Shown here: one piece after another, positions 1 through 64,000 of the stretch | Position numbering within the stretch: the first letter of the stretch is position 1 | Layout: the number at the start of each line of letters is the position of its first letter | Assembly: GCF_012317385.1 (NCBI RefSeq) | Contig: NZ_CP051144.1 | Coordinates: 2,108,001-2,172,000, forward strand | Reading direction: 5' to 3' | Length of the DNA: 64,000 nt | Source of the DNA: Romboutsia sp. CE17 | GTDB lineage: Bacteria; Bacillota; Clostridia; Peptostreptococcales; Peptostreptococcaceae | Made by a program: the position numbers and the translations under genes | Notes under the pieces: model-generated | Database searches by the model: none | Told to the model about the DNA's origin: nothing | The model's input: the letters and a program-made list of their open reading frames with translations, nothing else

Positions 1-1640
1 TTTACAAGCTCTCTTATATTCCCTGGCCATTCATAATTTTCAAGAAGATCAATAGAGTCATTAGTAAAAAACTCTTCTAAATCGCAACATTTATTTACTT
101 TAAATAAATAATGTTCTAATAATAATCTTATATCTTCTTTCCTTTCTCTTAGGGGTATTGAGTACATAGGCATTACATTTAATCTATAATATAAATCTTC
201 TCTAAAGTTCTTTAATCTAACTTCTTCTAAAAGCTCTTTATTAGTTGCAGCTATAATTCTAATATCAATTGGAATTGTTTCTGTACTACCAACTGGGGTT
301 ATTTCCCTTTCTTGAAGCACTCTTAACAATCTTGATTGTAGGTATAGTGGAGCATCTCCAATTTCATCTAAAAATATAGTTCCTTTATGAGCTTTTTTAA
401 ACAAACCTATCTTTCCACCTTTTTTAGCTCCTGTAAAAGCCCCATCTTCATAACCAAAAAGTTCACTTTCTATTAAATTTTCTGGAATAGCAGCAAAGTT
501 AATAGCCACAAATGGATAATCCTTTCTTTCAGATTCATTATGTATTGCTTGAGCTAATACTTCTTTACCTGTACCAGTTTCTCCTTGAATTAAAACAGTT
601 GAGTTTGATTTTGCAACCTTCTTAGCCAGTTTTATATTCCTTCTAACAGAACTACAATTTCCAATCATATCTTCGAATGTGTATTTAGCTTGATTTTCCT
701 TAGATTTTTTCTTCTTTCTTAATTCATCATCAATCTTATGAATATGATTTACTTCATTAAGAATAATCATATTACCACTATGATTGTTATTGTTTTTTAT
801 CTTTTCTTTTACAACTAAAATTTCTTTGTTATCAATGTTAACAATATCCTCTTTCAACTCTTTAAAAACGCTATAAATATTTTTAGATAATATATCTTTC
901 TTTTCTATGTTTAATAATCTTAAAGCCTCTTCATTTAATACCAATACTTCATTTTCATCATTAGTATATATTATCCCATTTTTTTGGTTATCAAGTAAAT
1001 TTGTTAATAAGTCTTTTAGCCTTATAGTCTCTTGAGATATATTTATATATTTTTTTGACATATTTATCATATCTCTATAAAAACAAGATGAAACTATATC
1101 ACTATATGTATCTATGCATTCTAACTTATTTAAAACCTCAATCAAGCTAGTTATATCCATCTTTCTAGAATTTATATCAATAATGTTTTTTATCTCTCTA
1201 GGAACCAAGTGAGTTTCTCCTGGAGTAATAGCTATATTTAAATTTTTATATTCTTTTATTCCTGGGTAATATGGATAATACTTTATATGATCAACACCTT
1301 GATTTTTTAATTGATCGATTACCTCTTTACAGCTTTCTTCTGTATCATTTACAAGAAGAACTTCTTTTCCTCTTTCAATCTTTAAAATCTCATCTATGCA
1401 TTCATGTCTTATAACTCTTTTAAGTACAATATACTCCTTACTTTTATTGATTTTAGGTTGAAAAATATTCTTAATTTCCTCACTAGAAAATATTAATAAA
1501 TCATAGTCTAAATTATTATCAAAATCATCTGATGAATTCAAATTATCTATGTATAAATTTTCGTTAAAAATACTATGTAATTGATTTTTTATGCTAAGCC
1601 CTGTATGCTCACCAAAGGATATTATTAAGATTTTTTTCAT
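1..1640 (-). CDS. Sigma-54-dependent transcriptional activator (partial, 3' end outside window)
   Basis: The 5' 546 codons of a bacterial enhancer-binding protein, reading off the left edge. The start is the ATG at 1638-1640, preceded by AGGAG. The roughly 220-residue N-terminal part looks like a PrpR-type sensory region, followed by a PAS-like segment (about 230-310) and an AAA+ domain. The Walker A motif GETGTGKE lies near residue 350, the sigma-54 contact motif GAFTGA near 402, and Walker B IFLDEIG near 425. The C-terminal HTH is cut off. By family knowledge it drives transcription from a -24/-12 promoter in response to a small molecule; the target and ligand cannot be read here because the usual downstream operon lies outside the window. 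Confidence 0.9.
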
Positions 1641-1686
1641 ATCTGCTCCTTTTTATTTTAATATTTAAAAATTATATTTATATTAT

Positions 1687-1722
1687 CAAAAAAGCACTAA
1701 CCTTGCAAAGGCTAGTGCTTTT
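1687..1722 (-). terminator. Rho-independent terminator after rsmH
   Basis: Inverted repeat with arms AAAAGCACTA and TAGTGCTTTT around CCTTTGCAAGG, followed on the minus strand by a T run. It sits about 25 nt after the rsmH stop and separates it from the sigma-54 activator gene. Confidence 0.85.
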
Positions 1723-1745
1723 AGTAAATAATATATTTTAGTATC

Positions 1746-2681
1746 CTATATTCTTTCTGCAACTCTTAGTTTTGCACTTCTACTTCTAGGATTAAACTCT
1801 ACTTCTTCTTTACTTGGTAATATTGGTTTTCTGCTTATTACCTTAACTAAAGCTTCTTTATCACACTGACAAATTGGAAGCTCTGGCGGACATACACAAT
1901 CTAATGCTAAATCTCTAAATGCATTCTTAACTATTCTATCTTCTAAAGAATGGAATGTTATTATACAAACCCTTCCTCCTTCATTCATTATAGAAACTGC
2001 ATCATTTATCATTTTTGTGATTACTCCAAGCTCATTATTTACTTCTATTCTTATAGCTTGGAAAGTTCTTTTTGCTGGATGTGGTCCATCTATTCTTGCT
2101 TTTTTAGGTATAGCTTTTTTTATTATTTCAACTAATTCTCCAGTAGTTTCTATATTTTTTTCAGTTCTACCTTCAACTATAAACTTAGCTATTCTCTTAG
2201 CCCAGTTATCTTCACCATAATCTTTTATAATTTTAGCAAGTTCTTCTTCACTGTAAGTATTAACAACATCATAAGCTGAAAAACTACATCTAACATCCAT
2301 TCTCATATCTAATGGAGCATCTTGCATATAAGAAAATCCTCTATCAGCTTCATCTAATTGATGTGATGAAACTCCTAAGTCAGCTAATACTCCATCGATT
2401 TTATGAATACCTAATTTAGCTAATTCTTCTTTTATATTTTCAAAGTTACTGTGAACGAATTTAACTCTATCTGAGTATTCGCTTAATCTTTCTTTTGCTG
2501 TTGCTATAGCATTTTTATCTTGATCAAATCCTATAAAAAGTCCTTTATCAGATAATCTTTTTACTATTTCTTTTGAGTGACCAGCTCCACCCATTGTACA
2601 GTCAACATAAACACCGTCTGGCTTTATATTTAAATTTTCAATGCACTCATCTAAAAGTACCGACACATGATGAAATTCCAT
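1746..2681 (-). CDS. rsmH: 16S rRNA (cytosine(1402)-N4)-methyltransferase RsmH
   Basis: 311 residues, the normal size for RsmH/MraW. It transfers a methyl group from SAM to N4 of C1402 in the ribosomal P site. The characteristic N-terminus [11 protein letters not shown] is present, then the SAM loop [10 protein letters not shown] near residue 27, the [10 protein letters not shown] motif near 100 and [12 protein letters not shown] near 205; the C-terminal [11 protein letters not shown] is also typical. In many Firmicutes this gene heads the dcw cluster, but here it is followed by a terminator and preceded by lgt, so it is separated from the cell-division genes. Confidence 0.97.
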
Positions 2682-2702
2682 TTTATATCTCCTTAGTACT
2701 AC

Positions 2703-3449
2703 TTATTTTGATTCTTCTTTTTTATTATTTTTCTTTGATAAATAAATATGTGCTATTATTCCACCTATTACTCCAACTAAGCTTATTACTTGAGCCATTC
2801 TAAGTGGTCCAATCATTAAACTATCTGTTCTAAGCCCTTCTATAAAGAATCTACCTAGTGAGTAAAGTATTATATAGTAAATGGCAATCTGACCTTCATA
2901 TTTCTTATTTTTTCTAAATATCCATAAGAATATAAATATTCCAAAATCCCATATAGATTCATATAGGAATGTTGGATGAACCTTAACTCCATCAACTATT
3001 ATTCCCCATGGTAAATCCGTTGGCCCACCATGAGCTTCACCATTTATGTAATTTCCCCATCTTCCTATAGCTTGTGCTAGAGGCATACCTATTAAAGCAA
3101 TATCTGCCATTTTAAGGAAATTAATATTCTTAATTCTTGTGTATATAAGACCTGCTAATATACCACCTATTAAAGCACCATGAATTGCCATTCCTCCACC
3201 TCTAAAGTTTAGAATTTGTGAAGGGTTTTGAGAATAGTATCCCCAATTAAAAATAACATAATAAAGTCTTGCTCCTATAACTCCAGATGGAATAGCAAAT
3301 ATAGCTAAATTTAAAACATCATCTTCGCTTATTCCAACTCTTTTCGCTTCTCTTAGTGCTAATAAAGTTCCTAAAATCATCCCTGTGGCCATTAATATTC
3401 CATACCACATTACATCTATACCAAATATGGTAAAGGCTACTCTATCCAT
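2703..3449 (-). CDS. lgt: Prolipoprotein diacylglyceryl transferase
   Basis: 248-residue polytopic membrane enzyme that moves diacylglycerol from phosphatidylglycerol to the lipobox Cys of prolipoproteins. The Lgt signature is seen as GRWGNYINGEAHGG near residue 130-145, with HGALIGG near 90 and GxGRFxxEGLRTDSL near 203-216. About seven hydrophobic segments are visible. It lies 21 nt upstream of rsmH and 11 nt after the next gene upstream, so these genes are probably co-transcribed. Lipoproteins that it would modify are encoded at 51472 and 62549. Confidence 0.97.
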   Translation of the reverse strand: MDRVAFTIFGIDVMWYGILMATGMILGTLLALREAKRVGISEDDVLNLAIFAIPSGVIGARLYYVIFNWGYYSQNPSQILNFRGGGMAIHGALIGGILAGLIYTRIKNINFLKMADIALIGMPLAQAIGRWGNYINGEAHGGPTDLPWGIIVDGVKVHPTFLYESIWDFGIFIFLWIFRKNKKYEGQIAIYYIILYSLGRFFIEGLRTDSLMIGPLRMAQVISLVGVIGGIIAHIYLSKKNNKKEESK

Positions 3450-3460
3450 AAATTTTCTCC

Positions 3461-4240
3461 TTATTTTTTAAATAATTTACTAAAGAATCCTCTTTTTTCT
3501 TCATATTTACTTGCTATAGGTATAATTATATCCTTGTTTTCTATAATTAAACTTTGATTATTTTTGAATATATTATTTGCAACTTCTTTAGAATATTTAT
3601 TTTTTATATATTTATAAGCTTCTTTTAATTGCGGTCTTCTTCTTTCACTACCATGTGCATCACTTGCAATTATATGTACCATATTATTATCTAATAATAT
3701 GTCTGTAGTCTTCTTTATATCTTTTCCGTGTTTTCCTAATACACTGGAAGCATTTACTTGAATTATAGCTCCTTCTTTTATACAATCATAGATTATATTA
3801 GGATTATCTATAATGCTTTTATATCTTTCTACATGAGCTAAAATTGGAGTGTAACCTTTTATTTTTAACTCATAAACTATATCTGGTAAGTTTTTAGGAA
3901 CATTCATTGGAGAAAACTCAATTAATAAATATTTACTTTTATTAATTGTATAGAAGTTCAAATCCTCGATCTCCTCTAAAATACCATCAGTGTAGTAAAT
4001 TTCATTTCCTAATAACACTTCTATATCTATATTATTTTCTTTTAATATTTTGTTAAAGTTGTCCACTTTTTCTATTAACTCTGAACCCATTATAAATTTA
4101 AATTCTGGATGAAAATGAGACGTATTTATAATCTTTTTAATACCATCTTCTTCTGCTATCTTTGCCATTTCAATAGCTTCATATAAATCTTTAGCTCCAT
4201 CATCTACGCCTGGAAGTATATGACAATGCATATCTATCAT
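3461..4240 (-). CDS. PHP-type tyrosine-protein phosphatase (CpsB/YwqE family)
   Basis: 259 residues with the metal-binding PHP start MIDMHCHILPGVDDGAKD, a central NEIYYTD, HVERY near residue 140 and the late SDAHGS near 195, all expected for manganese-dependent CpsB/CapC/YwqE phosphatases. Family members dephosphorylate BY-kinases that control capsule or exopolysaccharide synthesis. No BY-kinase or polysaccharide gene is nearby; its neighbours are lgt and the M16 pair, so its substrate cannot be inferred from context. It follows a terminator and has a TATAAT-like element near 4295 on the minus strand, so probably has its own promoter. Confidence 0.9.
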   Translation of the reverse strand: MIDMHCHILPGVDDGAKDLYEAIEMAKIAEEDGIKKIINTSHFHPEFKFIMGSELIEKVDNFNKILKENNIDIEVLLGNEIYYTDGILEEIEDLNFYTINKSKYLLIEFSPMNVPKNLPDIVYELKIKGYTPILAHVERYKSIIDNPNIIYDCIKEGAIIQVNASSVLGKHGKDIKKTTDILLDNNMVHIIASDAHGSERRRPQLKEAYKYIKNKYSKEVANNIFKNNQSLIIENKDIIIPIASKYEEKRGFFSKLFKK

Positions 4241-4316
4241 AGCATTTCCCCCTAACTTATGTATTTATTTTTAGCTATATCTACATATTATAACATAAAA
4301 GGAGAACATCATAAAT

Positions 4317-4356
4317 AAAAGGTAGGTTAATATAAAAAATTAATACTAACCTACCC
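4317..4356 (-). terminator. Terminator after the M16 peptidase pair
   Basis: Stem GGTAGGTTA (4321-4329) with TAACCTACC (4347-4355), extended by TAT/ATA after a bulge, then TTTTATTT on the minus strand. It lies just after the stop of the gene at 4372. Confidence 0.8.
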
Positions 4357-4371
4357 TTTATTTTTAAATTA

Positions 4372-5658
4372 TTATTTAGGTTCTACAATGGATATAACAC
4401 AATATTCTTCATTTAAATGAGATTTAAGTCTTTCTTCTATCTCTTCAAACTTAACTTCCTTTATAACTTCTAAATAATCTAGTAAGTTCATTCCTTTAAA
4501 GTTATAAGAAATAAAGTTATTAGCTATAAAGTTAACAGAATCAAAGTACTTTAAGAAATGACCTATTTTCTTTTTCTTTGTTCTTTCAAAGGCAACTTTA
4601 TCTAAGCCTTCTTTTTTATATTTTTCTATATATTCAAGAATTATTCTCTGCACTTCTTTTGGATTTTTAGAGTCTCCTCCTATAATTGTAAATCCATAAT
4701 CTACTTGAGAAGAAAATCCTGAGCCAAAGTTTTCGTTTATTAACCCTTTCATATATAAATCTTCATAAAGAGCTGTTCCTCTTCTAAAAATCATATCTAT
4801 TAGTATTTCAGTAACTATCTCTTTTTTCATAAGCTCTCTTCCAGAAATTCCTACATTATTATCTTTAAATGCTATATTAAACATAGGTATTGATATAGGG
4901 AACTTAGCTACTACTTCTTTTTCTTTTACGTGACTTGGTTCTTCTGGATAAAATACTTCTATTTTATGATCTAGCTTTTCTACATCATTATGGTTGTATT
5001 TTTTGACAACATCCATAACCTGGTTCTCATCTAAATCTCCTACAACAAATAAAGTCATATTTCCTGGGTTATAGAAAGTATTGTAGCACTTGTATAGCTC
5101 TTCTTTATTTATTTTATATATACTATCAACAGTACCTGCTATATCAATCCTAACTGGATAATTTACATACATTGCTTTTAAAGCATTAAAGTAAACATTC
5201 CAATCTGGATCATCATTGTACATTTTTATTTCTTGTTCTATTATTCCCTTTTCTTTTTCAACATTTTCATCTGTAAAATATGGAGTTTGAACATAGTCTA
5301 TTAAGTGACCTAAACATTCATAAAAGTTTTCTGTACAAGAAAATAAATATGCAGTCATAGTAAAGTTTGTAAATGCATTAGCACTTGCACCATACTTAGA
5401 AAATTCATCAAATGCATTACCTCCATTAGGTTGCTCAAACATTTTATGTTCTAAAAAATGTGCAATTCCTTCATTTACTTTTATTTTTTTGTCTTCTCCT
5501 ATTGGTATAAACTCTAGCTCATTAGAACCATATTTAGTTGCTAGTACTGCGTACTTCTTAGTGAATCCTTTTTTAGGCATAAAGTAAACATCTAAACCAT
5601 TTTCTAGCTTTTCATAATATATTTTTTCTTTTAAGATTTCATTATTAATTTCTTTCAT
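4372..5658 (-). CDS. M16 family zinc metallopeptidase (YmfH-like)
   Basis: 428 residues. The inverse zinc motif HFLEH is seen near residue 66-70 (GIAHFLEHKMFE) with a downstream Glu cluster (EKEKGIIEQEI) near 137, so this is the catalytic member of the pair. It matches the Bacillus YmfH type by its length and its start. The C-terminal half is the second M16 lobe. It is encoded 12 nt downstream of the other M16 gene; in the family, catalytic and non-catalytic subunits work together on small peptides. No signal peptide is visible, suggesting a cytoplasmic role. The exact substrate is unknown. Confidence 0.88.
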   Translation of the reverse strand: MKEINNEILKEKIYYEKLENGLDVYFMPKKGFTKKYAVLATKYGSNELEFIPIGEDKKIKVNEGIAHFLEHKMFEQPNGGNAFDEFSKYGASANAFTNFTMTAYLFSCTENFYECLGHLIDYVQTPYFTDENVEKEKGIIEQEIKMYNDDPDWNVYFNALKAMYVNYPVRIDIAGTVDSIYKINKEELYKCYNTFYNPGNMTLFVVGDLDENQVMDVVKKYNHNDVEKLDHKIEVFYPEEPSHVKEKEVVAKFPISIPMFNIAFKDNNVGISGRELMKKEIVTEILIDMIFRRGTALYEDLYMKGLINENFGSGFSSQVDYGFTIIGGDSKNPKEVQRIILEYIEKYKKEGLDKVAFERTKKKKIGHFLKYFDSVNFIANNFISYNFKGMNLLDYLEVIKEVKFEEIEERLKSHLNEEYCVISIVEPK

Positions 5659-5670
5659 ATTTATGCCTCC

Positions 5671-6933
5671 TTAATTACTTAAGAAATATACAGTGTCTAA
5701 GTTTATATCTTGAACAACTTTTACTATATCTTCTATACTTACCTTACTTAATTTGTCTATTATTGAATCTATTGTAGAACCTGTTTTACCCATAGCTTGT
5801 GCGAAATAAAAATCAGATCTACCTCCAATACTATCTGATATTGTTCTCATAGAACTTATTAGTGCACTTTTACTATTTTTTAATTCTTGTTCACTTATAT
5901 CACCATTTTTTAGCTTATCTATTTGAGCATTAATTAAATCTACAGTTTTTTCATAGTTATTTGATTCTATACCAGACGATACAAATAGTATTCCCTTGTA
6001 TTTTTCAACCGAAGAGTAAACATAATAACATAAACTTTCTCTTTCTCTTACATTAATAAATAATTTAGAATCAGGACCTCCACCTAAAATATTAGATCCA
6101 ACAACTAAAGCATAGTATTTTTCTTCATCTAGATAATCTACATTACTTCTATAACCCATAATAAGTTTCCCTTGAGTTATATCCATTTTTTCATTTATAT
6201 ATTTTACTTCTTTGATATCTTTTTTAAATTCATCTCTAGGTATATCTATTATATTTCCTCTTTCAAACTTAAAGTTTTCAGTTATAATTTTTATTATTTC
6301 TTCTTCATCAAAATCTCCTTCAACTACTATGTCAATAGGAGATGTTCTAAGGATATCTCTATAATGATTATATAATTCTTGAGGTGTTATTTTATCTATA
6401 TCTTCTTCATAGCCATATTCACTTATACTATATCTTTCACCCTCACACATTTCTTCAAATGCTCTTTCAAGTGCATATCTTCCTTTATCATTTATCTTAG
6501 CTTGTATTCTATCTTTTAAGTTTTCTTTTTCTATATTTAAAAACTCCTCTTTAAATCCTCCATCTATTACTAGTGGATTATTTATAACTTCATTAAAGAA
6601 CTCTATAACATTTTTAAATATTTTTTCATCTAAGTACTTTTCATTTGTACTTATTATTTTAAAGCTTAAAACTTGACGTTCTCCTCTTTTAGTAACATCA
6701 GCTCCCATTGATGAACCATATAGATTGTCTAATTCATTTGATATTTCTCTTGCACTAGGATATTTTCTACTACCACTAGTTACTATCTCTGGTATTAAAG
6801 CATTTTTTGTTGCTTCATCCTTATCCAATAATCTTTGTATGTATATACTTACAAGATTAGACTTAAACTTTTCTCCAGGAATCAAAGTTAAGTTTATTTT
6901 ATCGCCTAAAGATACCTTTTTTATCCCTTCCAT
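5671..6933 (-). CDS. M16 family peptidase-like protein, non-catalytic (YmfF-like)
   Basis: 420 residues with the two-lobe M16 layout, but where the active enzyme has HxxEH this protein reads VTSGSRKYPSAREISNEL, so the zinc site is missing. That fits the YmfF-type partner subunit. The middle contains RTSPIDIVVEGDFDEEEI and GGGPDSKLFINVRERESLCYYV, the typical second-lobe arginine/tyrosine region that binds substrate. Its start codon comes right after the stop of the gene at 6935, so translation is probably coupled, and the downstream gene is the catalytic partner. Confidence 0.88.
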   Translation of the reverse strand: MEGIKKVSLGDKINLTLIPGEKFKSNLVSIYIQRLLDKDEATKNALIPEIVTSGSRKYPSAREISNELDNLYGSSMGADVTKRGERQVLSFKIISTNEKYLDEKIFKNVIEFFNEVINNPLVIDGGFKEEFLNIEKENLKDRIQAKINDKGRYALERAFEEMCEGERYSISEYGYEEDIDKITPQELYNHYRDILRTSPIDIVVEGDFDEEEIIKIITENFKFERGNIIDIPRDEFKKDIKEVKYINEKMDITQGKLIMGYRSNVDYLDEEKYYALVVGSNILGGGPDSKLFINVRERESLCYYVYSSVEKYKGILFVSSGIESNNYEKTVDLINAQIDKLKNGDISEQELKNSKSALISSMRTISDSIGGRSDFYFAQAMGKTGSTIDSIIDKLSKVSIEDIVKVVQDINLDTVYFLSN

Positions 6934-6934
6934 G

Positions 6935-8053
6935 TTAGCCTCCTATTTTGCTTAATAATGATATTCTGTCAAATATCTCATCTACTATTAAATCGTATTT
7001 TTCGTTTGTGTCTATATAATAAAACTTTGTATTTCCCATATCTAATTCACTAAGTATACTATTTACTAAGTTTTTAGTACTAATACTGTCTATTATACTC
7101 GTTGGTAAAACTATGTATAAACCATCAATTCCATATTCTAGTAATTCCTCACCACATTTAATTATATCCTTTTTATTATTTTCTAAAAGAGGTAATTTTA
7201 TTTGAATATAACTATTTTTTTCGTCCTGTAATATGTAGTCACGTATTTTTTCTCTAAATAATATATCTTGTTCTATATTATTTTCATTTTGAAACCCTAT
7301 TAAAAGCACTCCAATATCTTTATTTTTACTTGCAATAGTTTTTAATATCTCATCTTTATATAATAGTGCTAAATTGTTTGACTTATAAAAAGTATCTAGT
7401 ATCTCTACTTGATTTAAGTTATATGTACTTAAGTTTAAATTTTCATATCTTTTTGTAAAAATATTAAAGTCTTCTCCCTCGGTCATGAACATAGGACATA
7501 TGATAATATTTTTATACCCTTTTGAAATAATATCACTTATGCTATTTTCAAAATATGGATAGGAATATAAATAAGAATTTACAACTTTATAGTTTGACCC
7601 TAATTTTTCTCTCAAATTAGAAGCTATGTACTCTGCATCTTCTTTATAGGAACTAGAACCTAAATCTTCATAATACATTTTATAATCGTATAAATCTTTC
7701 ATTACTGTTAAGTATGACTTAATTCCCTTTTCAAAGTAAGTTTCAGTTACACGCTCTTTTAAGTTGTAATTTTTACTTTCTCCTTCAGATACTAATAATA
7801 CTACAGTTTCTTCTTGCTCTTCTAAAGGACTAATATCTTTAATTTTAATGTGGTTTCTAAATGCAGATACTGTTATAATATTTACCCCAATAAAAGCAAT
7901 AATAAGACCATAAGCCATATATTTATAATCCCTATCTAAAATTATTTGTTTATAAAAAATTAGTGTTGATAAAACTATAAATATATTTTCCATATATCCT
8001 GTAAATATAAAGCTTAAAAAAACACAGATAAATAAAAGTGTTGAATTTAACAT
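6935..8053 (-). CDS. Membrane-anchored protein, possible ferrochelatase/CbiX-like fold
   Basis: 372 residues, not securely recognised. Two or three hydrophobic segments occupy residues 1-65, then a soluble part follows. Residues 82-330 read like two alpha/beta repeats: TVVLLVSEGES, KNIIICPMFMTEGEDFN, IGVLLIGFQNENN and IDGLYIVLPTSIID resemble the strand ends of the chelatase fold (CbiK/CbiX/HemH), but the catalytic His of those enzymes is not evident. It is the first gene of a tight operon with the M16 pair, suggesting a shared task. No tetrapyrrole gene is nearby, so a chelatase function is only a guess from pattern. Confidence 0.55.
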   Translation of the reverse strand: MLNSTLLFICVFLSFIFTGYMENIFIVLSTLIFYKQIILDRDYKYMAYGLIIAFIGVNIITVSAFRNHIKIKDISPLEEQEETVVLLVSEGESKNYNLKERVTETYFEKGIKSYLTVMKDLYDYKMYYEDLGSSSYKEDAEYIASNLREKLGSNYKVVNSYLYSYPYFENSISDIISKGYKNIIICPMFMTEGEDFNIFTKRYENLNLSTYNLNQVEILDTFYKSNNLALLYKDEILKTIASKNKDIGVLLIGFQNENNIEQDILFREKIRDYILQDEKNSYIQIKLPLLENNKKDIIKCGEELLEYGIDGLYIVLPTSIIDSISTKNLVNSILSELDMGNTKFYYIDTNEKYDLIVDEIFDRISLLSKIGG

Positions 8054-8248
8054 AAAATCAACTCCATAATAATGTATAGTTTACATCCATTATATATATG
8101 ATGTATAATCAGTATGTATGTCTATAATGAAGTTTTTAAATTTGTAAAAATCAGCTTAATTAGTTGTTTTCACAACTTAGAAGGTTGTATAAAATTTATA
8201 TATAAAATTTCAATAAATAAATTAGCATAAAGAAAGGAAGATACAATT

Positions 8249-9346
8249 ATGAAATTAGGTATAGTTGGTTTACCAAACGTAGGTAAAAGTACACTGTTTA
8301 ATGCTATAACTCAAGCAGGTGCAGAATCTGCAAACTACCCTTTCTGTACAATAGAACCAAACGTAGGTGTGGTTGCTGTTCCAGATGAAAGATTAAATAA
8401 ATTAAAAGAGTTATACGATTCAAAGAAAATAGTTCCAACAGCTATAGAGTTCTGTGATATAGCAGGTCTTGTTAGAGGAGCTTCTAAAGGTGAAGGTCTT
8501 GGAAACAAATTCTTATCTCACATAAGAGAGGTTGACGCTATAGTTCACGTTGTTAGATGTTTCGAAGATCCTAACGTTGTTCACGTTGATGGAAGCGTTG
8601 ATCCTTTAAGAGATATAGAAACTATAAACTTAGAATTAATATTCTCTGATATAGAAATATTAGAAAGAAGAATACAAAAAAGTGCTAAGGCTGCTAAAGC
8701 TGATAAGTCAATAGCTGCTGAAGTTGAATTCTTAAAAGAAATATTAGCAACATTAGAAGATAACAAATGTGTTAGAACAATGAGCTTTACTGAAGATCAA
8801 CAAACATTTGTTAATTCATTAAACTTATTAACTTCTAAGCCTGTAATATACGCTACAAACGTGTCTGAAGATGACTTAGCTGATGAAGCTGCTAACAATG
8901 AATATGTAAATAGAGTTAGAGAGTTCGCTGCTACTGAAGGTGCTGAAGTTGTTGTTGTTTGTGCTCAAATAGAAGCTGAAATAGCTGAACTTGATACTGA
9001 AGAAGAAAAGAAAGAATTCTTAGAAACATTAGGTCTTGAGCAATCAGGATTAGATAAATTAATAAAATCTTCTTATGCTTTATTAGGTCTTGTATCTTAC
9101 TTAACAGCAGGTCCTCAAGAAGTTAGAGCTTGGACTATAAAAGTTGGAACTAAGGCTCCTCAAGCAGGAGGAAAAATCCACTCTGATATAGAAAGAGGAT
9201 TCATAAGAGCAGAAACTATAGCATTTGATGATTTAGTTAACGTTGGTACTATGACTGCTGCTAAAGAAAAAGGATTAGTTAGACTTGAAGGTAAAGAATA
9301 CATCGTTAAAGATGGAGATGTAATATTATTCAGATTTAACGTATAA
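8249..9346 (+). CDS. ychF: Redox-regulated ATPase / Obg-like GTPase YchF
   Basis: 365 residues, full length. The P-loop GLPNVGKST is at 6-14, switch-region DIAGLVRGASKGEGLGNKFL near 69-88, and the altered G4 region (NVSE instead of NKxD) near 202, which explains why YchF prefers ATP. The C-terminal TGS domain is seen as AWTIKVGTKAPQAGGKIHSDIERGFIRAE near 305. It binds ribosomes and is involved in oxidative stress and translation. The start has AAAGGAAG ahead of it. It is one of the few plus-strand genes in this part and is a single-gene unit closed by a terminator. Confidence 0.98.
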   Translation: MKLGIVGLPNVGKSTLFNAITQAGAESANYPFCTIEPNVGVVAVPDERLNKLKELYDSKKIVPTAIEFCDIAGLVRGASKGEGLGNKFLSHIREVDAIVHVVRCFEDPNVVHVDGSVDPLRDIETINLELIFSDIEILERRIQKSAKAAKADKSIAAEVEFLKEILATLEDNKCVRTMSFTEDQQTFVNSLNLLTSKPVIYATNVSEDDLADEAANNEYVNRVREFAATEGAEVVVVCAQIEAEIAELDTEEEKKEFLETLGLEQSGLDKLIKSSYALLGLVSYLTAGPQEVRAWTIKVGTKAPQAGGKIHSDIERGFIRAETIAFDDLVNVGTMTAAKEKGLVRLEGKEYIVKDGDVILFRFNV

Positions 9347-9356
9347 TATAATCAAG

Positions 9357-9396
9357 AGAACTGTATTAAATATAAATTTTATACAGTTCTTTTTTA
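9357..9396 (+). terminator. Terminator after ychF
   Basis: Arms AGAACTGTAT (9357-9366) and ATACAGTTCT (9381-9390) followed by a T7 run on the plus strand. Confidence 0.9.
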
Positions 9397-9414
9397 CTAA
9401 TTATATTAAGCATA

Positions 9415-9463
9415 AAAAATACACAGTATATATAGACTTTTTATCTATATTCTGTGTATTTTT
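9415..9463 (-). terminator. Terminator after murE
   Basis: Arms AAAAATACACAG (9415-9426) and CTGTGTATTTTT (9452-9463), with an inner pairing around the loop. It is placed 37 nt after the murE stop and ends in T6 on the minus strand. Confidence 0.85.
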
Positions 9464-9499
9464 AACTTATATATTTATATTAATGTATGATTTAAATTC

Positions 9500-10999
9500 T
9501 TAAGCAAGTATTGAATATCCTTTTTTAGAAAGAACATTTTTAGCTGCATTCATAGCTATTTCCTTTTCACTAAATGGTATTCTTTCACCTTTTATTAATT
9601 GATAAGTTTCATGGCCTTTTCCAGCAAAAACTATCATATCTCCTTCCTTAGCCATTTCTACAGCCATCTCTATTGCTAGCTTTCTATCTGGCTCAACTAT
9701 ATAGTCACAGCTACTTCCTTCAAAAGATTCTGCTATATCTTTAATAACATTCATTGGATCTTCAAAGTCTGGATTATCAGATGTTAAGATACATAAATCA
9801 CATTCTCTAGATGCAACATCTCCTAACTCTTTTCTTCTTAACTCAGTTCTTCCTCCAACTGAACCAAATAAACATATTAATCTATTATGATCATATTTCT
9901 TTAAAGTTTGAAGTATATTTTCTAAACTTACACCATTATGAGCATAGTCTATTATAACTGTAGCATAAGGAAGTATTGGTAATACTTCTACTCTACCATT
10001 TACCTTAGCTTGTCCTAAAGAATTTATCATAGTTTCTTTATTAACGCCTAAATATCTACATACAGCTATTACAGCTAATGCATTATATATACTAAATTCT
10101 CCAGGAGAACATATATAACAAGGGAACTCTTCTTCTTTAGTATGACAAGTAAAACTTACCCCTAATGAGTCTATAGCTTTTGAATACTCTATATTTTTAG
10201 CCATTACATCTGAATCTTTATACATTGAGAAAGTTTCTATGTCACAAGTTGCTTTGTTTATTACTTCTTTTGCGTATTCATCATCTATATTTATTATCCC
10301 ATGTTTAGCCAGTGTAAATAATCTAGATTTACATTCTAAATAATGTTCAAATGTTGGATGTTCCTTTGGACCTATATGATCAGGTGATAAATTTGAGAAT
10401 ATAGCTACATCAAACTCTACATCTTCAACTCTATTCATCATAACTCCACCTGAAGAAACCTCCATAGATACACATTTAACTCCGCTATCTAACATCTTTC
10501 TAAATATTCTATGAAGCTCATAACTTTCTGGAGTTGTATTTACAGTCTTTTCGCTTATTCCATTATAGAAAGTACCATTAGTACCTATAACACCTGTATT
10601 AACTCCAGAAGAATTTAACACTTCACTTATATAGTTAGTTATTGTAGTTTTACCTTTTGTACCAGTTACACCTATAACTTTTAATTCTTTTGAAGGATTT
10701 CCAAAATAGTTTGCCGATGCCTTTGATAAAGCTATTCTACTATCTTTTACAAATAGTTTAATCGCATCTTCACCAAGTTCTATATCATCATTTATTATAA
10801 ATACTCTACATCCTCTATTGTAAGCATCCATACAGTATTTATGTCCATCAACTGTTTCGCCTTTTATGGCAACAAACATATATCCATCTTCACATTTAGA
10901 AGAATTATATGCAATATCTTTTATTTCAACATCTTTTATTTCTTCCCAAGGCTTATTTGAAGTAAAATTAACATCTTCCATAACTTTAAATAATTTCAT
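9500..10999 (-). CDS. murE: UDP-N-acetylmuramoyl-L-alanyl-D-glutamate ligase (MurE), probably not DAP-type
   Basis: 499 residues with the three Mur ligase domains. The ATP loop is GTKGKTT at 113-119, the carbamylated-lysine region is HYLECKSRLF near 219, and DYAHNGVS is at 351-358. Mur ligase E adds the third amino acid to the UDP-MurNAc dipeptide. The residue-selecting motif reads DNPD at 408-411 instead of DNPR, whose Arg binds the free carboxylate of meso-DAP; loss of that Arg is typical of L-Lys (or L-Orn) enzymes. Together with the D-Asp genes upstream this points to a wall with a D-Asp bridge. The substrate is inferred. The start has GGAGGG 7 nt ahead. Confidence 0.93.
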   Translation of the reverse strand: MKLFKVMEDVNFTSNKPWEEIKDVEIKDIAYNSSKCEDGYMFVAIKGETVDGHKYCMDAYNRGCRVFIINDDIELGEDAIKLFVKDSRIALSKASANYFGNPSKELKVIGVTGTKGKTTITNYISEVLNSSGVNTGVIGTNGTFYNGISEKTVNTTPESYELHRIFRKMLDSGVKCVSMEVSSGGVMMNRVEDVEFDVAIFSNLSPDHIGPKEHPTFEHYLECKSRLFTLAKHGIINIDDEYAKEVINKATCDIETFSMYKDSDVMAKNIEYSKAIDSLGVSFTCHTKEEEFPCYICSPGEFSIYNALAVIAVCRYLGVNKETMINSLGQAKVNGRVEVLPILPYATVIIDYAHNGVSLENILQTLKKYDHNRLICLFGSVGGRTELRRKELGDVASRECDLCILTSDNPDFEDPMNVIKDIAESFEGSSCDYIVEPDRKLAIEMAVEMAKEGDMIVFAGKGHETYQLIKGERIPFSEKEIAMNAAKNVLSKKGYSILA

Positions 11000-11117
11000 A
11001 CTTAAGCCCTCCTTCTCTTTAGCATGTTTATGAGTTGTAGTATATCATATTGTTTTCAATTTTTATTCATATAATAATTGTAAAAAAATCCATTTAATTC
11101 TATATTTTAAATCCTAA

Positions 11118-11146
11118 AAATAGAGTAGCATATAACTACTCTATTT
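11118..11146 (-). terminator. Terminator after the D-Asp ligase/racemase operon
   Basis: Perfect arms AAATAGAGTAG and CTACTCTATTT around a 7-nt loop, 8 nt after the racemase stop. murE downstream therefore probably has its own promoter. Confidence 0.8.
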
Positions 11147-11153
11147 AATATAT

Positions 11154-11864
11154 TTATAATCTTTTAACTTTTTTATTGCATTTTTCTATAGTTCTCATAG
11201 CTAATATACCTAATGAGTCTATATAGAAATCTTCATCTAAATTATTGTCATTTTTTAAAATTGATAATTCTGTACATCCTAAGATAGTACCATCACAACC
11301 ATTTTCTTTAAGATAGTTTACTATGTTATTAAATTTATTCATATTTGCAGGCTTTCCGCTTTTTATATCATCATAGATTATAGACATTATATCAGCTTGC
11401 ATTTTTTCATCTAATACCACATAGTCTATATCATATTTTTTGCACATATCTTGATATAAATTTGTACTAATATTGCCAGTAGTAGCTAATATTCCTAATT
11501 TCTTGTGATTATTTTCTTTTGCAAATTTAACAGTTTCTTCGATTATATTTAAAACAGGTATATTTACACTTTCCTTTATTTCATTATAAAAATAATGAGC
11601 AGTATTGCAAGTTATAACTAAGAAATCACTTCCAAAAGCTTCTAATCTTTTAGCATCTTTTTTTAGTATATGGATTGGATTTTCACAACTTTTACCTATT
11701 ATATAATCAGTTCTGTCTGGGGTAGTTGCTCTATTTACCACAACCATATCTATATGCTCTTGGTCAGTTTTTGCATCTGTCATTCTAACTACCATATCAT
11801 AAAAATATACAGTAGCCATAGGACCTAGTCCTCCCATGACCCCAACTGTTTTATTATTTTCCAT
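11154..11864 (-). CDS. Aspartate racemase
   Basis: 236 residues of the PLP-independent Asp/Glu racemase family. The start [16 protein letters not shown] is the classic aspartate/amino-acid racemase opening. The two catalytic cysteines are visible in [11 protein letters not shown] (near residue 82) and [10 protein letters not shown] (near 195). It interconverts L- and D-aspartate. It lies 15 nt downstream of the D-Asp-ligase-like ATP-grasp gene, so the pair plausibly makes and uses D-Asp for the peptidoglycan cross-bridge. A broader amino-acid racemase specificity cannot be excluded. Confidence 0.9.
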
Positions 11865-11879
11865 ATTTATGCCACCAAT

Positions 11880-13094
11880 CTATTTGCAGTATTTATTGAA
11901 CTTTCTCATTTGGTTTATATTGTATAAGAATAAATACCAACGTCTTTTAAAGTTTCCTTTTAAGTCAGCATCATATCCAAATGATGTAGCACTCTTACCT
12001 TCTGCATCTAATTTCTTAGCAAGGCTTACTAATTCAGGATTTTTAACGAATTTGTAAACTACATTCTTAGGTATTACACGCCAGAAGAAAGGTTCTTTTT
12101 GTATTTTTAAGTCTAGTTCTTTATTATAAACTCTATCTTCTACAACATATTTAGCTATGTTATTTCCTGAAGAAGTTACGTAGAAATTACTTCTTCCTTG
12201 TCTTAAATTTATTTCAAACACTTTATATGTGTTATCTCTACTATCATATTTTATGTCAAAGTTAGAAAACCCTGTATAGTTTATACTCTCTAAGAAGTTT
12301 TTAAACTTCTCCATTAAAGGTCCATCATACTCAGTTATTATAGCAGCATGGTTTCCTATTCCTTTTGGAGTATGTTCTTCTAATAATACATGTCCTAAAC
12401 ACATCATTTTAACTTTACCATTTTGATCTGAGTAACAAGTTAAAACTCTCATATAAGAGTCATCTCCTGGTATAAAGTCTTGTATTATTAAGTTTTTATC
12501 GTATTTTCCATTATATATTGAAGTTGTTATTTCTTTAAATTCTTCTTCATTATTTGCAATGTAAGCTTTTTTCATTCCTTCAAATGGATGTTGCCAGAAT
12601 AATACACTATCTGAAGGCTTAACTATAACTGGATACTTAAATCCAAAATCCTTAACTTCATCACCTTTTGAGTATATGAATGTTTTAGGATAATCTAGTC
12701 CTTTTTCTTCACACATTTGATAGAATAATTCTTTTTCTATAAGCTTTTCTTTTAATTCTTTTCCTATATAAGGTACTATATATTTTTCTGATAATACATC
12801 TCTATGATCTATTATTAACTCTGCATATTCATCAGTACATCCGTGTATTATTAATTTTTTATTAGGAGCCGCTAACTCATCTGCAGTTTGTAATAATACT
12901 TTTATAAATTCTTCTTCTTCAGTTATTCTTGGATCTATTCTAAAATCTATTATATTACTGTCCTTAGTTGCTCCTAGGGCATATCTTCCGAAAGCTATAG
13001 ACTTAACACCATAAGCTTCATGGTAAGCTCTTGCTACACTGTAGCAGTTTATATCTCCACCAACTAATACAGGCTGAATTATTATGTTTTCCAC
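11880..13094 (-). CDS. ATP-grasp carboxylate-amine ligase, D-aspartate ligase-like
   Basis: The beginning (ENIIIQPVLVGGDINCYSVARAYHEAYG) and overall layout resemble the Enterococcus faecium D-aspartate ligase Aslfm, which joins D-Asp to the epsilon-amino group of Lys in UDP-MurNAc-pentapeptide. ATP-grasp features are YPVIVKPSDS, NLIIQDFIPGDDS and the metal site FEINLRQGRSNFY. The reading frame is open to a TTG at 13124, but AAGAGGTGG lies directly before the GTG at 13092-13094, so I start there (404 aa). The aspartate racemase follows 15 nt later. The function is inferred from similarity and neighbours. Confidence 0.85.
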   Translation of the reverse strand: MENIIIQPVLVGGDINCYSVARAYHEAYGVKSIAFGRYALGATKDSNIIDFRIDPRITEEEEFIKVLLQTADELAAPNKKLIIHGCTDEYAELIIDHRDVLSEKYIVPYIGKELKEKLIEKELFYQMCEEKGLDYPKTFIYSKGDEVKDFGFKYPVIVKPSDSVLFWQHPFEGMKKAYIANNEEEFKEITTSIYNGKYDKNLIIQDFIPGDDSYMRVLTCYSDQNGKVKMMCLGHVLLEEHTPKGIGNHAAIITEYDGPLMEKFKNFLESINYTGFSNFDIKYDSRDNTYKVFEINLRQGRSNFYVTSSGNNIAKYVVEDRVYNKELDLKIQKEPFFWRVIPKNVVYKFVKNPELVSLAKKLDAEGKSATSFGYDADLKGNFKRRWYLFLYNINQMRKFNKYCK

Positions 13095-13195
13095 GCTTTT
13101 CCACCTCTTAAATTTAAAATTCAACGTACTAATTAAGTATACTTTATTTTATTATTTATGTCAAAATTCTAAGCTTTTATGTAAAAAAATACAAA

Positions 13196-13221
13196 AGAGC
13201 TGCTTTTATATAAGCAGCTCT
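13196..13221 (-). terminator. Terminator after the Cys-rich protein gene
   Basis: Perfect arms AGAGCTGCTT and AAGCAGCTCT with a 6-nt loop, followed on the minus strand by TTTTGTATTTTTTT. It is about 65 nt past the stop of the gene at 13285. Confidence 0.85.
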
Positions 13222-13284
13222 CTTTATCTAATTATTTAATTATAAATGTGTATATTAATATTACATTCATATACTAATTTTTAT

Positions 13285-14010
13285 TTAGCATCCACATTTA
13301 GGCTTATGATCTGGCTTCCATTCTGGTTTGCAATCTGGCTTCCATTCTGGCTTGTATCCACATTGAGGTTCATAGTCATTATATCCACATTGTTGCATAC
13401 TGCAATCCATGAAATCAAAAGCTAAGTCTGAAAAATCGTCTATTAAATCTTTAACATCATCTAACTCTTCTTTCAATTCATCAATTAAACATTCACAGAA
13501 TCCTTTGTTTAATCTACCCTCAGCTACACAAGAAGTATAACAATCAGTACAGAATATAAATAATAAAATAAATTTAGCTATTATAGCTAAAACTAGTAAT
13601 ATTAATCTAACAAGTAAGCATAATAATCTTCCTACCTCTTCTGGACAGTTTGAATTACAATTAGTATTTCCTATTACGTTAATTAAACATTCACCTAAAT
13701 CTATAGCTCTTTCTATTTCTCTTCTAAGAGCACAGTTTTTTATTCCATCAGGGTATGGAACATCTAGTGCCTCTTGTAAAATATCAATTAAAGCTTGTAG
13801 TACACCATCATTAGGATTACTAGGATTTCCTACTAATATAAACTTAGCTATATTCCATATATTACAAAATATTGGATCAAGAACTTCTTGCTCAGCTATA
13901 ACTAGTCTCCCTTCAGTTCCATCATATGAAGCAGTAGTTATATCATTCATTAAATTTGATAATATATCATACTGCTCTTTCAATCTATCTGCATAAATTT
14001 TTTTTGTCAT
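13285..14010 (-). CDS. Cysteine-rich protein with C-terminal KPEWKPD repeats, unknown function
   Basis: 241 residues, not recognised. An N-terminal helical part (1-100) is followed by a strongly hydrophobic stretch at about 127-155 (LLCLLVRLILLVLAIIAKFILLF), then CTDCYTSC, an acidic helix (LIDELKEELDDVKDLIDDF) and a low-complexity tail of KPEWKPD/CKPEWKPD repeats ending KPKCGC. About 18 cysteines occur overall. Cys-rich proteins with short Lys/Pro/Trp repeats are common in clostridial spore coats and exosporium, so a spore-surface role is possible, but no sporulation promoter was identified. It is a single-gene unit with a good ribosome site and its own terminator. Confidence 0.7.
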   Translation of the reverse strand: MTKKIYADRLKEQYDILSNLMNDITTASYDGTEGRLVIAEQEVLDPIFCNIWNIAKFILVGNPSNPNDGVLQALIDILQEALDVPYPDGIKNCALRREIERAIDLGECLINVIGNTNCNSNCPEEVGRLLCLLVRLILLVLAIIAKFILLFIFCTDCYTSCVAEGRLNKGFCECLIDELKEELDDVKDLIDDFSDLAFDFMDCSMQQCGYNDYEPQCGYKPEWKPDCKPEWKPDHKPKCGC

Positions 14011-14176
14011 TTTTTTGTATCCTCCATATATTTTATTAATTAAGGTTATCTAAATCCTTAATCTAATATATAGTATGATAGTTGTACATTATTGTTACTA
14101 TATTATTTCATTTTTTTACTATTTTATACATATTTCTACATATTAATATTGAAATCTTTGTAATAAATTAGAATAA

Positions 14177-14209
14177 ATAGGCTATGAAAATTTAATTTTC
14201 ATAGCCTAT
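14177..14209 (-). terminator. Terminator after ptsG
   Basis: Perfect 15-bp arms (ATAGGCTATGAAAAT / ATTTTCATAGCCTAT) with a 3-nt loop, 9 nt beyond the ptsG stop. Confidence 0.9.
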
Positions 14210-14217
14210 ATTTATTA

Positions 14218-16281
14218 TTATTTTTTTAATATACTTACTCTATTATTTTCTTTTATTTTACACTTACCAACTTTTACTTTAAGCTCTTCTTGACCTTCTA
14301 AATTAGTAATTATTACCGGAGTTATAGTTGAAGTTGCATTAGCTTCAATATACTCTAAATCCATATTAGCTAACTTATCTCCTGCCTTAACTTCACTTCC
14401 TACTTCTACAAATAATTCAAATCCTTTACCTTCAAGCTTAACCGTTTCTATTCCCATGTGTATTAAGATTTCTCTTCCTTCGCTAGATTTTACTATTATA
14501 GCATGTTTAGTTGGTAAAATAACTTCAACTGTCCCATCTACTGGAGAACATATTACTCCATCATTTGATTTTATAGCAAATCCATCTCCCATTAACTTAC
14601 TTGAGAAAACCTCATCTGGAACTTCAGATAGTTCAAGTATTTCTCCATTTGTTAATGATAATATTACTTCATCAGAAGAAACTGCTATCTCACTTTCTTC
14701 TTTAATATTATCCTCATCTTCTTTTATTTCATCTTTTATTATTTCTTTTTTTTCAGACTTATTAACTACTAGTTTACCTGATATTATTTCATTTATTTCA
14801 GATTTTAAAGTATCTGATTTTGTTCCAAATATAGCTTGTATGTTATCTCCAACAACCATAACACCTGCTGCACCAAGTTCTTTTAACTTCTCTTTGTCTA
14901 CTTTATTTATATCTTTAACTTGTACTCTAAGTCTAGTTATACAAGCATCTAAACTACTTAAGTTTTCTTTATCACCTAAAGCAACTAATATTTCACTTGC
15001 TAGTTCACCTTTAACTAAACTAGATTGAGATGTATTTTCATCAACTTCATCTTCTCTACCTGGAGTCTTTAAATCAAATTTTCTTATCATAAATCTAAAT
15101 CCAAAATAGTATACTACAGCTAATACTGCACCTACTACTAAAACATAATACCAAGGAGTTCTATTTGGTATTATCCCAAATAGCGTAAAGTCTATAAGAC
15201 CCCCTGAGAATGTCATACCTATTTTTACATTTAATATTTGCATTAACATAAATGATAAACCAGCAAATACACAATGTACTGCAAATAGTACTGGAGCTAC
15301 GAATAAGAATGCAAATTCTATTGGTTCAGTTATACCTGTTAAGAATGAAGTTAAAGCAGCTGATGCCATTATACCTGCAACATATTTTTTCTTTTCAGGT
15401 TTTGCTTCATGTACCATAGCTAAAGCTGCTGCTGGAAGTCCAAACATCATGAATGGGAATTTACCAGTCATAAATGTACCTGCAGTAAATTCTACACCAT
15501 CTTTAAGCTGAGCAAACCATATACTTTGATCTCCCATTACAAGTTCTCCTGCTTTATTTACATATTCTCCAAATTGATACCAGAATGGATTATAGAATGC
15601 ATGATGTAATCCAAATGGTATTAATGCTCTTTCTATAACTCCAAATATAAATGCTGCTAAAGTTCTATTAGCATCTATTACTGTTTGAGAGAATGACATT
15701 AGTCCCATTTGTATTGGAGGCCATATAAATGTTAAAACAACACCTATTAATAAAGATAAAACTGCTGTTATAATCGGAACGAATCTTTTCCCTGCAAAGA
15801 ATCCTAAATAAGAAGGTAGTTCAATCTTATAGAATCTCTTATACATACTAGATGCCAAAATCCCTATTAATATACCACCAAATACACCAGTTTGTATTGT
15901 AGGTATACCTAAAACATTAGCATACATAGGACCTGTCATATCATCAGTAATTCCACCCATAATACTCATTGCTTTGTTCATTACCAATAAACCAACGATA
16001 GCTGCAAGAGCTGAAACTCCTTCTCCATCAGTTAAACCTACTGCAACACCTACTGCAAATATTAATGGTAAGTTATCAAATATTATTTGACCACAACCTT
16101 CCATCATACTTGCTATTAGTGCAACTGTTCCATTTGCTAAAAATGGCATATACGCTATAACATTTTCATTTACTAATGCATTACCTATACCTAAAAGTAT
16201 ACCTGCTGCTGGAAGTATAGCAACCGGTAGCATTAGTGATTTACCTACCTTTTGTAAAACACCAAATAATTTTTTTAACAT
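14218..16281 (-). CDS. ptsG: PTS glucose-type transporter, EIICBA fusion
   Basis: 687 residues. Domain order is EIIC (about 1-400, roughly ten hydrophobic segments, [18 protein letters not shown] near 315), EIIB (about 425-500, phospho-Cys in DACITRLR) and EIIA (about 540-680, phospho-His in PTKHAIIV, then [17 protein letters not shown]). It phosphorylates and imports glucose or a close relative, taking phosphate from HPr, encoded at 56423 with enzyme I. The sugar is inferred from overall PtsG likeness. A RAT/terminator leader upstream and the antiterminator gene behind it indicate sugar-induced antitermination. The EIIB-EIIA linker is long, acidic and lysine-rich. Confidence 0.93.
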
Positions 16282-16343
16282 ATTAAATTACTCACCCTTT
16301 CTTAATTGATAATTTTTAAAATTTATTGGTTATTTATTTTTAT

Positions 16344-16503
16344 AAAAAAAGACTCAAGCTTATAGAAATATACCATTATATAAATTTAATAAGTTCAAGA
16401 ATATAAATCTACACTTAAATAGATTTATCCCCCAAAATTACTAAACCTATAATAATTATATATTTTTATAAACCTAAGTCTTGCCTGCCTAACAGTAACA
16501 ACC
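16344..16503 (-). promoter_or_regulatory. ptsG leader: RAT antiterminator site and overlapping terminator
   Basis: On the minus strand, 16473-16503 carries GGTTGTTACTG...GGCAGGCAAGAC, a clear ribonucleic antiterminator (RAT) for BglG/LicT/GlcT proteins. The 3' end of the RAT (16467-16482) can instead pair with 16349-16364 to give a 16-bp stem with three G-U pairs, followed by a T7 run at 16344-16350: a long-range terminator with a small hairpin (16404-16425) inside it. The two structures exclude each other. This is expected to switch ptsG on when the antiterminator at 16517 is active. Confidence 0.88.
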
Positions 16504-16516
16504 TTAATATGGTTTA

Positions 16517-17377
16517 TTAAATACTTTTATTGTCTTCTATTCTTATAACTTCTATTACTCTGTTAATATGTATTATTAAATATAGCATCTCATCTTCACT
16601 TACTACATATTCATAATGTTCTTCTATAAAAATCTTTATTTTATTTGCACATTCATATGATTCATTATATTTTTCTTTTATAATTTCTAAAAGTTCATTT
16701 TTACTATTTCTCTTATTTTCATTTTTTATTAATCTTTTTGCAAAAAATTTTAAATGAGTTAAAAATCTTTCATAATTCATCTCATTTTGATTAAATTCTA
16801 TAGAATAAAAATATCTTATTATATTAAGTATCTCTTTTACTATTTTCGTCATTAAAAATGATTCTGATGTATTTTCATTATAGTTAGCATTTACTATATG
16901 CATAGCTATAAAAGCAGCCTCATCTTCTGGTAGATTAACATCAAACTCTCTGTTAATATACTCTAATGCCCAAAGTCCTATTTCAAATTCAGCTTTATGA
17001 ATCCTTCTTATCTCATAAAGTAATTCATTTTTTATTTCTATATTTTCTTTATATCTTTTTAAAGCAAATGAAATATGATCAGTTAATGCTACATAAATAT
17101 AATCGTATAAATCTGTTTTTAATTTACTTTCTGTATATTCAACTATTGCTGAGCTAGCTTTAAATACATTTTCATCAACCTCTAATGCTAACTTACTTAT
17201 GTTATTTTTGAAGCTTTCATCTTCTGCAATAAACTTTTTCTCTATCTTAGTTTCGTCAGCTAATTGGCCTACTTTTTTTTGAAATCCTATACCACAACCT
17301 GTAAGAATTAGTTGCTTGTTGCTTGTTGTATCTTTTACTAATACTACATTGTTGTTATAGATCTTCTCAATAATCAT
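16517..17377 (-). CDS. Transcription antiterminator, BglG/LicT/GlcT family
   Basis: 286 residues. An RNA-binding CAT domain occupies residues 1-55 (IIEKIYNNNVVLVKD, GCGIGFQKKVGQ), followed by two PTS regulation domains with the conserved phospho-His environments DHISFALKR (near 101), HIVNANYNEN (near 160) and LIIHINRV (near 270). Phosphorylation of the PRDs by the PTS controls RNA binding. It sits directly upstream of ptsG, and both genes have RAT/terminator leaders, so it likely controls itself and ptsG. LicT and GlcT cannot be separated from sequence alone. Confidence 0.92.
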   Translation of the reverse strand: MIIEKIYNNNVVLVKDTTSNKQLILTGCGIGFQKKVGQLADETKIEKKFIAEDESFKNNISKLALEVDENVFKASSAIVEYTESKLKTDLYDYIYVALTDHISFALKRYKENIEIKNELLYEIRRIHKAEFEIGLWALEYINREFDVNLPEDEAAFIAMHIVNANYNENTSESFLMTKIVKEILNIIRYFYSIEFNQNEMNYERFLTHLKFFAKRLIKNENKRNSKNELLEIIKEKYNESYECANKIKIFIEEHYEYVVSEDEMLYLIIHINRVIEVIRIEDNKSI

Positions 17378-17433
17378 GCTACTCCCCCTTTAACTGACAC
17401 AAAATTTGATTTAATGAATTTCTTAGAAAATAA

Positions 17434-17507
17434 AAAATACCTAAATTAAGATACAGTAGTACTGTAAAACTTAACCTAGGTATTGCCTGCATTATCAGTA
17501 ACAATCC
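17434..17507 (-). promoter_or_regulatory. Antiterminator gene leader: RAT site and overlapping terminator
   Basis: The RAT on the minus strand at 17478-17507 starts GGATTGTTACTG and continues GCAGGCAATACC, very close to the LicT consensus. The terminator pairs AATACCTAGGTTAAG (17469-17483) with CTTAATTTAGGTATT (17436-17450), followed by TTTTTTATTTT. The layout indicates that the antiterminator controls its own expression. Confidence 0.9.
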
Positions 17508-17549
17508 AACATAGCTAATTGAATTTGTTTTTTATTTAATTACAACATA

Positions 17550-17578
17550 ATTCTAGTATAATCAATATCTAGTGTCAA
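17550..17578 (-). promoter_or_regulatory. Promoter of the antiterminator gene
   Basis: TTGACA (17573-17578) and TAGAAT (17550-17555) on the minus strand with a 17-bp spacer, about 40 nt upstream of the RAT. Transcription would start just before the RAT leader. Confidence 0.7.
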
Positions 17579-17613
17579 GTATTTTCCTGCTATTTTTTAT
17601 TATATTTTAAGTC

Positions 17614-19599
17614 TTATCTTTCTTTTATTAAACCTTTTCTATATGCTAATAAAAGTAGTTTTAAATCCTTTATTTCGTCTTTAATTTTTTCTCCCGCATC
17701 TGTATCTTTAACTCTTCTTCTTTTTACTTTATGCTCTACTACAACTGTAGTCGATAGTATATCACTTTCATTTACTATAGCTTCTTCTGCAGAGCTAAAT
17801 GGTTCATGTGATACTAATTGTAAGCTATAAGAATTATAAATTAAAGTATATCCTGCTATTCCAGTTTTCTTTTGATATGTTTTTGAAAAACCTCCATCAA
17901 TAACTAATATTCTCCCATTTGCTTTTATAGGACTTTCACCATTTTTACTTTCCACGGGAACATGCCCATTAATTATATGAGATTCTTCAAAGTCTAGATC
18001 AAATTCTTCATAAACCCTTGCACACATTTCATCATCTTCTCTTAATAAGTAATATGGATTTTTATTTTCTTTATGAGTTTCTTTCTCTTCTATGAAGTAT
18101 CTCTCAAAAGTAGTCATATCATCTTTTCCAAATAAAGATGAACATTTTCCTGTCCATAAATACCACATCATATCCATACCATATTGTTTTTGAAGTGTAT
18201 TCTCAGCAAAGAAATAACCTTCTCTAGCTAATACTTCCATCTTATCCATTAAGGCTCTTCCCTTATATTCTTTATTTTGTAATTTCATAGACATAAAGCT
18301 ACCATCTGAATTAAGTGGTACACATCCATGGAATAATAAGTTAGAATTAGCTTTTAAATATATACTTCCCTTAGAAAATAGGAAAGAAACATGTTTTTGA
18401 AGTTTTTCACTTCCTTTAAATGATGAAACTAATTTTTCAACTACTATCTCTTCTGCCTTAGTTAATTTATAAGGATTTTTAGGATCAATAGTTGGGAAGT
18501 TTGAATCTTTTAATTTATATTTTTTATTTTTTAGTTCAATTGTTCCTTCTTCATAGTTTATCTTATCTAGTAATAATCTATGATCCATTTCAAACTCAGG
18601 TCTTCTCTTTATTACTTCTCCTTCTAGCTTGAACTGTATTATACTTATTGCTTTATGCATTTTTGCTATAAGACTTTTTTCACTACTAGATACTTTTTGA
18701 TCTCCTACCTTAGGAGTAAATTCTTTACATGGATCATCTTTATAAGCTTCCATAGCAAAAGTCGCCAATGGAAGTAAGTTTATTCCATAAAAATCTTCTG
18801 CTATATCTAAATTTGCATATCTTGCACATATCCTAAGTGCATTAGCTATATTAACAGGTTGCCCAGCAGCTGCTCCCATCCATAATATATCATGATTTCC
18901 CCATTGAATATCTACACTATGATAATCCATTAATGTATCCATAATTATATCAGGTCTTGGACCTCTATCGTATATATCCCCCACTATATGTAATCTATCA
19001 ACTACTAACTTTTGTATAACTTTAGATATAGCTATTATAAATTCCTTAGCTCTATCTATATCTATTATTGTTTCAATTATACTATGATAGTACTCTTGTT
19101 TATGGTCACTTCTATTGTCTGGATGTAATAACTCCTCCATAATATATCTAAATTCTTCTGGCAAGAACTTTCTAACTTTAGATCTTGTATATTTACTTGA
19201 AGTATATCTACAAAGTTCTATAAGTCTATACATATTTATTCTATAAAAATCTTCTAGGTCAGTATCTTCTTTCGCTATGATTTCCAGTTTTTGTTCTGGA
19301 TAATAAACTAATGTAGCTAGCATTTTTTTTTCAGACTCTCTTATATTATTTGCAAAGAGCTCTTCTATTTTCCTTTTAATAACCCCTGAACCATTTTTTA
19401 AAACGTGTACAAAAGGCTCATATTCACCATGTATATCAGTTAAAAAATGCTCTGTTCCTTTTGGAAGGTTTAGTATTGCCTCTAAATTTATAATTTCCGC
19501 ACTAGCTTTTGATATACTTGGGTATTGTTTCGATAATAACTTCAAATATTTCATCTGGCTATTTAAGTAATCATCTGAAACAGTCGATAATTCCTTCAT
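17614..19599 (-). CDS. fbp: Fructose-1,6-bisphosphatase, class III
   Basis: 661 residues, the usual size for the manganese-dependent class III (B. subtilis Fbp) enzyme, which removes phosphate from fructose-1,6-bisphosphate in gluconeogenesis. Calcineurin-like metal motifs are seen as [11 protein letters not shown] near 58, [12 protein letters not shown] near 210, [14 protein letters not shown] near 232, and [15 protein letters not shown] and [21 protein letters not shown] near 560-610. Start: GGAGGAAAGAGAATG. It is a monocistronic unit between PFOR and the sugar antiterminator. Confidence 0.96.
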
Positions 19600-19762
19600 T
19601 CTCTTTCCTCCAACTTATCTTTTTGTCTAATATTTATTATATCATATTTCTTGATTTCTTACTTATTATGAACTACTATTATGCATAATTATTAGTATCA
19701 AAATCTTAATTTGTTATACTTAATACTTTTAAATATTTTATATTAACTTTATTAAAGCAAAT

Positions 19763-19788
19763 AAGGACTACCATTTCTGGTAGTCCTT
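19763..19788 (-). terminator. Terminator after PFOR
   Basis: Perfect arms AAGGACTACCA and TGGTAGTCCTT with a 4-nt loop, 23 nt past the PFOR stop; the T run on the minus strand is short (TTATTTGCTTT). Confidence 0.75.
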
Positions 19789-19810
19789 ACATGTTAGTAT
19801 ATATTAAGAT

Positions 19811-22800
19811 TTATTTAACTAATTCGTAGTTAGCTAATCTCTTATAGCTTTCTAATCTTTCTTTTGCATTTTCTTCAGCTTGTGCAAATAACTCTTCAGC
19901 TACATCTGGGAATTGCTTAGCAACCGCAGAGTATCTTACTTGCTTCATTAAGAAGTCTCTGAAACTTTCAGTTGGCTCTTTAGAGTCTAGGCTGAATGGA
20001 TTCTTACCATTATCTTTTAATTCTGGGTTGAATCTGTATAAATGCCAGTATCCAGCTTTAACAGCTTGATTTTCATTTTCTACACTACGTCCCATACCTT
20101 CTTTTAATCCGTGAGATATACATGGAGCATAACATATTATTAATGATGGTCCATCATATTTTTCAGCTTCTACTATAGCTTTCATGAATTGGTTCTTATC
20201 AGCACCAATAGCTACTTGTGCTACATATACGTTTCCGTAAGACATAGCCATCATACCAAGGTCTTTCTTTCTAGTTCTCTTACCAGCAGCAGCGAACTTA
20301 GCCATTGCAGCAACTGGAGTAGACTTAGAAGATTGTCCTCCTGTATTTGAGTAAATTTCTGTATCGAATACAAGAACATTTACATCTTCACCTGATGCAA
20401 GAACATGGTCAACACCACCGTAACCGATGTCGTATGCCCAACCATCTCCACCTAAGATCCATTGAGATCTCTTAACTAGGTAGTCTTCTCTTTCTTTTAT
20501 TTCATCAACTAAAGCTTTAACTTCAGCATTTTCTATATTATGAGCATTTGCTAATACTGCAACTACTTTAGCACTTGCAACTTTTGAAGCTTCACCATCA
20601 TTCATAGCTTCTAACCAAGCAGTGAATGCTTCTCTTGATTCATCACATATATCCATAGCTAATAAGCTTTCCATATTTTCAGCTATCTTAGCTCTTATAT
20701 GTTTAACAGCTAAATACATACCATATCCGAATTCAGCATTGTCTTCGAATAATGAGTTTGCCCAAGCTGGACCTTTACCTTCATGGTTAACAGTGTATGG
20801 AGATGATGGATATGAACCACCCCAGATTGAAGAACATCCAGTAGCGTTAGCTATCATCATTCTATCACCGAATAATTGAGTTACGTTTTTAATGTATGCA
20901 GTTTCACCACATCCAGCACAAGCTCCAGAGAACTCATGTAATGGTTGTCTGAACTGACTTCCTTTTACAGTTGTTGGTGCCATTATGTCACCTTTTACAG
21001 AAACTTTCTTAGGATCTACTCCAAATGCCCAGTTATCAACTTCTTCTAATTGAGTATCAAGAGGCTTCATAACTAAAGCTTTTTCTTTAGCTGGACATAT
21101 GTCAGCACAGTTTCCACATCCTGTACAGTCCATTGGACTTACTTGCATTCTATATTGTAATCCTTCGAATCCTTTACCTATTGCTTTCTTAGCAGTGAAT
21201 CCTTCAGGAGCATTTTGCATTTCTTCTTCATTTACAAGAACTGGTCTTATACATGCATGAGGACATATGAATGCACATTGGTTACATTGTATACAGTTTT
21301 CTAATATCCACTCTGGAACGTTAACAGCTATACCACGTTTTTCATAAGCTGCTGTACCACATGGCATAGTACCATCTTCTAATCCTTCTATGAATGTTGA
21401 TACTGGTAACTTGTTACCTTGTTGTGCAGTTATAGGTCTTAATATATTTTTAATGAAGTATGGTTCCTCTACATGCTCATCGCTATGATCAGTTGCATTT
21501 GCCCACTCAGCTGGAACATCTATCTTAACTAAAGAGTTTATACCTCTTTCAACAGCTTCGTAGTTCATGTTAACAACTTTTTCACCTTTTTTACCGTAAG
21601 CTTTAGCTATAGAATCTTTTAAGTATTCTACTGCTTGCTCTACTGGTATTATATTAGCTAACTTGAAGAATGCAGATTGCATTATCATGTTTATTCTGTT
21701 TCCAAGTCCTATTTCTTGAGCTATCTTAGTAGCATTTACAGTATAGAATTGGATATCATTTTTAGCTATATATTGCTTTAAGTGAGCTGGTAAGTGTTCT
21801 TCAAGTCCAGCTTGATCCCATATTGTATTTAATACAAATGTTCCACCTTTTTTAAGACCGTCTATTAATCCATGATATTGATATACGTAAGCTTGAGTAT
21901 GACAAGCTATGTAATCAGCTTCATCTATTAAGTAAGTTGATCTTATTGGCTCATCTCCGAATCTTAAGTGAGACATTGTTACCCCACCAGATTTTTTAGA
22001 GTCATAGTCAAAGTATGCTTGAACGTATTTCTTAGTATTATCACCTATTATTTTTATAGCTTGTTTGTTAGCTCCAACAGTACCGTCAGATCCTAATCCC
22101 CAGAACTTACATCTTACTGTTCCTGGTACAGCTACTTTTAATGGTTCAGATAATTCTAATGATCTATTAGTTACATCATCAACTATACCTACTGTAAATT
22201 GATTTCTTGGATTTTCTGATGCTAAGTTATCAAATACAGTTTTTATTTCTGTTGGAGTAGTATCTTTTGATCCTAATCCATATATTCCACCTATTATCAT
22301 AGGAGCATTTTCTTTATTATAGAATGCAGAACGTACGTCTAAGTATAATGGTTCTCCTGGAGCACCTGGTTCTTTAGTTCTATCTAATACACATATTCTT
22401 TCAACAGTGCTTGGTATAGCATCCATTAAATGTTCTACTGAGAATGGTCTGTATAAGTGAACTTTTACTAAACCAACTTTTTGACCTTGAGCGTTTAATG
22501 CATCTACAGTTTCTTCTATAGTTTCTGTTACAGATCCCATAGCTATTATTATGTTAGTTGCATCTTCTGCACCATAGTAATTAAATAATCCATATTTTCT
22601 TCCAGTTAAGTCGCTCATTTTGTTCATGTACTTCTCAACTATTCCAACTATGTTTTCATAGTATCTGTTTGAACCTTCTCTAGTTTGGAAGTATACATCT
22701 GGGTTTTGAGCAGTACCACGAGTTACTGGGTGGTTTGGAGATAATGCTCTATCTCTGAATTCTTGTAATGCTTCTTTATTTAATAAGCTTGCATAATCTT

Positions 22801-23365
22801 CATTTTCTAATAATTCAACTTTTTGGATTTCATGAGAAGTTCTGAATCCATCAAAGAAGTTTATAAATGGTAATCTACCTTCTATAGCAGCTAAGTGAGC
22901 TACTGGAGATATATCAGCAACTTCTTGAACAGAACCTGATGCTAACATAACACATCCAGTTTGTCTTGCAGCCATAACGTCTTGGTGGTCACCGAATATA
23001 GATAAAGCTTGAGCAGCTAATGCACGAGCACTAACATGGAATACCCCTGGTAATAGCTCTCCAGCTGTTTTGTACATATTTGGTATCATTAATAATAAAC
23101 CTTGTGATGCTGTGAAAGTAGTTGTTAAAGCACCACCTTGTAAAGAACCATGGAATGTTCCTGCAGCACCAGCTTCTGATTGCATTTCTACAACGCTAAC
23201 TGTTTGCCCGAAGATGTTTTTTCTACCTTGAGCTGACCATTCATCTACAACTTCTGCCATTGTTGAAGATGGAGTTATTGGGAATATAGCAGCTACTTCT
23301 GTAAATGCATAAGCAACGTGAGCAGCAGCTGTATTACCGTCAACTGTTTTCATAAATTTTGCCAT
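19811..23365 (-). CDS. nifJ: Pyruvate:ferredoxin (flavodoxin) oxidoreductase
   Basis: 1184 residues, the single-chain homodimeric form. It oxidises pyruvate and CoA to acetyl-CoA and CO2, reducing ferredoxin. Domains in order: pyruvate-binding region from TVDGNTAAAHVAYAFTEVAAIFPITPSS, gamma domain (VRCKFWGLGSDGTVGANK near 420), double 4Fe-4S region (CIQCNQCAFICP and CTGCGNCADICP near 690-755), and TPP domain (CAGCGETA near 815, GDGWAYDIGYGG near 968) with the proximal-cluster cysteines. The start has AAGGAGG 8 nt ahead. Its codon use is biased as for a highly expressed gene. It provides acetyl-CoA for energy metabolism together with PduL/phosphotransacetylase-type enzymes. Confidence 0.98.
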   Translation of the reverse strand: MAKFMKTVDGNTAAAHVAYAFTEVAAIFPITPSSTMAEVVDEWSAQGRKNIFGQTVSVVEMQSEAGAAGTFHGSLQGGALTTTFTASQGLLLMIPNMYKTAGELLPGVFHVSARALAAQALSIFGDHQDVMAARQTGCVMLASGSVQEVADISPVAHLAAIEGRLPFINFFDGFRTSHEIQKVELLENEDYASLLNKEALQEFRDRALSPNHPVTRGTAQNPDVYFQTREGSNRYYENIVGIVEKYMNKMSDLTGRKYGLFNYYGAEDATNIIIAMGSVTETIEETVDALNAQGQKVGLVKVHLYRPFSVEHLMDAIPSTVERICVLDRTKEPGAPGEPLYLDVRSAFYNKENAPMIIGGIYGLGSKDTTPTEIKTVFDNLASENPRNQFTVGIVDDVTNRSLELSEPLKVAVPGTVRCKFWGLGSDGTVGANKQAIKIIGDNTKKYVQAYFDYDSKKSGGVTMSHLRFGDEPIRSTYLIDEADYIACHTQAYVYQYHGLIDGLKKGGTFVLNTIWDQAGLEEHLPAHLKQYIAKNDIQFYTVNATKIAQEIGLGNRINMIMQSAFFKLANIIPVEQAVEYLKDSIAKAYGKKGEKVVNMNYEAVERGINSLVKIDVPAEWANATDHSDEHVEEPYFIKNILRPITAQQGNKLPVSTFIEGLEDGTMPCGTAAYEKRGIAVNVPEWILENCIQCNQCAFICPHACIRPVLVNEEEMQNAPEGFTAKKAIGKGFEGLQYRMQVSPMDCTGCGNCADICPAKEKALVMKPLDTQLEEVDNWAFGVDPKKVSVKGDIMAPTTVKGSQFRQPLHEFSGACAGCGETAYIKNVTQLFGDRMMIANATGCSSIWGGSYPSSPYTVNHEGKGPAWANSLFEDNAEFGYGMYLAVKHIRAKIAENMESLLAMDICDESREAFTAWLEAMNDGEASKVASAKVVAVLANAHNIENAEVKALVDEIKEREDYLVKRSQWILGGDGWAYDIGYGGVDHVLASGEDVNVLVFDTEIYSNTGGQSSKSTPVAAMAKFAAAGKRTRKKDLGMMAMSYGNVYVAQVAIGADKNQFMKAIVEAEKYDGPSLIICYAPCISHGLKEGMGRSVENENQAVKAGYWHLYRFNPELKDNGKNPFSLDSKEPTESFRDFLMKQVRYSAVAKQFPDVAEELFAQAEENAKERLESYKRLANYELVK

Positions 23366-23675
23366 ACTACGTAATCCTCCTTAATATATTACTAAACATG
23401 TAATCTTAGTGAGTTACATATTTTTATATGTATTTTTAACACAATTATCTCACTGATTAAACCAATTCTACATAATGGGATAAAATCCTTCTATTTTTTT
23501 CAAATAATTATATTTTTTATAAAATATAATTATTTTATTAGTTTATTTAAAATCAAACTAAGTTATACCCATTATGTATTATTCTAAACTATTTTATAAA
23601 TTTTATTTGCTTTTTCTTATCATTATTTAGATGATAAGAATACAAATACTTAAATGAGATGCTTAAGGATAAATT
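23366..23675 (-). promoter_or_regulatory. 310-nt PFOR upstream region with long inverted repeats
   Basis: No coding potential. An 11-bp inverted repeat TACATAATGGG / CCCATTATGTA lies near 23470-23480 and 23570-23580, about 90 nt apart, with a very AT-rich hairpin between (ATAATTATATTTTATAAAA region). A second pair, near 23405-23460, has AGTGAG facing CTCACT. A further 8-bp hairpin with arms CTTATCAT and ATGATAAG lies at 23617-23640, after deoC, without a T run. A long structured 5' leader or a pair of operator sites for PFOR control is possible. I did not identify a sure promoter. Confidence 0.4.
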
Positions 23676-24350
23676 TTAGTATCCACTTCCAGATACTTCA
23701 TCTCCATTTACTATAGCTATTGATGCACTTGCACCAATTCTACTTGCACCTGCATTTATTACTGCTTCTGCATCAGCCTTGCATCTAACTCCACCAGATG
23801 CTTTTACTCCTATTTCAGGACCTACTGTATCTCTCATTAGTTTTATATCTTCTGGAGTTGATCCACCTGTTCCAAATCCTGTTGAAGTTTTTACATAGTC
23901 AGTTCCAGCTTTAACAGCTATTTCACAAGCTATTTTCTTTTCTTCATCAGTTAAGTAACAAGTCTCTATTATTACTTTTACTAAAGCTTCTTTATTTGCA
24001 GCATCAACAACTGCTTTTATGTCTCTCTCTAATAAGTCATAATTCTTGTCTTTTAAAGCACCTATGTTTATAACCATATCTACTTCATCTGCACCTTTTG
24101 CTATTGCATCCTTAGTTTCAAATGCTTTAACTTCTGGCGTATTAGCTCCTAAAGGGAATCCTATAACTGTACATACTTTTACATCTGATCCTTCTAATTC
24201 TTTTTTAGCTAACTCTATATGAGTAGGGTTTATACATACTGAGAAGAAGTTATGTTCTTTAGCTTCTTTACAAACCTTTATAACATCTTCCTTTGTTGTC
24301 GTTGCCTTTAAAACTGTGTGGTCTATCATGTTTGCTATTTTATTGTTCAT
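23676..24350 (-). CDS. deoC: Deoxyribose-phosphate aldolase
   Basis: 224 residues, full length. It cleaves 2-deoxyribose-5-phosphate to glyceraldehyde-3-phosphate and acetaldehyde in deoxynucleoside use. Visible: [12 protein letters not shown] at the start, [10 protein letters not shown] near 60, [13 protein letters not shown] near 89, the Schiff-base lysine in [15 protein letters not shown] near 150, and [10 protein letters not shown] near 182. It is alone, not beside other deo genes, and is divergent from the HxlR regulator at 24677, which could control it. The final residues GDEVSGSGY are usual for the family. Confidence 0.97.
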
Positions 24351-24676
24351 GTTAAGTCTCCTTTTTAATTAGTAGTTCATTCAGTACACATTAATGTTAC
24401 CATATAATGGACACTATTTAAACTATGTTTTCTTACCATGTTCCTATAAAATATATTTTCCATAATAGAATCTAATTATTATAAAATTTCTTAGTTTAAA
24501 TTTCTCTACTCATTAATAATAAACCTTTACAGATTTTTTTTTAAGTAGGCACTTTTTTGGTATATAGTATACAAAAATATACTTGATATGTTTTTAGGTA
24601 TCTCATTTTATGATATAATGAAAAAAAATAAAATTTACAGTAATTGCTATTAAATAAACATAAGAGGTGCATAATA
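24351..24676. promoter_or_regulatory. Divergent deoC / HxlR regulator control region
   Basis: No gene seen. The region is very AT-rich and holds an inverted repeat AGTATA-CAAAAA-TATACT near 24565-24582, and a TATAAT-like element at about 24613 (GATATAAT) suited to the plus-strand regulator gene. The palindrome is a candidate HxlR operator; this is inferred only from position. Confidence 0.4.
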
Positions 24677-25069
24677 ATGAGTTTAGAATTTTCATTTCAC
24701 AGCAAATGCCATAAGAGTAGGAGCTGTGCTAAATACGATACTTGCCCCATGTTTTTATTTCACAAATTAGTTTCAGGAAAATGGAAACTTCTAATACTTT
24801 GGTATCTAAGTGATGGTTGCCTAAGATTTAGTGAACTAAAAAAGAAATTGCCTGATGTTACACAAAAAATGTTAACAAATCAGCTAAGGAGTCTAGAAGA
24901 AGACAATCTTATAATAAGAAAAGTTTACCCTGTAATTCCACCTCATGTAGAATACAGCTTAAGCGAAATGGGTGAAAAGATGCTTCCTCTACTAGAAGAC
25001 ATGTATGCCTATGGTATAGACTACTTAAGCTCTGAAAATCAAAGAAAAAGTAACACAAATAACGAATAA
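24677..25069 (+). CDS. HxlR family transcriptional regulator
   Basis: 130 residues from the ATG at 24677, chosen because AGAGGTG lies 8 nt ahead; an upstream in-frame ATG at 24644 lacks a ribosome site. The MarR-like winged helix shows as LVSGKWKLLILWYL (the hallmark GKW), RFSELKKKLPDVTQKMLTNQLRSLEEDNLIIRKVYPVIPPHVEYSLSEMG. Three cysteines (C11, C17, C23) cluster before the domain; HxlR proteins normally keep a CP pair here, and several sense electrophiles or redox state. It is divergent from deoC. The effector is unknown. Confidence 0.92.
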   Translation: MSLEFSFHSKCHKSRSCAKYDTCPMFLFHKLVSGKWKLLILWYLSDGCLRFSELKKKLPDVTQKMLTNQLRSLEEDNLIIRKVYPVIPPHVEYSLSEMGEKMLPLLEDMYAYGIDYLSSENQRKSNTNNE

Positions 25070-25191
25070 TACATAATTATTCCACATCTATCAATGTTAT
25101 TCCTTCATTAGAAAGAATATATATTAAGTAAAACTTATCATTTGCCTAAGTCTAGATATAAATGATAAACTTTTCTAGATTTAGTAGTTAT

Positions 25192-25248
25192 AAATTCAAA
25201 AAATCCAAGTCATAAATATCTATATGATGACTTGGATTTTTTGAATTT
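25192..25248. terminator. Bidirectional terminator between the HxlR gene and pduL
   Basis: A perfect 22-bp stem: left arm 25192-25213 (AAATTCAAAAAATCCAAG...), right arm 25227-25248, loop about 13 nt. It has A/T runs on both sides and lies between convergent genes. Confidence 0.9.
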
Positions 25249-25291
25249 ATATTTTCCTTGAATTTTTTAAACAAATACAAGGTTATTTAAA

Positions 25292-25858
25292 CTATTTTAT
25301 TAATTCAACTAGGTCTCCGTTTCTTACACCAGCAGCATTTCCTTCTTCCATATCAACGTGCATTTCTAAAGCAAACTTTTCGCTAGCTCTAACTAATACG
25401 TTTTCGAATACTAAAGCTCTTGGTCCAGAAGTTCTAACACTTACAATATCCTTATCTTTAACACCAAATTTTTCAGCGTCTTCTAAGCTCATATGTATGT
25501 GTCTAGATGCAACTATAACACCTTCAGCTATTTCAACTTCACCTTTAGGTCCTACTAATTTTAATCCTGGACTTCCTGCTACATCTCCTGACTCTCTTAT
25601 TGGAGCTTTTACTCCTAAAGCGAATCCATCTGTTAAAGATATTTCAACTTGAGTAGCTGGTCTAGCTGGTCCTAAAACTCTAACACCTTTTATAGTTCCT
25701 TTAGGTCCTACTAAGTCAACTTTTTCTTCACAAGCAAATTGTCCTGGTTGAGATAATGGTTTGAAGTGAGTTAACTCATGCCCTTCTCCGAATAATACAT
25801 CTATATCAGCTTGACTTAAATGTATATGTCTATTTGATAAAGCTATTGGTAATTTCAT
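25292..25858 (-). CDS. pduL: Phosphate propanoyltransferase / phosphotransacetylase PduL
   Basis: 188 residues with the two PduL repeats, each with its metal-binding His motif: ALSNRHIHLS (near 7-16) and VASRHIHMS (near 115-123), plus a further His in ALEMHVDMEEGN. It interconverts acyl-CoA and acyl phosphate. There is no microcompartment gene nearby and no encapsulation peptide at the N-terminus, so this is likely the cytoplasmic form serving as phosphotransacetylase downstream of PFOR-derived acetyl-CoA. The start has AGGAGG. It lies 80 nt after aroA with no clear terminator between, so may partly read through from the aro operon. Confidence 0.93.
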   Translation of the reverse strand: MKLPIALSNRHIHLSQADIDVLFGEGHELTHFKPLSQPGQFACEEKVDLVGPKGTIKGVRVLGPARPATQVEISLTDGFALGVKAPIRESGDVAGSPGLKLVGPKGEVEIAEGVIVASRHIHMSLEDAEKFGVKDKDIVSVRTSGPRALVFENVLVRASEKFALEMHVDMEEGNAAGVRNGDLVELIK

Positions 25859-25938
25859 TTGGTATCCTCCTACAAATTTTATAAAATATTCAATTCAATT
25901 ATACATAAAAACATTCTTAAAATCAAACGGTATATAAA

Positions 25939-27198
25939 TTATTTTGACAAATACTTCAATAAATCAAAATACCCTGGGAAAGATATATCTATGCATAATT
26001 TATTGTCTAATTTAACTTCTCCATCACTTATTAGGTTTGCTATTGAGAATGCCATAGCTATTCTATGGTCTTTAAATGTCTCAATCTCAGCACCTTTTAG
26101 CTTAGATTTTCCTTTTATAATCATACCATCTTCTAGTTCCTCTATATCTGCACCCATTTTTTTAAGGTTATCTACTACTGCTTTTATTCTGTTACTTTCT
26201 TTTACTTTCAATTCATGAGCATCTTTTATTATAGTAGTTCCTTCTCCTTGAGTTGCAAGAACTGCTATTACTGGAATTTCATCTATTAACCTTGGTATAA
26301 TTTCTTTATCAATTGTTGTAGATACAAGGTTTGGAGTATATTTTACTAAAATATCTCCTACTACTTCTCCTCCAACAAATCTTTTATCCAGTATTTCTAT
26401 ATTTCCATTCATACTCTTTACAACATCTATTATTCCAGTTCTGCTTTCATTTAATCCAACATTTTTTATAAGAACTTCTGAGCCTTCACTTATTAAAGCT
26501 CCAACTATTATAAATGCTGCTGATGATATATCTCCAGGAACATATATGTCTTGATTGTATAATTCTTCTACTGGATTAACTTTTATACTTAAGCCATCTA
26601 CACTTATATCCGCTCCAAAGGATTTAAGCATTATTTCAGTGTGATTTCTAGACTTTACCTTTTCATGTATTGTACTTTGACCATTTGCATAAAGGCTTGC
26701 AAGTATTAATGCTGACTTAACTTGAGCTGAAGCTACTGGCATATGATAATCTATTGCATTTAAGTTTCCTCCATTAATTTTTATTGGAGTATAATTTGCA
26801 TCATCTTTACCTTCAATTTTACATCCCATACTTTTAAGAGGATCCGTTACTCTTTTCATAGGTCTTTTTCCTATAGATTCATCACCTATTAATGTAGATT
26901 CAAAGTTGTTTCCAGCTAAGATTCCCATCATAAGTCTTATTGTTGTTCCTGAATTTCCAACATCAAGTATATCACTTGGCTTTTTTAGGTTTCTTAGACC
27001 ATTTCCTTTTACAAAAACGTATTTACCTTGAATGTCTATATCTACTCCCATTTTTCTAAAACAAGAAATTGTACTTAAACAATCTTGCCCCATCAGGAAG
27101 TTGCTTATTTTATTATTTCCTTTTGATATTGACGAAAACATTATTGCTCTATGTGATATTGATTTATCCCCTATAAGTTCAAAACTTCCTCTAAGCAT
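25939..27198 (-). CDS. aroA: 3-phosphoshikimate 1-carboxyvinyltransferase (EPSP synthase)
   Basis: 419 residues. It joins phosphoenolpyruvate to shikimate-3-phosphate. Seen: GDKSISHRAIMFSS near 10, LDVGNSGTTIRLMMGILAG near 77, RPMKRVTDPLKSMGC near 112, ESNRIKAVVDNLKKMGADIE near 330 and FKDHRIAMAFSIANL near 375. The N-terminus begins with LRGSFELIGDKS, so it is about ten residues shorter than most relatives; the AAAGGAG site 8 nt before the ATG and an upstream in-frame stop confirm this start. It overlaps the end of aroB by 8 nt. Confidence 0.97.
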   Translation of the reverse strand: MLRGSFELIGDKSISHRAIMFSSISKGNNKISNFLMGQDCLSTISCFRKMGVDIDIQGKYVFVKGNGLRNLKKPSDILDVGNSGTTIRLMMGILAGNNFESTLIGDESIGKRPMKRVTDPLKSMGCKIEGKDDANYTPIKINGGNLNAIDYHMPVASAQVKSALILASLYANGQSTIHEKVKSRNHTEIMLKSFGADISVDGLSIKVNPVEELYNQDIYVPGDISSAAFIIVGALISEGSEVLIKNVGLNESRTGIIDVVKSMNGNIEILDKRFVGGEVVGDILVKYTPNLVSTTIDKEIIPRLIDEIPVIAVLATQGEGTTIIKDAHELKVKESNRIKAVVDNLKKMGADIEELEDGMIIKGKSKLKGAEIETFKDHRIAMAFSIANLISDGEVKLDNKLCIDISFPGYFDLLKYLSK

Positions 27199-28249
27199 AT
27201 TTGCACTCCTTTATTATTTCTAATATCCTATCTTCACAAATAGTATTTATTACTTTAACCTTACCTAAATCCACTGGTAAAACTAAATTTATTTTTGAAA
27301 AACTATTCTTTTTATCACTTTTCATTATCTCTAGTACTTCATTTTCATCTGCATTTTCAAATTCTAGAGGTAAATCATATGCCTTACAAACTTTTAAGAA
27401 ATTATTATAGTATTTTTCATCTATAAGATTTTCTTTTAAGGATAATTTAAATGCCATATTCATACCTATACTCACAGCATCACCATGACTTATCTTACAT
27501 AGCTTTTCTACTCCATGACCAAACGTATGTCCAAAGTTTAAAATCTTTCTAAGTCCGCCTTCTTTTTCATCTTTTCCTACAACTTCTGCTTTTATAGATG
27601 CACATTTTTTAACTATGTAATATAACTTTTCACTTCCTCTATTTAATATATCCTTGCTATTATTTATTAAATAGTCTAAGAAATTATAGTCATAAATTAT
27701 ACTATACTTGATAACTTCACTCATTCCACTTCTAAATTCATCTTCAGGTAAAGTCTTTAATACATCTACGTTTATATATGTAAATTTAGGCTGATAGAAA
27801 GTACCTATTATGTTTTTAAAATTACCTATATTAATACCTGTTTTTCCACCTATAGATGAATCAACTTGAGCAAGCAAACTAGTTGGTACTTGTATTACAT
27901 CAATACCTCTCATGTAAGTAGATGCTACATATCCAGCTAAGTCTCCTACAACTCCTCCACCTAAAGCTATTATTACAGATTTTCTAGATAAGTTTATTCT
28001 TACACAGTACTTTATAATATCCTCATAAACTTCAAGAGATTTTGAATCTTCTCCTGGTGATACTATATATTCATATATAATTTTAGATTTAAGATTTTTT
28101 ACAAAGTCATGTCCTTGGGATTTATAAACATTTCCATCACTAATTATTAAAATTGAGTCATATATATTTTGCTCATTAAGTTCTTCATCAAAATGTTTAT
28201 AACTATTGTCTATTATTATATTACAAATATCATTACTTATTTTTTCCAT
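27191..28249 (-). CDS. aroB: 3-dehydroquinate synthase
   Basis: 352 residues. The enzyme makes 3-dehydroquinate from DAHP using NAD and a divalent metal. Typical motifs: GGGVVGDLAGYVASTYMRGIDVIQVPTSLLAQVDSSIGGKTGIN near 97-140, metal ligands around SGMSEVIKYSIIYD near 175, and ILNFGHTFGHGVE near 235-247. It is the middle gene of aroC-aroB-aroA; its start lies inside the last 13 nt of aroC, so translation is probably coupled. Confidence 0.97.
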   Translation of the reverse strand: MEKISNDICNIIIDNSYKHFDEELNEQNIYDSILIISDGNVYKSQGHDFVKNLKSKIIYEYIVSPGEDSKSLEVYEDIIKYCVRINLSRKSVIIALGGGVVGDLAGYVASTYMRGIDVIQVPTSLLAQVDSSIGGKTGINIGNFKNIIGTFYQPKFTYINVDVLKTLPEDEFRSGMSEVIKYSIIYDYNFLDYLINNSKDILNRGSEKLYYIVKKCASIKAEVVGKDEKEGGLRKILNFGHTFGHGVEKLCKISHGDAVSIGMNMAFKLSLKENLIDEKYYNNFLKVCKAYDLPLEFENADENEVLEIMKSDKKNSFSKINLVLPVDLGKVKVINTICEDRILEIIKECKYA

Positions 28250-29406
28250 CCTCTATCACCTAGCCTTTTTACATATGAATTATAATTTGAAGTTAAATCA
28301 CTTAAATTATCTCCACCTATTTTTTCTAAGAAATATTTACAAATTACAAAAGCTACTACATTTTCACAAACCACACTACATGCTGTAACTGCACAATTAT
28401 CAGATCTTTCTATACTTGCTTGATAAGATTCTAATGTGTTCATATTTATAGAATTAAGTGGCTTATATAAAGTTGGTATTGGCTTCATTGCACATCGAAT
28501 TATAAGTTCCTCTCCTGTAGTCATGCCACCTTCTATACCACCTAAATTATTAGTATTTCTTCTTATACCATTTTTTTCATCATAGCTTATTTCATCCATA
28601 ACATTAGATCCATAGTTATTAGCAACTTCAAACCCAATACCAAACTCTACACCTTTTATTGCTTGAGTTCCCATTAGATGCATTGCTAACTCACCATCTA
28701 TCTTCTTATCAAAATGTGTGTATGATCCTAGTCCTGGTATTAAATTTTTAACCCTTATTTCTACTACTCCACCTATTGTATCTCCATTTGATTTTACTTT
28801 ATCTATTTCTTCTATCATTAGATCTTCTACTTCTTTATTAACACATCTAACTTGGCTTTTATCTACATTTTGTTTTATATATTCAAACTCATATAAATTT
28901 TTATCTTTAATATTTCCTATTTGTACAACATGAGAAGTGAATTCTATATCAAAGTATTTTAAAATTTGCTTACAAATTGCTCCTATTGCAACCCTACTAG
29001 CAGTTTCTCTTGCACTTGATCTTTCTAATACATTTCTCGCATCATCAAAATCATATTTTAAACAACCTACTAAGTCAGCATGACCTGGTCTTACATTGCT
29101 AACCTTCTTGCTATCTAAGTCTACATCACTCATAGGATTCATATAACTTTCCCAGTTTTTATAGTCTTTATTTTTTACCTCAATGGATATAGGTCCTCCA
29201 AGAGTTTTCTTACCTCTTACTCCACCTAATATATTTATTTTATCTTGCTCTATTTTCATTCGTCCACCACGACCATATCCTGATTGACGTTTTTTAAGTT
29301 CTTCATTAATTTCATCTATGTTTAATTCTATGTTAGCTGGAACTCCATCTAATATTGATATTAAACTTTGACCATGTGACTCACCACTAGTTAAATACCT
29401 TAACAT
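28237..29406 (-). CDS. aroC: Chorismate synthase
   Basis: 389 residues, the bifunctional-size clostridial form. It converts EPSP to chorismate with reduced FMN. Motifs: GESHGQSLISILDGVPANIEL at 8-28, RQSGYGRGGRM near 41-51, RPGHADLVGCLKYDFDDARNVLERSSARETASRVAIGAI near 98-135, and GGIEGGMTTGEELIIRCAMKPIPT near 285. First gene of the aro operon. No T-box or other leader was recognised between it and the upstream terminator. Confidence 0.97.
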   Translation of the reverse strand: MLRYLTSGESHGQSLISILDGVPANIELNIDEINEELKKRQSGYGRGGRMKIEQDKINILGGVRGKKTLGGPISIEVKNKDYKNWESYMNPMSDVDLDSKKVSNVRPGHADLVGCLKYDFDDARNVLERSSARETASRVAIGAICKQILKYFDIEFTSHVVQIGNIKDKNLYEFEYIKQNVDKSQVRCVNKEVEDLMIEEIDKVKSNGDTIGGVVEIRVKNLIPGLGSYTHFDKKIDGELAMHLMGTQAIKGVEFGIGFEVANNYGSNVMDEISYDEKNGIRRNTNNLGGIEGGMTTGEELIIRCAMKPIPTLYKPLNSINMNTLESYQASIERSDNCAVTACSVVCENVVAFVICKYFLEKIGGDNLSDLTSNYNSYVKRLGDRGWKK

Positions 29407-29437
29407 ATTATCATTCCTCTCTCTTTTATATGTATTA

Positions 29438-29483
29438 AAAGGGGTTATCTCAAAATAACTTATTATTTTTGGATAACCCCTTT
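29438..29483 (-). terminator. Terminator after the flavodoxin-like gene
   Basis: Arms AAAGGGGTTATC (29438-29449) and GATAACCCCTTT (29472-29483), 25 nt past the stop of the gene at 29508, with TTTTAAT on the minus strand. Confidence 0.8.
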
Positions 29484-29507
29484 AATCTCTTAATTTAATA
29501 GTTAAAT

Positions 29508-30098
29508 TTAAGAGTTAATCTCTTTTATAAAACTATCTAAATTTTCTTCTAATTTTAACTTAAATTCTATATTGTCTTTTGATGATAGTTCATCTGTTTT
29601 ATTTAAATATAAGTTGTACTTAAGCTTTGTATTTATACTTTTAAAGAAGAAATCCATTATTATTTGGCCACCTTTAAATTGTGTGTCATAAGAATTAGAT
29701 CCTCCAACAGCTATATACATACCTGTTCTTTTTTTATTTCTATCTATAGATGGCTTTTTTAATACATATTTGCTTGAATAAAAAGCTTGAGTTCTATCAA
29801 CAAGAGTTTTAAGTTTTGCACTTACAGAATCAAAATATACAGGACTCACAACTATGGTACCTTTGCTTTTATCAAACATATCATACATTGGTGTCATTTC
29901 ATCTTTAATTCTGCAATAACCAGTTTTTTCACAGAACCCACATGCATTACAATATTCTATATTCATATCATATATGTTAAACACTTTATAACTTATATTT
30001 TTTTCTTTTAATTTAGATGATATTATATTTGTTATAAAATAACAATTTTTATTTTTTCTAGGACTAGCATTTATTATTAAAATCTCTATTTTATCCAA
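29508..30098 (-). CDS. Flavodoxin-fold NAD(P)H-dependent oxidoreductase / iron-sulfur flavoprotein-like
   Basis: 196 residues of the FMN-reductase flavodoxin fold: IEILIINASPRKNKNCYF is the FMN phosphate loop, and the compact cluster CNACGFCEKTGYC (near 51-63) resembles the 4Fe-4S motif of iron-sulfur flavoproteins (Isf). VVSPVYFDSVSAKLKTLVDR near 93 is the second FMN-binding stretch. The start is TTG at 30098 with GGGGAGA ahead. It follows the PP2C phosphatase gene by 11 nt, so the two are likely co-transcribed. Its electron partners are unknown. Confidence 0.85.
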   Translation of the reverse strand: MDKIEILIINASPRKNKNCYFITNIISSKLKEKNISYKVFNIYDMNIEYCNACGFCEKTGYCRIKDEMTPMYDMFDKSKGTIVVSPVYFDSVSAKLKTLVDRTQAFYSSKYVLKKPSIDRNKKRTGMYIAVGGSNSYDTQFKGGQIIMDFFFKSINTKLKYNLYLNKTDELSSKDNIEFKLKLEENLDSFIKEINS

Positions 30099-30109
30099 TT
30101 GAATCTCCC

Positions 30110-31879
30110 CTATCTATTTTTTAGCATTACAATCATTATATCGTCGTCATAGCTATCTGTAGATGCAAATTCTTTTAAATCTAATTTAAGCTTATCCACT
30201 ATTTCAGATTGGCTTAAATTATAATTTTTTTGTAAAAATACTTCTAAACGTCCTAATCCATATTCTTCTTTTTCTTTGTTTTTTATTTCTAATACCCCAT
30301 CAGTATACATACAAATCATTGCGCATTCGTCTGCATCGAAAGTATTACTTACATACTCAGACTCATCTAAAATACCTATAGGTATTCCTTTAACACAGTT
30401 TAAATCCCTTTTTATACTTCCATCAGTTTTTATTATTATTGGACTATAATGACCTGCATTAGATACTGATATTGTATTTTCTTTAGTATTGAATACACTA
30501 ACTAAGCAAGTAGTAAATACACCCATTTTATCAAATTCATCGTAAAGCATATTATTAAGATTTGTCATAATCTCCCCTGGAGTTTTATACTGATGACAAA
30601 GTACCTTAAATGCACCTTTTATCATTGCTACTACATAATTTGATACTATACCATGTCCCATAACATCAGCCACTATGTAAACTATATTATCTTCATCAAC
30701 TTTAGTTGCATAGTAAAAATCTCCTCCTACAACTCTAGCAGGTCTATGATAGTAATATAATTCTTTTTTATCATTACATTCCATCTTACTTTTATCCATT
30801 ATAAGTTTTTGCTGCTTATTTAAAATATTAAGCTCATTTGCTAATAACTTATGCTTAACATCCACAAGATTATATTCATAAAGCTGCATACCTACGGCCA
30901 CTTGATTTGCTAAGATACTTAAAATACTTAAGTCATCCTTAGTATATCCATTAGAATTAGCACAAACTATACATCCTATAACCTTATCTTTATCCATAAG
31001 CTTATAATAAATATATGTATCTATATTAATGTTATTTAAAACGCATTGGCTTGCATTATTGCAATATCCACCCATATCTTCCTTTGCTAATATTTCGCCT
31101 ATAGCAGAATATACTTCAGTATTAGCTTTTTTTCTTTTTTCTAAATTGTAAGAACTCGATATTTTATTGCTATATTTTTCTTCATTTATTATAATTAAGG
31201 CTTCTTCACTATTAGTTATATCACAAGCTTGCTCACTTAAATGATCTAAGAATTCATTTATATCTCTGTTATGATAAAGCTTTTTAGTAGCTTCATTTAT
31301 AGAGTTTATGGCACTTCTTAACTTATTAACAACTTGTTGCATACTATTATTTTTTGTAGTTATCTCTATAGATAAAGCCATTAATGATGCAACAGAAGAT
31401 ATAAAATCTATATCATAATCAGAAATGTAATCTTCTTTATTTAAAAAACAAGTCATAAATCCAACTACAACATCGTTAACTATCAAAGGAAAAACTATTC
31501 TACCTGTATATCCTTCAATATTCGCCATTTCTCTTTCATCAATAGCTCTTTCATCCTCAAATACATCTTTAACAAAAACTACCTTCTTTTCATTTACAGC
31601 CTCATGTATATATTTAGGATAAGTAGAAAAGTCTATTTTTACACCTATCGGTCCTCCAACAGGGAAAAGGTTCGGTATTTTTTCTAAAGTTTCTGAACAC
31701 ACTAAATAAGCATGCTTATAATTATTTTTGTAAAATAAATTAACGCATGCCTTAGCTGGATGAACTACTTCTAGCATTTTTTCAATTATCTTATCTTTTA
31801 TATCAAAAAAATCCAAAGATTCAGATACCATAGAAGATATTTCAACTAAATTTCTCATTTTATAAATGTCTTTACTCAT
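30110..31879 (-). CDS. GAF-domain PP2C-type serine phosphatase (RsbU/SpoIIE family)
   Basis: 589 residues from the ATG at 31879. The reading frame is open to 31900, but the ribosome site GGGGAGGG lies inside that extension and directly before the chosen ATG. Two GAF-like sensor domains occupy about 10-165 and 195-335, followed by a short coiled coil and a PP2C/SpoIIE domain (about 365-585) with RPARVVGGDFYYA, IVADVMGHGIVSNYVVAMIKG, SVSNAGHYSPIII and CMYTDGVLEIKNKEKEEYG, keeping the metal-binding Asp residues. Family members dephosphorylate anti-sigma-factor antagonists in stress or sporulation signalling. No STAS/anti-sigma partner is adjacent. Confidence 0.92.
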   Translation of the reverse strand: MSKDIYKMRNLVEISSMVSESLDFFDIKDKIIEKMLEVVHPAKACVNLFYKNNYKHAYLVCSETLEKIPNLFPVGGPIGVKIDFSTYPKYIHEAVNEKKVVFVKDVFEDERAIDEREMANIEGYTGRIVFPLIVNDVVVGFMTCFLNKEDYISDYDIDFISSVASLMALSIEITTKNNSMQQVVNKLRSAINSINEATKKLYHNRDINEFLDHLSEQACDITNSEEALIIINEEKYSNKISSSYNLEKRKKANTEVYSAIGEILAKEDMGGYCNNASQCVLNNINIDTYIYYKLMDKDKVIGCIVCANSNGYTKDDLSILSILANQVAVGMQLYEYNLVDVKHKLLANELNILNKQQKLIMDKSKMECNDKKELYYYHRPARVVGGDFYYATKVDEDNIVYIVADVMGHGIVSNYVVAMIKGAFKVLCHQYKTPGEIMTNLNNMLYDEFDKMGVFTTCLVSVFNTKENTISVSNAGHYSPIIIKTDGSIKRDLNCVKGIPIGILDESEYVSNTFDADECAMICMYTDGVLEIKNKEKEEYGLGRLEVFLQKNYNLSQSEIVDKLKLDLKEFASTDSYDDDIMIVMLKNR

Positions 31880-31908
31880 CCTATGCCCTCCCCGACACAC
31901 TATTTATT

Positions 31909-32382
31909 CTATTTAATATTACTACATATGTGTTTTATAGTAAATAGAAAAACAGTTAAAAAGCTTATCACTAAAATAGTGTTAAATCCAGTTAATACAC
32001 CTATTATTATTAATGTTATAAGTGCATTGATTCCACTTTTCCCTCTATCATCAAGTATATTTTCTCTAGTAATCTCTATACTATTTTTCATATTTTCTAT
32101 ATGCTCTTTTACATTAACTTCTAGCTTTCTTTTATAAAAAAAATAAGCAACTTCTAATAAAAGCACTTCTATTCCTAAAATTATTTTTATATCAAAAGCA
32201 ACTATTAAAGCAAAAATTCCTATTATTATCTTTAATGCTTTAAAGAACACGCTATCTATTCTTAATGTTATATTTTGAATATCTTTACCTTCTTTTCTTA
32301 ACTCATATTCTGAAGATGGTAGATTCTTTATTTTAGTTTTTACTATTTCTGAGTAAAATAGCCTTATTATTCCATTTATCAT
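31909..32382 (-). CDS. Small membrane protein, unknown function
   Basis: 157 residues, not recognised. Two hydrophobic blocks are visible: about 50-82 (LKIIIGIFALIVAFDIKIILGIEVLLLEVAYFFY) and about 118-150 (INALITLIIIGVLTGFNTILVISFLTVFLFTI), separated by a charged, helical stretch. It is encoded 29 nt upstream of the PP2C phosphatase and probably in the same transcript, so a link to that signalling protein is possible. It is divergent from the gene at 32505. Confidence 0.7.
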   Translation of the reverse strand: MINGIIRLFYSEIVKTKIKNLPSSEYELRKEGKDIQNITLRIDSVFFKALKIIIGIFALIVAFDIKIILGIEVLLLEVAYFFYKRKLEVNVKEHIENMKNSIEITRENILDDRGKSGINALITLIIIGVLTGFNTILVISFLTVFLFTIKHICSNIK

Positions 32383-32504
32383 ATTTTTTTCCTTCCTTTT
32401 AAAGTTTTATTTATAATTTTTACAATTATAATATTTTTTATACTTGTCAATAATAAAAATACAGGAATTTTTACTACTTATTAAATTAAAGGAGTGTTTG
32501 TGTC

Positions 32505-32975
32505 ATGACCATAGAAAACTTAGATCTAGAAACTCGAAGTAAGATATATAGTTATACAAAAAAAGTTTTAAGAAAGTATCAAAAAGGAATTACAACGGGA
32601 AAGTTAACTGCAAATCAGTTTGCAGAGAATATTTTATCAGATGGTTCAATAAATAACATATTAGATGAGAAATATACTAGTGAGGAGGAATTTAAGGATT
32701 CTTACATAAATTACATAAACACACTTATAAATATACAAAATGATAGCTTATCTAAAAATAAAAAACTTCAAACTCATAATTTACTATCAAGTATTTCTCA
32801 AAAAATAAAACTAAAAAATTTATTAAATTCTACTGGATATAGCTTAACTATTCCCATTGATTATCTTAATTCTAATGAATTAGATAATGTTATTAAATAT
32901 ATAGAAACTGGTTCTATAGATCTTGGCAATGAGAGAATCTATAATTACGTAAATCCAAATACTAATACCCATTAA
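32505..32975 (+). CDS. Hypothetical protein
   Basis: 156 residues, not recognised. It is soluble, strongly charged and predicted mostly helical, with no cysteine and no membrane segment; Asn/Ser/Lys content is high. The AAAGGAG ribosome site is 9 nt ahead of the ATG, and a strong bidirectional terminator follows. It is monocistronic and divergent from the small membrane protein gene. Confidence 0.7.
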   Translation: MTIENLDLETRSKIYSYTKKVLRKYQKGITTGKLTANQFAENILSDGSINNILDEKYTSEEEFKDSYINYINTLINIQNDSLSKNKKLQTHNLLSSISQKIKLKNLLNSTGYSLTIPIDYLNSNELDNVIKYIETGSIDLGNERIYNYVNPNTNTH

Positions 32976-32990
32976 TATACTTACTTCAAA

Positions 32991-33036
32991 ATAAAAGAAG
33001 CTATAAAGTTAAAATTAACTTTATAGCTTCTTTTAT
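32991..33036. terminator. Bidirectional terminator
   Basis: Perfect 21-bp stem (32991-33011 with 33016-33036) with a 4-nt loop, flanked by A/T runs, between the plus-strand gene ending at 32975 and the small minus-strand gene at 33049. Confidence 0.9.
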
Positions 33037-33048
33037 TTTTATTATGTA

Positions 33049-33219
33049 TTATCCTAATGCCTTTTCTAATTTAGATAAATGTTGAATTGGATAATATTTT
33101 AGTAATTCTCTAAATTGTTCTACTGATAATCCTTCTGTAGTAGTATAAATACGTATTTTTTCATCTAAATCTGCATTAATAAAATTAGCTTTTATTTCTT
33201 CAAAATTAACTGTACCCAT
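33049..33219 (-). CDS. Small protein of 56 residues, unknown function
   Basis: A short reading frame, MGTVNFEEIKANFINADL..., ending LSKLEKALG. The AAGGAG site lies 10-11 nt before this ATG; a second in-frame ATG at 33225 (adding Met-Ile) is closer to the site, so the start could be either. The predicted product is acidic and helical with the pattern EQFRELLKYYPIQHLSKLEKAL. The good ribosome site, codon use like its neighbours and tidy placement next to a terminator argue that it is real. It was too short for a simple size cutoff. Confidence 0.6.
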   Translation of the reverse strand: MGTVNFEEIKANFINADLDEKIRIYTTTEGLSVEQFRELLKYYPIQHLSKLEKALG

Positions 33220-33310
33220 AATCATTTGTCTCCTTATATAAATTTATATCTTTATTTTGCCCATAGAAAGAATTTTTAGTCTAATAGTTTTATAACTTTT
33301 TACATAAGAT

Positions 33311-33338
33311 AAGCCCCATAGTTTACCTACAGGGCCCT
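33311..33338 (-). terminator. Possible terminator after the spore protein gene
   Basis: Short GC-rich stem (GGGCCC against GGGGCTT on the minus strand, with G-U pairs) about 30 nt past the SASP stop; the T run is poor. Confidence 0.4.
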
Positions 33339-33369
33339 AATTATTTTACAGTATTTGTTTTAAATTTAA

Positions 33370-33591
33370 TTATTGTTGTTGTTTTCCTGCCATTTGTTGT
33401 TCTGCCATTTCAACTAATTTTTTAGTCATGTATCCACCTACATAACCATTTTCTCTTGCAGTAAGGTTTCCTTTATCAACTTGTTGATAGTTAGCCATAC
33501 CAAGTTCATTTGCTATTTCTAATTTCATTTGATTTAATGCAGCTTTTGCTCCTGGTACTACTGTTTTGTTATTATTGTTGTTATTTGCCAT
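33370..33591 (-). CDS. Small acid-soluble spore protein, alpha/beta type
   Basis: 73 residues. Both conserved SASP stretches are present: ALNQMKLEIANELGM (with the GPR protease site context, E-I/L-A) and GGYMTKKLVEMAEQQ. These proteins coat DNA in the spore core and protect it from UV and heat, and are degraded at germination. An Asn run leads and a Gln run ends the protein. It shows that the organism forms spores. Expression is expected from a sigma-G promoter, but I could not assign one with confidence. Confidence 0.96.
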   Translation of the reverse strand: MANNNNNNKTVVPGAKAALNQMKLEIANELGMANYQQVDKGNLTARENGYVGGYMTKKLVEMAEQQMAGKQQQ

Positions 33592-33679
33592 GTTGACTAC
33601 CTCTTTTCTTAAATAATTTTGTTGCTTGGTAGTATTATATGAAGTTAGAAGTTTTTGATACAGGCAATTTTTACACTAA

Positions 33680-34906
33680 CTAACAATTTATACCAGCTAA
33701 ATATCCTGTTGAAAAAGCAATCTGAAGATTGAATCCTCCTGTATAAGCATCTACATCTATAACTTCTCCAGCAAAGAATAAACCTTCTACTAACTTAGAC
33801 TCCATTGTACTAGAGTTTATTTCACTTACCTTTACTCCGCCTGAGGTAACTATAGCTTCATCTATTGGTCTATATCTTTTAACTGTAAAAGTGAAATTCT
33901 TAAGCAAGTTTACAAGTTTTTTTCTTTGCTCTCTAGAAATTTGATGAACTACAGTGTCTTTTGGTATTTCACTTTTTTCTATTATTATTGGTATTAACTT
34001 TTTAGGTAATAAATCATTTAAAGCATTTTCAAATCTTTTGTTTGTATACTTTTGAAAATCTTTTTGAACTCTTTTATCTAGCTTTTCCTCATCTAAAGCT
34101 GGCTTTAAATCTATTACAATTTTATAATTCTCTTTTGTTGTATCTTTCATTCTACAACTTGCAGATTTTATAATAGGTCCATCTAATCCGTATTTTGTAA
34201 ACTCCATTTCACCAAAGTCATCATATACTTTTTTATTTTTGCTATTTAAAACAGTTATTGATACATTTCTTAAAGATAACTTTTCTAAGTCTTTAACAAA
34301 ACCTTCTTGAACTTCTATTCCTATTAAAGATGGTTTTGTATCAATTACTGTGTGACCCACTGATTTAGCAAATTTATATCCATCTCCAGTTGATCCTGTT
34401 AATGGATAGCTTACTCCTCCAGTTGCTATTATAACTGAATCACATTTTATTTCTTTTTTATTACTTAATATAACTTTCTCAACTTTATTATTCTTAGTTA
34501 CTATTTTATTAACTTCTGAATTTAATTCTAACTTTACTTTTTTATTTTTTAATTGCCTTTCTAGTGCATCTACTACATCACGAGCTTTATCACTTTCTGG
34601 GAATACTCTTTTTCCTCTTTCAACTCTAGTACTTACACCTAGATTATTAAACATATCTATAACATCATCATTAGTATAAGTATAAAATGCACTATACAAA
34701 AACTTACCATTCGTTGGTACATTTTCTATTAATTCTTCTATATCACAAGCATTTGTTATATTACATCTACCTTTTCCTGTAATCAAAAGCTTTCTTCCAA
34801 CTCTATGTTGCTTTTCTAGTAGCAATACATCAAGACCTCTATCAGCTGCTGTAGCTGCTGCCATCATCCCTGCTGCACCTGCTCCTATTACTACTACTTT
34901 CTTCAA
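33680..34906 (-). CDS. FAD-dependent oxidoreductase, HI0933/YhiN family
   Basis: About 408 residues starting at the TTG at 34906, which has AAGGTGA 6 nt ahead; an upstream in-frame codon at 34945 has no ribosome site. The Rossmann motif VVVIGAGAAGMMAA opens the protein, followed by LLLEKQHRVGRKLLITGKGRCNITN, the family signature, and a C-terminal GLFFAGEVIDVDAYTGGFNLQIAFSTGYLAG that closes the FAD site. The family is widespread, with an unknown substrate; a role in tRNA or flavin-linked reduction has not been settled. It follows the PAP2 gene closely. Confidence 0.92.
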   Translation of the reverse strand: MKKVVVIGAGAAGMMAAATAADRGLDVLLLEKQHRVGRKLLITGKGRCNITNACDIEELIENVPTNGKFLYSAFYTYTNDDVIDMFNNLGVSTRVERGKRVFPESDKARDVVDALERQLKNKKVKLELNSEVNKIVTKNNKVEKVILSNKKEIKCDSVIIATGGVSYPLTGSTGDGYKFAKSVGHTVIDTKPSLIGIEVQEGFVKDLEKLSLRNVSITVLNSKNKKVYDDFGEMEFTKYGLDGPIIKSASCRMKDTTKENYKIVIDLKPALDEEKLDKRVQKDFQKYTNKRFENALNDLLPKKLIPIIIEKSEIPKDTVVHQISREQRKKLVNLLKNFTFTVKRYRPIDEAIVTSGGVKVSEINSSTMESKLVEGLFFAGEVIDVDAYTGGFNLQIAFSTGYLAGINC

Positions 34907-34947
34907 ATAATCACCTTCTATATCTTTATTTATAAATACAAACACTA

Positions 34948-35874
34948 TTAATCTAATTTTAATGCTTTAAATAAAGCAGGTACTCCTGCTACAGCATAAA
35001 ATACAACTAAAGTATATCTAATATAGTTTGATATAACATTAAAAGTTTCTATATTTCCTACTTCAAAATAATTCGGTACAATACTAACAATAGATTTAAG
35101 TACTACATATACTATACCTAAAGAAATTATACCTAATATAAATCTCTTAACTTTCATTCCCAAACCATTATTTTGTTTTGCTCTAGTAAAAATTATATTA
35201 TTACCTTCTTGTCCTGTACTAAATTTTATAAAATTATCTTCAACTATATATCCAAATACAAAACCTGTTAATATTCCAAAATATTCTATGTAAGATTCAC
35301 TATTTATAAAATATCCAATTAGCGCTAGTAAAACTAGTATTATTAAAAGAATCCAGTACTTTTTATTCTCATCAACATAATCAAATATCTTAATAAAAAC
35401 TATACTAAATACAATACCGAATATCCATCCAAATATAACATCAATAGGCCAGTGAACAGCTAGGTATAACCTTGATATACCCACTGCCAAAATCATAATT
35501 GAACCAATTACATAAACCCAACTATTTTTAAACAAAATCATAAGACTAGTCCAAAATGAAGTTGCAGTCTGAGTATGACCACTAGGGAAAGAGTAACCAG
35601 TTGCTGTAGAAACTCTCATAGACTCAAGACCTGGCGTTCCAATAGGTCTTGGCGCTTTAACAACCTCTTTTACACCAGTGTTTACAATAAAATTTCCTAT
35701 TATTGAAAATAATAATCTTTGACCAAATGTCTTATTAAAACACCAATACATAAGTGCTGAAAAAAGAACAATTATAGGAACTTCTGTACTAATAGTAAAT
35801 ATCAAAAATATTGCATTCAATAAATTCGATCTAATACTCTGAAAAAACATTAAAATACTTAACTGAAGACTCAC
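34948..35874 (-). CDS. PAP2-family membrane phosphatase
   Basis: About 308 residues from the GTG at 35874, which has AGGAGG with a 9-nt gap; an ATG directly adjoining AGGAGG and a more distant one at 35916 are less suited. The PAP2 motifs are KEVVKAPRP (C1), YSFPSGHTQTA (C2) and SRLYLAVHWPIDVIFGWIFG (C3), with the catalytic His in C3. About eight membrane segments. The family removes phosphate from lipid phosphates such as undecaprenyl pyrophosphate; the long C-terminal membrane part resembles the sphingosine-phosphatase-like branch. The substrate is not determined. Confidence 0.9.
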   Translation of the reverse strand: MSLQLSILMFFQSIRSNLLNAIFLIFTISTEVPIIVLFSALMYWCFNKTFGQRLLFSIIGNFIVNTGVKEVVKAPRPIGTPGLESMRVSTATGYSFPSGHTQTATSFWTSLMILFKNSWVYVIGSIMILAVGISRLYLAVHWPIDVIFGWIFGIVFSIVFIKIFDYVDENKKYWILLIILVLLALIGYFINSESYIEYFGILTGFVFGYIVEDNFIKFSTGQEGNNIIFTRAKQNNGLGMKVKRFILGIISLGIVYVVLKSIVSIVPNYFEVGNIETFNVISNYIRYTLVVFYAVAGVPALFKALKLD

Positions 35875-36024
35875 AACACTCATCCTCCTAAAATAATCTA
35901 CTATTGAATTATACATAATTTAAAGTAATAAATACATCTTTATTTAATTACTAATCTTATTTTAAGCTATTATTAGCAAAATATATTAATTATTATAAAT
36001 TTTAACAAAAAATTTCATAAGCAT

Positions 36025-36088
36025 AAAAAAGGCTATGCTCAAAATAAAAGACAATATCGTCTTCCCAATTTGAACTTAGCCCTTTTTC
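36025..36088 (-). terminator. Terminator after hpt
   Basis: Long imperfect stem, left 36025-36044 (AAAAAAGGCTATGCTCAAAA) and right 36069-36088, with G-U pairs and an inner AAGACGATATTGTCTT hairpin, ending in T6 on the minus strand. Confidence 0.8.
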
Positions 36089-36110
36089 TAGATATAAATT
36101 TATATAATAA

Positions 36111-36638
36111 TTATTTCACGTCTTCTACTATTCCAATATATGGTAAGTTTCTATATTTCTCAGCATAATCTATACCATATCCAACTATAAACTTATCTTC
36201 TATAACAAATCCAACATAGTCAACATGCATATTAGCAGTTCTTCTTTGTGGTTTATCTAGTAAAGTACATAGCTTTAAAGATTTCGGCTTTCTAGTTTGT
36301 AAAGCAGCTACTAAGTTGCTTAAAGTTAGTCCAGAATCTATTATATCTTCAACTATTAATACATTTCTGCCTTCTATATCAACATCTAAGTCTTTTATTA
36401 TCTTAACTGTTCCTGAAGACTCAGTTGAGTTACCATAACTTGACACACTCATAAAGTCCATATTAACATCTAAATCTATATTTCTTATTAAGTCGGCTAC
36501 GAATACGCTAGCACCCTTTAATATACCTACTACAAGTAAATCTTCCCCTTCATAATCCTTCTCTATTTGCTTTGCTAATTCATATACTTTAGATTTTATT
36601 TCTTCTTCAGATAACATTACCCCTGTAACTTTAAACAT
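36111..36638 (-). CDS. hpt: Hypoxanthine phosphoribosyltransferase
   Basis: 175 residues, full length. It makes IMP (and usually GMP) from the free base and PRPP. Motifs: LLVVGILKGASVFVADLIR near 38-56, MDFMSVSSYGNSTESSG near 70, the PRPP loop NVLIVEDIIDSGLTLSNL near 102-119, and VGFVIEDKFIVGYGIDYAEKYRNLPYIGIV at the end. AGGAGG precedes the ATG. It is a single-gene unit, divergent from the aminotransferase gene at 36894. Confidence 0.97.
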   Translation of the reverse strand: MFKVTGVMLSEEEIKSKVYELAKQIEKDYEGEDLLVVGILKGASVFVADLIRNIDLDVNMDFMSVSSYGNSTESSGTVKIIKDLDVDIEGRNVLIVEDIIDSGLTLSNLVAALQTRKPKSLKLCTLLDKPQRRTANMHVDYVGFVIEDKFIVGYGIDYAEKYRNLPYIGIVEDVK

Positions 36639-36893
36639 CTTAACCTCCTGTACGATTCCGTATATTTTACTCTAATATTATAACATAAAGTTGTAGAATT
36701 TTGAATTTTTTTCTTTATTTTTATTTTATAATTCGTGTTTTTAAGTTTAATCCATTATTCTCTAGTATAAACTTTATAACTAAATAATAAACATTCTACT
36801 AAAGCCTTGGATTAAATTTTTCATTTGTATTATACTTTATATATAATGGTAGTATAAATATTTACTACTTATAACTATTTAGGAGGTATTTAA

Positions 36894-37970
36894 ATGAGTG
36901 TAAATCATGGTGCAAACTTATATGATTTATCTAGCAAATATGGATTTTCAAAAGAAGAATTTATGGATTTTAGTTCCAATATAAATCCTTTTGGTACATC
37001 AAAACTTGCTAAAGAATATATCATAAATAATATAGATATAGTATCAATGTATCCAGATCCTAATTACATAGAATTAAAAAAATCTATAGCTAGCTACTGT
37101 AAATGTTTAGAAAACAATATTATATTAGGAAGTGGCGCAACAGAGTTAATTTCTTCATTTATAAAAACAATAAAGCCTAAAAAAGCATTATTATTATCAC
37201 CTGCTTACTCTGAATATGAAAAAGAATTATCAAAAATAAACTGTAACATCACAAAATACTTTTCTAGATACGAAAATAATTTTAAAATAGATGTTTCAGA
37301 ATTAATAGAAAATATAAGTGAAAATAGATATGACTTAGTGATAATATGTAATCCAAATAATCCTACAGGCTTTACTTTTACGTCAAAAGAAATTGAAAAA
37401 ATCTTAAGATCAACTTCTTCTTTTGTAATGGTAGATGAAACTTATGTAGAATTTACAGACACTAAAATATATTCTAGTACTAGTTTAGTAGATAATTACA
37501 ATAACCTATTTGTTATAAGAGGAACTTCAAAGTTTTTCTCTACACCGGGACTTAGACTTGGATATGGACTTATAGGAAATGAAAAAGTAAAAGATAGTAT
37601 AAACTCTCAATTAGACTTATGGAATATAAATATAATCGCTTCATCAATGGGACAAATTATGTTCACTGATAAAGAGTTTATAAATCATTGTACAGATGTA
37701 ATACTAAGAGAAAGAGATTTTCTAACAGAGGAGTTAAATCAATTAAAAGACTTGCATGTTTACGAAAGTAATGGAAACTTCATTCTATGTAAAATACAAT
37801 CAGAAAAAATAACTGCAAGAACTTTAAGAGAAAAACTAATACCTAATAAAATAATAATAAGGGACTGTTCATCATTTGATGGGCTAGATGAATACTTCTT
37901 TAGAGTATGCATATTAAAACCAGAGGAAAACAGACTTTTATTAAATGCTCTAAAAGAGATTTTTATATAA
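36894..37970 (+). CDS. Class I/II aminotransferase, CobD/HisC-like (threonine-phosphate decarboxylase-like)
   Basis: 358 residues of the fold-type I PLP family. The start NHGANLYDLSSKYGF...DFSSNINPFGTS is the pattern of L-threonine-O-3-phosphate decarboxylase (CobD), which supplies aminopropanol phosphate for cobalamin. PLP-site elements: GSGATELISSF near 82, CNPNNPTGF near 150, VDETYVEF near 180, and the Schiff-base lysine in RGTSKFFSTPGLRLGYG near 212. No other cobalamin gene is in this window, so the assignment rests on the N-terminus; a histidinol-phosphate-type aminotransferase remains possible. Confidence 0.82.
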   Translation: MSVNHGANLYDLSSKYGFSKEEFMDFSSNINPFGTSKLAKEYIINNIDIVSMYPDPNYIELKKSIASYCKCLENNIILGSGATELISSFIKTIKPKKALLLSPAYSEYEKELSKINCNITKYFSRYENNFKIDVSELIENISENRYDLVIICNPNNPTGFTFTSKEIEKILRSTSSFVMVDETYVEFTDTKIYSSTSLVDNYNNLFVIRGTSKFFSTPGLRLGYGLIGNEKVKDSINSQLDLWNINIIASSMGQIMFTDKEFINHCTDVILRERDFLTEELNQLKDLHVYESNGNFILCKIQSEKITARTLREKLIPNKIIIRDCSSFDGLDEYFFRVCILKPEENRLLLNALKEIFI

Positions 37971-37975
37971 CATCA

Positions 37976-38020
37976 TAAAAAATTCGCTTATGTACCCAAC
38001 AGCAATGTCCATTACTCAAA
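37976..38020. repeat. Degenerate copy of an intergenic repeat (also at 54326)
   Basis: The segment AAAAAATTCGCTTATGT...ATTACTCAAAA matches the segment at 54326-54378 at 23 of 32 positions in its 3' part plus the 12-nt ATTCGCTT start, allowing a 5-nt gap. Both copies lie just after a gene end and before a terminator. Confidence 0.5.
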
Positions 38021-38021
38021 A

Positions 38022-38080
38022 AAATAAAAATTCTAGTCATTAGCAATATCACATTTGCTATATGACTAGAATTTTTATTT
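38022..38080. terminator. Bidirectional terminator
   Basis: Perfect 19-bp stem, 38022-38040 with 38062-38080, arms ending CTAGTCAT / ATGACTAG and flanked by A and T runs, between convergent genes. Confidence 0.9.
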
Positions 38081-38114
38081 TTCTATCAATAATTTATCTA
38101 TACCCAAACATAAA

Positions 38115-38498
38115 CTAATCTTCTTTAACTTCAAAGTCTACATCTTCAATTACATTTGAACCTTTATCATCTTTTATCATAAGCTTATATTTTTCTATTT
38201 CTTCGCTCATAATTCCTAAACACCAAACTAATACTAATAAATCATCAAACATTCCAAAAGCACCAGTTATCATTTCAGGAATAAAATCTATGACAGATAC
38301 TAAATATAAAATAGCTACTACTATTGAAGATATAACCTTTAATTTGCTAATTATATTAGCTCTTTTATCAGTTATAAAGTCAGGAATTTTAAATATATTT
38401 ATAATAAAAAGTAAACCAAATTTAGCATTTTTAAATCTTACTAAAATTCTTTTTAACCCATCTAAAATAATATCAATTACTTTAGTAAAGTTATTCAT
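38115..38498 (-). CDS. YkvA family (DUF1232) small membrane protein
   Basis: 127 residues. The DUF1232 core is IVVAILYLVSVIDFIPEMITGAFGMFDDLLVLVWCLG (about 55-95), where the usual DxIPDxIPxxGxxDD pattern is kept as DFIPEM...FDDL. There is a hydrophobic segment on each side. The tail is acidic (EDVDFEVKED). The family function is not established. Ribosome site AGAGGTGG. It is encoded downstream of brnQ, about 80 nt away, with no clear terminator between, so could be co-transcribed. Confidence 0.8.
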   Translation of the reverse strand: MNNFTKVIDIILDGLKRILVRFKNAKFGLLFIINIFKIPDFITDKRANIISKLKVISSIVVAILYLVSVIDFIPEMITGAFGMFDDLLVLVWCLGIMSEEIEKYKLMIKDDKGSNVIEDVDFEVKED

Positions 38499-38579
38499 CT
38501 TACCACCTCTGTAATATATAGCTTAATTATTATTATATATTATTCGTGGCTTTATATAAATAGATTTTACTTCCAATTA

Positions 38580-39890
38580 TTATTCAGCGTCGTAACTCTC
38601 CCTTAATGATATAGATTTTTCACTCTTAATGAAAAATCCTACTATAGCTCCGCCTATAGCTGGTAAAACCCAGCTAAATCCAAGTGATGCTAATGGTAAC
38701 TTTTCCATAAATGGTGCAACTCCCCATAATCCATTTGATACACTTAGTAAACTAACTACTAATGTAACATAGGCTGCTCCTTTAAATACATTATCATTTT
38801 TCACATTATGACATACTAGTGATAATAAAACTAAAGCCATAAATACTGGATATACAATTTCTAATATTGGGGCTGATAATTGTATTATAGCTCCAACACC
38901 GAAATTAGATATTACTGCACTGAATACACAAACAGCAATTACTATTGTTTCATATTTTAATTTTCCATTTGTAGCTTCAGAGAAATACTCACCTGTTGCT
39001 GATGTTAGTCCTATTGATGTTGTTAAACACGCTAATGATACTATAACTCCTAATAATACCTTACCAGTATTACCAAGTAATGCGGAAGATATTTCTACCA
39101 TTAATAAAGCTCTTGGTGTATCTATTCCATATTTATTAGATAAAGTAGCTCCTAAGTATGTAAGCCCTCCATATATTAATGCTAAAGCTATCCCTGCAAC
39201 TAATCCAGATTTTATTGTTAATTTTACCCTTTCTCCTGGATTATTATATCCCTTACTAGCTATTGCACTTATTATTATTCCAGCAAATACTCCTGAAGCT
39301 AATGCATCCATAGTTAAGTATCCTTGAGATACTCCTTCTGCAAATAAGTTTTTATCTATTAACACGTTTGGACTTATATCCCCTATTGGATTGACTATTC
39401 CAAGTATTATTAATACTATAAGAGATAATATTAATAATGGAGTTAATACCTTACCTACTATATCTACAACCTTTGTAGGTCTTATTGTTAAAAATAATGT
39501 TAAACCAAAGAATATTACAGAAACTATGATTGATGCTATGTTGCCTGATGTTCCAAATATAGGTTGAATACCCATTTCATATGTAGTTGCAGCAGTTCTT
39601 GGTATTGCTAAAAGTGGACCTATACAAAGAACTGATGCTGCTCCTATTATTACTGATAATCTCTTTCCACTTCTGATTAATATATTTCCGAACTTTCCGT
39701 TCACTTTTGCCGCCGCTATAATAACTAATAATGCCAATCCTACATCTGCTAATGCGAATCCTACAAATGAAGTTAACCAATGTTCACCTGATATAAGACC
39801 TAAATATGGTGGAAATAATAAATTTCCAGCTCCAAAGAACATTGAAAATAATGCAAACCCCACTACTAGAGTGTCTACAGTCTTTTTCAT
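38580..39890 (-). CDS. brnQ: Branched-chain amino acid transporter (LIVCS family)
   Basis: 436 residues with about twelve hydrophobic segments. The start VGFALFSMFFGAGNLLFPPYLGL is the LIVCS/BrnQ hallmark, and GYLTMDALASGVFAGIIISAI is typical of the middle. It takes up Leu/Ile/Val with sodium or protons. A TTGACT-N17-TATAAT promoter lies 60-85 nt upstream, and a CodY-like box sits between it and the start, consistent with repression by CodY when branched-chain amino acids and GTP are plentiful. Confidence 0.95.
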   Translation of the reverse strand: MKKTVDTLVVGFALFSMFFGAGNLLFPPYLGLISGEHWLTSFVGFALADVGLALLVIIAAAKVNGKFGNILIRSGKRLSVIIGAASVLCIGPLLAIPRTAATTYEMGIQPIFGTSGNIASIIVSVIFFGLTLFLTIRPTKVVDIVGKVLTPLLILSLIVLIILGIVNPIGDISPNVLIDKNLFAEGVSQGYLTMDALASGVFAGIIISAIASKGYNNPGERVKLTIKSGLVAGIALALIYGGLTYLGATLSNKYGIDTPRALLMVEISSALLGNTGKVLLGVIVSLACLTTSIGLTSATGEYFSEATNGKLKYETIVIAVCVFSAVISNFGVGAIIQLSAPILEIVYPVFMALVLLSLVCHNVKNDNVFKGAAYVTLVVSLLSVSNGLWGVAPFMEKLPLASLGFSWVLPAIGGAIVGFFIKSEKSISLRESYDAE

Positions 39891-39909
39891 ATTTATACCC
39901 CCTATTCTA

Positions 39910-39924
39910 AATTTTCTAAATATT
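39910..39924 (-). promoter_or_regulatory. Candidate CodY-binding site upstream of brnQ
   Basis: AATATTTAGAAAATT on the minus strand matches the CodY consensus AATTTTCWGAAAATT at 13 of 15 positions. It is between the brnQ -10 element and the start codon, where binding would block transcription. AT-rich background makes chance matches possible. Confidence 0.5.
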
Positions 39925-39945
39925 TTATAAATTCAATTATTTATT

Positions 39946-39974
39946 ATTATACATATCCATTTTATGGTAGTCAA
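39946..39974 (-). promoter_or_regulatory. brnQ promoter
   Basis: TTGACT (39969-39974) and TATAAT (39946-39951) on the minus strand with a 17-bp spacer, 56 nt before the brnQ start: a near-consensus sigma-A promoter. Confidence 0.8.
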
Positions 39975-40129
39975 CTTAAAAAAATATAAATTTTTAATTA
40001 TTTTCTTATTTTTATAAACAAAATATAGTGTTATATGCTATATATTTTTATAAGATATTGATATTATCTAAAGTATAATATTTATTTTAAATAAAAAAAT
40101 ATAACCATAGTTCTAAAGGAGGATAATAT

Positions 40130-40882
40130 ATGAAAATTTTTGCACATAGAGGTGCCAGTGGATACTATCCAGAAAACACGTTGCTTTCTTTTAAAAAGGT
40201 ATTGTCGTTCCCTATTGATGGGATTGAGCTAGATGTTCATAAATCTAAAGATAATGAGTTAGTTGTAATACATGATGAAGATATAAAGCGTACTTTTAAA
40301 GGTAAAGGCCTAATTAAAGACTATACTCTTGATGAGTTAAAATCTTTCAAATGCAAAAATACTAAATATGAAGATAATGACCTTTGTAAGATTCCTACTT
40401 TAGAAGAGGTTATTAATCTTATAAAAGATTCTGATGTTACTTTAAATATAGAAGCTAAAACTGACTTAATAAACTATCATTTAGAAGAGGATGTTCTTAA
40501 ATTAATAAAAAAATATAATATAGAAGATAAGGTAATAATATCAAGTTTTAATCATGAGTGTATTAAGGCTTTTCAGGATCTTAACTTTAAATTGAAATAT
40601 GGGGCTCTTTATTCAAATAAAGAAGACTATCTTCCTGAGGAAAATATAGTTAAGCACGCAAAAAAACTAAATGTTTATAGCATACACATAAGTAAAAGGC
40701 TTGTATCAAAAGAAATTGTAGATCTGGCTCATGAAAATAATTTAAAAGTATTCGTATACACAGTAAACCATCCTTATACAATGAATAAAATGATTAAACT
40801 TAATGTAGATGGCGTTTTTAGTGATTATCCTGATTTAATGAAAGAAATTTTAGATAAAAAAGTTGACAACACAACTATTTAG
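40130..40882 (+). CDS. Glycerophosphodiester phosphodiesterase (GDPD family)
   Basis: 250 residues. Catalytic pattern: FAHRGASGYYPENTLLSF at 3-20, GIELDVHKSKDNELVVIHDED near 31-51, then GKGLIKDYTLDEL, IPTLEEVINLI and NIEAK near 105; the terminus VNHPYTMNKMIKLNVDGVFSDYPDLM is typical. It hydrolyses glycerophosphodiesters to glycerol-3-phosphate and an alcohol. No signal peptide, so it acts in the cytoplasm on recycled lipid head groups. AAAGGAGG precedes the ATG. It stands alone, 108 nt before an unknown plus-strand gene. Confidence 0.94.
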   Translation: MKIFAHRGASGYYPENTLLSFKKVLSFPIDGIELDVHKSKDNELVVIHDEDIKRTFKGKGLIKDYTLDELKSFKCKNTKYEDNDLCKIPTLEEVINLIKDSDVTLNIEAKTDLINYHLEEDVLKLIKKYNIEDKVIISSFNHECIKAFQDLNFKLKYGALYSNKEDYLPEENIVKHAKKLNVYSIHISKRLVSKEIVDLAHENNLKVFVYTVNHPYTMNKMIKLNVDGVFSDYPDLMKEILDKKVDNTTI

Positions 40883-40990
40883 TAATAAATTATTTTATAA
40901 ATAACTTAGCTTTAATTATTTTAATTTAGTCTTTTTTCTAAGTTGTTTATACATAATCTATAATATAAAATTATTGGAGGGGTATTTACC

Positions 40991-41551
40991 ATGGACGTAT
41001 TAGAAGTTTTTGTAGAAAATTTATGCGGTAAGTTTAATAATGATGAGCAAATTAATGAACAAATATCTAAAGGGAATATAACTCATCCTAAAGCTAAACA
41101 TATAAATGGGATTTGTAATGATAAAATAAAGAACTTACCTGAGGACTTTAAGGGATACTTTGTTATAGAAGAAAGTTACTATGAACAAGGTAATAGAAAA
41201 AATATTCTACCTCACTTATTCTTATTTACATTAAATTCAGATAACAAAGTTGTATTAGAATCTTATGAACTACCTAAAGATGTGTCACAAGAAGATTTCA
41301 GAAATGACAATGAAAATTTAATAATGGATTACAATACATTAGTAAAATCTGAAAAATTCAATCCTATGGTTTATAACGAAAATAATAATGTATTTACTGG
41401 AGAAAGTACTAGTATGTTTTCACCAGTAACAAAATTTGTATTAAAAGAAAAAATAGAAAACGGAACACTTTATGTAAGTGAAGTATTTTACAAAAATGAC
41501 AAAAAGACCTTCGGCTTCGAAGATCCCATAATATATAAGAAGATAGATTAA
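40991..41551 (+). CDS. Hypothetical protein, unknown function
   Basis: 186 residues, not securely recognised. No signal peptide or membrane segment. The middle (GYFVIEESYYEQGNRKNILPHLFLFTLNSDNKVVLESYELP) reads like a beta-barrel rather than an enzyme active site, faintly like the CpeT chromophore-lyase family, but I would not assign that. Tyr/Phe and Asn/Lys content is high and only two cysteines occur. The strong TTGGAGGGG ribosome site suggests it is well translated. A long bulged hairpin follows its stop. Confidence 0.7.
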   Translation: MDVLEVFVENLCGKFNNDEQINEQISKGNITHPKAKHINGICNDKIKNLPEDFKGYFVIEESYYEQGNRKNILPHLFLFTLNSDNKVVLESYELPKDVSQEDFRNDNENLIMDYNTLVKSEKFNPMVYNENNNVFTGESTSMFSPVTKFVLKEKIENGTLYVSEVFYKNDKKTFGFEDPIIYKKID

Positions 41552-41559
41552 TTTATTTT

Positions 41560-41659
41560 TGTAGTATTAGAGCGCAGGGGAATATATGAAATTTAAGGTC
41601 ATTTGCAGCATCATTTCGCTGCATGACCTAAATTCATATATCCCCAAGCTCCATCTACA
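41560..41659. repeat. 100-nt bulged hairpin element (family member 1)
   Basis: Inverted structure between convergent genes. The core arms are 41577-41609 and 41618-41645, with an 8-nt loop; the left arm has extra bases at four points (A, A, A, TT), all on the same side. Outer pairings GAGC/GCTC and TGTAG/CTACA extend it to about 100 nt. The apex (GGTCATTTGCAG...CTGCATGACC) is shared with 61327-61402. It could act as a terminator in both directions but lacks T runs. Confidence 0.7.
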
Positions 41660-41671
41660 TACTAAATTAAT

Positions 41672-42619
41672 CTAGCAAGTTGCTCCTCCTACTAAGTGAA
41701 GAGATGCATTTAGTATTTCTTCTTTTCTATCTAATATGTTTCCATTTAATAGTTCATCTTCTATTTTCTCAATTCCTATTCTGTCGATCATATCTCCAAA
41801 ACGTTCGCCAGTTTTACCCCATTCTCTATATAATAGTATAGTTTTTTCTAATATTTCTTTAGCTTCATCTATAGTGTATATACCTTTTATAGTATTTCCT
41901 GGTCTTGATTGTTTGCCCCATTTACCTCCAAGCATTATTTTTACACCTTGTTTTCCACCTTCTATTGCATCAAAGTGGCACTTATCTATACATAGACCAC
42001 AGTTATTGCATTTTTCTTTGTCTATAACTAATTTTCCATCTATAACTTTAGCTGCTCCAATTTTACAAGTTGTTTCTACTGCACATTTTTTACATCCCGA
42101 ACACATATCCTCATCATATTCTGGTACATGTTGACCCATTATTCCAAAATCATTTAAACTTGGCTTTATACAGTTATTAGGACATCCACCTATTCCTATT
42201 TTAAATTTATGAGGTAGTTTTACATCATAATAAACTTCGTAAAATTCTTTATGAAGCTCTGTTCCTAATTTTTGAGTATCTAAAAGTCCATAAGTGCAGA
42301 CACTTCCCTTACATGGAACTACTGGTCTTACTCTTGAACCTGTTCCCCCTGACTTAAGATCGTCTTTTGCTAAATGTTTTTTAACATTTTCTATATCTTC
42401 AAATTTTATTCCAGGAACTTCTAATGTTAATCTTGTTGTAAGAGATATATCTCCATTTCCATATTTTTTAGCAACTTCACAAATATTTTCAAGTTGTTCT
42501 GCACTAAGAGCCCCATTTTTAGTTATTATTCTACATGAAAAATGTTCTCCATCATTGTTTGATAAGAATCCTTGACCTTTTACTGCTTTTCTTTGCTCAT
42601 CACTTATTTTTATTCCCAT
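41672..42619 (-). CDS. Siroheme- and ferredoxin-containing reductase, AsrC/sulfite-reductase-like
   Basis: 315 residues. The nitrite/sulfite reductase half-domain (GDISLTTRLTLEVPGIKFEDI) is followed by the siroheme-4Fe4S cysteines PCKGSVCTYG (near 104-112) and GGCPNNCIKP (near 148-157). Two ferredoxin clusters are inserted behind (CSGCKKCAVETTC near 177, CNNCGLCIDKC near 203), and the siroheme domain resumes. This order matches AsrC, the catalytic subunit of anaerobic sulfite reductase, but asrA and asrB are absent. It is 1 nt downstream of the CoA-disulfide-reductase-like gene, which may supply electrons or sulfur. Confidence 0.85.
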   Translation of the reverse strand: MGIKISDEQRKAVKGQGFLSNNDGEHFSCRIITKNGALSAEQLENICEVAKKYGNGDISLTTRLTLEVPGIKFEDIENVKKHLAKDDLKSGGTGSRVRPVVPCKGSVCTYGLLDTQKLGTELHKEFYEVYYDVKLPHKFKIGIGGCPNNCIKPSLNDFGIMGQHVPEYDEDMCSGCKKCAVETTCKIGAAKVIDGKLVIDKEKCNNCGLCIDKCHFDAIEGGKQGVKIMLGGKWGKQSRPGNTIKGIYTIDEAKEILEKTILLYREWGKTGERFGDMIDRIGIEKIEDELLNGNILDRKEEILNASLHLVGGATC

Positions 42620-42620
42620 T

Positions 42621-44249
42621 TTATATTTCCCCCATTTCTTTATTTAGTGATAGTCCACCTTCTAATATACTTATATCTTTATATCCATAATACTTCATTC
42701 TATTGTATGCTAAGTATGCTCTTTTTCCCCTTTGGCATACTAATAGAATTTTATCATCATACTCTAAACCTTCTATTTTCCCTTCTATTTTTGTTAAGTC
42801 TACAAATAAAGCATCTTCTATAGTTGGAGCTTTGTTTACATCAACTACTTTATAGCTATCTTTATTCTCTATAAATTCTTCAAACTTAATTATATTTACA
42901 TCTTCTTCTATTTTATTTAATAGAACATTGGCTACATGACCAAGTGGCGAAATTGCAGTGGAAAATGGTGGTGCATATGCTAAATCTAAGTCTTGTAAAT
43001 CACTTACCTTTCCACCGAAATAAATAGCAGTTGCTAATGTGTCAATTTGCTTATCTACACTACCCTTTCCAAAAACTTGTGCTCCTAGTATTTTTTCACT
43101 ATCTTTATCTGCTATTAATTTTATAAATAATAAACCTGCTCCTGGATAGTAATGAGCCTTATCATCTAGAGGTACTATTACACTTTCAACGTTATACCCT
43201 AGTTCCTTTGCATCTTTTTCTGTAAGCCCTGTTCTAGCCGCACTTATATCTAATAATTTAACTATAGATGTTCCTAAAACCCCTTTAAATTTACTTTCTT
43301 TTCCCGCTATAGTTCTCGCTACACAACGACCTTCTTTATTAGCTGATGATCCCATTGGAGACCAAGTATTTTTATGTGTCATTATATCTTTTACTGATGC
43401 ACAATCTCCAACTGCAAATATATTTTCATCATTAGTTCTCATATTATAATCAACGCTTATAGTATTATTACTTTCTAATTTTATACCACATTCTTTAGCA
43501 ATATTAGTGTTTGGTCTTATTCCTACACTCATTATTACTAAATCTGCTTTTATAGATCTTTTATCAGTTTTTATTTTACTTACTTTTTCTTCTCCAATTA
43601 TAGAAGTAACTTTTTCATTAGTAAGAACCATAATACCTTTATCTATAAGATTATCTTGTAAATAAAGAGATACTTCTTTATCAAAACCAGGAGGTATGCT
43701 TTCACCTGCATCTATTACAGTTGTTCTTATATTGTTTTCTAAAAGATTCTCAGCTATTTCTAATCCTATAAATCCTCCTCCAACTACAACTGCCCTTTTT
43801 TTTTCTTCATTTTTTATTGCTTCTCTAATACTAATAGCATCTTCTGGTGTTCTTACATAATAAATTCCTTTTAAGTCTATTCCTTCTAATCTAGGCTTAA
43901 TTGGTTCTGCTCCAGTTGCTATTACTAATTTATCATAACTATATTCTTTTTCTTCATTAGTAATAGTGTTTACTACTAATACAGTCTTTAATTCTCTATT
44001 GATTTTTATTGCTTCTGTGTTTGTAATAACCTTAACTTGAGTTAGTTTTTCAAAAGCTTCTGGAGTATTTACTATAAGACTTTCTTTATTTTCTATAACT
44101 CCACCTACATAATAAGGAAGGCCACATCCTGCATATGATATATCCTTACTATTTGTAATTATTGTTACGTTATAATCTCTGTTTTCCCTTTTTAATTTTG
44201 CAGCAGCTTTAGTACCAGCAGCTACTCCACCTATAACTAAAATATTCAT
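42621..44249 (-). CDS. CoA-disulfide / persulfide reductase with C-terminal rhodanese domain
   Basis: About 542 residues from the ATG at 44249 (AAGGTGA 8 nt ahead; two upstream in-frame codons are too near that site). FAD motif ILVIGGVAAGTKAAAKL, redox Cys in ISYAGCGLPYYVGG (near 43), NAD motif VVGGGFIGLEIAENL, FAD motif ENIFAVGDCASV, then a rhodanese domain from about 455 with active-site Cys in LLVCQRGKRAYLAY. This fusion is the CoADR-Rhd/Npsr type that reduces CoA persulfides and polysulfide to sulfide with NADH. It is the first gene before the AsrC-like reductase and divergent from a LysR regulator. Confidence 0.92.
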   Translation of the reverse strand: MNILVIGGVAAGTKAAAKLKRENRDYNVTIITNSKDISYAGCGLPYYVGGVIENKESLIVNTPEAFEKLTQVKVITNTEAIKINRELKTVLVVNTITNEEKEYSYDKLVIATGAEPIKPRLEGIDLKGIYYVRTPEDAISIREAIKNEEKKRAVVVGGGFIGLEIAENLLENNIRTTVIDAGESIPPGFDKEVSLYLQDNLIDKGIMVLTNEKVTSIIGEEKVSKIKTDKRSIKADLVIMSVGIRPNTNIAKECGIKLESNNTISVDYNMRTNDENIFAVGDCASVKDIMTHKNTWSPMGSSANKEGRCVARTIAGKESKFKGVLGTSIVKLLDISAARTGLTEKDAKELGYNVESVIVPLDDKAHYYPGAGLLFIKLIADKDSEKILGAQVFGKGSVDKQIDTLATAIYFGGKVSDLQDLDLAYAPPFSTAISPLGHVANVLLNKIEEDVNIIKFEEFIENKDSYKVVDVNKAPTIEDALFVDLTKIEGKIEGLEYDDKILLVCQRGKRAYLAYNRMKYYGYKDISILEGGLSLNKEMGEI

Positions 44250-44407
44250 CCACATCACCTTTTAGATATTTTTTTAACACACTTTACTATAATTGTAGTT
44301 TGCCTTTAGTATAATGTAAAATTATAAATATTTATTGATTTATAAATTTTTATTATAGTACTATTTAGATATAGGTTTATAAAATTATTAATGTCCAGGG
44401 GGAAAAT
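44250..44407. promoter_or_regulatory. Divergent control region of the sulfur-reductase operon and lysR
   Basis: Between divergent start codons. It has TATACT on the minus strand near 44310 and several AT-rich inverted elements including ATAAATATTTAT and TTATAAATTTTTAT at 44325-44355, compatible with the T-N11-A sites of LysR proteins. The precise operator cannot be read because of the base composition. Confidence 0.45.
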
Positions 44408-45292
44408 ATGATTGATTTTAGATTAAAAACCTTTATCGATTTGTGCGAAAGTAAAAGCTGTACTAAAACAGCAAAGAATTTATCAATTACTCAACCTGCT
44501 GTTAGTCAACATATAAAATACTTAGAATCTAAATATAATTTAAAACTCTTTGATTATATAAATAAGAAGCTAATTTTAACTAAGGAAGGTGTAGACTTCT
44601 TAAGTAATATTCAAAAGCTTCAAACTATGTCTCTTAATATTGAACATCATTTAAAAGACTCTAAAAGTAAAAATCTATCTTTAGTTTTTGGCGCAACTAG
44701 GACTATTGGAGAGTTCTATTTAACACCATATCTAAAAAACTTCCTTAAGTTATATCCTAATACAAGACTTTCTATGGTTGTTAATAATACAAAATTTTTA
44801 TTGGAAAATCTAAACAAAGGGAATATTGATTTTGCTATTATAGAAGGACATTTCAATAAAGCTGATTACGAAACTCTTTTATTAAGTAAGGAGAAATTAA
44901 TCCCAATAGCTTCACCTTCAAATAAACTTACTTCTAAGAAAATTGTAACACTTGATGATTTATGTAAAGAAACATTGATAATTCGTGAAAATGGATCTGG
45001 AAGTAGAGAAATTTTTTCTATTTATATTTATGAAAATAATTATTCTTATGAAAACTTCAATCATACTATTGAAATTGGCAATATAAATGTAATTAAAGAT
45101 TTAGTAAAAGAAAATTTAGGTATATCTATAATGTATGAAAGGGCTGCTAAAGAAGAGCTTTCTAAAAATGAACTAGTTAAGTTAAATGTTGAAAATATGA
45201 ACTTATTCCATGAGTTTAATTTTATATTTTTAAAAAACTCTATCTTTGCAAATAACTCTATGAAATTTTATAATTACTTAACAACCCTTTAA
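44408..45292 (+). CDS. LysR family transcriptional regulator
   Basis: 294 residues. N-terminal HTH: FIDLCESKSCTKTAKNLSITQPAVSQHIKYLESKYNLKLFDYINKKLILTKEG (about 9-62). The effector domain follows (LSLVFGATRTIGEFYLTPYLKNFLKLYPNTRLSMVV near 93-128, ENLGISIMYERAAKEEL near 238). It is divergent from the CoADR-rhodanese/AsrC-like operon, so it most likely controls that operon in response to a sulfur compound. CysB-/CysL-type LysR proteins act in a similar way, but the ligand here is unknown. Confidence 0.92.
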   Translation: MIDFRLKTFIDLCESKSCTKTAKNLSITQPAVSQHIKYLESKYNLKLFDYINKKLILTKEGVDFLSNIQKLQTMSLNIEHHLKDSKSKNLSLVFGATRTIGEFYLTPYLKNFLKLYPNTRLSMVVNNTKFLLENLNKGNIDFAIIEGHFNKADYETLLLSKEKLIPIASPSNKLTSKKIVTLDDLCKETLIIRENGSGSREIFSIYIYENNYSYENFNHTIEIGNINVIKDLVKENLGISIMYERAAKEELSKNELVKLNVENMNLFHEFNFIFLKNSIFANNSMKFYNYLTTL

Positions 45293-45310
45293 ATATATAA
45301 TTAATATAAA

Positions 45311-45346
45311 AATAGGCCAAAGTACATATCTGTACTTTGACCTATT
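45311..45346. terminator. Bidirectional terminator
   Basis: 15-bp stem AATAGGCCAAAGTAC / GTACTTTGACCTATT with one mismatch and a 6-nt loop, between convergent lysR and the ABC exporter operon; T run on the plus side, A run on the other. Confidence 0.85.
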
Positions 45347-45349
45347 CTT

Positions 45350-47170
45350 TTATATACTTAATCCACTTCTAAATTGGCTATTATATAAATTTGCATAGAA
45401 TCCACCAGATTCTAAAAGCTCATCATGAGTTCCTCTTTCAATTATCTCCCCATCTTTTAATGCAAGTATCTTATCTGCATTTCTTATAGTACTTAATCTA
45501 TGAGCAATTATAAATGTAGTTTTACCTTTCATTAAATTTACCATTGCTTCTTGTATAGCAACTTCTGTTCTAGTATCTATAGAAGATGTTGCCTCATCAA
45601 GTATTAATATAGAAGATTTCGAAAGTATAGCTCTAGCTATTGCAAGTAACTGTCTTTGACCTTGAGATAAATTACTTCCATTATCAGATAAAACTGTATC
45701 ATATCCATCTTCAAGTTGCATTATAAAGTGATGTGCATTTGCAAGTTTTGCTGCCTTTATAATATCTTCATCAGTAGCATTTAAATTTCCATATCTTAAG
45801 TTTTCACGAACACTCACTGAGAAAAGATAAGTATCTTGTAATACTACAGCCACAGATTTTCTTAAACTCTCCATACTAAAATTATCAATATTTTTTCCAT
45901 CTATAGTTATCTTTCCACTATCTATATTATAGAATTTATTTAATAAATTTATTATAGTAGTTTTACCAGATCCAGTTGGACCAACTATTGCTATAGTTTG
46001 ACCTTTATGAGCAGTTAAGTTTATTTTATTTAATATTTTCTTATCATTATTATAAGAGAAATCTACATCTTTTAACTCAACTTCACCTTGTAAATCATTT
46101 ACATGTATTACATCTTCTTTATCCTTTTCCGGTTCTTCATCCATAACTTCAAAAACTCTCTCAGCTCCTGCTAAAGCTCCTTGAAGTGAGTTAGATATAT
46201 TAAGTATTTGATTTATTGGTTGGTTAAAGTTTCTCATATAAAGTATTATTGTAAATACTATCCCAACACTTATATCTACACCTTTTAATATAAATACTCC
46301 ACCACATACTGCTAATACTAAGTATGTTAGATTATTTATAAAGTTATTTAATGGACCCATACAACCAGAAAGTGCATCTGCAAGTATTGCACTACTCGTT
46401 ATACTTTTATTTATATTATTAAATTCTTTTTTAACATTTTCTTCCTGACCAAATAATAATACTGCTTTTTGACCAGAAACCATTTCTTCTATATATCCAT
46501 TTAATCTACCCAAATCATTTTGTTTCTTTATAAATAAAGGTTGAGTATATTTCATTATAGTTCTAGTTCCAAATATTGTTATAGGTATTGTTAATAAACC
46601 TATTATTGTTAAACTTGGACTTAACATTAACATTGCTATAAGCATACCTACTATATTTATAACTCCCGATATTAGCTGAGTTATACTTTGAGATAAAGTC
46701 ATATTTATATTATCAATATCATTTGTTAACCTACTCATTAAATCTCCACTTGAATGAGTATCAAAATATTTTAATGGTAAGTTCTGCATTTTCTCATATA
46801 AATCTTTTCTTATTTCTGCTGATGTTTTTTGAGCTATACTTACCATAAGTCTATTTTGAACAAAAGTAGATGCTGTAGCTAATACATACATAGCTATTAG
46901 AACCATACATATTTTGTATAACCCACTTATATCACCTACTGCTATATACTTATCTACTATTTCTCCATTTAATTTTGTACCTAATATACTAACTAAAGTA
47001 GTTATTATGCAGAATACAAAAATTAAAGCTAGGGATAATTTTTTACTACCTATATATTTTAATAATCTATTTATAGTTTCTTTAGGATTATTTAGTTTTT
47101 CATTACTCTTCATCATATTCATACCTGGTCCTCTACCAGGTCTATCAAAGGAAATCGCCTTACTAGCCAA
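45350..47170 (-). CDS. ABC exporter subunit with consensus ATPase (BmrD-like)
   Basis: 606 residues: six-helix membrane domain (about 40-330) fused to an ATPase (Walker A GPTGSGKTT near 400, signature LSQGQRQLLAIARAI near 498, Walker B ILILDEATSSID near 522, H-loop IIAHRLSTI). The Walker B Glu is present, so this half hydrolyses ATP. The start is TTG with GGAGGTG ahead, overlapping the end of the other subunit by 8 nt. With the subunit at 47163 it should form a heterodimeric multidrug or lipid-type exporter. The N-terminal basic stretch (FDRPGRGPGMN) is normal in this group. Confidence 0.92.
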   Translation of the reverse strand: MASKAISFDRPGRGPGMNMMKSNEKLNNPKETINRLLKYIGSKKLSLALIFVFCIITTLVSILGTKLNGEIVDKYIAVGDISGLYKICMVLIAMYVLATASTFVQNRLMVSIAQKTSAEIRKDLYEKMQNLPLKYFDTHSSGDLMSRLTNDIDNINMTLSQSITQLISGVINIVGMLIAMLMLSPSLTIIGLLTIPITIFGTRTIMKYTQPLFIKKQNDLGRLNGYIEEMVSGQKAVLLFGQEENVKKEFNNINKSITSSAILADALSGCMGPLNNFINNLTYLVLAVCGGVFILKGVDISVGIVFTIILYMRNFNQPINQILNISNSLQGALAGAERVFEVMDEEPEKDKEDVIHVNDLQGEVELKDVDFSYNNDKKILNKINLTAHKGQTIAIVGPTGSGKTTIINLLNKFYNIDSGKITIDGKNIDNFSMESLRKSVAVVLQDTYLFSVSVRENLRYGNLNATDEDIIKAAKLANAHHFIMQLEDGYDTVLSDNGSNLSQGQRQLLAIARAILSKSSILILDEATSSIDTRTEVAIQEAMVNLMKGKTTFIIAHRLSTIRNADKILALKDGEIIERGTHDELLESGGFYANLYNSQFRSGLSI

Positions 47171-48893
47171 CTTTCAGCACCTCCTCACCTAATTGTGAAA
47201 CTGCTATACTTCTATATATATCATTTCTTCTAATTAACTCTTCATGTGTTCCTATATCTGATATTCTTCCATCATCCATAACTATAATTTTATCTGCATC
47301 CATAACTCCAGATATTCTTTGAGCTATTACTAAGACTGTTGAATCTTTCATTCTATTTTTTATAGAATTTTGAAGTTTAGCTTCTGTTGCCATATCTAGT
47401 GCACTTGATGAATCATCCATTATAAATATCTTTGGATCCCTTATTAAAGTTCTCGCAATTGATAATCTTTGCTTTTGTCCACCAGATAAGTTCTTTCCTC
47501 TTTGCTCTACTTCACTTTTATACGTATTTTCTTTATTCATTATAAATTCATAAGCTTGAGCATCTTTAGCACTACTTTCCATATCTAGTTCATCTGCATT
47601 TTCATTTCCAAATCTTAAGTTGCTTTCTATAGTTCCTCCAAATAATATATTTTCTTGAAGAACTATACCTATATTTTCTCTAAGTTGACTTAAGCTTATA
47701 TCTTTTATATTAACTCCACCTATTAAGATTTCACCTTCTGTCGCATCATAAAGTCTTGGAATCAAATTAACAAAAGAACTTTTACCACAACCTGTAGAAC
47801 CTATTATTCCTATAGTTTCACCTTGCTTAGCAGTAAAAGATATATTTTCTAATACATTTTCACTATGTTCATTGTATCTAAAGTAAACATTTTTAAATTC
47901 TATATCAAAGTTTTCAACCGTAACATTATCATCTTTATCTTTTATACTTGACTCTGTATCAAAAACTTCATTTATTCTAGTAGCTGATGCACTTGCTCTT
48001 GAGAAAGTAAGCATTATGTTTATTACCATTACTACTGATCCCATTATTTGAAGTAAATAATTTATAAATGCCATTATCTTACCTATTTCAAGAGAACCTA
48101 CATTAACCATATTTCCTCCAAACCATAAAACAGCTACTACTGTCAGGTTCATAATTAAAGTAGCTATAGGCCAAAGTATTAAGTTCATATTTTGTGAAGC
48201 TATACTTTCATTAGTTAAGTTATTGTTAGCTTCGTTAAATCTTTCTTCCTGAGTCTTCTCTATTGCAAATGCTTTTATAACCTTAACACCTAATATACTC
48301 TCACGCATAACAGTATTTATATTATCTATTCTCTGTTGTACTGAAGTAAAAAGAGGTAGTGATTTTTTTACTATTAATAAAATAGAAATTAAAATTATAG
48401 GAAGTGCTACTAAGAAAATACTTGATAATTCTTTACTTAATATTACTGCCATTACAAGTCCACCGATTGCTGTAAGAGGTGCTCTTACCATCATTCTAAG
48501 GGCCATATTCATCATCATTTGAAGTTGAGTTACATCATTTGTAAGTCTTGTAATTAATGAAGATGTTTTTAATTTATCTAATTCTAAAAACGATAAGGTT
48601 TGTATTTTATCAAATAAACCTTCTCTTATTCCTTCTCCTAGTTTCATTGAAGCAACTGCTGCTAAATAAGAACATATAGCTCCTGCAAAAAGTCCAACTA
48701 TTGCCGCAATAACCATTTTTACTCCTACAGCTAATACGTAATTTAAATCTCCATTGGCTATACCAATATCTATAATTTTTGATAAAAGCGTTGGCTGAAG
48801 TAAATCCATAACAACTTCTAAACACATAGCAATAGGTGCTAATATTGCACAAGTTATTGCAGATCCTTTTAAAAATCTTAATAATTTTATCAA
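47163..48893 (-). CDS. ABC exporter subunit with degenerate catalytic site (BmrC-like)
   Basis: About 576 residues from the TTG at 48893; another TTG at 48899 is too close to AAAGGAG. Six-helix membrane domain, then ATPase with Walker A GSTGCGKSS near 373, signature LSGGQKQRLSIARTL near 472, and Walker B IFIMDDSSSALD, where Asp replaces the catalytic Glu and the H-loop reads VIAQRISG (Gln for His). These two changes mark the non-hydrolysing site of an asymmetric heterodimer. It is translated with the partner (8-nt overlap). The upstream MarR gene likely controls both. Confidence 0.92.
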   Translation of the reverse strand: MIKLLRFLKGSAITCAILAPIAMCLEVVMDLLQPTLLSKIIDIGIANGDLNYVLAVGVKMVIAAIVGLFAGAICSYLAAVASMKLGEGIREGLFDKIQTLSFLELDKLKTSSLITRLTNDVTQLQMMMNMALRMMVRAPLTAIGGLVMAVILSKELSSIFLVALPIILISILLIVKKSLPLFTSVQQRIDNINTVMRESILGVKVIKAFAIEKTQEERFNEANNNLTNESIASQNMNLILWPIATLIMNLTVVAVLWFGGNMVNVGSLEIGKIMAFINYLLQIMGSVVMVINIMLTFSRASASATRINEVFDTESSIKDKDDNVTVENFDIEFKNVYFRYNEHSENVLENISFTAKQGETIGIIGSTGCGKSSFVNLIPRLYDATEGEILIGGVNIKDISLSQLRENIGIVLQENILFGGTIESNLRFGNENADELDMESSAKDAQAYEFIMNKENTYKSEVEQRGKNLSGGQKQRLSIARTLIRDPKIFIMDDSSSALDMATEAKLQNSIKNRMKDSTVLVIAQRISGVMDADKIIVMDDGRISDIGTHEELIRRNDIYRSIAVSQLGEEVLKVG

Positions 48894-48935
48894 TGTCAAT
48901 CTCTCCTTTCGGTTTTGTAAAAGTAATTTTTAACC

Positions 48936-49397
48936 TTACTTTTCCCTTTCTTTATACTCTAATTTTTTCTTTGCTAAATTTTCATATAATCTATTTAACA
49001 TTTCAATAGTTTGAGTTTTTTCTTCTTCACTAAACCCATCAAAGCAAATCTCATCTAATTCTAGAAATACTCTTCCAACTTCTTTTTGTGCTTCTATACC
49101 TTTTTCAGTGAGAAATACATTAAGTATTCTCTTGTCTTTTGGATTCCTTTCTCTATATATAAGCTCTTCTTTTTCCATTCCAGATAATATACTTGTTATT
49201 GTTGCAGGTTCAAGTCTACACATATTTGCTAACTCTCTTTGACTACAACCTGGATTATTTAATAATATATCTAAAATTTTTGGCTTACCTTCTGTTAAAT
49301 TAACTTCTTTAAATTTGTAATGAGCCATTTTTCTATGTAATCTATTAAGTCTCATTAAGCTCCCATGTAATGTATTACTTCTTATACTGTTTTTCAT
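48936..49397 (-). CDS. MarR family transcriptional regulator
   Basis: About 153 residues from the ATG at 49397, which has GGGGTGA 8 nt ahead; an in-frame ATG at 49436 is inside the operator and has no ribosome site. Winged helix: EGKPKILDILLNNPGCSQRELANMCRLEPATITSILSGMEKEELIYRERNPKDKRILNVFLTEKG. It is the first gene before the two ABC exporter subunits, 42 nt upstream, so it is expected to repress itself and the exporter until a drug or other ligand binds. The palindromic operator at 49421-49463 supports autoregulation. Confidence 0.92.
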   Translation of the reverse strand: MKNSIRSNTLHGSLMRLNRLHRKMAHYKFKEVNLTEGKPKILDILLNNPGCSQRELANMCRLEPATITSILSGMEKEELIYRERNPKDKRILNVFLTEKGIEAQKEVGRVFLELDEICFDGFSEEEKTQTIEMLNRLYENLAKKKLEYKEREK

Positions 49398-49420
49398 AAT
49401 TAGTTTCACCCCATAAATAT

Positions 49421-49463
49421 AATAATCATTAGACATCTAATGATTAGAGGTCTAATGATTATT
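49421..49463. promoter_or_regulatory. MarR operator: nested palindromes
   Basis: Outer 14-bp perfect arms AATAATCATTAGAC (49421-49434) and GTCTAATGATTATT (49450-49463). Inside, AATCATTAGA-CA-TCTAATGATT (49424-49445) forms another perfect 10-bp palindrome, so the half-site TAATGATTAG is used three times. It begins right after the -10 element of the marR promoter, where a bound repressor would block transcription. Confidence 0.85.
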
Positions 49464-49492
49464 ATATTATCACACCTTTAATTATCTGTAAA
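49464..49492 (-). promoter_or_regulatory. marR-exporter promoter
   Basis: TTTACA (49487-49492) and TAATAT (49464-49469) on the minus strand with a 17-bp spacer, abutting the operator. Confidence 0.75.
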
Positions 49493-49597
49493 CAAAATAT
49501 ACCCTTATATTTTATTTTATAATCTAAAATATTTTTATACTTTTTATTTGAATTTCTTTAAAAAATTAAATTTTATTACATTTCTCTTTGTAATAAA

Positions 49598-49626
49598 TTG
49601 ACATACAGAGATTATTAAAATACTAT
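49598..49626 (+). promoter_or_regulatory. Promoter for the DUF4097-like gene
   Basis: TTGACA (49598-49603) and TACTAT (49621-49626) with a 17-bp spacer, about 100 nt ahead of the start at 49735. Confidence 0.65.
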
Positions 49627-49734
49627 TCTATATATAATAAAAAATGTAATGCTTTTGTATATGTCACTATTTATAAAAAATATCTTTTAGAAAAATACTA
49701 ATAGCTTACTTTAATTGTAAAGAGGAGAAGGAAT

Positions 49735-50628
49735 ATGAAAAAATTTAATATTTTTAAAATTATGTTTTTGGTAGCACTTAGCTTATCACTGGTATTCATC
49801 TTCGCAAATATACATACACCTGAAAAGGAAGTTTTTAATTTAAATTTCACAAATTCTAAAGACAAGTTAAAGATTGTATCAGAAAATACTTTAAGCCTTA
49901 AAAATATAACTGATATTAATTTACAACTGGATGTAGATGACGTATCATTTCTAGAAAATGAAAATAGCAATGAAATAAAAATAATAGAAAAATGTACAAG
50001 AGATTTATCTAAAGAAGAGCAACTTAAAATCAATGCAGAAAATAATAAAATAAACATTCATAGAAATTCAAACCTAAATATAAACTCTCTTGGAAAATCC
50101 TTTAGTAGACAAGTCTTAATTTACTTACCAAGTACTTATAAAAATGACTTAAACCTTAAATTATCTCTAGGAAATATAGATTTTGATTATAATGTAAACT
50201 TAAACAAACTTAATTTAAATTTAACCACTGGAAGCGTTAATATAAAAGATTTAAAGTGTAATTCTTTTATACTTGAAGGGCGTACTGGAGATTTTAGTAT
50301 TGATACTTTAATATGTGAAGAATATGGTATAAGTTTAAATACTGGATCTATAAATGTTTCAGATATATCTGGTAAAGGGTACATAAATAATACTGTTGGA
50401 AATATAAAATCTGGTATTAGCAATATGACTGGTGATACAGAGATATCTTCTAGCACTGGGGATATAGAAGTAAATATTTTAAAAGAGTTTGATTTTATAA
50501 TAAATTCGTCTTGTGATATTGGAGAAATTAAAACTGATTTCAAAGAAAATAGCATTGGAAAAAATCCAAAATATACTCTAACTATTGACTGTGGCATTGG
50601 AAATATAAAAATAAATAAAATTTTTTAA
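49735..50628 (+). CDS. DUF4097-like beta-repeat protein with N-terminal membrane anchor
   Basis: 297 residues. One membrane segment near the start (FKIMFLVALSLSLVFIFANI, about 7-26) puts the rest outside the membrane. The rest is a regular series of beta-strand repeats: LKLSLGNIDFDYNV, LNLNLTTGSVNIKDL, LEGRTGDFSIDTL, ISLNTGSINVSDI, NNTVGNIKSGI, ISSSTGDIEVNI, with the turn (T/L)G(D/S/N)I every 20 or so residues, as in the DUF4097 right-handed beta-helix. Such proteins are often encoded with PspC or envelope-stress genes, but none is next to it here. The function is unknown. Confidence 0.82.
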   Translation: MKKFNIFKIMFLVALSLSLVFIFANIHTPEKEVFNLNFTNSKDKLKIVSENTLSLKNITDINLQLDVDDVSFLENENSNEIKIIEKCTRDLSKEEQLKINAENNKINIHRNSNLNINSLGKSFSRQVLIYLPSTYKNDLNLKLSLGNIDFDYNVNLNKLNLNLTTGSVNIKDLKCNSFILEGRTGDFSIDTLICEEYGISLNTGSINVSDISGKGYINNTVGNIKSGISNMTGDTEISSSTGDIEVNILKEFDFIINSSCDIGEIKTDFKENSIGKNPKYTLTIDCGIGNIKINKIF

Positions 50629-50649
50629 ATACATATGCATAATTAGAGG

Positions 50650-50655
50650 TATAAT
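50650..50655 (+). promoter_or_regulatory. -10 element ahead of the selenoprotein gene
   Basis: TATAAT in the context GAGGTATAAT, 36 nt before the start at 50692; the -35 is weak. Confidence 0.45.
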
Positions 50656-50691
50656 AGTTATAAATAATATTTTTAGAAAGGATTGAATTTC

Positions 50692-51009
50692 ATGAAAGTA
50701 ACTTTAGACAAAAAAGCTACTATGGCTTTAAAAGATGTACTAAAAGATAAAAGTCCTGAAAGTAAAATAAGAATTTATTTTGCAGGCATTGGTTGAGGTG
50801 GGCCATCGTTTGGCCTTGCTCTGGATGAGCAAAAGAGTGATGACAAAGCTTATTCTGTAGATGGTATAAACTTTGTAATGAGTGAGAATGACTATATGCA
50901 ATATGGAGATATGTTTATAAGAGACACTGGATATGGATTTATGATAGCACCAGAAAATTCAAGTAGTGATGGTGGCTGTGGTGGAGGTTGCTCAGGCTGC
51001 GGACATTAA
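50692..51009 (+). CDS. HesB/IscA-like selenoprotein (in-frame UGA decoded as Sec)
   Basis: 105 codons, ATG at 50692 and TAA at 51007-51009, with a TGA at 50794-50796 (codon 35). Reading through gives IRIYFAGIG-U-GGPSFGLALDEQ, then VDGINFVMSENDYMQYGD and a tail SDGGCGGGCSGCGH. Sec falls where IscA/HesB proteins have their first metal-binding Cys (GGGCSG), and the Cys-rich tail matches the CGCG end. HesB-like selenoproteins are a reported family of unknown function. A SECIS-like hairpin starts 20 nt after the UGA. Both sides of the UGA align with the next gene, so it is not a chance stop. The organism must also have selA/B/C/D, which are not in this window. Confidence 0.88.
50816..50832 (+). 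promoter_or_regulatory. Bacterial SECIS-like hairpin
   Basis: Stem TTGCTC (50816-50821) / GAGCAA (50827-50832), loop TGGAT. The loop begins 25 nt after the UGA and has G at its second position, as the bacterial SECIS rules ask. A second small hairpin (GGCCA/TGGCC, 50801-50815) lies between it and the UGA. Confidence 0.7.
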
Positions 51010-51024
51010 GAAAGGATATTATTA

Positions 51025-51345
51025 ATGATTGCAATAGACGAAAAATCTCTTTTATCAATAAAAAATAAACTTAAAAGTAACAATCAACAAGGAGAAAACA
51101 TCAGAATTTACTTCTCTGGAGTCGGTGCTGATGGGCCTATATTCGATATAACTACAGATAATAAAAAAAGTGATGACTTAATATACCACATAGATGGTAT
51201 GACTGTCTTAGTTAATGAGTACGAATATATGCAATATGGAGATTTTAGGATAAACACTGACAACAGTAATCACATTAATATAAAATCAGAAAATATGGAG
51301 CTAGGTATGTGTTGTGGGCAAGGGTGCCCTGACTGTCCATATTAA
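51025..51345 (+). CDS. HesB/IscA-like protein, non-Sec paralogue
   Basis: 106 residues, 15 nt downstream of the selenoprotein gene, with AAAGGA ahead of the ATG. It aligns along its whole length: NIRIYFSGVGADGPIFDIT against KIRIYFAGIGUGGPSFGLA, and VNEYEYMQYGDF against MSENDYMQYGDM. Ala35 stands exactly at the Sec position. The tail has different cysteines (MCCGQGCPDCPY). The pair is presumably one operon, and the products could form a heteromer in which only one partner carries the reactive selenol. The function is unknown. Confidence 0.85.
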   Translation: MIAIDEKSLLSIKNKLKSNNQQGENIRIYFSGVGADGPIFDITTDNKKSDDLIYHIDGMTVLVNEYEYMQYGDFRINTDNSNHINIKSENMELGMCCGQGCPDCPY

Positions 51346-51402
51346 AATTTTATATAAAAAAATAACAGTTTCATAAAGCAATTGGATTCTAATTTAATAA
51401 TA

Positions 51403-51453
51403 GATAGGTTGTCAGTACAAAAGTGTAAAACATAATGTTACTGACAACCTATC
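51403..51453. terminator. Bidirectional terminator
   Basis: Perfect 15-bp stem, 51403-51417 (GATAGGTTGTCAGTA) with 51439-51453, between the HesB operon and the convergent lipoprotein gene. The loop is AT-rich, 21 nt. Confidence 0.85.
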
Positions 51454-51471
51454 TATTTATTTAAAACCAAA

Positions 51472-52458
51472 TTATTTGCTTGGAACTGTTATTTCATTAT
51501 TTATTATTTGTTCTATTTTTTCATTTACGTAATCTAAAGTTTCTTGTGATATATTATTAGTTGTAGGAGCTAAACCTACACTGTTATCTTCTAAACCAAA
51601 TCTTAAAGTAGAACCTCCTTCAAAGTTCCCATCTATTAAAGATTTTACAGTATTATAAACACCTTCGTTAACTTTTTTCATAGCTGAAGTTAATACATTT
51701 TCAGGAGCTAAGCTACTTTGGTCTCTATCAACACCTATAGCATAAAGGTCTTTCTCTTTAGCCATTTCTATAACACCAACACCTGAATCTCCTGCAGCTG
51801 AGAATATTATATCTGCTCCGTTAGAATACATTTGTTGAGCTATTGATTTTCCTTTTGCTGCATCTACAAATGAGTTAACATATTGAACTTGAACATCTGC
51901 ATCTGGATTAGCTTCAGCTACCCCTGCCTTATATCCAACTTCAAACTTCTTTATAACTTCGTTATCCATACCACCAACAAATCCAACTTTATTAGTCTTA
52001 GTTTCTTTACCTGCAACTAATCCAACAATATAACCAGCTTGCTCTTCTGTAAATGTTATACAAACAACATTTTCAGGAGTATCTTGTCCATAATCAACAT
52101 CTACTATAGCAAACTTTTGATCTGGATAGTTCTTAGCAGCATCTAATATAGCTTGTTGCATAGGAAAACCTGTACCTAATATTAAATCAGCTCCACCATC
52201 AACTGCTGTTTCTATATTTGTTGCATATTCTGCTTCTTGTTTTGATTCTATATAATTAACTTTAATTCCAAAATCTTTCTCTATTTCTTGTAATCCTTCC
52301 CATGAAGATTGGTTAAAACTTTGATCGTTTATTCCACCAACACTAGTTATCATAGTTACTTTTAAATCATCATTATTGCTTTCACTTGAACTTGAACATC
52401 CTACTAATGCTAACATTGATAACATTAATGTAGTTCCTAAGCATAATATTTTTTTCAT
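51472..52458 (-). CDS. BMP-family ABC transporter substrate-binding lipoprotein (PnrA/Med-like)
   Basis: 328 residues. Lipoprotein signal MKKILCLGTTLMLSMLALVGC with lipobox LVGC (Cys21). The family pattern is clear: VTMITSVGGINDQSFNQSSWEGL near 33, GGADLILGTGFPMQQA, GFVGGMDNEVIKKFEVGYKAG near 160 and GADIIFSAAGDSGVGVIEMA near 212. Relatives bind purine nucleosides for uptake. No permease or ATPase gene is adjacent, so it must work with components encoded elsewhere. Its promoter region contains a perfect palindrome shared with the divergent Crp/Fnr regulator. Confidence 0.93.
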   Translation of the reverse strand: MKKILCLGTTLMLSMLALVGCSSSSESNNDDLKVTMITSVGGINDQSFNQSSWEGLQEIEKDFGIKVNYIESKQEAEYATNIETAVDGGADLILGTGFPMQQAILDAAKNYPDQKFAIVDVDYGQDTPENVVCITFTEEQAGYIVGLVAGKETKTNKVGFVGGMDNEVIKKFEVGYKAGVAEANPDADVQVQYVNSFVDAAKGKSIAQQMYSNGADIIFSAAGDSGVGVIEMAKEKDLYAIGVDRDQSSLAPENVLTSAMKKVNEGVYNTVKSLIDGNFEGGSTLRFGLEDNSVGLAPTTNNISQETLDYVNEKIEQIINNEITVPSK

Positions 52459-52555
52459 TTATAAATCCTCCTTGTATAATTATTAATATTCTGACTAAAA
52501 TAAAAATAATTTACATTTTTTCTGCTTTGTTATAATATCAGATAGTCAATACGAC

Positions 52556-52579
52556 ATAATATGACAATTGTCATATTAT
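52556..52579. promoter_or_regulatory. 24-bp perfect palindrome, probable Crp/Fnr-type operator
   Basis: Symmetric about 52567/52568 with half-site ATAATATGACAA. It lies between the divergent lipoprotein and regulator genes. For the minus-strand gene a TATTAT -10 is at 52532-52537, placing the centre near -42, the class II activator position. For the plus-strand gene the palindrome overlaps a possible ACGACA-N17-TATTAT promoter (-10 at 52574-52579), where binding would repress. Confidence 0.8.
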
Positions 52580-52606
52580 CGAATATTTTTTTAGGAGAAT
52601 TAAAAA

Positions 52607-53290
52607 ATGTTTAAGGTAATCGATGATAATAAGTTAAATTACTATATAAAAAAATACAATATCAATGATATTTTTAGTAATGATATGAAAAAATATATGG
52701 AAATACATCACTTTAAGAAAAATGAGCATATTTGCTCTGCTGGCGAAGAATTGAAATACCTATACTTCTTCATAGATGGTAGAGCTAAAGTATATATAAC
52801 TGCTCCAAATGGAAAATCATTATTAATTCGATTTTATTCTCCAATACAAATAATAGGGGATACGGAAATACTGAACAATACGAACATTGACTGTAATATA
52901 CAAGCTGTTGAAGATTGTATTTGTATAGCTATTCTAAGGGAAATAATAGAAGAAATAGCATTAAAAGATCCAAAATTCTTATATTATACTTGTAAACAAC
53001 TTGCATTTAAACTATCAAGTGCATCACTATCAAGTTCAATAAATATGCTCTATCCACTAGAAAACAGACTTGCAAGTTATATATTAGCAACTTACGCTAC
53101 AGAATATGATCATGATAATAATTCAGATAATCTAACTCATGTGTCAGAACTTTTAGGAACAAGTTATAGACATTTACTAAGAGTTCTGGATAAGTTCTGT
53201 AGTGAAGGAATAATAAGAAAAGATGGTAAAGATATAACTATATTAGATTTAGAAAAACTAGAAGAATTAGCTGGCGACTTATATCAATAA
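52607..53290 (+). CDS. Crp/Fnr family transcriptional regulator
   Basis: 227 residues. The cyclic-nucleotide-binding-like beta barrel is seen in residues 35-125 (HHFKKNEHICSAGEELKYLYFFIDGRAKVYITAPNGKSLLIRFYSPIQIIGDTEIL), then the dimer helix and a winged helix (LTHVSELLGTSYRHLLRVLDKFCSEGIIRKDGKDITILD). The overall look is close to the YeiL/ArcR-like branch; Fnr-type N-terminal Fe-S cysteines are absent. It sits directly behind the palindrome and probably controls itself and the divergent lipoprotein gene. The ligand is unknown. Confidence 0.92.
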   Translation: MFKVIDDNKLNYYIKKYNINDIFSNDMKKYMEIHHFKKNEHICSAGEELKYLYFFIDGRAKVYITAPNGKSLLIRFYSPIQIIGDTEILNNTNIDCNIQAVEDCICIAILREIIEEIALKDPKFLYYTCKQLAFKLSSASLSSSINMLYPLENRLASYILATYATEYDHDNNSDNLTHVSELLGTSYRHLLRVLDKFCSEGIIRKDGKDITILDLEKLEELAGDLYQ

Positions 53291-53332
53291 TATATTAATA
53301 AAATTTAGCTTAATATAATTTTTTTAAACATA

Positions 53333-53375
53333 AAAAAGAGAATCTAGTAATTTAACTCACATAGATTCTCTTTTT
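53333..53375. terminator. Bidirectional terminator
   Basis: Perfect 14-bp stem AAAAAGAGAATCTA / TAGATTCTCTTTTT with a 15-nt loop between convergent genes. Confidence 0.88.
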
Positions 53376-53390
53376 ATATTAAAATTTATT

Positions 53391-54209
53391 TTATTCTATA
53401 GCTAATTTATCTTTTATATTTTCAATTCCGTTGAATAAATAAACGGCAAATAATCCACTATATACAACCATAAATGTTGTTATAGCAAATGTAACTAATG
53501 TATCTAATATATTTACCAAAATATATCCATCAACAAAAGTACCTGGTGAGCATAAAATCATAATTAAGCCCATTATTATGCTGATAAATAAGTTAAAGAT
53601 AAATATCTTCCATTTAAATCCTTTACTAAGATCTCTAGTTTTCTCTAAAATTTCTTTTGATGATAACTCTGGATTCTTACATAATACATAATTCACTGGT
53701 GCATACTTTAAGCTTATTATTATTCCTGGAATTATAAATAATATAAATCCACCTATAACCTTTAAAATTACTGTTAGATTTGCTTTAACAACTAATCCTA
53801 AAGATGCTCTTTCTAGTTTAGTATCAAATAATGACTCATATATACTATGATATAAATAATATGTTATTGTAGAAATAAGTACACCTATTACAAGAACAAT
53901 AGCTATAAAAATTAATATTGCTATTATTATAATTGGAATTGCATATCCTAATAATCCTGCAAGTAATGTATCATCAGACTCTGATATATCAACGTCTTCA
54001 TTATAGTACTCATCTTCATAGTATCCATCTTCATAAAATTCATCTTCATAAGCTAAATCTGAATATAAATCTGGAGCAAAACTTTCTTGTATTGTAAGAC
54101 CACCAGAAAATATTGATATTATAATTCCTATTATCCAGATTTTTTTGTTTGTTTTTTTCAAAGCTAAAAAACTTTTTTCAATTAAGTCAAACAGTTTTAT
54201 CTTCTTCAT
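53391..54209 (-). CDS. Polytopic membrane protein, unknown function
   Basis: 272 residues, not recognised. Hydrophobic segments at about 24-42, 85-125, 150-180, 205-225 and 235-265 suggest five to six membrane passes. An acidic, tyrosine-rich loop at about 48-78 (EDEFYEDGYYEDEYYNEDVDI) follows the first segment and would face outwards. The segment pattern (FDTKLERASLGLVVKANLTVILKVIGGFILFIIPGIIISLKYAPVNYVLCKNPELSSKEILEKTRDLSKGFKWKIF) resembles DUF975/YciC-type proteins, which is a suggestion only. Confidence 0.65.
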   Translation of the reverse strand: MKKIKLFDLIEKSFLALKKTNKKIWIIGIIISIFSGGLTIQESFAPDLYSDLAYEDEFYEDGYYEDEYYNEDVDISESDDTLLAGLLGYAIPIIIIAILIFIAIVLVIGVLISTITYYLYHSIYESLFDTKLERASLGLVVKANLTVILKVIGGFILFIIPGIIISLKYAPVNYVLCKNPELSSKEILEKTRDLSKGFKWKIFIFNLFISIIMGLIMILCSPGTFVDGYILVNILDTLVTFAITTFMVVYSGLFAVYLFNGIENIKDKLAIE

Positions 54210-54325
54210 CCCATCCTCCTAATTTGTATCTTATATTAAGTATATCAATTCTAAAATCTAAAGTAAATATTTTCCATTTCCCATATCTTTACTATAAATA
54301 TATACATACATTCCCCAATAATTTG

Positions 54326-54474
54326 CAATAAAAATTCGCTTCGCTCATGTCGCCAACGACTTCGTCCGTTGCTCAAAATTATTTTTTACGCTCAAAATTA
54401 GTGCATTGATATAAGTAGATTTGAGGGTTTATTCACAGTTTTTGAGATGATATAGTTTCCTTAAGCGTAAAAAA
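54326..54474. repeat. Composite repeat region ahead of ptsI terminator
   Basis: 54326-54378 holds the repeat also seen at 37976 (AAAAATTCGCTTCGCTCATGT...GTTGCTCAAAA), with an inner hairpin CAAC-GAC-TTC-GTC-C-GTTG. GCTCAAAATTA is directly repeated at 54371-54381 and 54390-54400. TTTTTTACGCT (54382-54392) pairs with AGCGTAAAAAA (54464-54474). No open frame. The GC-richer TTCGCTTCGCTC core stands out from its AT-rich surroundings. Confidence 0.6.
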
Positions 54475-54497
54475 AGAGGTCTAAAAACCTCTTTTTT
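54469..54497 (-). terminator. Terminator after ptsI
   Basis: Arms AAAAAAAGAGG and CCTCTTTTTT with an 8-nt loop; it begins 2 nt after the ptsI stop and ends in a T run on the minus strand. Confidence 0.88.
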
Positions 54498-54499
54498 AC

Positions 54500-56212
54500 T
54501 TACATATTAAAAGTCTTCTCTACGTGAGCTTTAATTTCTTCAGCAGTTCCCATAGCTAAAACTTCTCCAGCAAATTTCTTCATATCTTCATAACTAACAG
54601 AAGTTATTAACTTTCTTGCTGGAAGTATAGATATTGGTGACATAGAGAATTCATCAAGACCAAATCCAAGAAGTATTGGTATCATTCTTTGATCTCCTGC
54701 AGATTCTCCACACATTCCTACCCACTTACCTTCAGCGTGAGCATTATCTATAACAGTTTTTATAAGTCTTAGCACTGCTGGGTTAAATTGATTGTAAAGA
54801 GAACTTATCTTTTGGTTCATTCTATCAACTGCACAAGTGTATTGTATTAAATCATTTGTTCCTATAGAGAAGAAATCAACATGTTTAGCTAATATATCAG
54901 ATATAACAGCAGCAGATGGTATTTCTATCATCATACCTACTTCTACATTATCCGCATAAGCTATTCCTTCTGATTTTAACTCTTCTTTAACTTCAGCAAC
55001 TACTTCTTTAGCTGCTAATAATTCTTCTAAAGAAGATATCATTGGGAACATTATTCTTAAAGTTCCGTGTACACTTGCTCTATATAAAGCTCTTAATTGA
55101 GTTTTAAATATATCTTTTCTATCTAAACATATTCTTATAGCTCTGTATCCTAAGAATGGGTTCATTTCAGGTTCCATATCAAAGTATGGTAACTCTTTAT
55201 CACCACCTATATCTAACGTTCTTATTACTATAGGCTTATTGTCCATTCCTTCTAAAACAGCTTTATAAGCTTCATATTGTTCTTCTTCAGTTGGGAATCC
55301 ATCTTCTTTGTCCATATATAAAAATTCAGTTCTGTAAAGTCCAACACCTTCAGCATCGTTCTTTATAAGACCTTCAACGTCATTAGGACTACCAATATTT
55401 CCAGCTAACTCAACATGTCTTTTATCAGTAGTTTGTGATGGTTTTCCCTTTAACAACTCTAGTGACTTTCTATATTCGTCAAACTCATTTTTTAACTTTG
55501 TATACTTATCTATTGTTTCTTCATCAGGATTTAATATTACTTCCCCTGTATCCCCATTAAACACTATGTAATCTCCGTCATTTGCCTTAGTTGTTATATC
55601 ATTTAAACCAACTACAGCTGCTATTTCAAGAGTTCTGGCCATTATAGCTGTATGAGAAGTTCTTCCCCCTATATCAGTTAAGAAACCTAAAACCTTAGAT
55701 TTATTCATAGTAGCAGTATCTGAAGGAGTTAAGTCATGAGCAACTAAAATAACTTCTTCTTCTAAAGCTGCTAAATCAACGATTTTTACACCTAATAAAT
55801 GTCTTATTATTCTATTAGTAACATCTTTTATATCTGCAGCTCTTTCTCTCATATACTCATTATCCATAGATTCAAACATGCCTACGAACATATCCCTTAT
55901 TTCTTTTAAAGCATAGTCAGCATTAACTTGTTCATCTTTTATTTTAGCTTTAGCTGAGTCTATTAACTCAGGATCTTCTAATACTAATAAATGAGCTTCA
56001 AATATTTCTGCTTCATGTTCCCCTAGTTCAAGTAAAGCCTTTTCCTTAACCTTAGTTAATTCTTCTTTTGATACCTCAACAGCTTTATCAAGCCTTGCAA
56101 CTTCTTCTTCAATATTAGATATAGACACCTTTTGTATCTCTAACTCTCCATGTTCTACAACTAAAACTTTTCCTATAGCAATCCCTGGAGATGCCCCTGT
56201 TCCTTTAAACAT
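54500..56212 (-). CDS. ptsI: PTS enzyme I (phosphoenolpyruvate-protein phosphotransferase)
   Basis: 570 residues, full length. It transfers phosphate from PEP to HPr. The active His is in GGRTSHTAIMARTLEIAAVVG near 189; PEP-binding stretches are GVGLYRTEFLYMD near 290, VIRTLDIGGDKELPYF near 330 and the metal-site region FFSIGTNDLIQYTCAVDRMN near 450; C-terminal active CGESAGD near 502. The order ptsH-ptsI is usual; here a 210-nt gap with a hairpin separates them, so ptsI may have separate control. It feeds PtsG at 14218. Confidence 0.97.
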   Translation of the reverse strand: MFKGTGASPGIAIGKVLVVEHGELEIQKVSISNIEEEVARLDKAVEVSKEELTKVKEKALLELGEHEAEIFEAHLLVLEDPELIDSAKAKIKDEQVNADYALKEIRDMFVGMFESMDNEYMRERAADIKDVTNRIIRHLLGVKIVDLAALEEEVILVAHDLTPSDTATMNKSKVLGFLTDIGGRTSHTAIMARTLEIAAVVGLNDITTKANDGDYIVFNGDTGEVILNPDEETIDKYTKLKNEFDEYRKSLELLKGKPSQTTDKRHVELAGNIGSPNDVEGLIKNDAEGVGLYRTEFLYMDKEDGFPTEEEQYEAYKAVLEGMDNKPIVIRTLDIGGDKELPYFDMEPEMNPFLGYRAIRICLDRKDIFKTQLRALYRASVHGTLRIMFPMISSLEELLAAKEVVAEVKEELKSEGIAYADNVEVGMMIEIPSAAVISDILAKHVDFFSIGTNDLIQYTCAVDRMNQKISSLYNQFNPAVLRLIKTVIDNAHAEGKWVGMCGESAGDQRMIPILLGFGLDEFSMSPISILPARKLITSVSYEDMKKFAGEVLAMGTAEEIKAHVEKTFNM

Positions 56213-56327
56213 AGTAATATTCCTCCTAGTACAAGTTGTTATACTCTTATATACATACTCTAATCCATTTAGTTATTTTATTAACAAACATTGTTCTATA
56301 TATACAATTTGAGTAAATAATGGAAAA

Positions 56328-56373
56328 GTAATTTATATTAAAGCATTTTTTAGCTAAATACAATATAAATTAC
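56328..56373 (-). promoter_or_regulatory. Hairpin between ptsH and ptsI
   Basis: Perfect 12-bp arms GTAATTTATATT (56328-56339) / AATATAAATTAC (56362-56373) within the 210-nt gap; TTTTCC follows on the minus strand. It could be a weak terminator of ptsH or an attenuator ahead of ptsI. Confidence 0.5.
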
Positions 56374-56422
56374 ATTCCATCACTATCTTACATACCCAAA
56401 TAAAACTTTAAATAAAAACTTT

Positions 56423-56683
56423 TTATTCTCCAAATCCACTTTCTATTAATTCAACTAAAGTGTTTACTGCTCTTTCTTCATCTTCTCCATTTGCAGATAT
56501 TATTAACTCATCACCTTTAGCTAATCCTAAACTCATTATTCCCATTATTGATTTAGCATTTACAGTTTTTCCTTTTGCTATAACTTCTACTGTAGATTTG
56601 AATTCAGAAGCTTTCTTAACAAACATTCCTGCTGGTCTAGCGTGTAATCCACTTGCATTTTTTATACTTACTACTTTTTCCAT
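56423..56683 (-). CDS. ptsH: Phosphocarrier protein HPr
   Basis: 86 residues. Active His15 in NASGLHARPAGMFV and the regulatory Ser46 in KTVNAKSIMGIMSLG, the site of HPr kinase that links sugar state to CcpA in Firmicutes. The C-terminus NTLVELIESGFGE is typical. It carries phosphate from enzyme I to EIIA domains including that of PtsG. Strong ribosome site (GGAGG). The patatin-like gene ends upstream of it on the same strand, 73 nt away. Confidence 0.98.
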   Translation of the reverse strand: MEKVVSIKNASGLHARPAGMFVKKASEFKSTVEVIAKGKTVNAKSIMGIMSLGLAKGDELIISANGEDEERAVNTLVELIESGFGE

Positions 56684-56756
56684 AGTTTAAACCTCCAAAA
56701 TATTTATAATTAAAGTATTAGTTTTACTTTATTAGTTTAAGTATATTATTTATATA

Positions 56757-57974
56757 TTAACCTTGGTTCTTAAAATCACTTATTATTTGATTTGTTAAAA
56801 CCTTAGGCAATTTACTCTTTGGTATTGGCGTTATTAAGTGAACTTCGTTAATTTCTTCACTTTCCCTATTCGGTTTATAATTTTTATGTACTACATCTAC
56901 CAATTTATTAAAATCATATAACTGCCTTCTATTAATACCGTTTTCTTGAAGCTTTTGTTCATACACTGCGTAAAATAAATCTTTATAAGAAAACTCTTTT
57001 GGTAAATTAAGAACTTCACCTAATTTAGGTATAATATTTTCTAATAATGTTCTACGTGATACATCTCTTTTTATACCTAGAGAATTACATAAATACTCAA
57101 TAGTTTCTTTTTTTAAACTTATAAACTTATTAAAGCAATAGTCTTCATCAAATTTATAGTCTAAATTAAAGTAATACTTAACGCCTTCATATCTTTTAAA
57201 AACCTTCATAGTATCAAGATAACCTAAAAGCATATTTTTTTCAATATTTTCTTTATCTTTATTTAAAGAACCTCCTAATGGTTCTGAAGGTATTATAGTT
57301 GTTATATTAATACCTTTATCTAAAAATTTATTTACGTTCATATTTCCAATAAAGTCATCCATTAGTCTAATTACAACAATATCATTATAACCTTTATCGA
57401 CTAAAAGCTTAACTGGTATATTATCAGAGAACATTCCATCTAAATAAAGTTTATCATCCATTTTCTCTAAATTAAAAATTGGTAAACTTGCACTAGCTAT
57501 TAAATAATCTACTAATCTTCCCTCTGGAATATCCTCTATGTATAAATGGTGAGGATTAAACTTTTTATCCCAATGAACTGTAACTATTCCAAAGTCTCTA
57601 TTAGAAGATCTAATAGCTTCTTCATTTATATTTTTTTCTAACATCTCTCTAAGAGGAGTTATATCGATACCTTGATTTTTTCTTGCTTTATTCATCAACT
57701 CTAAAACTATATTAAAGCTTTTCGCAGTAAAATCTAAGTCTTTGTATTTTTCATATGTATCTTCATCTATATTCATAAAACTTGAATAGTCATAATTTCT
57801 CCATATATCTTCCATTATTTCTATATCGTTTTGAATTATAAATGCTCCATTTAATGCACCTATAGAAGTACCTGTTACTCCTTGAAATTCAATTCCAAGC
57901 TCTCTTAAGGCTTTATATGCTCCTATTTGGTAAGCACCTTTGGTTCCTCCACCTTCTAAAACTAAACCTTTCAT
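56757..57974 (-). CDS. Patatin-like phospholipase
   Basis: 405 residues. The patatin catalytic pair is present: oxyanion GLVLEGGGTKGAYQIGAYKAL at 3-23 and nucleophile GTSIGALNGA near 35-44, with the Asp of the dyad in LYLDGMFSDNIP near 173. The N-terminal 220 residues form the lipase domain; the 180-residue C-terminal part is of unknown function and ends without a membrane segment. No signal peptide. The family cleaves membrane phospholipid acyl chains. It is 73 nt upstream of ptsH on the same strand. Confidence 0.9.
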   Translation of the reverse strand: MKGLVLEGGGTKGAYQIGAYKALRELGIEFQGVTGTSIGALNGAFIIQNDIEIMEDIWRNYDYSSFMNIDEDTYEKYKDLDFTAKSFNIVLELMNKARKNQGIDITPLREMLEKNINEEAIRSSNRDFGIVTVHWDKKFNPHHLYIEDIPEGRLVDYLIASASLPIFNLEKMDDKLYLDGMFSDNIPVKLLVDKGYNDIVVIRLMDDFIGNMNVNKFLDKGINITTIIPSEPLGGSLNKDKENIEKNMLLGYLDTMKVFKRYEGVKYYFNLDYKFDEDYCFNKFISLKKETIEYLCNSLGIKRDVSRRTLLENIIPKLGEVLNLPKEFSYKDLFYAVYEQKLQENGINRRQLYDFNKLVDVVHKNYKPNRESEEINEVHLITPIPKSKLPKVLTNQIISDFKNQG

Positions 57975-58097
57975 AATACCACCTATTTATCCTAGAAAGA
58001 TATATACTTCCAAAAAATTTAATTATATTTTATCATAAAATTAAATTTAAAAATATATATCTTTCATATTTTTTAGTTTTAATCTAGCAATTTCCTT

Positions 58098-58442
58098 TTA
58101 TTTTATAAGGTTTATATTTGAAACTATCTTTACAGATTTTAGAAATATTTTTTTCTCCATTGGTTTTAAAGACATTGCACTCATTAATGATTTTTTCTCA
58201 TCAACTAAGTAAATTCTTTTATAGCCTGATTTTACAAACGCCATACATGTAGTTCTTATATCTTCGTTATCCTCACACTCGAAAACACTTGGAGTTACTA
58301 CAAGATTATATTGTGAAAGCTTCATTCCTTTAGTAGAATTTTTATAATTAGCTAAGAACTCTCTAGCATCTTTTTTACTTATATATCCATTCACATTTAC
58401 ATAAACTCTTTTTTCATTTTCAGATACTCTTGATGTTATCAT
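58098..58442 (-). CDS. Small protein, unknown function
   Basis: 114 residues, not recognised. Residues 1-75 alternate strands and helices (RVYVNVNGYISKKDAREFLANYKN...YNLVVTPSVFECEDNEDIRTTCMAFVKSGYKRIYLVD), which recalls a STAS-like alpha/beta fold, but the usual phosphorylatable Ser motif is not clear. Two cysteines. Ribosome site AAGGGGG. It lies between the patatin gene and the camA-like gene on the same strand with 67 and 123 nt gaps. Confidence 0.7.
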   Translation of the reverse strand: MITSRVSENEKRVYVNVNGYISKKDAREFLANYKNSTKGMKLSQYNLVVTPSVFECEDNEDIRTTCMAFVKSGYKRIYLVDEKKSLMSAMSLKPMEKKIFLKSVKIVSNINLIK

Positions 58443-58509
58443 TGATTTGCCCCCTTAAAATGATATTCATTAAATTATATGAATTAAGAAGGCTATTAGT
58501 GAATATACT

Positions 58510-60279
58510 TTATATTTGCAAAGATTCTTTTATTAATTTATTAATTTCTTCTTCTAAAATACTTAACTTAGTCTCTAATTCATCTTCACTATACTTAGTA
58601 TTTTTATTTTTTAAAATAAATATAATTTTTTTAGATAATTCTTCTATCTTTTTATAATTATTATCTTTAAATATTTTTATTTTCATAACTTTATTAGGAT
58701 AATAATCGTATATATCTTTTCCCATACATTTTGCTATTATCTTAAAATATTTGTTGTATATATCAGAATTTAATACCCCTACTAAATATTCATTTGAAAA
58801 CTCATTTTTATATTTTTCTTTTATAAAGAAAGAATATACATCCGCACTACAATATGAGTTATTATGGTCTATAGCAAATCTATTACACTTAGATTTATAA
58901 GGATACATTATCTTCTCTTGTTCAAAAAGATATTTTTCTCTTCCCCATTGTAATTCATACCACTTTCTTATATTTTTTTTGCACTCTCTTCTATTTTCAA
59001 GCTTCACTCTATAGGGTTCTATATATTTTTTTATTGTATTTTCGTAAATTTTCTCATCATCTATGTCATTAGAATATATCAATCTATATTTAGTATCATC
59101 TATTATATATTTTCTAATATTTTTATTTTTTACCCATACTTTTAAAAGATTTTTGGGTGCTGATATTTCATTACTATTTTCTATTATAAAAGCTTTATCA
59201 CAACCAGTTATTATTCCTTGAAAGCTTGTAGCAATTTCATCTAATTCATACTTACATTTACACTGGATTTTTTTATAAAACTCTCTATCTTGAGGATTTG
59301 TAATTAGCCAATCCTCTTCTAATAAATTTTGATTAATATAAAAATTTTCAAAACTTCCCCCATTTATAAAAGAGCTTAAATCTTCTACTTCATTTATTTT
59401 AATATTTTCATCTTTTATTTTATAAATATTTATACTATGATTTTCTTTAAAATCCTTATACTTAATTGGTTTTAAAGTTACTATACACCCTGCTATTCCT
59501 ATATTTTTAAAAATATTAGCTCCTAAAAAGTCAACAATTTCTTCTATATAGGAATTTTCTTTAATGTATTTTCTTAAATTTACTCCTGATGGGCTTTCTA
59601 AAAAATATCTTGGGGTAATCATAGATATTGTGCCATCTTTATTAATTAAATCTATTACCCTTTTATAAAAGCAAAAATATAAATCAGACTTATCTCGATA
59701 AACTGAACTATACTCTTTTAGTAGATATTTTTTATAATCTTTATCCAAAGACTTATGCCCAACATATGGTGGATTTCCCACTATATAGTCAAACTTAAAA
59801 TCCCACTCTTTCTTTAATCCATCTTCACAATAAATATTTACACTATATTTAGTTTTATCCTCTTTTTCACTAGAATTCTTGTTACTTAAAGCATTTTTTA
59901 ATATTTCTAAAGCTTTGTTGTCTATATCAACTCCAAAAATACAATTTTCTACAATATGTTTATGAATATTATCTATACACCAGTATTCATCATTATATTT
60001 ATCTCTTAAATCATATATTTTCGATTCTATTAAATCATATAATATATCATAGGCTTCTAATAAAAAATTTCCACATCCACATGAAATATCTAAAATTTTA
60101 GGACATGGATTCTTAAGTATATCATGCTTTTCTAGAGTTTTTTCCATAATGTACCTAACTATTACCTTAGGTGTATAATAAACTCCATTAGATTTTTTCT
60201 TTTCTTCTTCTATTCCTTCTTCATAAATTCTAGATAAATAAAAATTATCTATTTCTAATACCCCTAGATTATTCTTCAT
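58510..60279 (-). CDS. camA: Orphan N6-adenine DNA methyltransferase, CamA-like
   Basis: 589 residues from the ATG at 60279 (GGAGG 5 nt ahead; an in-frame TTG at 60291 overlaps that site). N6-Mtase domain with SAM loop DISCGCGNFLLE (64-75) and catalytic NPPY (169-172), followed by a target-recognition region (FQGIITGCDKAF, YRLIYSNDID, LENRRECKKNIRKWYELQWGREK, NRFAIDHNN, SADVYSFF). I recognise these stretches as very close to C. difficile CamA (CD2758), which methylates the last A of CAAAAA and affects sporulation and biofilm. No restriction endonuclease gene is nearby. It appears to have its own promoter. The C-terminal helix ends KESLQI. Confidence 0.87.
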   Translation of the reverse strand: MKNNLGVLEIDNFYLSRIYEEGIEEEKKKSNGVYYTPKVIVRYIMEKTLEKHDILKNPCPKILDISCGCGNFLLEAYDILYDLIESKIYDLRDKYNDEYWCIDNIHKHIVENCIFGVDIDNKALEILKNALSNKNSSEKEDKTKYSVNIYCEDGLKKEWDFKFDYIVGNPPYVGHKSLDKDYKKYLLKEYSSVYRDKSDLYFCFYKRVIDLINKDGTISMITPRYFLESPSGVNLRKYIKENSYIEEIVDFLGANIFKNIGIAGCIVTLKPIKYKDFKENHSINIYKIKDENIKINEVEDLSSFINGGSFENFYINQNLLEEDWLITNPQDREFYKKIQCKCKYELDEIATSFQGIITGCDKAFIIENSNEISAPKNLLKVWVKNKNIRKYIIDDTKYRLIYSNDIDDEKIYENTIKKYIEPYRVKLENRRECKKNIRKWYELQWGREKYLFEQEKIMYPYKSKCNRFAIDHNNSYCSADVYSFFIKEKYKNEFSNEYLVGVLNSDIYNKYFKIIAKCMGKDIYDYYPNKVMKIKIFKDNNYKKIEELSKKIIFILKNKNTKYSEDELETKLSILEEEINKLIKESLQI

Positions 60280-60321
60280 ATTTTCCTCCAAAATATGATT
60301 TGTCTTAAGTTTTACACTTCT

Positions 60322-60330
60322 ATTATATCA
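60322..60330 (-). promoter_or_regulatory. Extended -10 promoter of the camA-like gene
   Basis: TGATATAAT on the minus strand, 43 nt ahead of the camA start; the -35 is weak, as is usual for TGn-extended promoters. It lies between the second patatin gene and camA. Confidence 0.6.
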
Positions 60331-60335
60331 CATGA

Positions 60336-61247
60336 TTATACCATTTTATTCCATCTCATATTTAGCCATTTAATTGTATCTTCAATATCATAGTCTTCCC
60401 CTAAGTTTTTTAAATACTCAAGAGAAGAAACATCATCCATTCCTATATCTTTATTCATTCTTGGATTTAATCTATAGTAATTATCATCTAGTAGTATCTT
60501 AGAAAATAACTGGCTCATCTGAGAGTTTCCTTCTAAAGTAATAGGTATTATAGGAAAATCTGGAGATTTATTAATAATCCAATCTATAGCCCCCCAATGA
60601 GTTGTGTCTTGCTTTATACTATTGTATAAATAGCCAGTACCAATTGAAAGTAATCTAATATTCTTTAAGTCTTTACCTAATTGTTGATCTAATGAATAAA
60701 CAATTGTAGATAAGCTAGGATCACTTGCAATTAGGCCTCCATCAACATGACAATTGTAGGTAGGAAAAAAAACGGGTGCTGCACTACTATACATTGCAAC
60801 ATCAACTACCCTAGCATTTTCAGTAGGAGAATTAGGCAAATTATTATAAAATATAGGCTTCCACTCACTAGTTTCATTACCAATATACATACTCGGAATA
60901 ACAACTAACTTACCTAAATCTTTAAGTCTTAAATTCTTAGGAAAAACACTTTGAAGTACCTCTTTAAGATTTTCATTATCATACTTAGGTCTTAATATTT
61001 CATAATAAGATTTATCAAAAATATGCTTAATATTTTTTTCTGAATACATCTCTTTAACCTCTCTAGGGCTGAGCCCATACGCTAATCCCAAAGCTATCAG
61101 ACTACCTGTAGATGTACCACCAATCATATTAGTTTGCTTAAGAATATCGGGAAACTCATGTTGTATTTTCTCAAAAAGAGTAATACTCAAAAGTCCTCTA
61201 AGTCCACCACCATCAAAGTTTATGATATTAAAAGTAGAACTACTCAT
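60336..61247 (-). CDS. Patatin-like phospholipase (CapV/CBASS-effector-like type)
   Basis: 303 residues from the ATG at 61247 with AGGGGTG ahead; the in-frame GTG at 61256 is inside that site. Lipase motifs: INFDGGGLRGLLSITLFEKIQ near 10, nucleophile GGTSTGSLIALGLAYG near 42 and Asp in CHVDGGLIASDPS near 170. It differs clearly from the 405-residue patatin at 56757: it lacks the C-terminal extension and matches the short single-domain type that includes CapV. No CD-NTase gene is adjacent, so a CBASS role is not supported. It is just upstream of the camA-like gene. Confidence 0.88.
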   Translation of the reverse strand: MSSSTFNIINFDGGGLRGLLSITLFEKIQHEFPDILKQTNMIGGTSTGSLIALGLAYGLSPREVKEMYSEKNIKHIFDKSYYEILRPKYDNENLKEVLQSVFPKNLRLKDLGKLVVIPSMYIGNETSEWKPIFYNNLPNSPTENARVVDVAMYSSAAPVFFPTYNCHVDGGLIASDPSLSTIVYSLDQQLGKDLKNIRLLSIGTGYLYNSIKQDTTHWGAIDWIINKSPDFPIIPITLEGNSQMSQLFSKILLDDNYYRLNPRMNKDIGMDDVSSLEYLKNLGEDYDIEDTIKWLNMRWNKMV

Positions 61248-61326
61248 AAAACTCACCCCTAATAAATATAGCTACTTTAATATATATTACCTACACCTAT
61301 TTTGTGCACACAAAAGTAAAGTAAAA

Positions 61327-61402
61327 GGATGCAAATATGTAAAAATGCCAGGCATTTGCAGTATTTTTTAACTGCATACCTGGCATTTTACATGTAGCAT
61401 CC
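61327..61402. repeat. 76-nt bulged hairpin element (family member 2)
   Basis: Left arm 61327-61361, loop 61362-61371, right arm 61372-61402. The apex (AGGCATTTGCAG...CTGCATACCT) is shared with the hairpin at 41560-41659, including an unpaired TT on the left arm, whereas the lower stem (ATGTAAAAATGCC / GGCATTTTACAT) is different but also paired. It lies between two minus-strand genes, right after the pseudo-amidase gene. Confidence 0.7.
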
Positions 61403-61418
61403 TAATAAAAATCTCAAA

Positions 61419-62336
61419 CTACTTATTAGAATCAATATAAGATAGTAACCCTTGAGCTATACCTTCAGTAAATTCATTTAAGTAATTATCATCAGTTAAT
61501 TTCTTTACATCTTCTGGATTAGTTATAAATCCACATTTAATTATAATAGCTGGAATAGTAGCCTCATTTAAAATACCAAACTTACCTATTCCTACTCCTC
61601 TATCTTTTACTTCTACGTAAGACGTTATAGAATCCTGAATAACTCTTGCTATATCACCAGTGTGGTATAATTCATCCTCTTTATAATAAGTCTCTATTCC
61701 TGTAGCTGGAGCATCTCCTGAATGAGCATTTAATTGTAAAGATATTATAAGGTCAGCTTTTTGTTTTTTTGCATCTTCTGCTCTTTCTTTAAAGCTCATA
61801 GTTTTAGAATCATCAGTCCTTGACATAATTACATTAACATCATCATAATTTGATAATTTCGAAGCTAGTTTTTTACCAATACCCAAAGTTATTTCCTTTT
61901 CGTATTTCCCTGTTTCTTCACTTTCCATTCCATTGTCTTCTCCACCACGACCTGGATCTATATAAACATTAAACTTACTCATTACTCCTTCATTTTCTGT
62001 AGATAAATCAAACTGTTTTTGTACTGGTTTAACCTCAGCATCACTAGTCTTTATAATCTTTGTACTTATACTTTTAACTATATTACTTACTCCACTAGTT
62101 GCTTTAAGCGTACCAAATCCAAGTAATACTATCCCTAATGCTAATACACTTAATTTCTTTATATTTACTTTTCCCTTATTAGATCTTTTATTGCTAGAAT
62201 ACTTAGATTTTTTTGTTGTACTTCTTTTATTTACAACTTTATTTGATGTAGTTTTTCTAGATGAATAACTTCTATTTGTTTTTTTCTTATTCAAATATGT
62301 TACATTATTTTTACCTTTATTATTTCTATAAGACAT
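61419..62336 (-). CDS. N-acetylmuramoyl-L-alanine amidase homologue, probably inactive
   Basis: 305 residues. A very basic Lys/Ser/Thr/Asn tail (1-60) precedes one membrane segment (about 61-77, LSVLALGIVLLGFGTLK) and an extracellular Amidase_3 domain (about 122-303). The fold markers are all there (VYIDPGRGGEDNG, VIMSRTDDSKTMSFKERAEDAKKQKADLIISLQLNAH, IPAIIIKCGFITNPED), but the zinc His of DPGHGG is Arg130, the His of SIHAN is Gln201 and the catalytic Glu of EVGF is Lys267. Only Glu146 remains. It is likely a binding or regulatory pseudo-enzyme. Confidence 0.85.
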   Translation of the reverse strand: MSYRNNKGKNNVTYLNKKKTNRSYSSRKTTSNKVVNKRSTTKKSKYSSNKRSNKGKVNIKKLSVLALGIVLLGFGTLKATSGVSNIVKSISTKIIKTSDAEVKPVQKQFDLSTENEGVMSKFNVYIDPGRGGEDNGMESEETGKYEKEITLGIGKKLASKLSNYDDVNVIMSRTDDSKTMSFKERAEDAKKQKADLIISLQLNAHSGDAPATGIETYYKEDELYHTGDIARVIQDSITSYVEVKDRGVGIGKFGILNEATIPAIIIKCGFITNPEDVKKLTDDNYLNEFTEGIAQGLLSYIDSNK

Positions 62337-62548
62337 GTATTACCATCCTTTTACATTTTGTTTATAATATCCCTATTATTAAGTGTTATTTTAACATTCT
62401 CGTATGGTTCCTTCAATAATTTTCTAATTTATTTTATTAATAGTATAAGTAAAATACTACTTATATTGTAACATTTTCTTAACCTTTAATTTAGAATATA
62501 TAGTAAAATATAATTATGACAAAAGATACGTATTTTGGAGGTAGGTAA

Positions 62549-63034
62549 ATGAAAAAAGTTTTTTTAGTACTATCTTTAGTTCTAACACTAGGATTAGTTG
62601 GATGTTCATCTAAAGGTAGTTCTAACGAGTTCAAAAATGTTTCTGCTTCAGAAGTGGAAAAAGCAGTTAATTCTTCAGATGCCTTAGTTGAACAATCAAT
62701 GAGCTTAGATATTAACGATTTTGAATACTTTAATGATGTTAAAGATTCAATTGAAGAAGGTTTCATAATAAGAGCTGCTATGAATGTTTTCCTAGAAGAT
62801 GTAATCTTCATAAAAACTTCTGATTCTGAAAATGCAGATAAGGTTTTTGATGCTTTAGAAGGATATAAAAAAGATATGGTTGAAAGACCATTTGGTTCTG
62901 GTTATGGAAAAGAAGAAAATGCAACTAGAGCTGCAAACACAATCGTTGAGAAAAAAGGAAACTATGTGTATCTTATAGCTGCTGAAAATGCCGAAGATAT
63001 ACAAAATATTATAATAGATACTATAACAAAATAA
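62549..63034 (+). CDS. DUF4358-like lipoprotein
   Basis: 161 residues. Lipoprotein signal MKKVFLVLSLVLTLGLVGC, lipobox LVGC (Cys19). The mature part shows the pattern common in clostridial DUF4358 proteins: SASEVEKAVNSS, an acidic middle, KDMVERPFGSGYG and a closing GNYVYLIAAENAEDIQNIIIDTI. These proteins are frequently found next to MBOAT acyltransferases, as here, and could help acylation of a surface polymer; the biochemical role is unknown. Strong ribosome site GGAGG 7 nt ahead. The MBOAT gene follows 14-18 nt later. Confidence 0.8.
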   Translation: MKKVFLVLSLVLTLGLVGCSSKGSSNEFKNVSASEVEKAVNSSDALVEQSMSLDINDFEYFNDVKDSIEEGFIIRAAMNVFLEDVIFIKTSDSENADKVFDALEGYKKDMVERPFGSGYGKEENATRAANTIVEKKGNYVYLIAAENAEDIQNIIIDTITK

Positions 63035-63048
63035 GGAGATGATTAAAA

Positions 63049-64000
63049 ATTAATGTTTTTAGTAGTATAGCATTTATTTTTTATTTTTTACCCTTAGTAT
63101 TAATCTGTTATTACTTATCTCCCTATAGGCTTAAAAATTTAACTTTACTTATATTTAGTCTAATTTTTTATGCTTGGGGAGAGCCCATATATATATTTAT
63201 AATGATATTCTCTATTTTTTCAGACTATATACATGCAATGATTATAGATAATAATAGAGGTAATATTAAATCTAAATTAGCATTAATTTCTTCAATTGTA
63301 GTAAATTTAAGCTTACTTACATTTTTTAAGTACAGTGATTTTTTAATATCAATTTACAATAATATTTCAAATAACAATCTTCCTTTGTTAAACTTAGCCC
63401 TTCCTATTGGAATTAGTTTTTATACCTTTCAAACAATGTCTTACTCTATAGACGTTTATAAAAATGAAGCCCCTGTTCAAAAAAATATAATCTCTTTAGC
63501 AACATATGTAACTCTATTTCCACAACTAGTAGCTGGACCTATAGTTAGATACTCTGATATTGCTAAAGATTTAAATTATCGTAAACATACTTTTGATAAA
63601 TTTTATGATGGTACATGTAGATTTATAGTTGGGCTTTCTAAGAAGGTTCTTTTAGCTAATAACTTCGGAATTATTTGGTTTAACATAAAGAGTTTATCCT
63701 ATGATAGCTTGTCTATGGGAACAGCTTGGCTTGGTATAATTTGTTTTACACTTCAAATATACTTTGATTTTTCAGGATATTCTGATATGGCTATTGGACT
63801 TGGAAAATTTTTTGGATTTGAGTTTTTAGAAAACTTTAATTATCCATATGTATCAAAATCAATAACTGAATTTTGGAGAAGATGGCATATTTCATTAGGC
63901 ATTTGGTTTAGAGATTATATTTATATACCATTAGGTGGCAATAGATGTAATAAATCAAGATTTTTATTTAATATTCTTGTAGTTTGGTTTTTGACTGGAC
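63049..64000 (+). CDS. MBOAT family O-acyltransferase (partial, no canonical start codon)
   Basis: The right edge cuts the gene at codon 317. The frame reads VFSSIAFIFYFLPLVLICYYLSP..., with ALPIGISFYTFQTMSYSIDVYKN near 110, FPQLVAGPIVRYSDI near 145, FDFSGYSDMAIGLGKFFGFEFLENFNYPY near 235, and SITEFWRRWHISLGIWFRDYIYIPLGG near 275, all typical of AlgI/PatB/DltB-type MBOATs. The catalytic His would follow outside the window. No ATG/GTG/TTG is in frame near the ribosome site AAGGAG (63033-63038): only ATT at 63049. The ATG at 63053 is one base out of frame at a T5 run; T6 would give MFFSSIAF. Confidence 0.82.
   Translation, partial: MNVFSSIAFIFYFLPLVLICYYLSPYRLKNLTLLIFSLIFYAWGEPIYIFIMIFSIFSDYIHAMIIDNNRGNIKSKLALISSIVVNLSLLTFFKYSDFLISIYNNISNNNLPLLNLALPIGISFYTFQTMSYSIDVYKNEAPVQKNIISLATYVTLFPQLVAGPIVRYSDIAKDLNYRKHTFDKFYDGTCRFIVGLSKKVLLANNFGIIWFNIKSLSYDSLSMGTAWLGIICFTLQIYFDFSGYSDMAIGLGKFFGFEFLENFNYPYVSKSITEFWRRWHISLGIWFRDYIYIPLGGNRCNKSRFLFNILVVWFLTG

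Follow-up and report, generated by a model that had tools for sequence, protein, structure and literature searches.

A divergent HesB-like selenoprotein gene with a UGA-specific hairpin and an alanine-bearing tandem paralogue in Romboutsia sp. CE17

A short frame interrupted by a single TGA in the genome of Romboutsia sp. CE17 raises the question of whether the locus encodes a selenoprotein or a gene cut off at a stop codon. The frame occupies 50692-51009 on the forward strand of the window, by which we mean the whole 64-kb stretch of DNA that was analysed (positions 2108001-2172000 of a genome consisting of one 3.117-Mb contig). It starts with ATG, ends with TAA and spans 105 codons, of which codon 35 (50794-50796) is the in-frame TGA. 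With this codon read as selenocysteine (Sec), the 105-residue product is MKVTLDKKATMALKDVLKDKSPESKIRIYFAGIGUGGPSFGLALDEQKSDDKAYSVDGINFVMSENDYMQYGDMFIRDTGYGFMIAPENSSSDGGCGGGCSGCGH; it carries the Sec within GUGGPSFG and closes with an intact Cys-rich tail (50971-51006; GGCGGGCSGCGH, ending CGGGCSGCGH). The family motif UxGP is present as UGGP at codons 35-38, at the conserved Cys column of HesB proteins. The original prediction had proposed a HesB/IscA-like selenoprotein on the strength of the lone TGA, the Cys-rich tail and a similarity to the neighbouring gene that continues on both sides of the UGA. All three were seen, the neighbour at 51025-51345 (+) being a paralogue that aligns over its full length at 39% identity, and the sequence evidence assembled below supports that interpretation, indicating a real selenoprotein gene. 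A HesB-like selenoprotein with Sec decoding on an A-type scaffold is very probably the best explanation of the locus overall.

The closest profile models of the product are NF038090 (E 4e-18, 65.6 bits, below the cut-off of 85) and TIGR01911 (E 2.1e-13, 50.7 bits, below the cut-off of 66.35), and its close Sec-containing relatives also score under these cut-offs. Both are curated NCBI models of the family, and since the protein reaches neither threshold, the warning in the original prediction that gene callers will miss or truncate the gene is plausible. We assign the gene to the HesB-like selenoprotein family with high confidence, as a new, divergent member of the known group described by TIGR01911 and NF038090. 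It shares with that group the UxGP motif, placed where the first ligand Cys is found, a small A-type protein, an alternation of Sec and Cys forms and a bacterial SECIS directly after the UGA, but differs in falling below both cut-offs, in its CGGGCSGCGH tail and in having an Ala-bearing tandem paralogue. The family, which the original prediction correctly took to be a reported one, has been known since the mid-2000s. HesB-like selenoproteins appear in early surveys of bacterial selenoproteomes, where conversions of Sec to Cys with a remnant SECIS were also described (PMC1794560, including Fig. 4), and their motif is given as UxGP (PMC13188914, Table 1). A 2016 survey counted 90 such proteins in 86 organisms, which places them among the commoner bacterial selenoproteins (PMC5029168). 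In Methanococcus maripaludis, MMJJ_08070 was identified as a HesB-like selenoprotein by mutagenesis and 75Se labelling, its function being unclear, and nitrogen fixation was not impaired when the Methanococcus homologue was disrupted (an unpublished observation cited in PMC11097638). Our protein and MMJJ_08070 share the description as HesB-like selenoproteins, and the archaeal gene differs in the type and position of its SECIS.

If the UGA were a true stop, as TGA is in the standard code, the locus would be a pseudogene or would encode a 34-residue fragment, and the failure of the protein to reach the HMM cut-offs could be read in the same way. The relatives make this highly improbable. In our survey of 71 Peptostreptococcaceae genomes, 64 contained a HesB-like homologue, and the majority of the best homologues had one TGA at the same codon, the others having none. 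Across 80 named GTDB loci (Romboutsia, Paraclostridium, Clostridioides, Peptostreptococcus, Tissierellia, Caloramator, some Desulfobacteraceae and others) the column could be read as Sec in 59 copies and as Cys in 26. Relatives thus carry either UGA or Cys at this position and then continue, where a true stop would have homologues ending. Compared with six Sec-containing relatives, the gene is 64-71% identical after the UGA and 47-62% identical before it, with pN values of 0.17-0.22 and 0.25-0.36, respectively, so that purifying selection acts on the 70 downstream codons no less strongly than on the upstream part. The 3' part of the gene is, on these comparisons, kept as protein and not decaying. 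The UGA is moreover retained at the exact codon in many genera, nearly always together with the hairpin described below, and the genome holds a complete Sec machinery. We rejected the pseudogene reading on the grounds of the selection after the UGA and the conservation of the UGA itself.

Several genomes, e.g., those of Romboutsia timonensis, Clostridium sp. CCUG 7971 and Peptacetobacter hominis, carry Sec and Cys copies as tandem pairs. Clostridioides difficile has a Cys form, consistent with the published list of six selenoproteins for this species, in which no HesB-like protein is included (PMC1794560). One Desulfobacteraceae homologue (L163:5004-5318) has, when read through, a second UGA at the end of its Cys-rich tail (CCSU), which may be its stop or a second Sec. 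No relative was found in viral contigs, and a viral origin was rejected.

The original prediction also called for selA, selB, selC and selD in the genome, and selA, selB, selD and a tRNA-Sec with anticodon UCA (67.9 bits against the Rfam tRNA-Sec model) were all found. The genes selD, selA and selB lie consecutively in one cluster (L017), with selB scoring 353 bits (cut-off 242) and selD having its own in-frame UGA, within SGGUAAKI. An fdhA with one TGA scores above its cut-off, which brings the UGA-containing genes that belong to known selenoprotein families to at least three in this genome. Glycine reductase was considered as a further Sec client and rejected, GrdB being absent from the genome in a search whose control worked in relatives; GrdA and PrdB were likewise not found there, in a search that had no positive control.

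The predicted 6-bp hairpin, which we take as the apical stem-loop of a bacterial SECIS, lies at 50816-50832 (+), with the stem TTGCTC/GAGCAA closing the loop TGGAT, 19 nt from the UGA to the stem and 25 nt from the UGA to the loop. No other exact 6-bp stem enclosing a TGGAT loop occurs in the 64-kb window, whichever strand is read. The hairpin overlaps the conserved ALDE codons, and conservation of the protein alone could therefore yield it, for which reason we compared Sec and Cys genes with synonymous recodings drawn from the codon usage of the group. Among the Sec genes, 33 of 36 fold better than their recodings (p<0.05; mean z -3.58), whereas none of the 27 Cys genes does (mean z 0.09); the window gene itself gives z -3.17 (p 0.017). 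For the Leu codon, 29 of 34 Sec genes have CTG, compared with none of the 27 Cys genes, where TTA, CTA, CTT or TTG is found instead. In the stem, 91% of cells are paired, compared with 83.8% in shuffles, and the covariation score is 0.150 compared with 0.088, with 9 cells altered on both sides; sliding the stem partners lowers the score. The hairpin is family-wide, covarying and specific to UGA-bearing genes, and the synonymous recoding together with the Cys controls excludes its being a by-product of the conserved ALDE motif. This contrast offers a sharp test for further members that fall below the cut-offs of the present models.

A covariance model from which the window sequence was left out matched 50794-50841 at 54.5 bits (E 1.9e-9), in agreement with the SECIS-like element predicted there. 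The next-best match in the window was the Ala paralogue (15.4 bits), and the sole other match in the whole genome was a Cys paralogue at 29.1 bits, a score that we take to reflect mostly the sequence similarity of homologous codons. A scan of the window at Rfam gathering scores gave no match, which is uninformative because the Rfam SECIS family is of the eukaryotic type. Some relatives depart from this hairpin. Three Peptacetobacter-type Sec genes (L079, L081 and L085) apparently use another stem, TGGTCTA-GCTT-TAGATCA, at the same place and with a G-led loop. A subgroup of Sec-containing HesB-like genes (L098, L099 and L101-L105; AUYGPIFNVALDE ... DEYHYSDWAKPW) does not have the Cys tail, and its SECIS stem is bulged, with compensatory changes (GTAG.CTAC, GTAA.TTAC).

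Insertion of tryptophan by its tRNA, or some other near-cognate readthrough of the UGA in place of Sec, is vanishingly unlikely and was rejected: while L196, a distant relative in a different subgroup, reads TGG in the corresponding column, the 27 distinct non-UGA relatives tested from the gene's own subgroup all have Cys there, the Ala paralogue aside, and the SECIS hairpin is UGA-specific. On the sequence evidence, UGA codon 35 is almost certainly decoded as Sec by the SelA, SelB, SelD and tRNA-Sec of this genome, guided by the downstream hairpin.

What the Sec might do is suggested by the predicted fold. An AlphaFold2 model built with 39 relatives had a pLDDT of 84.7, with the tail predicted to be disordered and presumably flexible (pLDDT <50), and a structure search with this model returned SufA (2d2a, E 1.3e-5) and IscA (1r94, E 2.4e-5) as the top matches, with ∼20% of residues identical when the proteins are aligned by structure. 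By sequence, the similarity to IscA is weak (TIGR02011, E 4e-4; Pfam Fe-S_biosyn below cut-off). In sequence alignments, U35 falls on the first Cys of both HI1723 and AQ_1857, where IscA has its first ligand, so that the placement of the UGA at the first cluster-binding Cys, part of the original prediction, holds for the column shared with IscA/ErpA-type proteins. The protein thus resembles IscA, SufA and ErpA in its modelled A-type fold, in having Sec at the column of the first ligand Cys and in its Cys-rich C terminus. It departs from the IscA-type ligand set, in which three Cys residues are used and the second and third form a CxC close to the C terminus, in that the first is Sec and the tail is spaced differently (CGGGCSGC). 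Our hypothesis is that the product would be an A-type scaffold of the IscA/SufA/ErpA kind, with Sec standing in for the first Cys that binds a cluster or metal and acting together with Cys of the C-terminal tail, and that its role in this anaerobe could be that of an iron- or Fe-S-binding carrier or of a selenenylsulfide redox switch. For metal or Fe-S binding through the Sec we see an even chance.

The main rival to ligation of iron or a cluster by Sec is a Sec-Cys redox pair, in which the selenol would form a selenenylsulfide with a tail Cys on the A-type scaffold and would be recycled by a thioredoxin-fold partner such as glutaredoxin. We regard this as possible, if somewhat improbable. One tail Cys column is invariant in the 39 aligned relatives, and short-tail sister forms retain one tail Cys only, which suits a U-C pair over a three-ligand site; in Tissierellia loci, the second gene upstream of the Sec gene encodes a glutaredoxin. 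The protein has, however, no CxxU or UxxC motif, its fold and Sec column match a metal or cluster ligand of IscA, and glutaredoxin is not the adjoining gene in the window's own family.

Gene neighbourhoods did not indicate one pathway, and we set aside an assignment of function from them. The window gene lies near MarR and ABC transporter genes, a LiaG-like DUF4097 gene and a lipoprotein gene, and these near neighbours do not recur beside the gene in the relatives compared. In several Romboutsia and Paraclostridium genomes the Sec gene is housed at the trmB locus, where the window genome has its Cys copy and not the window Sec copy. Tissierellia loci (L158, L162, L167, L178, L186 and others) share a conserved gene order of an ArsR-type regulator, ComFB-like, glutaredoxin, a 4-TM holin-like gene, HesB-Se and MgtE. 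No Fe-S partner was found at either the trmB locus of Peptostreptococcaceae or the glutaredoxin/MgtE locus of Tissierellia.

The tandem paralogue (51025-51345, +; TIGR01911 E 1.6e-15) starts 15 nt after the Sec gene and has Ala, not Cys, at the Sec column (GADGP), a feature absent from the original prediction. Its frame is intact, with the Cys-rich tail CCGQGCPDCPY and a ribosome-binding-site-like GAAAGGA, it has no SECIS-like hairpin, and it is probably co-transcribed with the Sec gene. Our tree places the window Sec gene with Paraclostridium Sec genes (support 95/69) and the Cys paralogue of the genome (L076, near 1.2 Mb) with other Cys genes; the place of the Ala copy is unsure because of its very long branch (1.43). 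The same structure search returned DsrR of Allochromatium vinosum (2k4z), also of A-type fold, which presumably lacks the ligand Cys residues and would therefore be a precedent for the Ala paralogue, although DsrR belongs with sulfur-oxidation genes and has no tandem Sec partner.

Residues other than Cys at the Sec column recur in a fourth HesB-like subgroup, which has FUCD or LUCD instead of UxGP. In three genomes from two genera (L193, L194 and L197) its members carry the UGA and the same hairpin in perfect form, while relatives have Leu (L195), Trp (L196) or Thr, His, Tyr or Phe (L198-L219) at the Sec column, and never Cys. Among 297 genomes from the order, a search for this subgroup gave matches in 28, all in Peptostreptococcaceae and at least one of them solely through another subgroup. 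The pairing of a Sec gene with an Ala partner, together with a subgroup that has no Cys form, leads us to raise the idea, unlikely as we judge it, that the Sec position of A-type proteins is not just that of a stronger Cys and that Sec has been gained or lost there against non-redox residues. If true, this would describe a selenoprotein lineage of that kind, known from only three Sec genes, and perhaps Sec/non-Sec hetero-oligomers with an asymmetric metal site. The Thr form also occurs in the window's own genome (L212, G000:C1:570444-570734), so that a single genome holds the scaffold in four versions (Sec, Cys, Ala and Thr), a natural set with which to test the contribution of Sec. A simple terminator scan reported nothing, despite an inverted repeat at 51403-51452 (GGTTGTCAGTA...TACTGACAACC) that follows the tandem pair and is possibly a bidirectional terminator.
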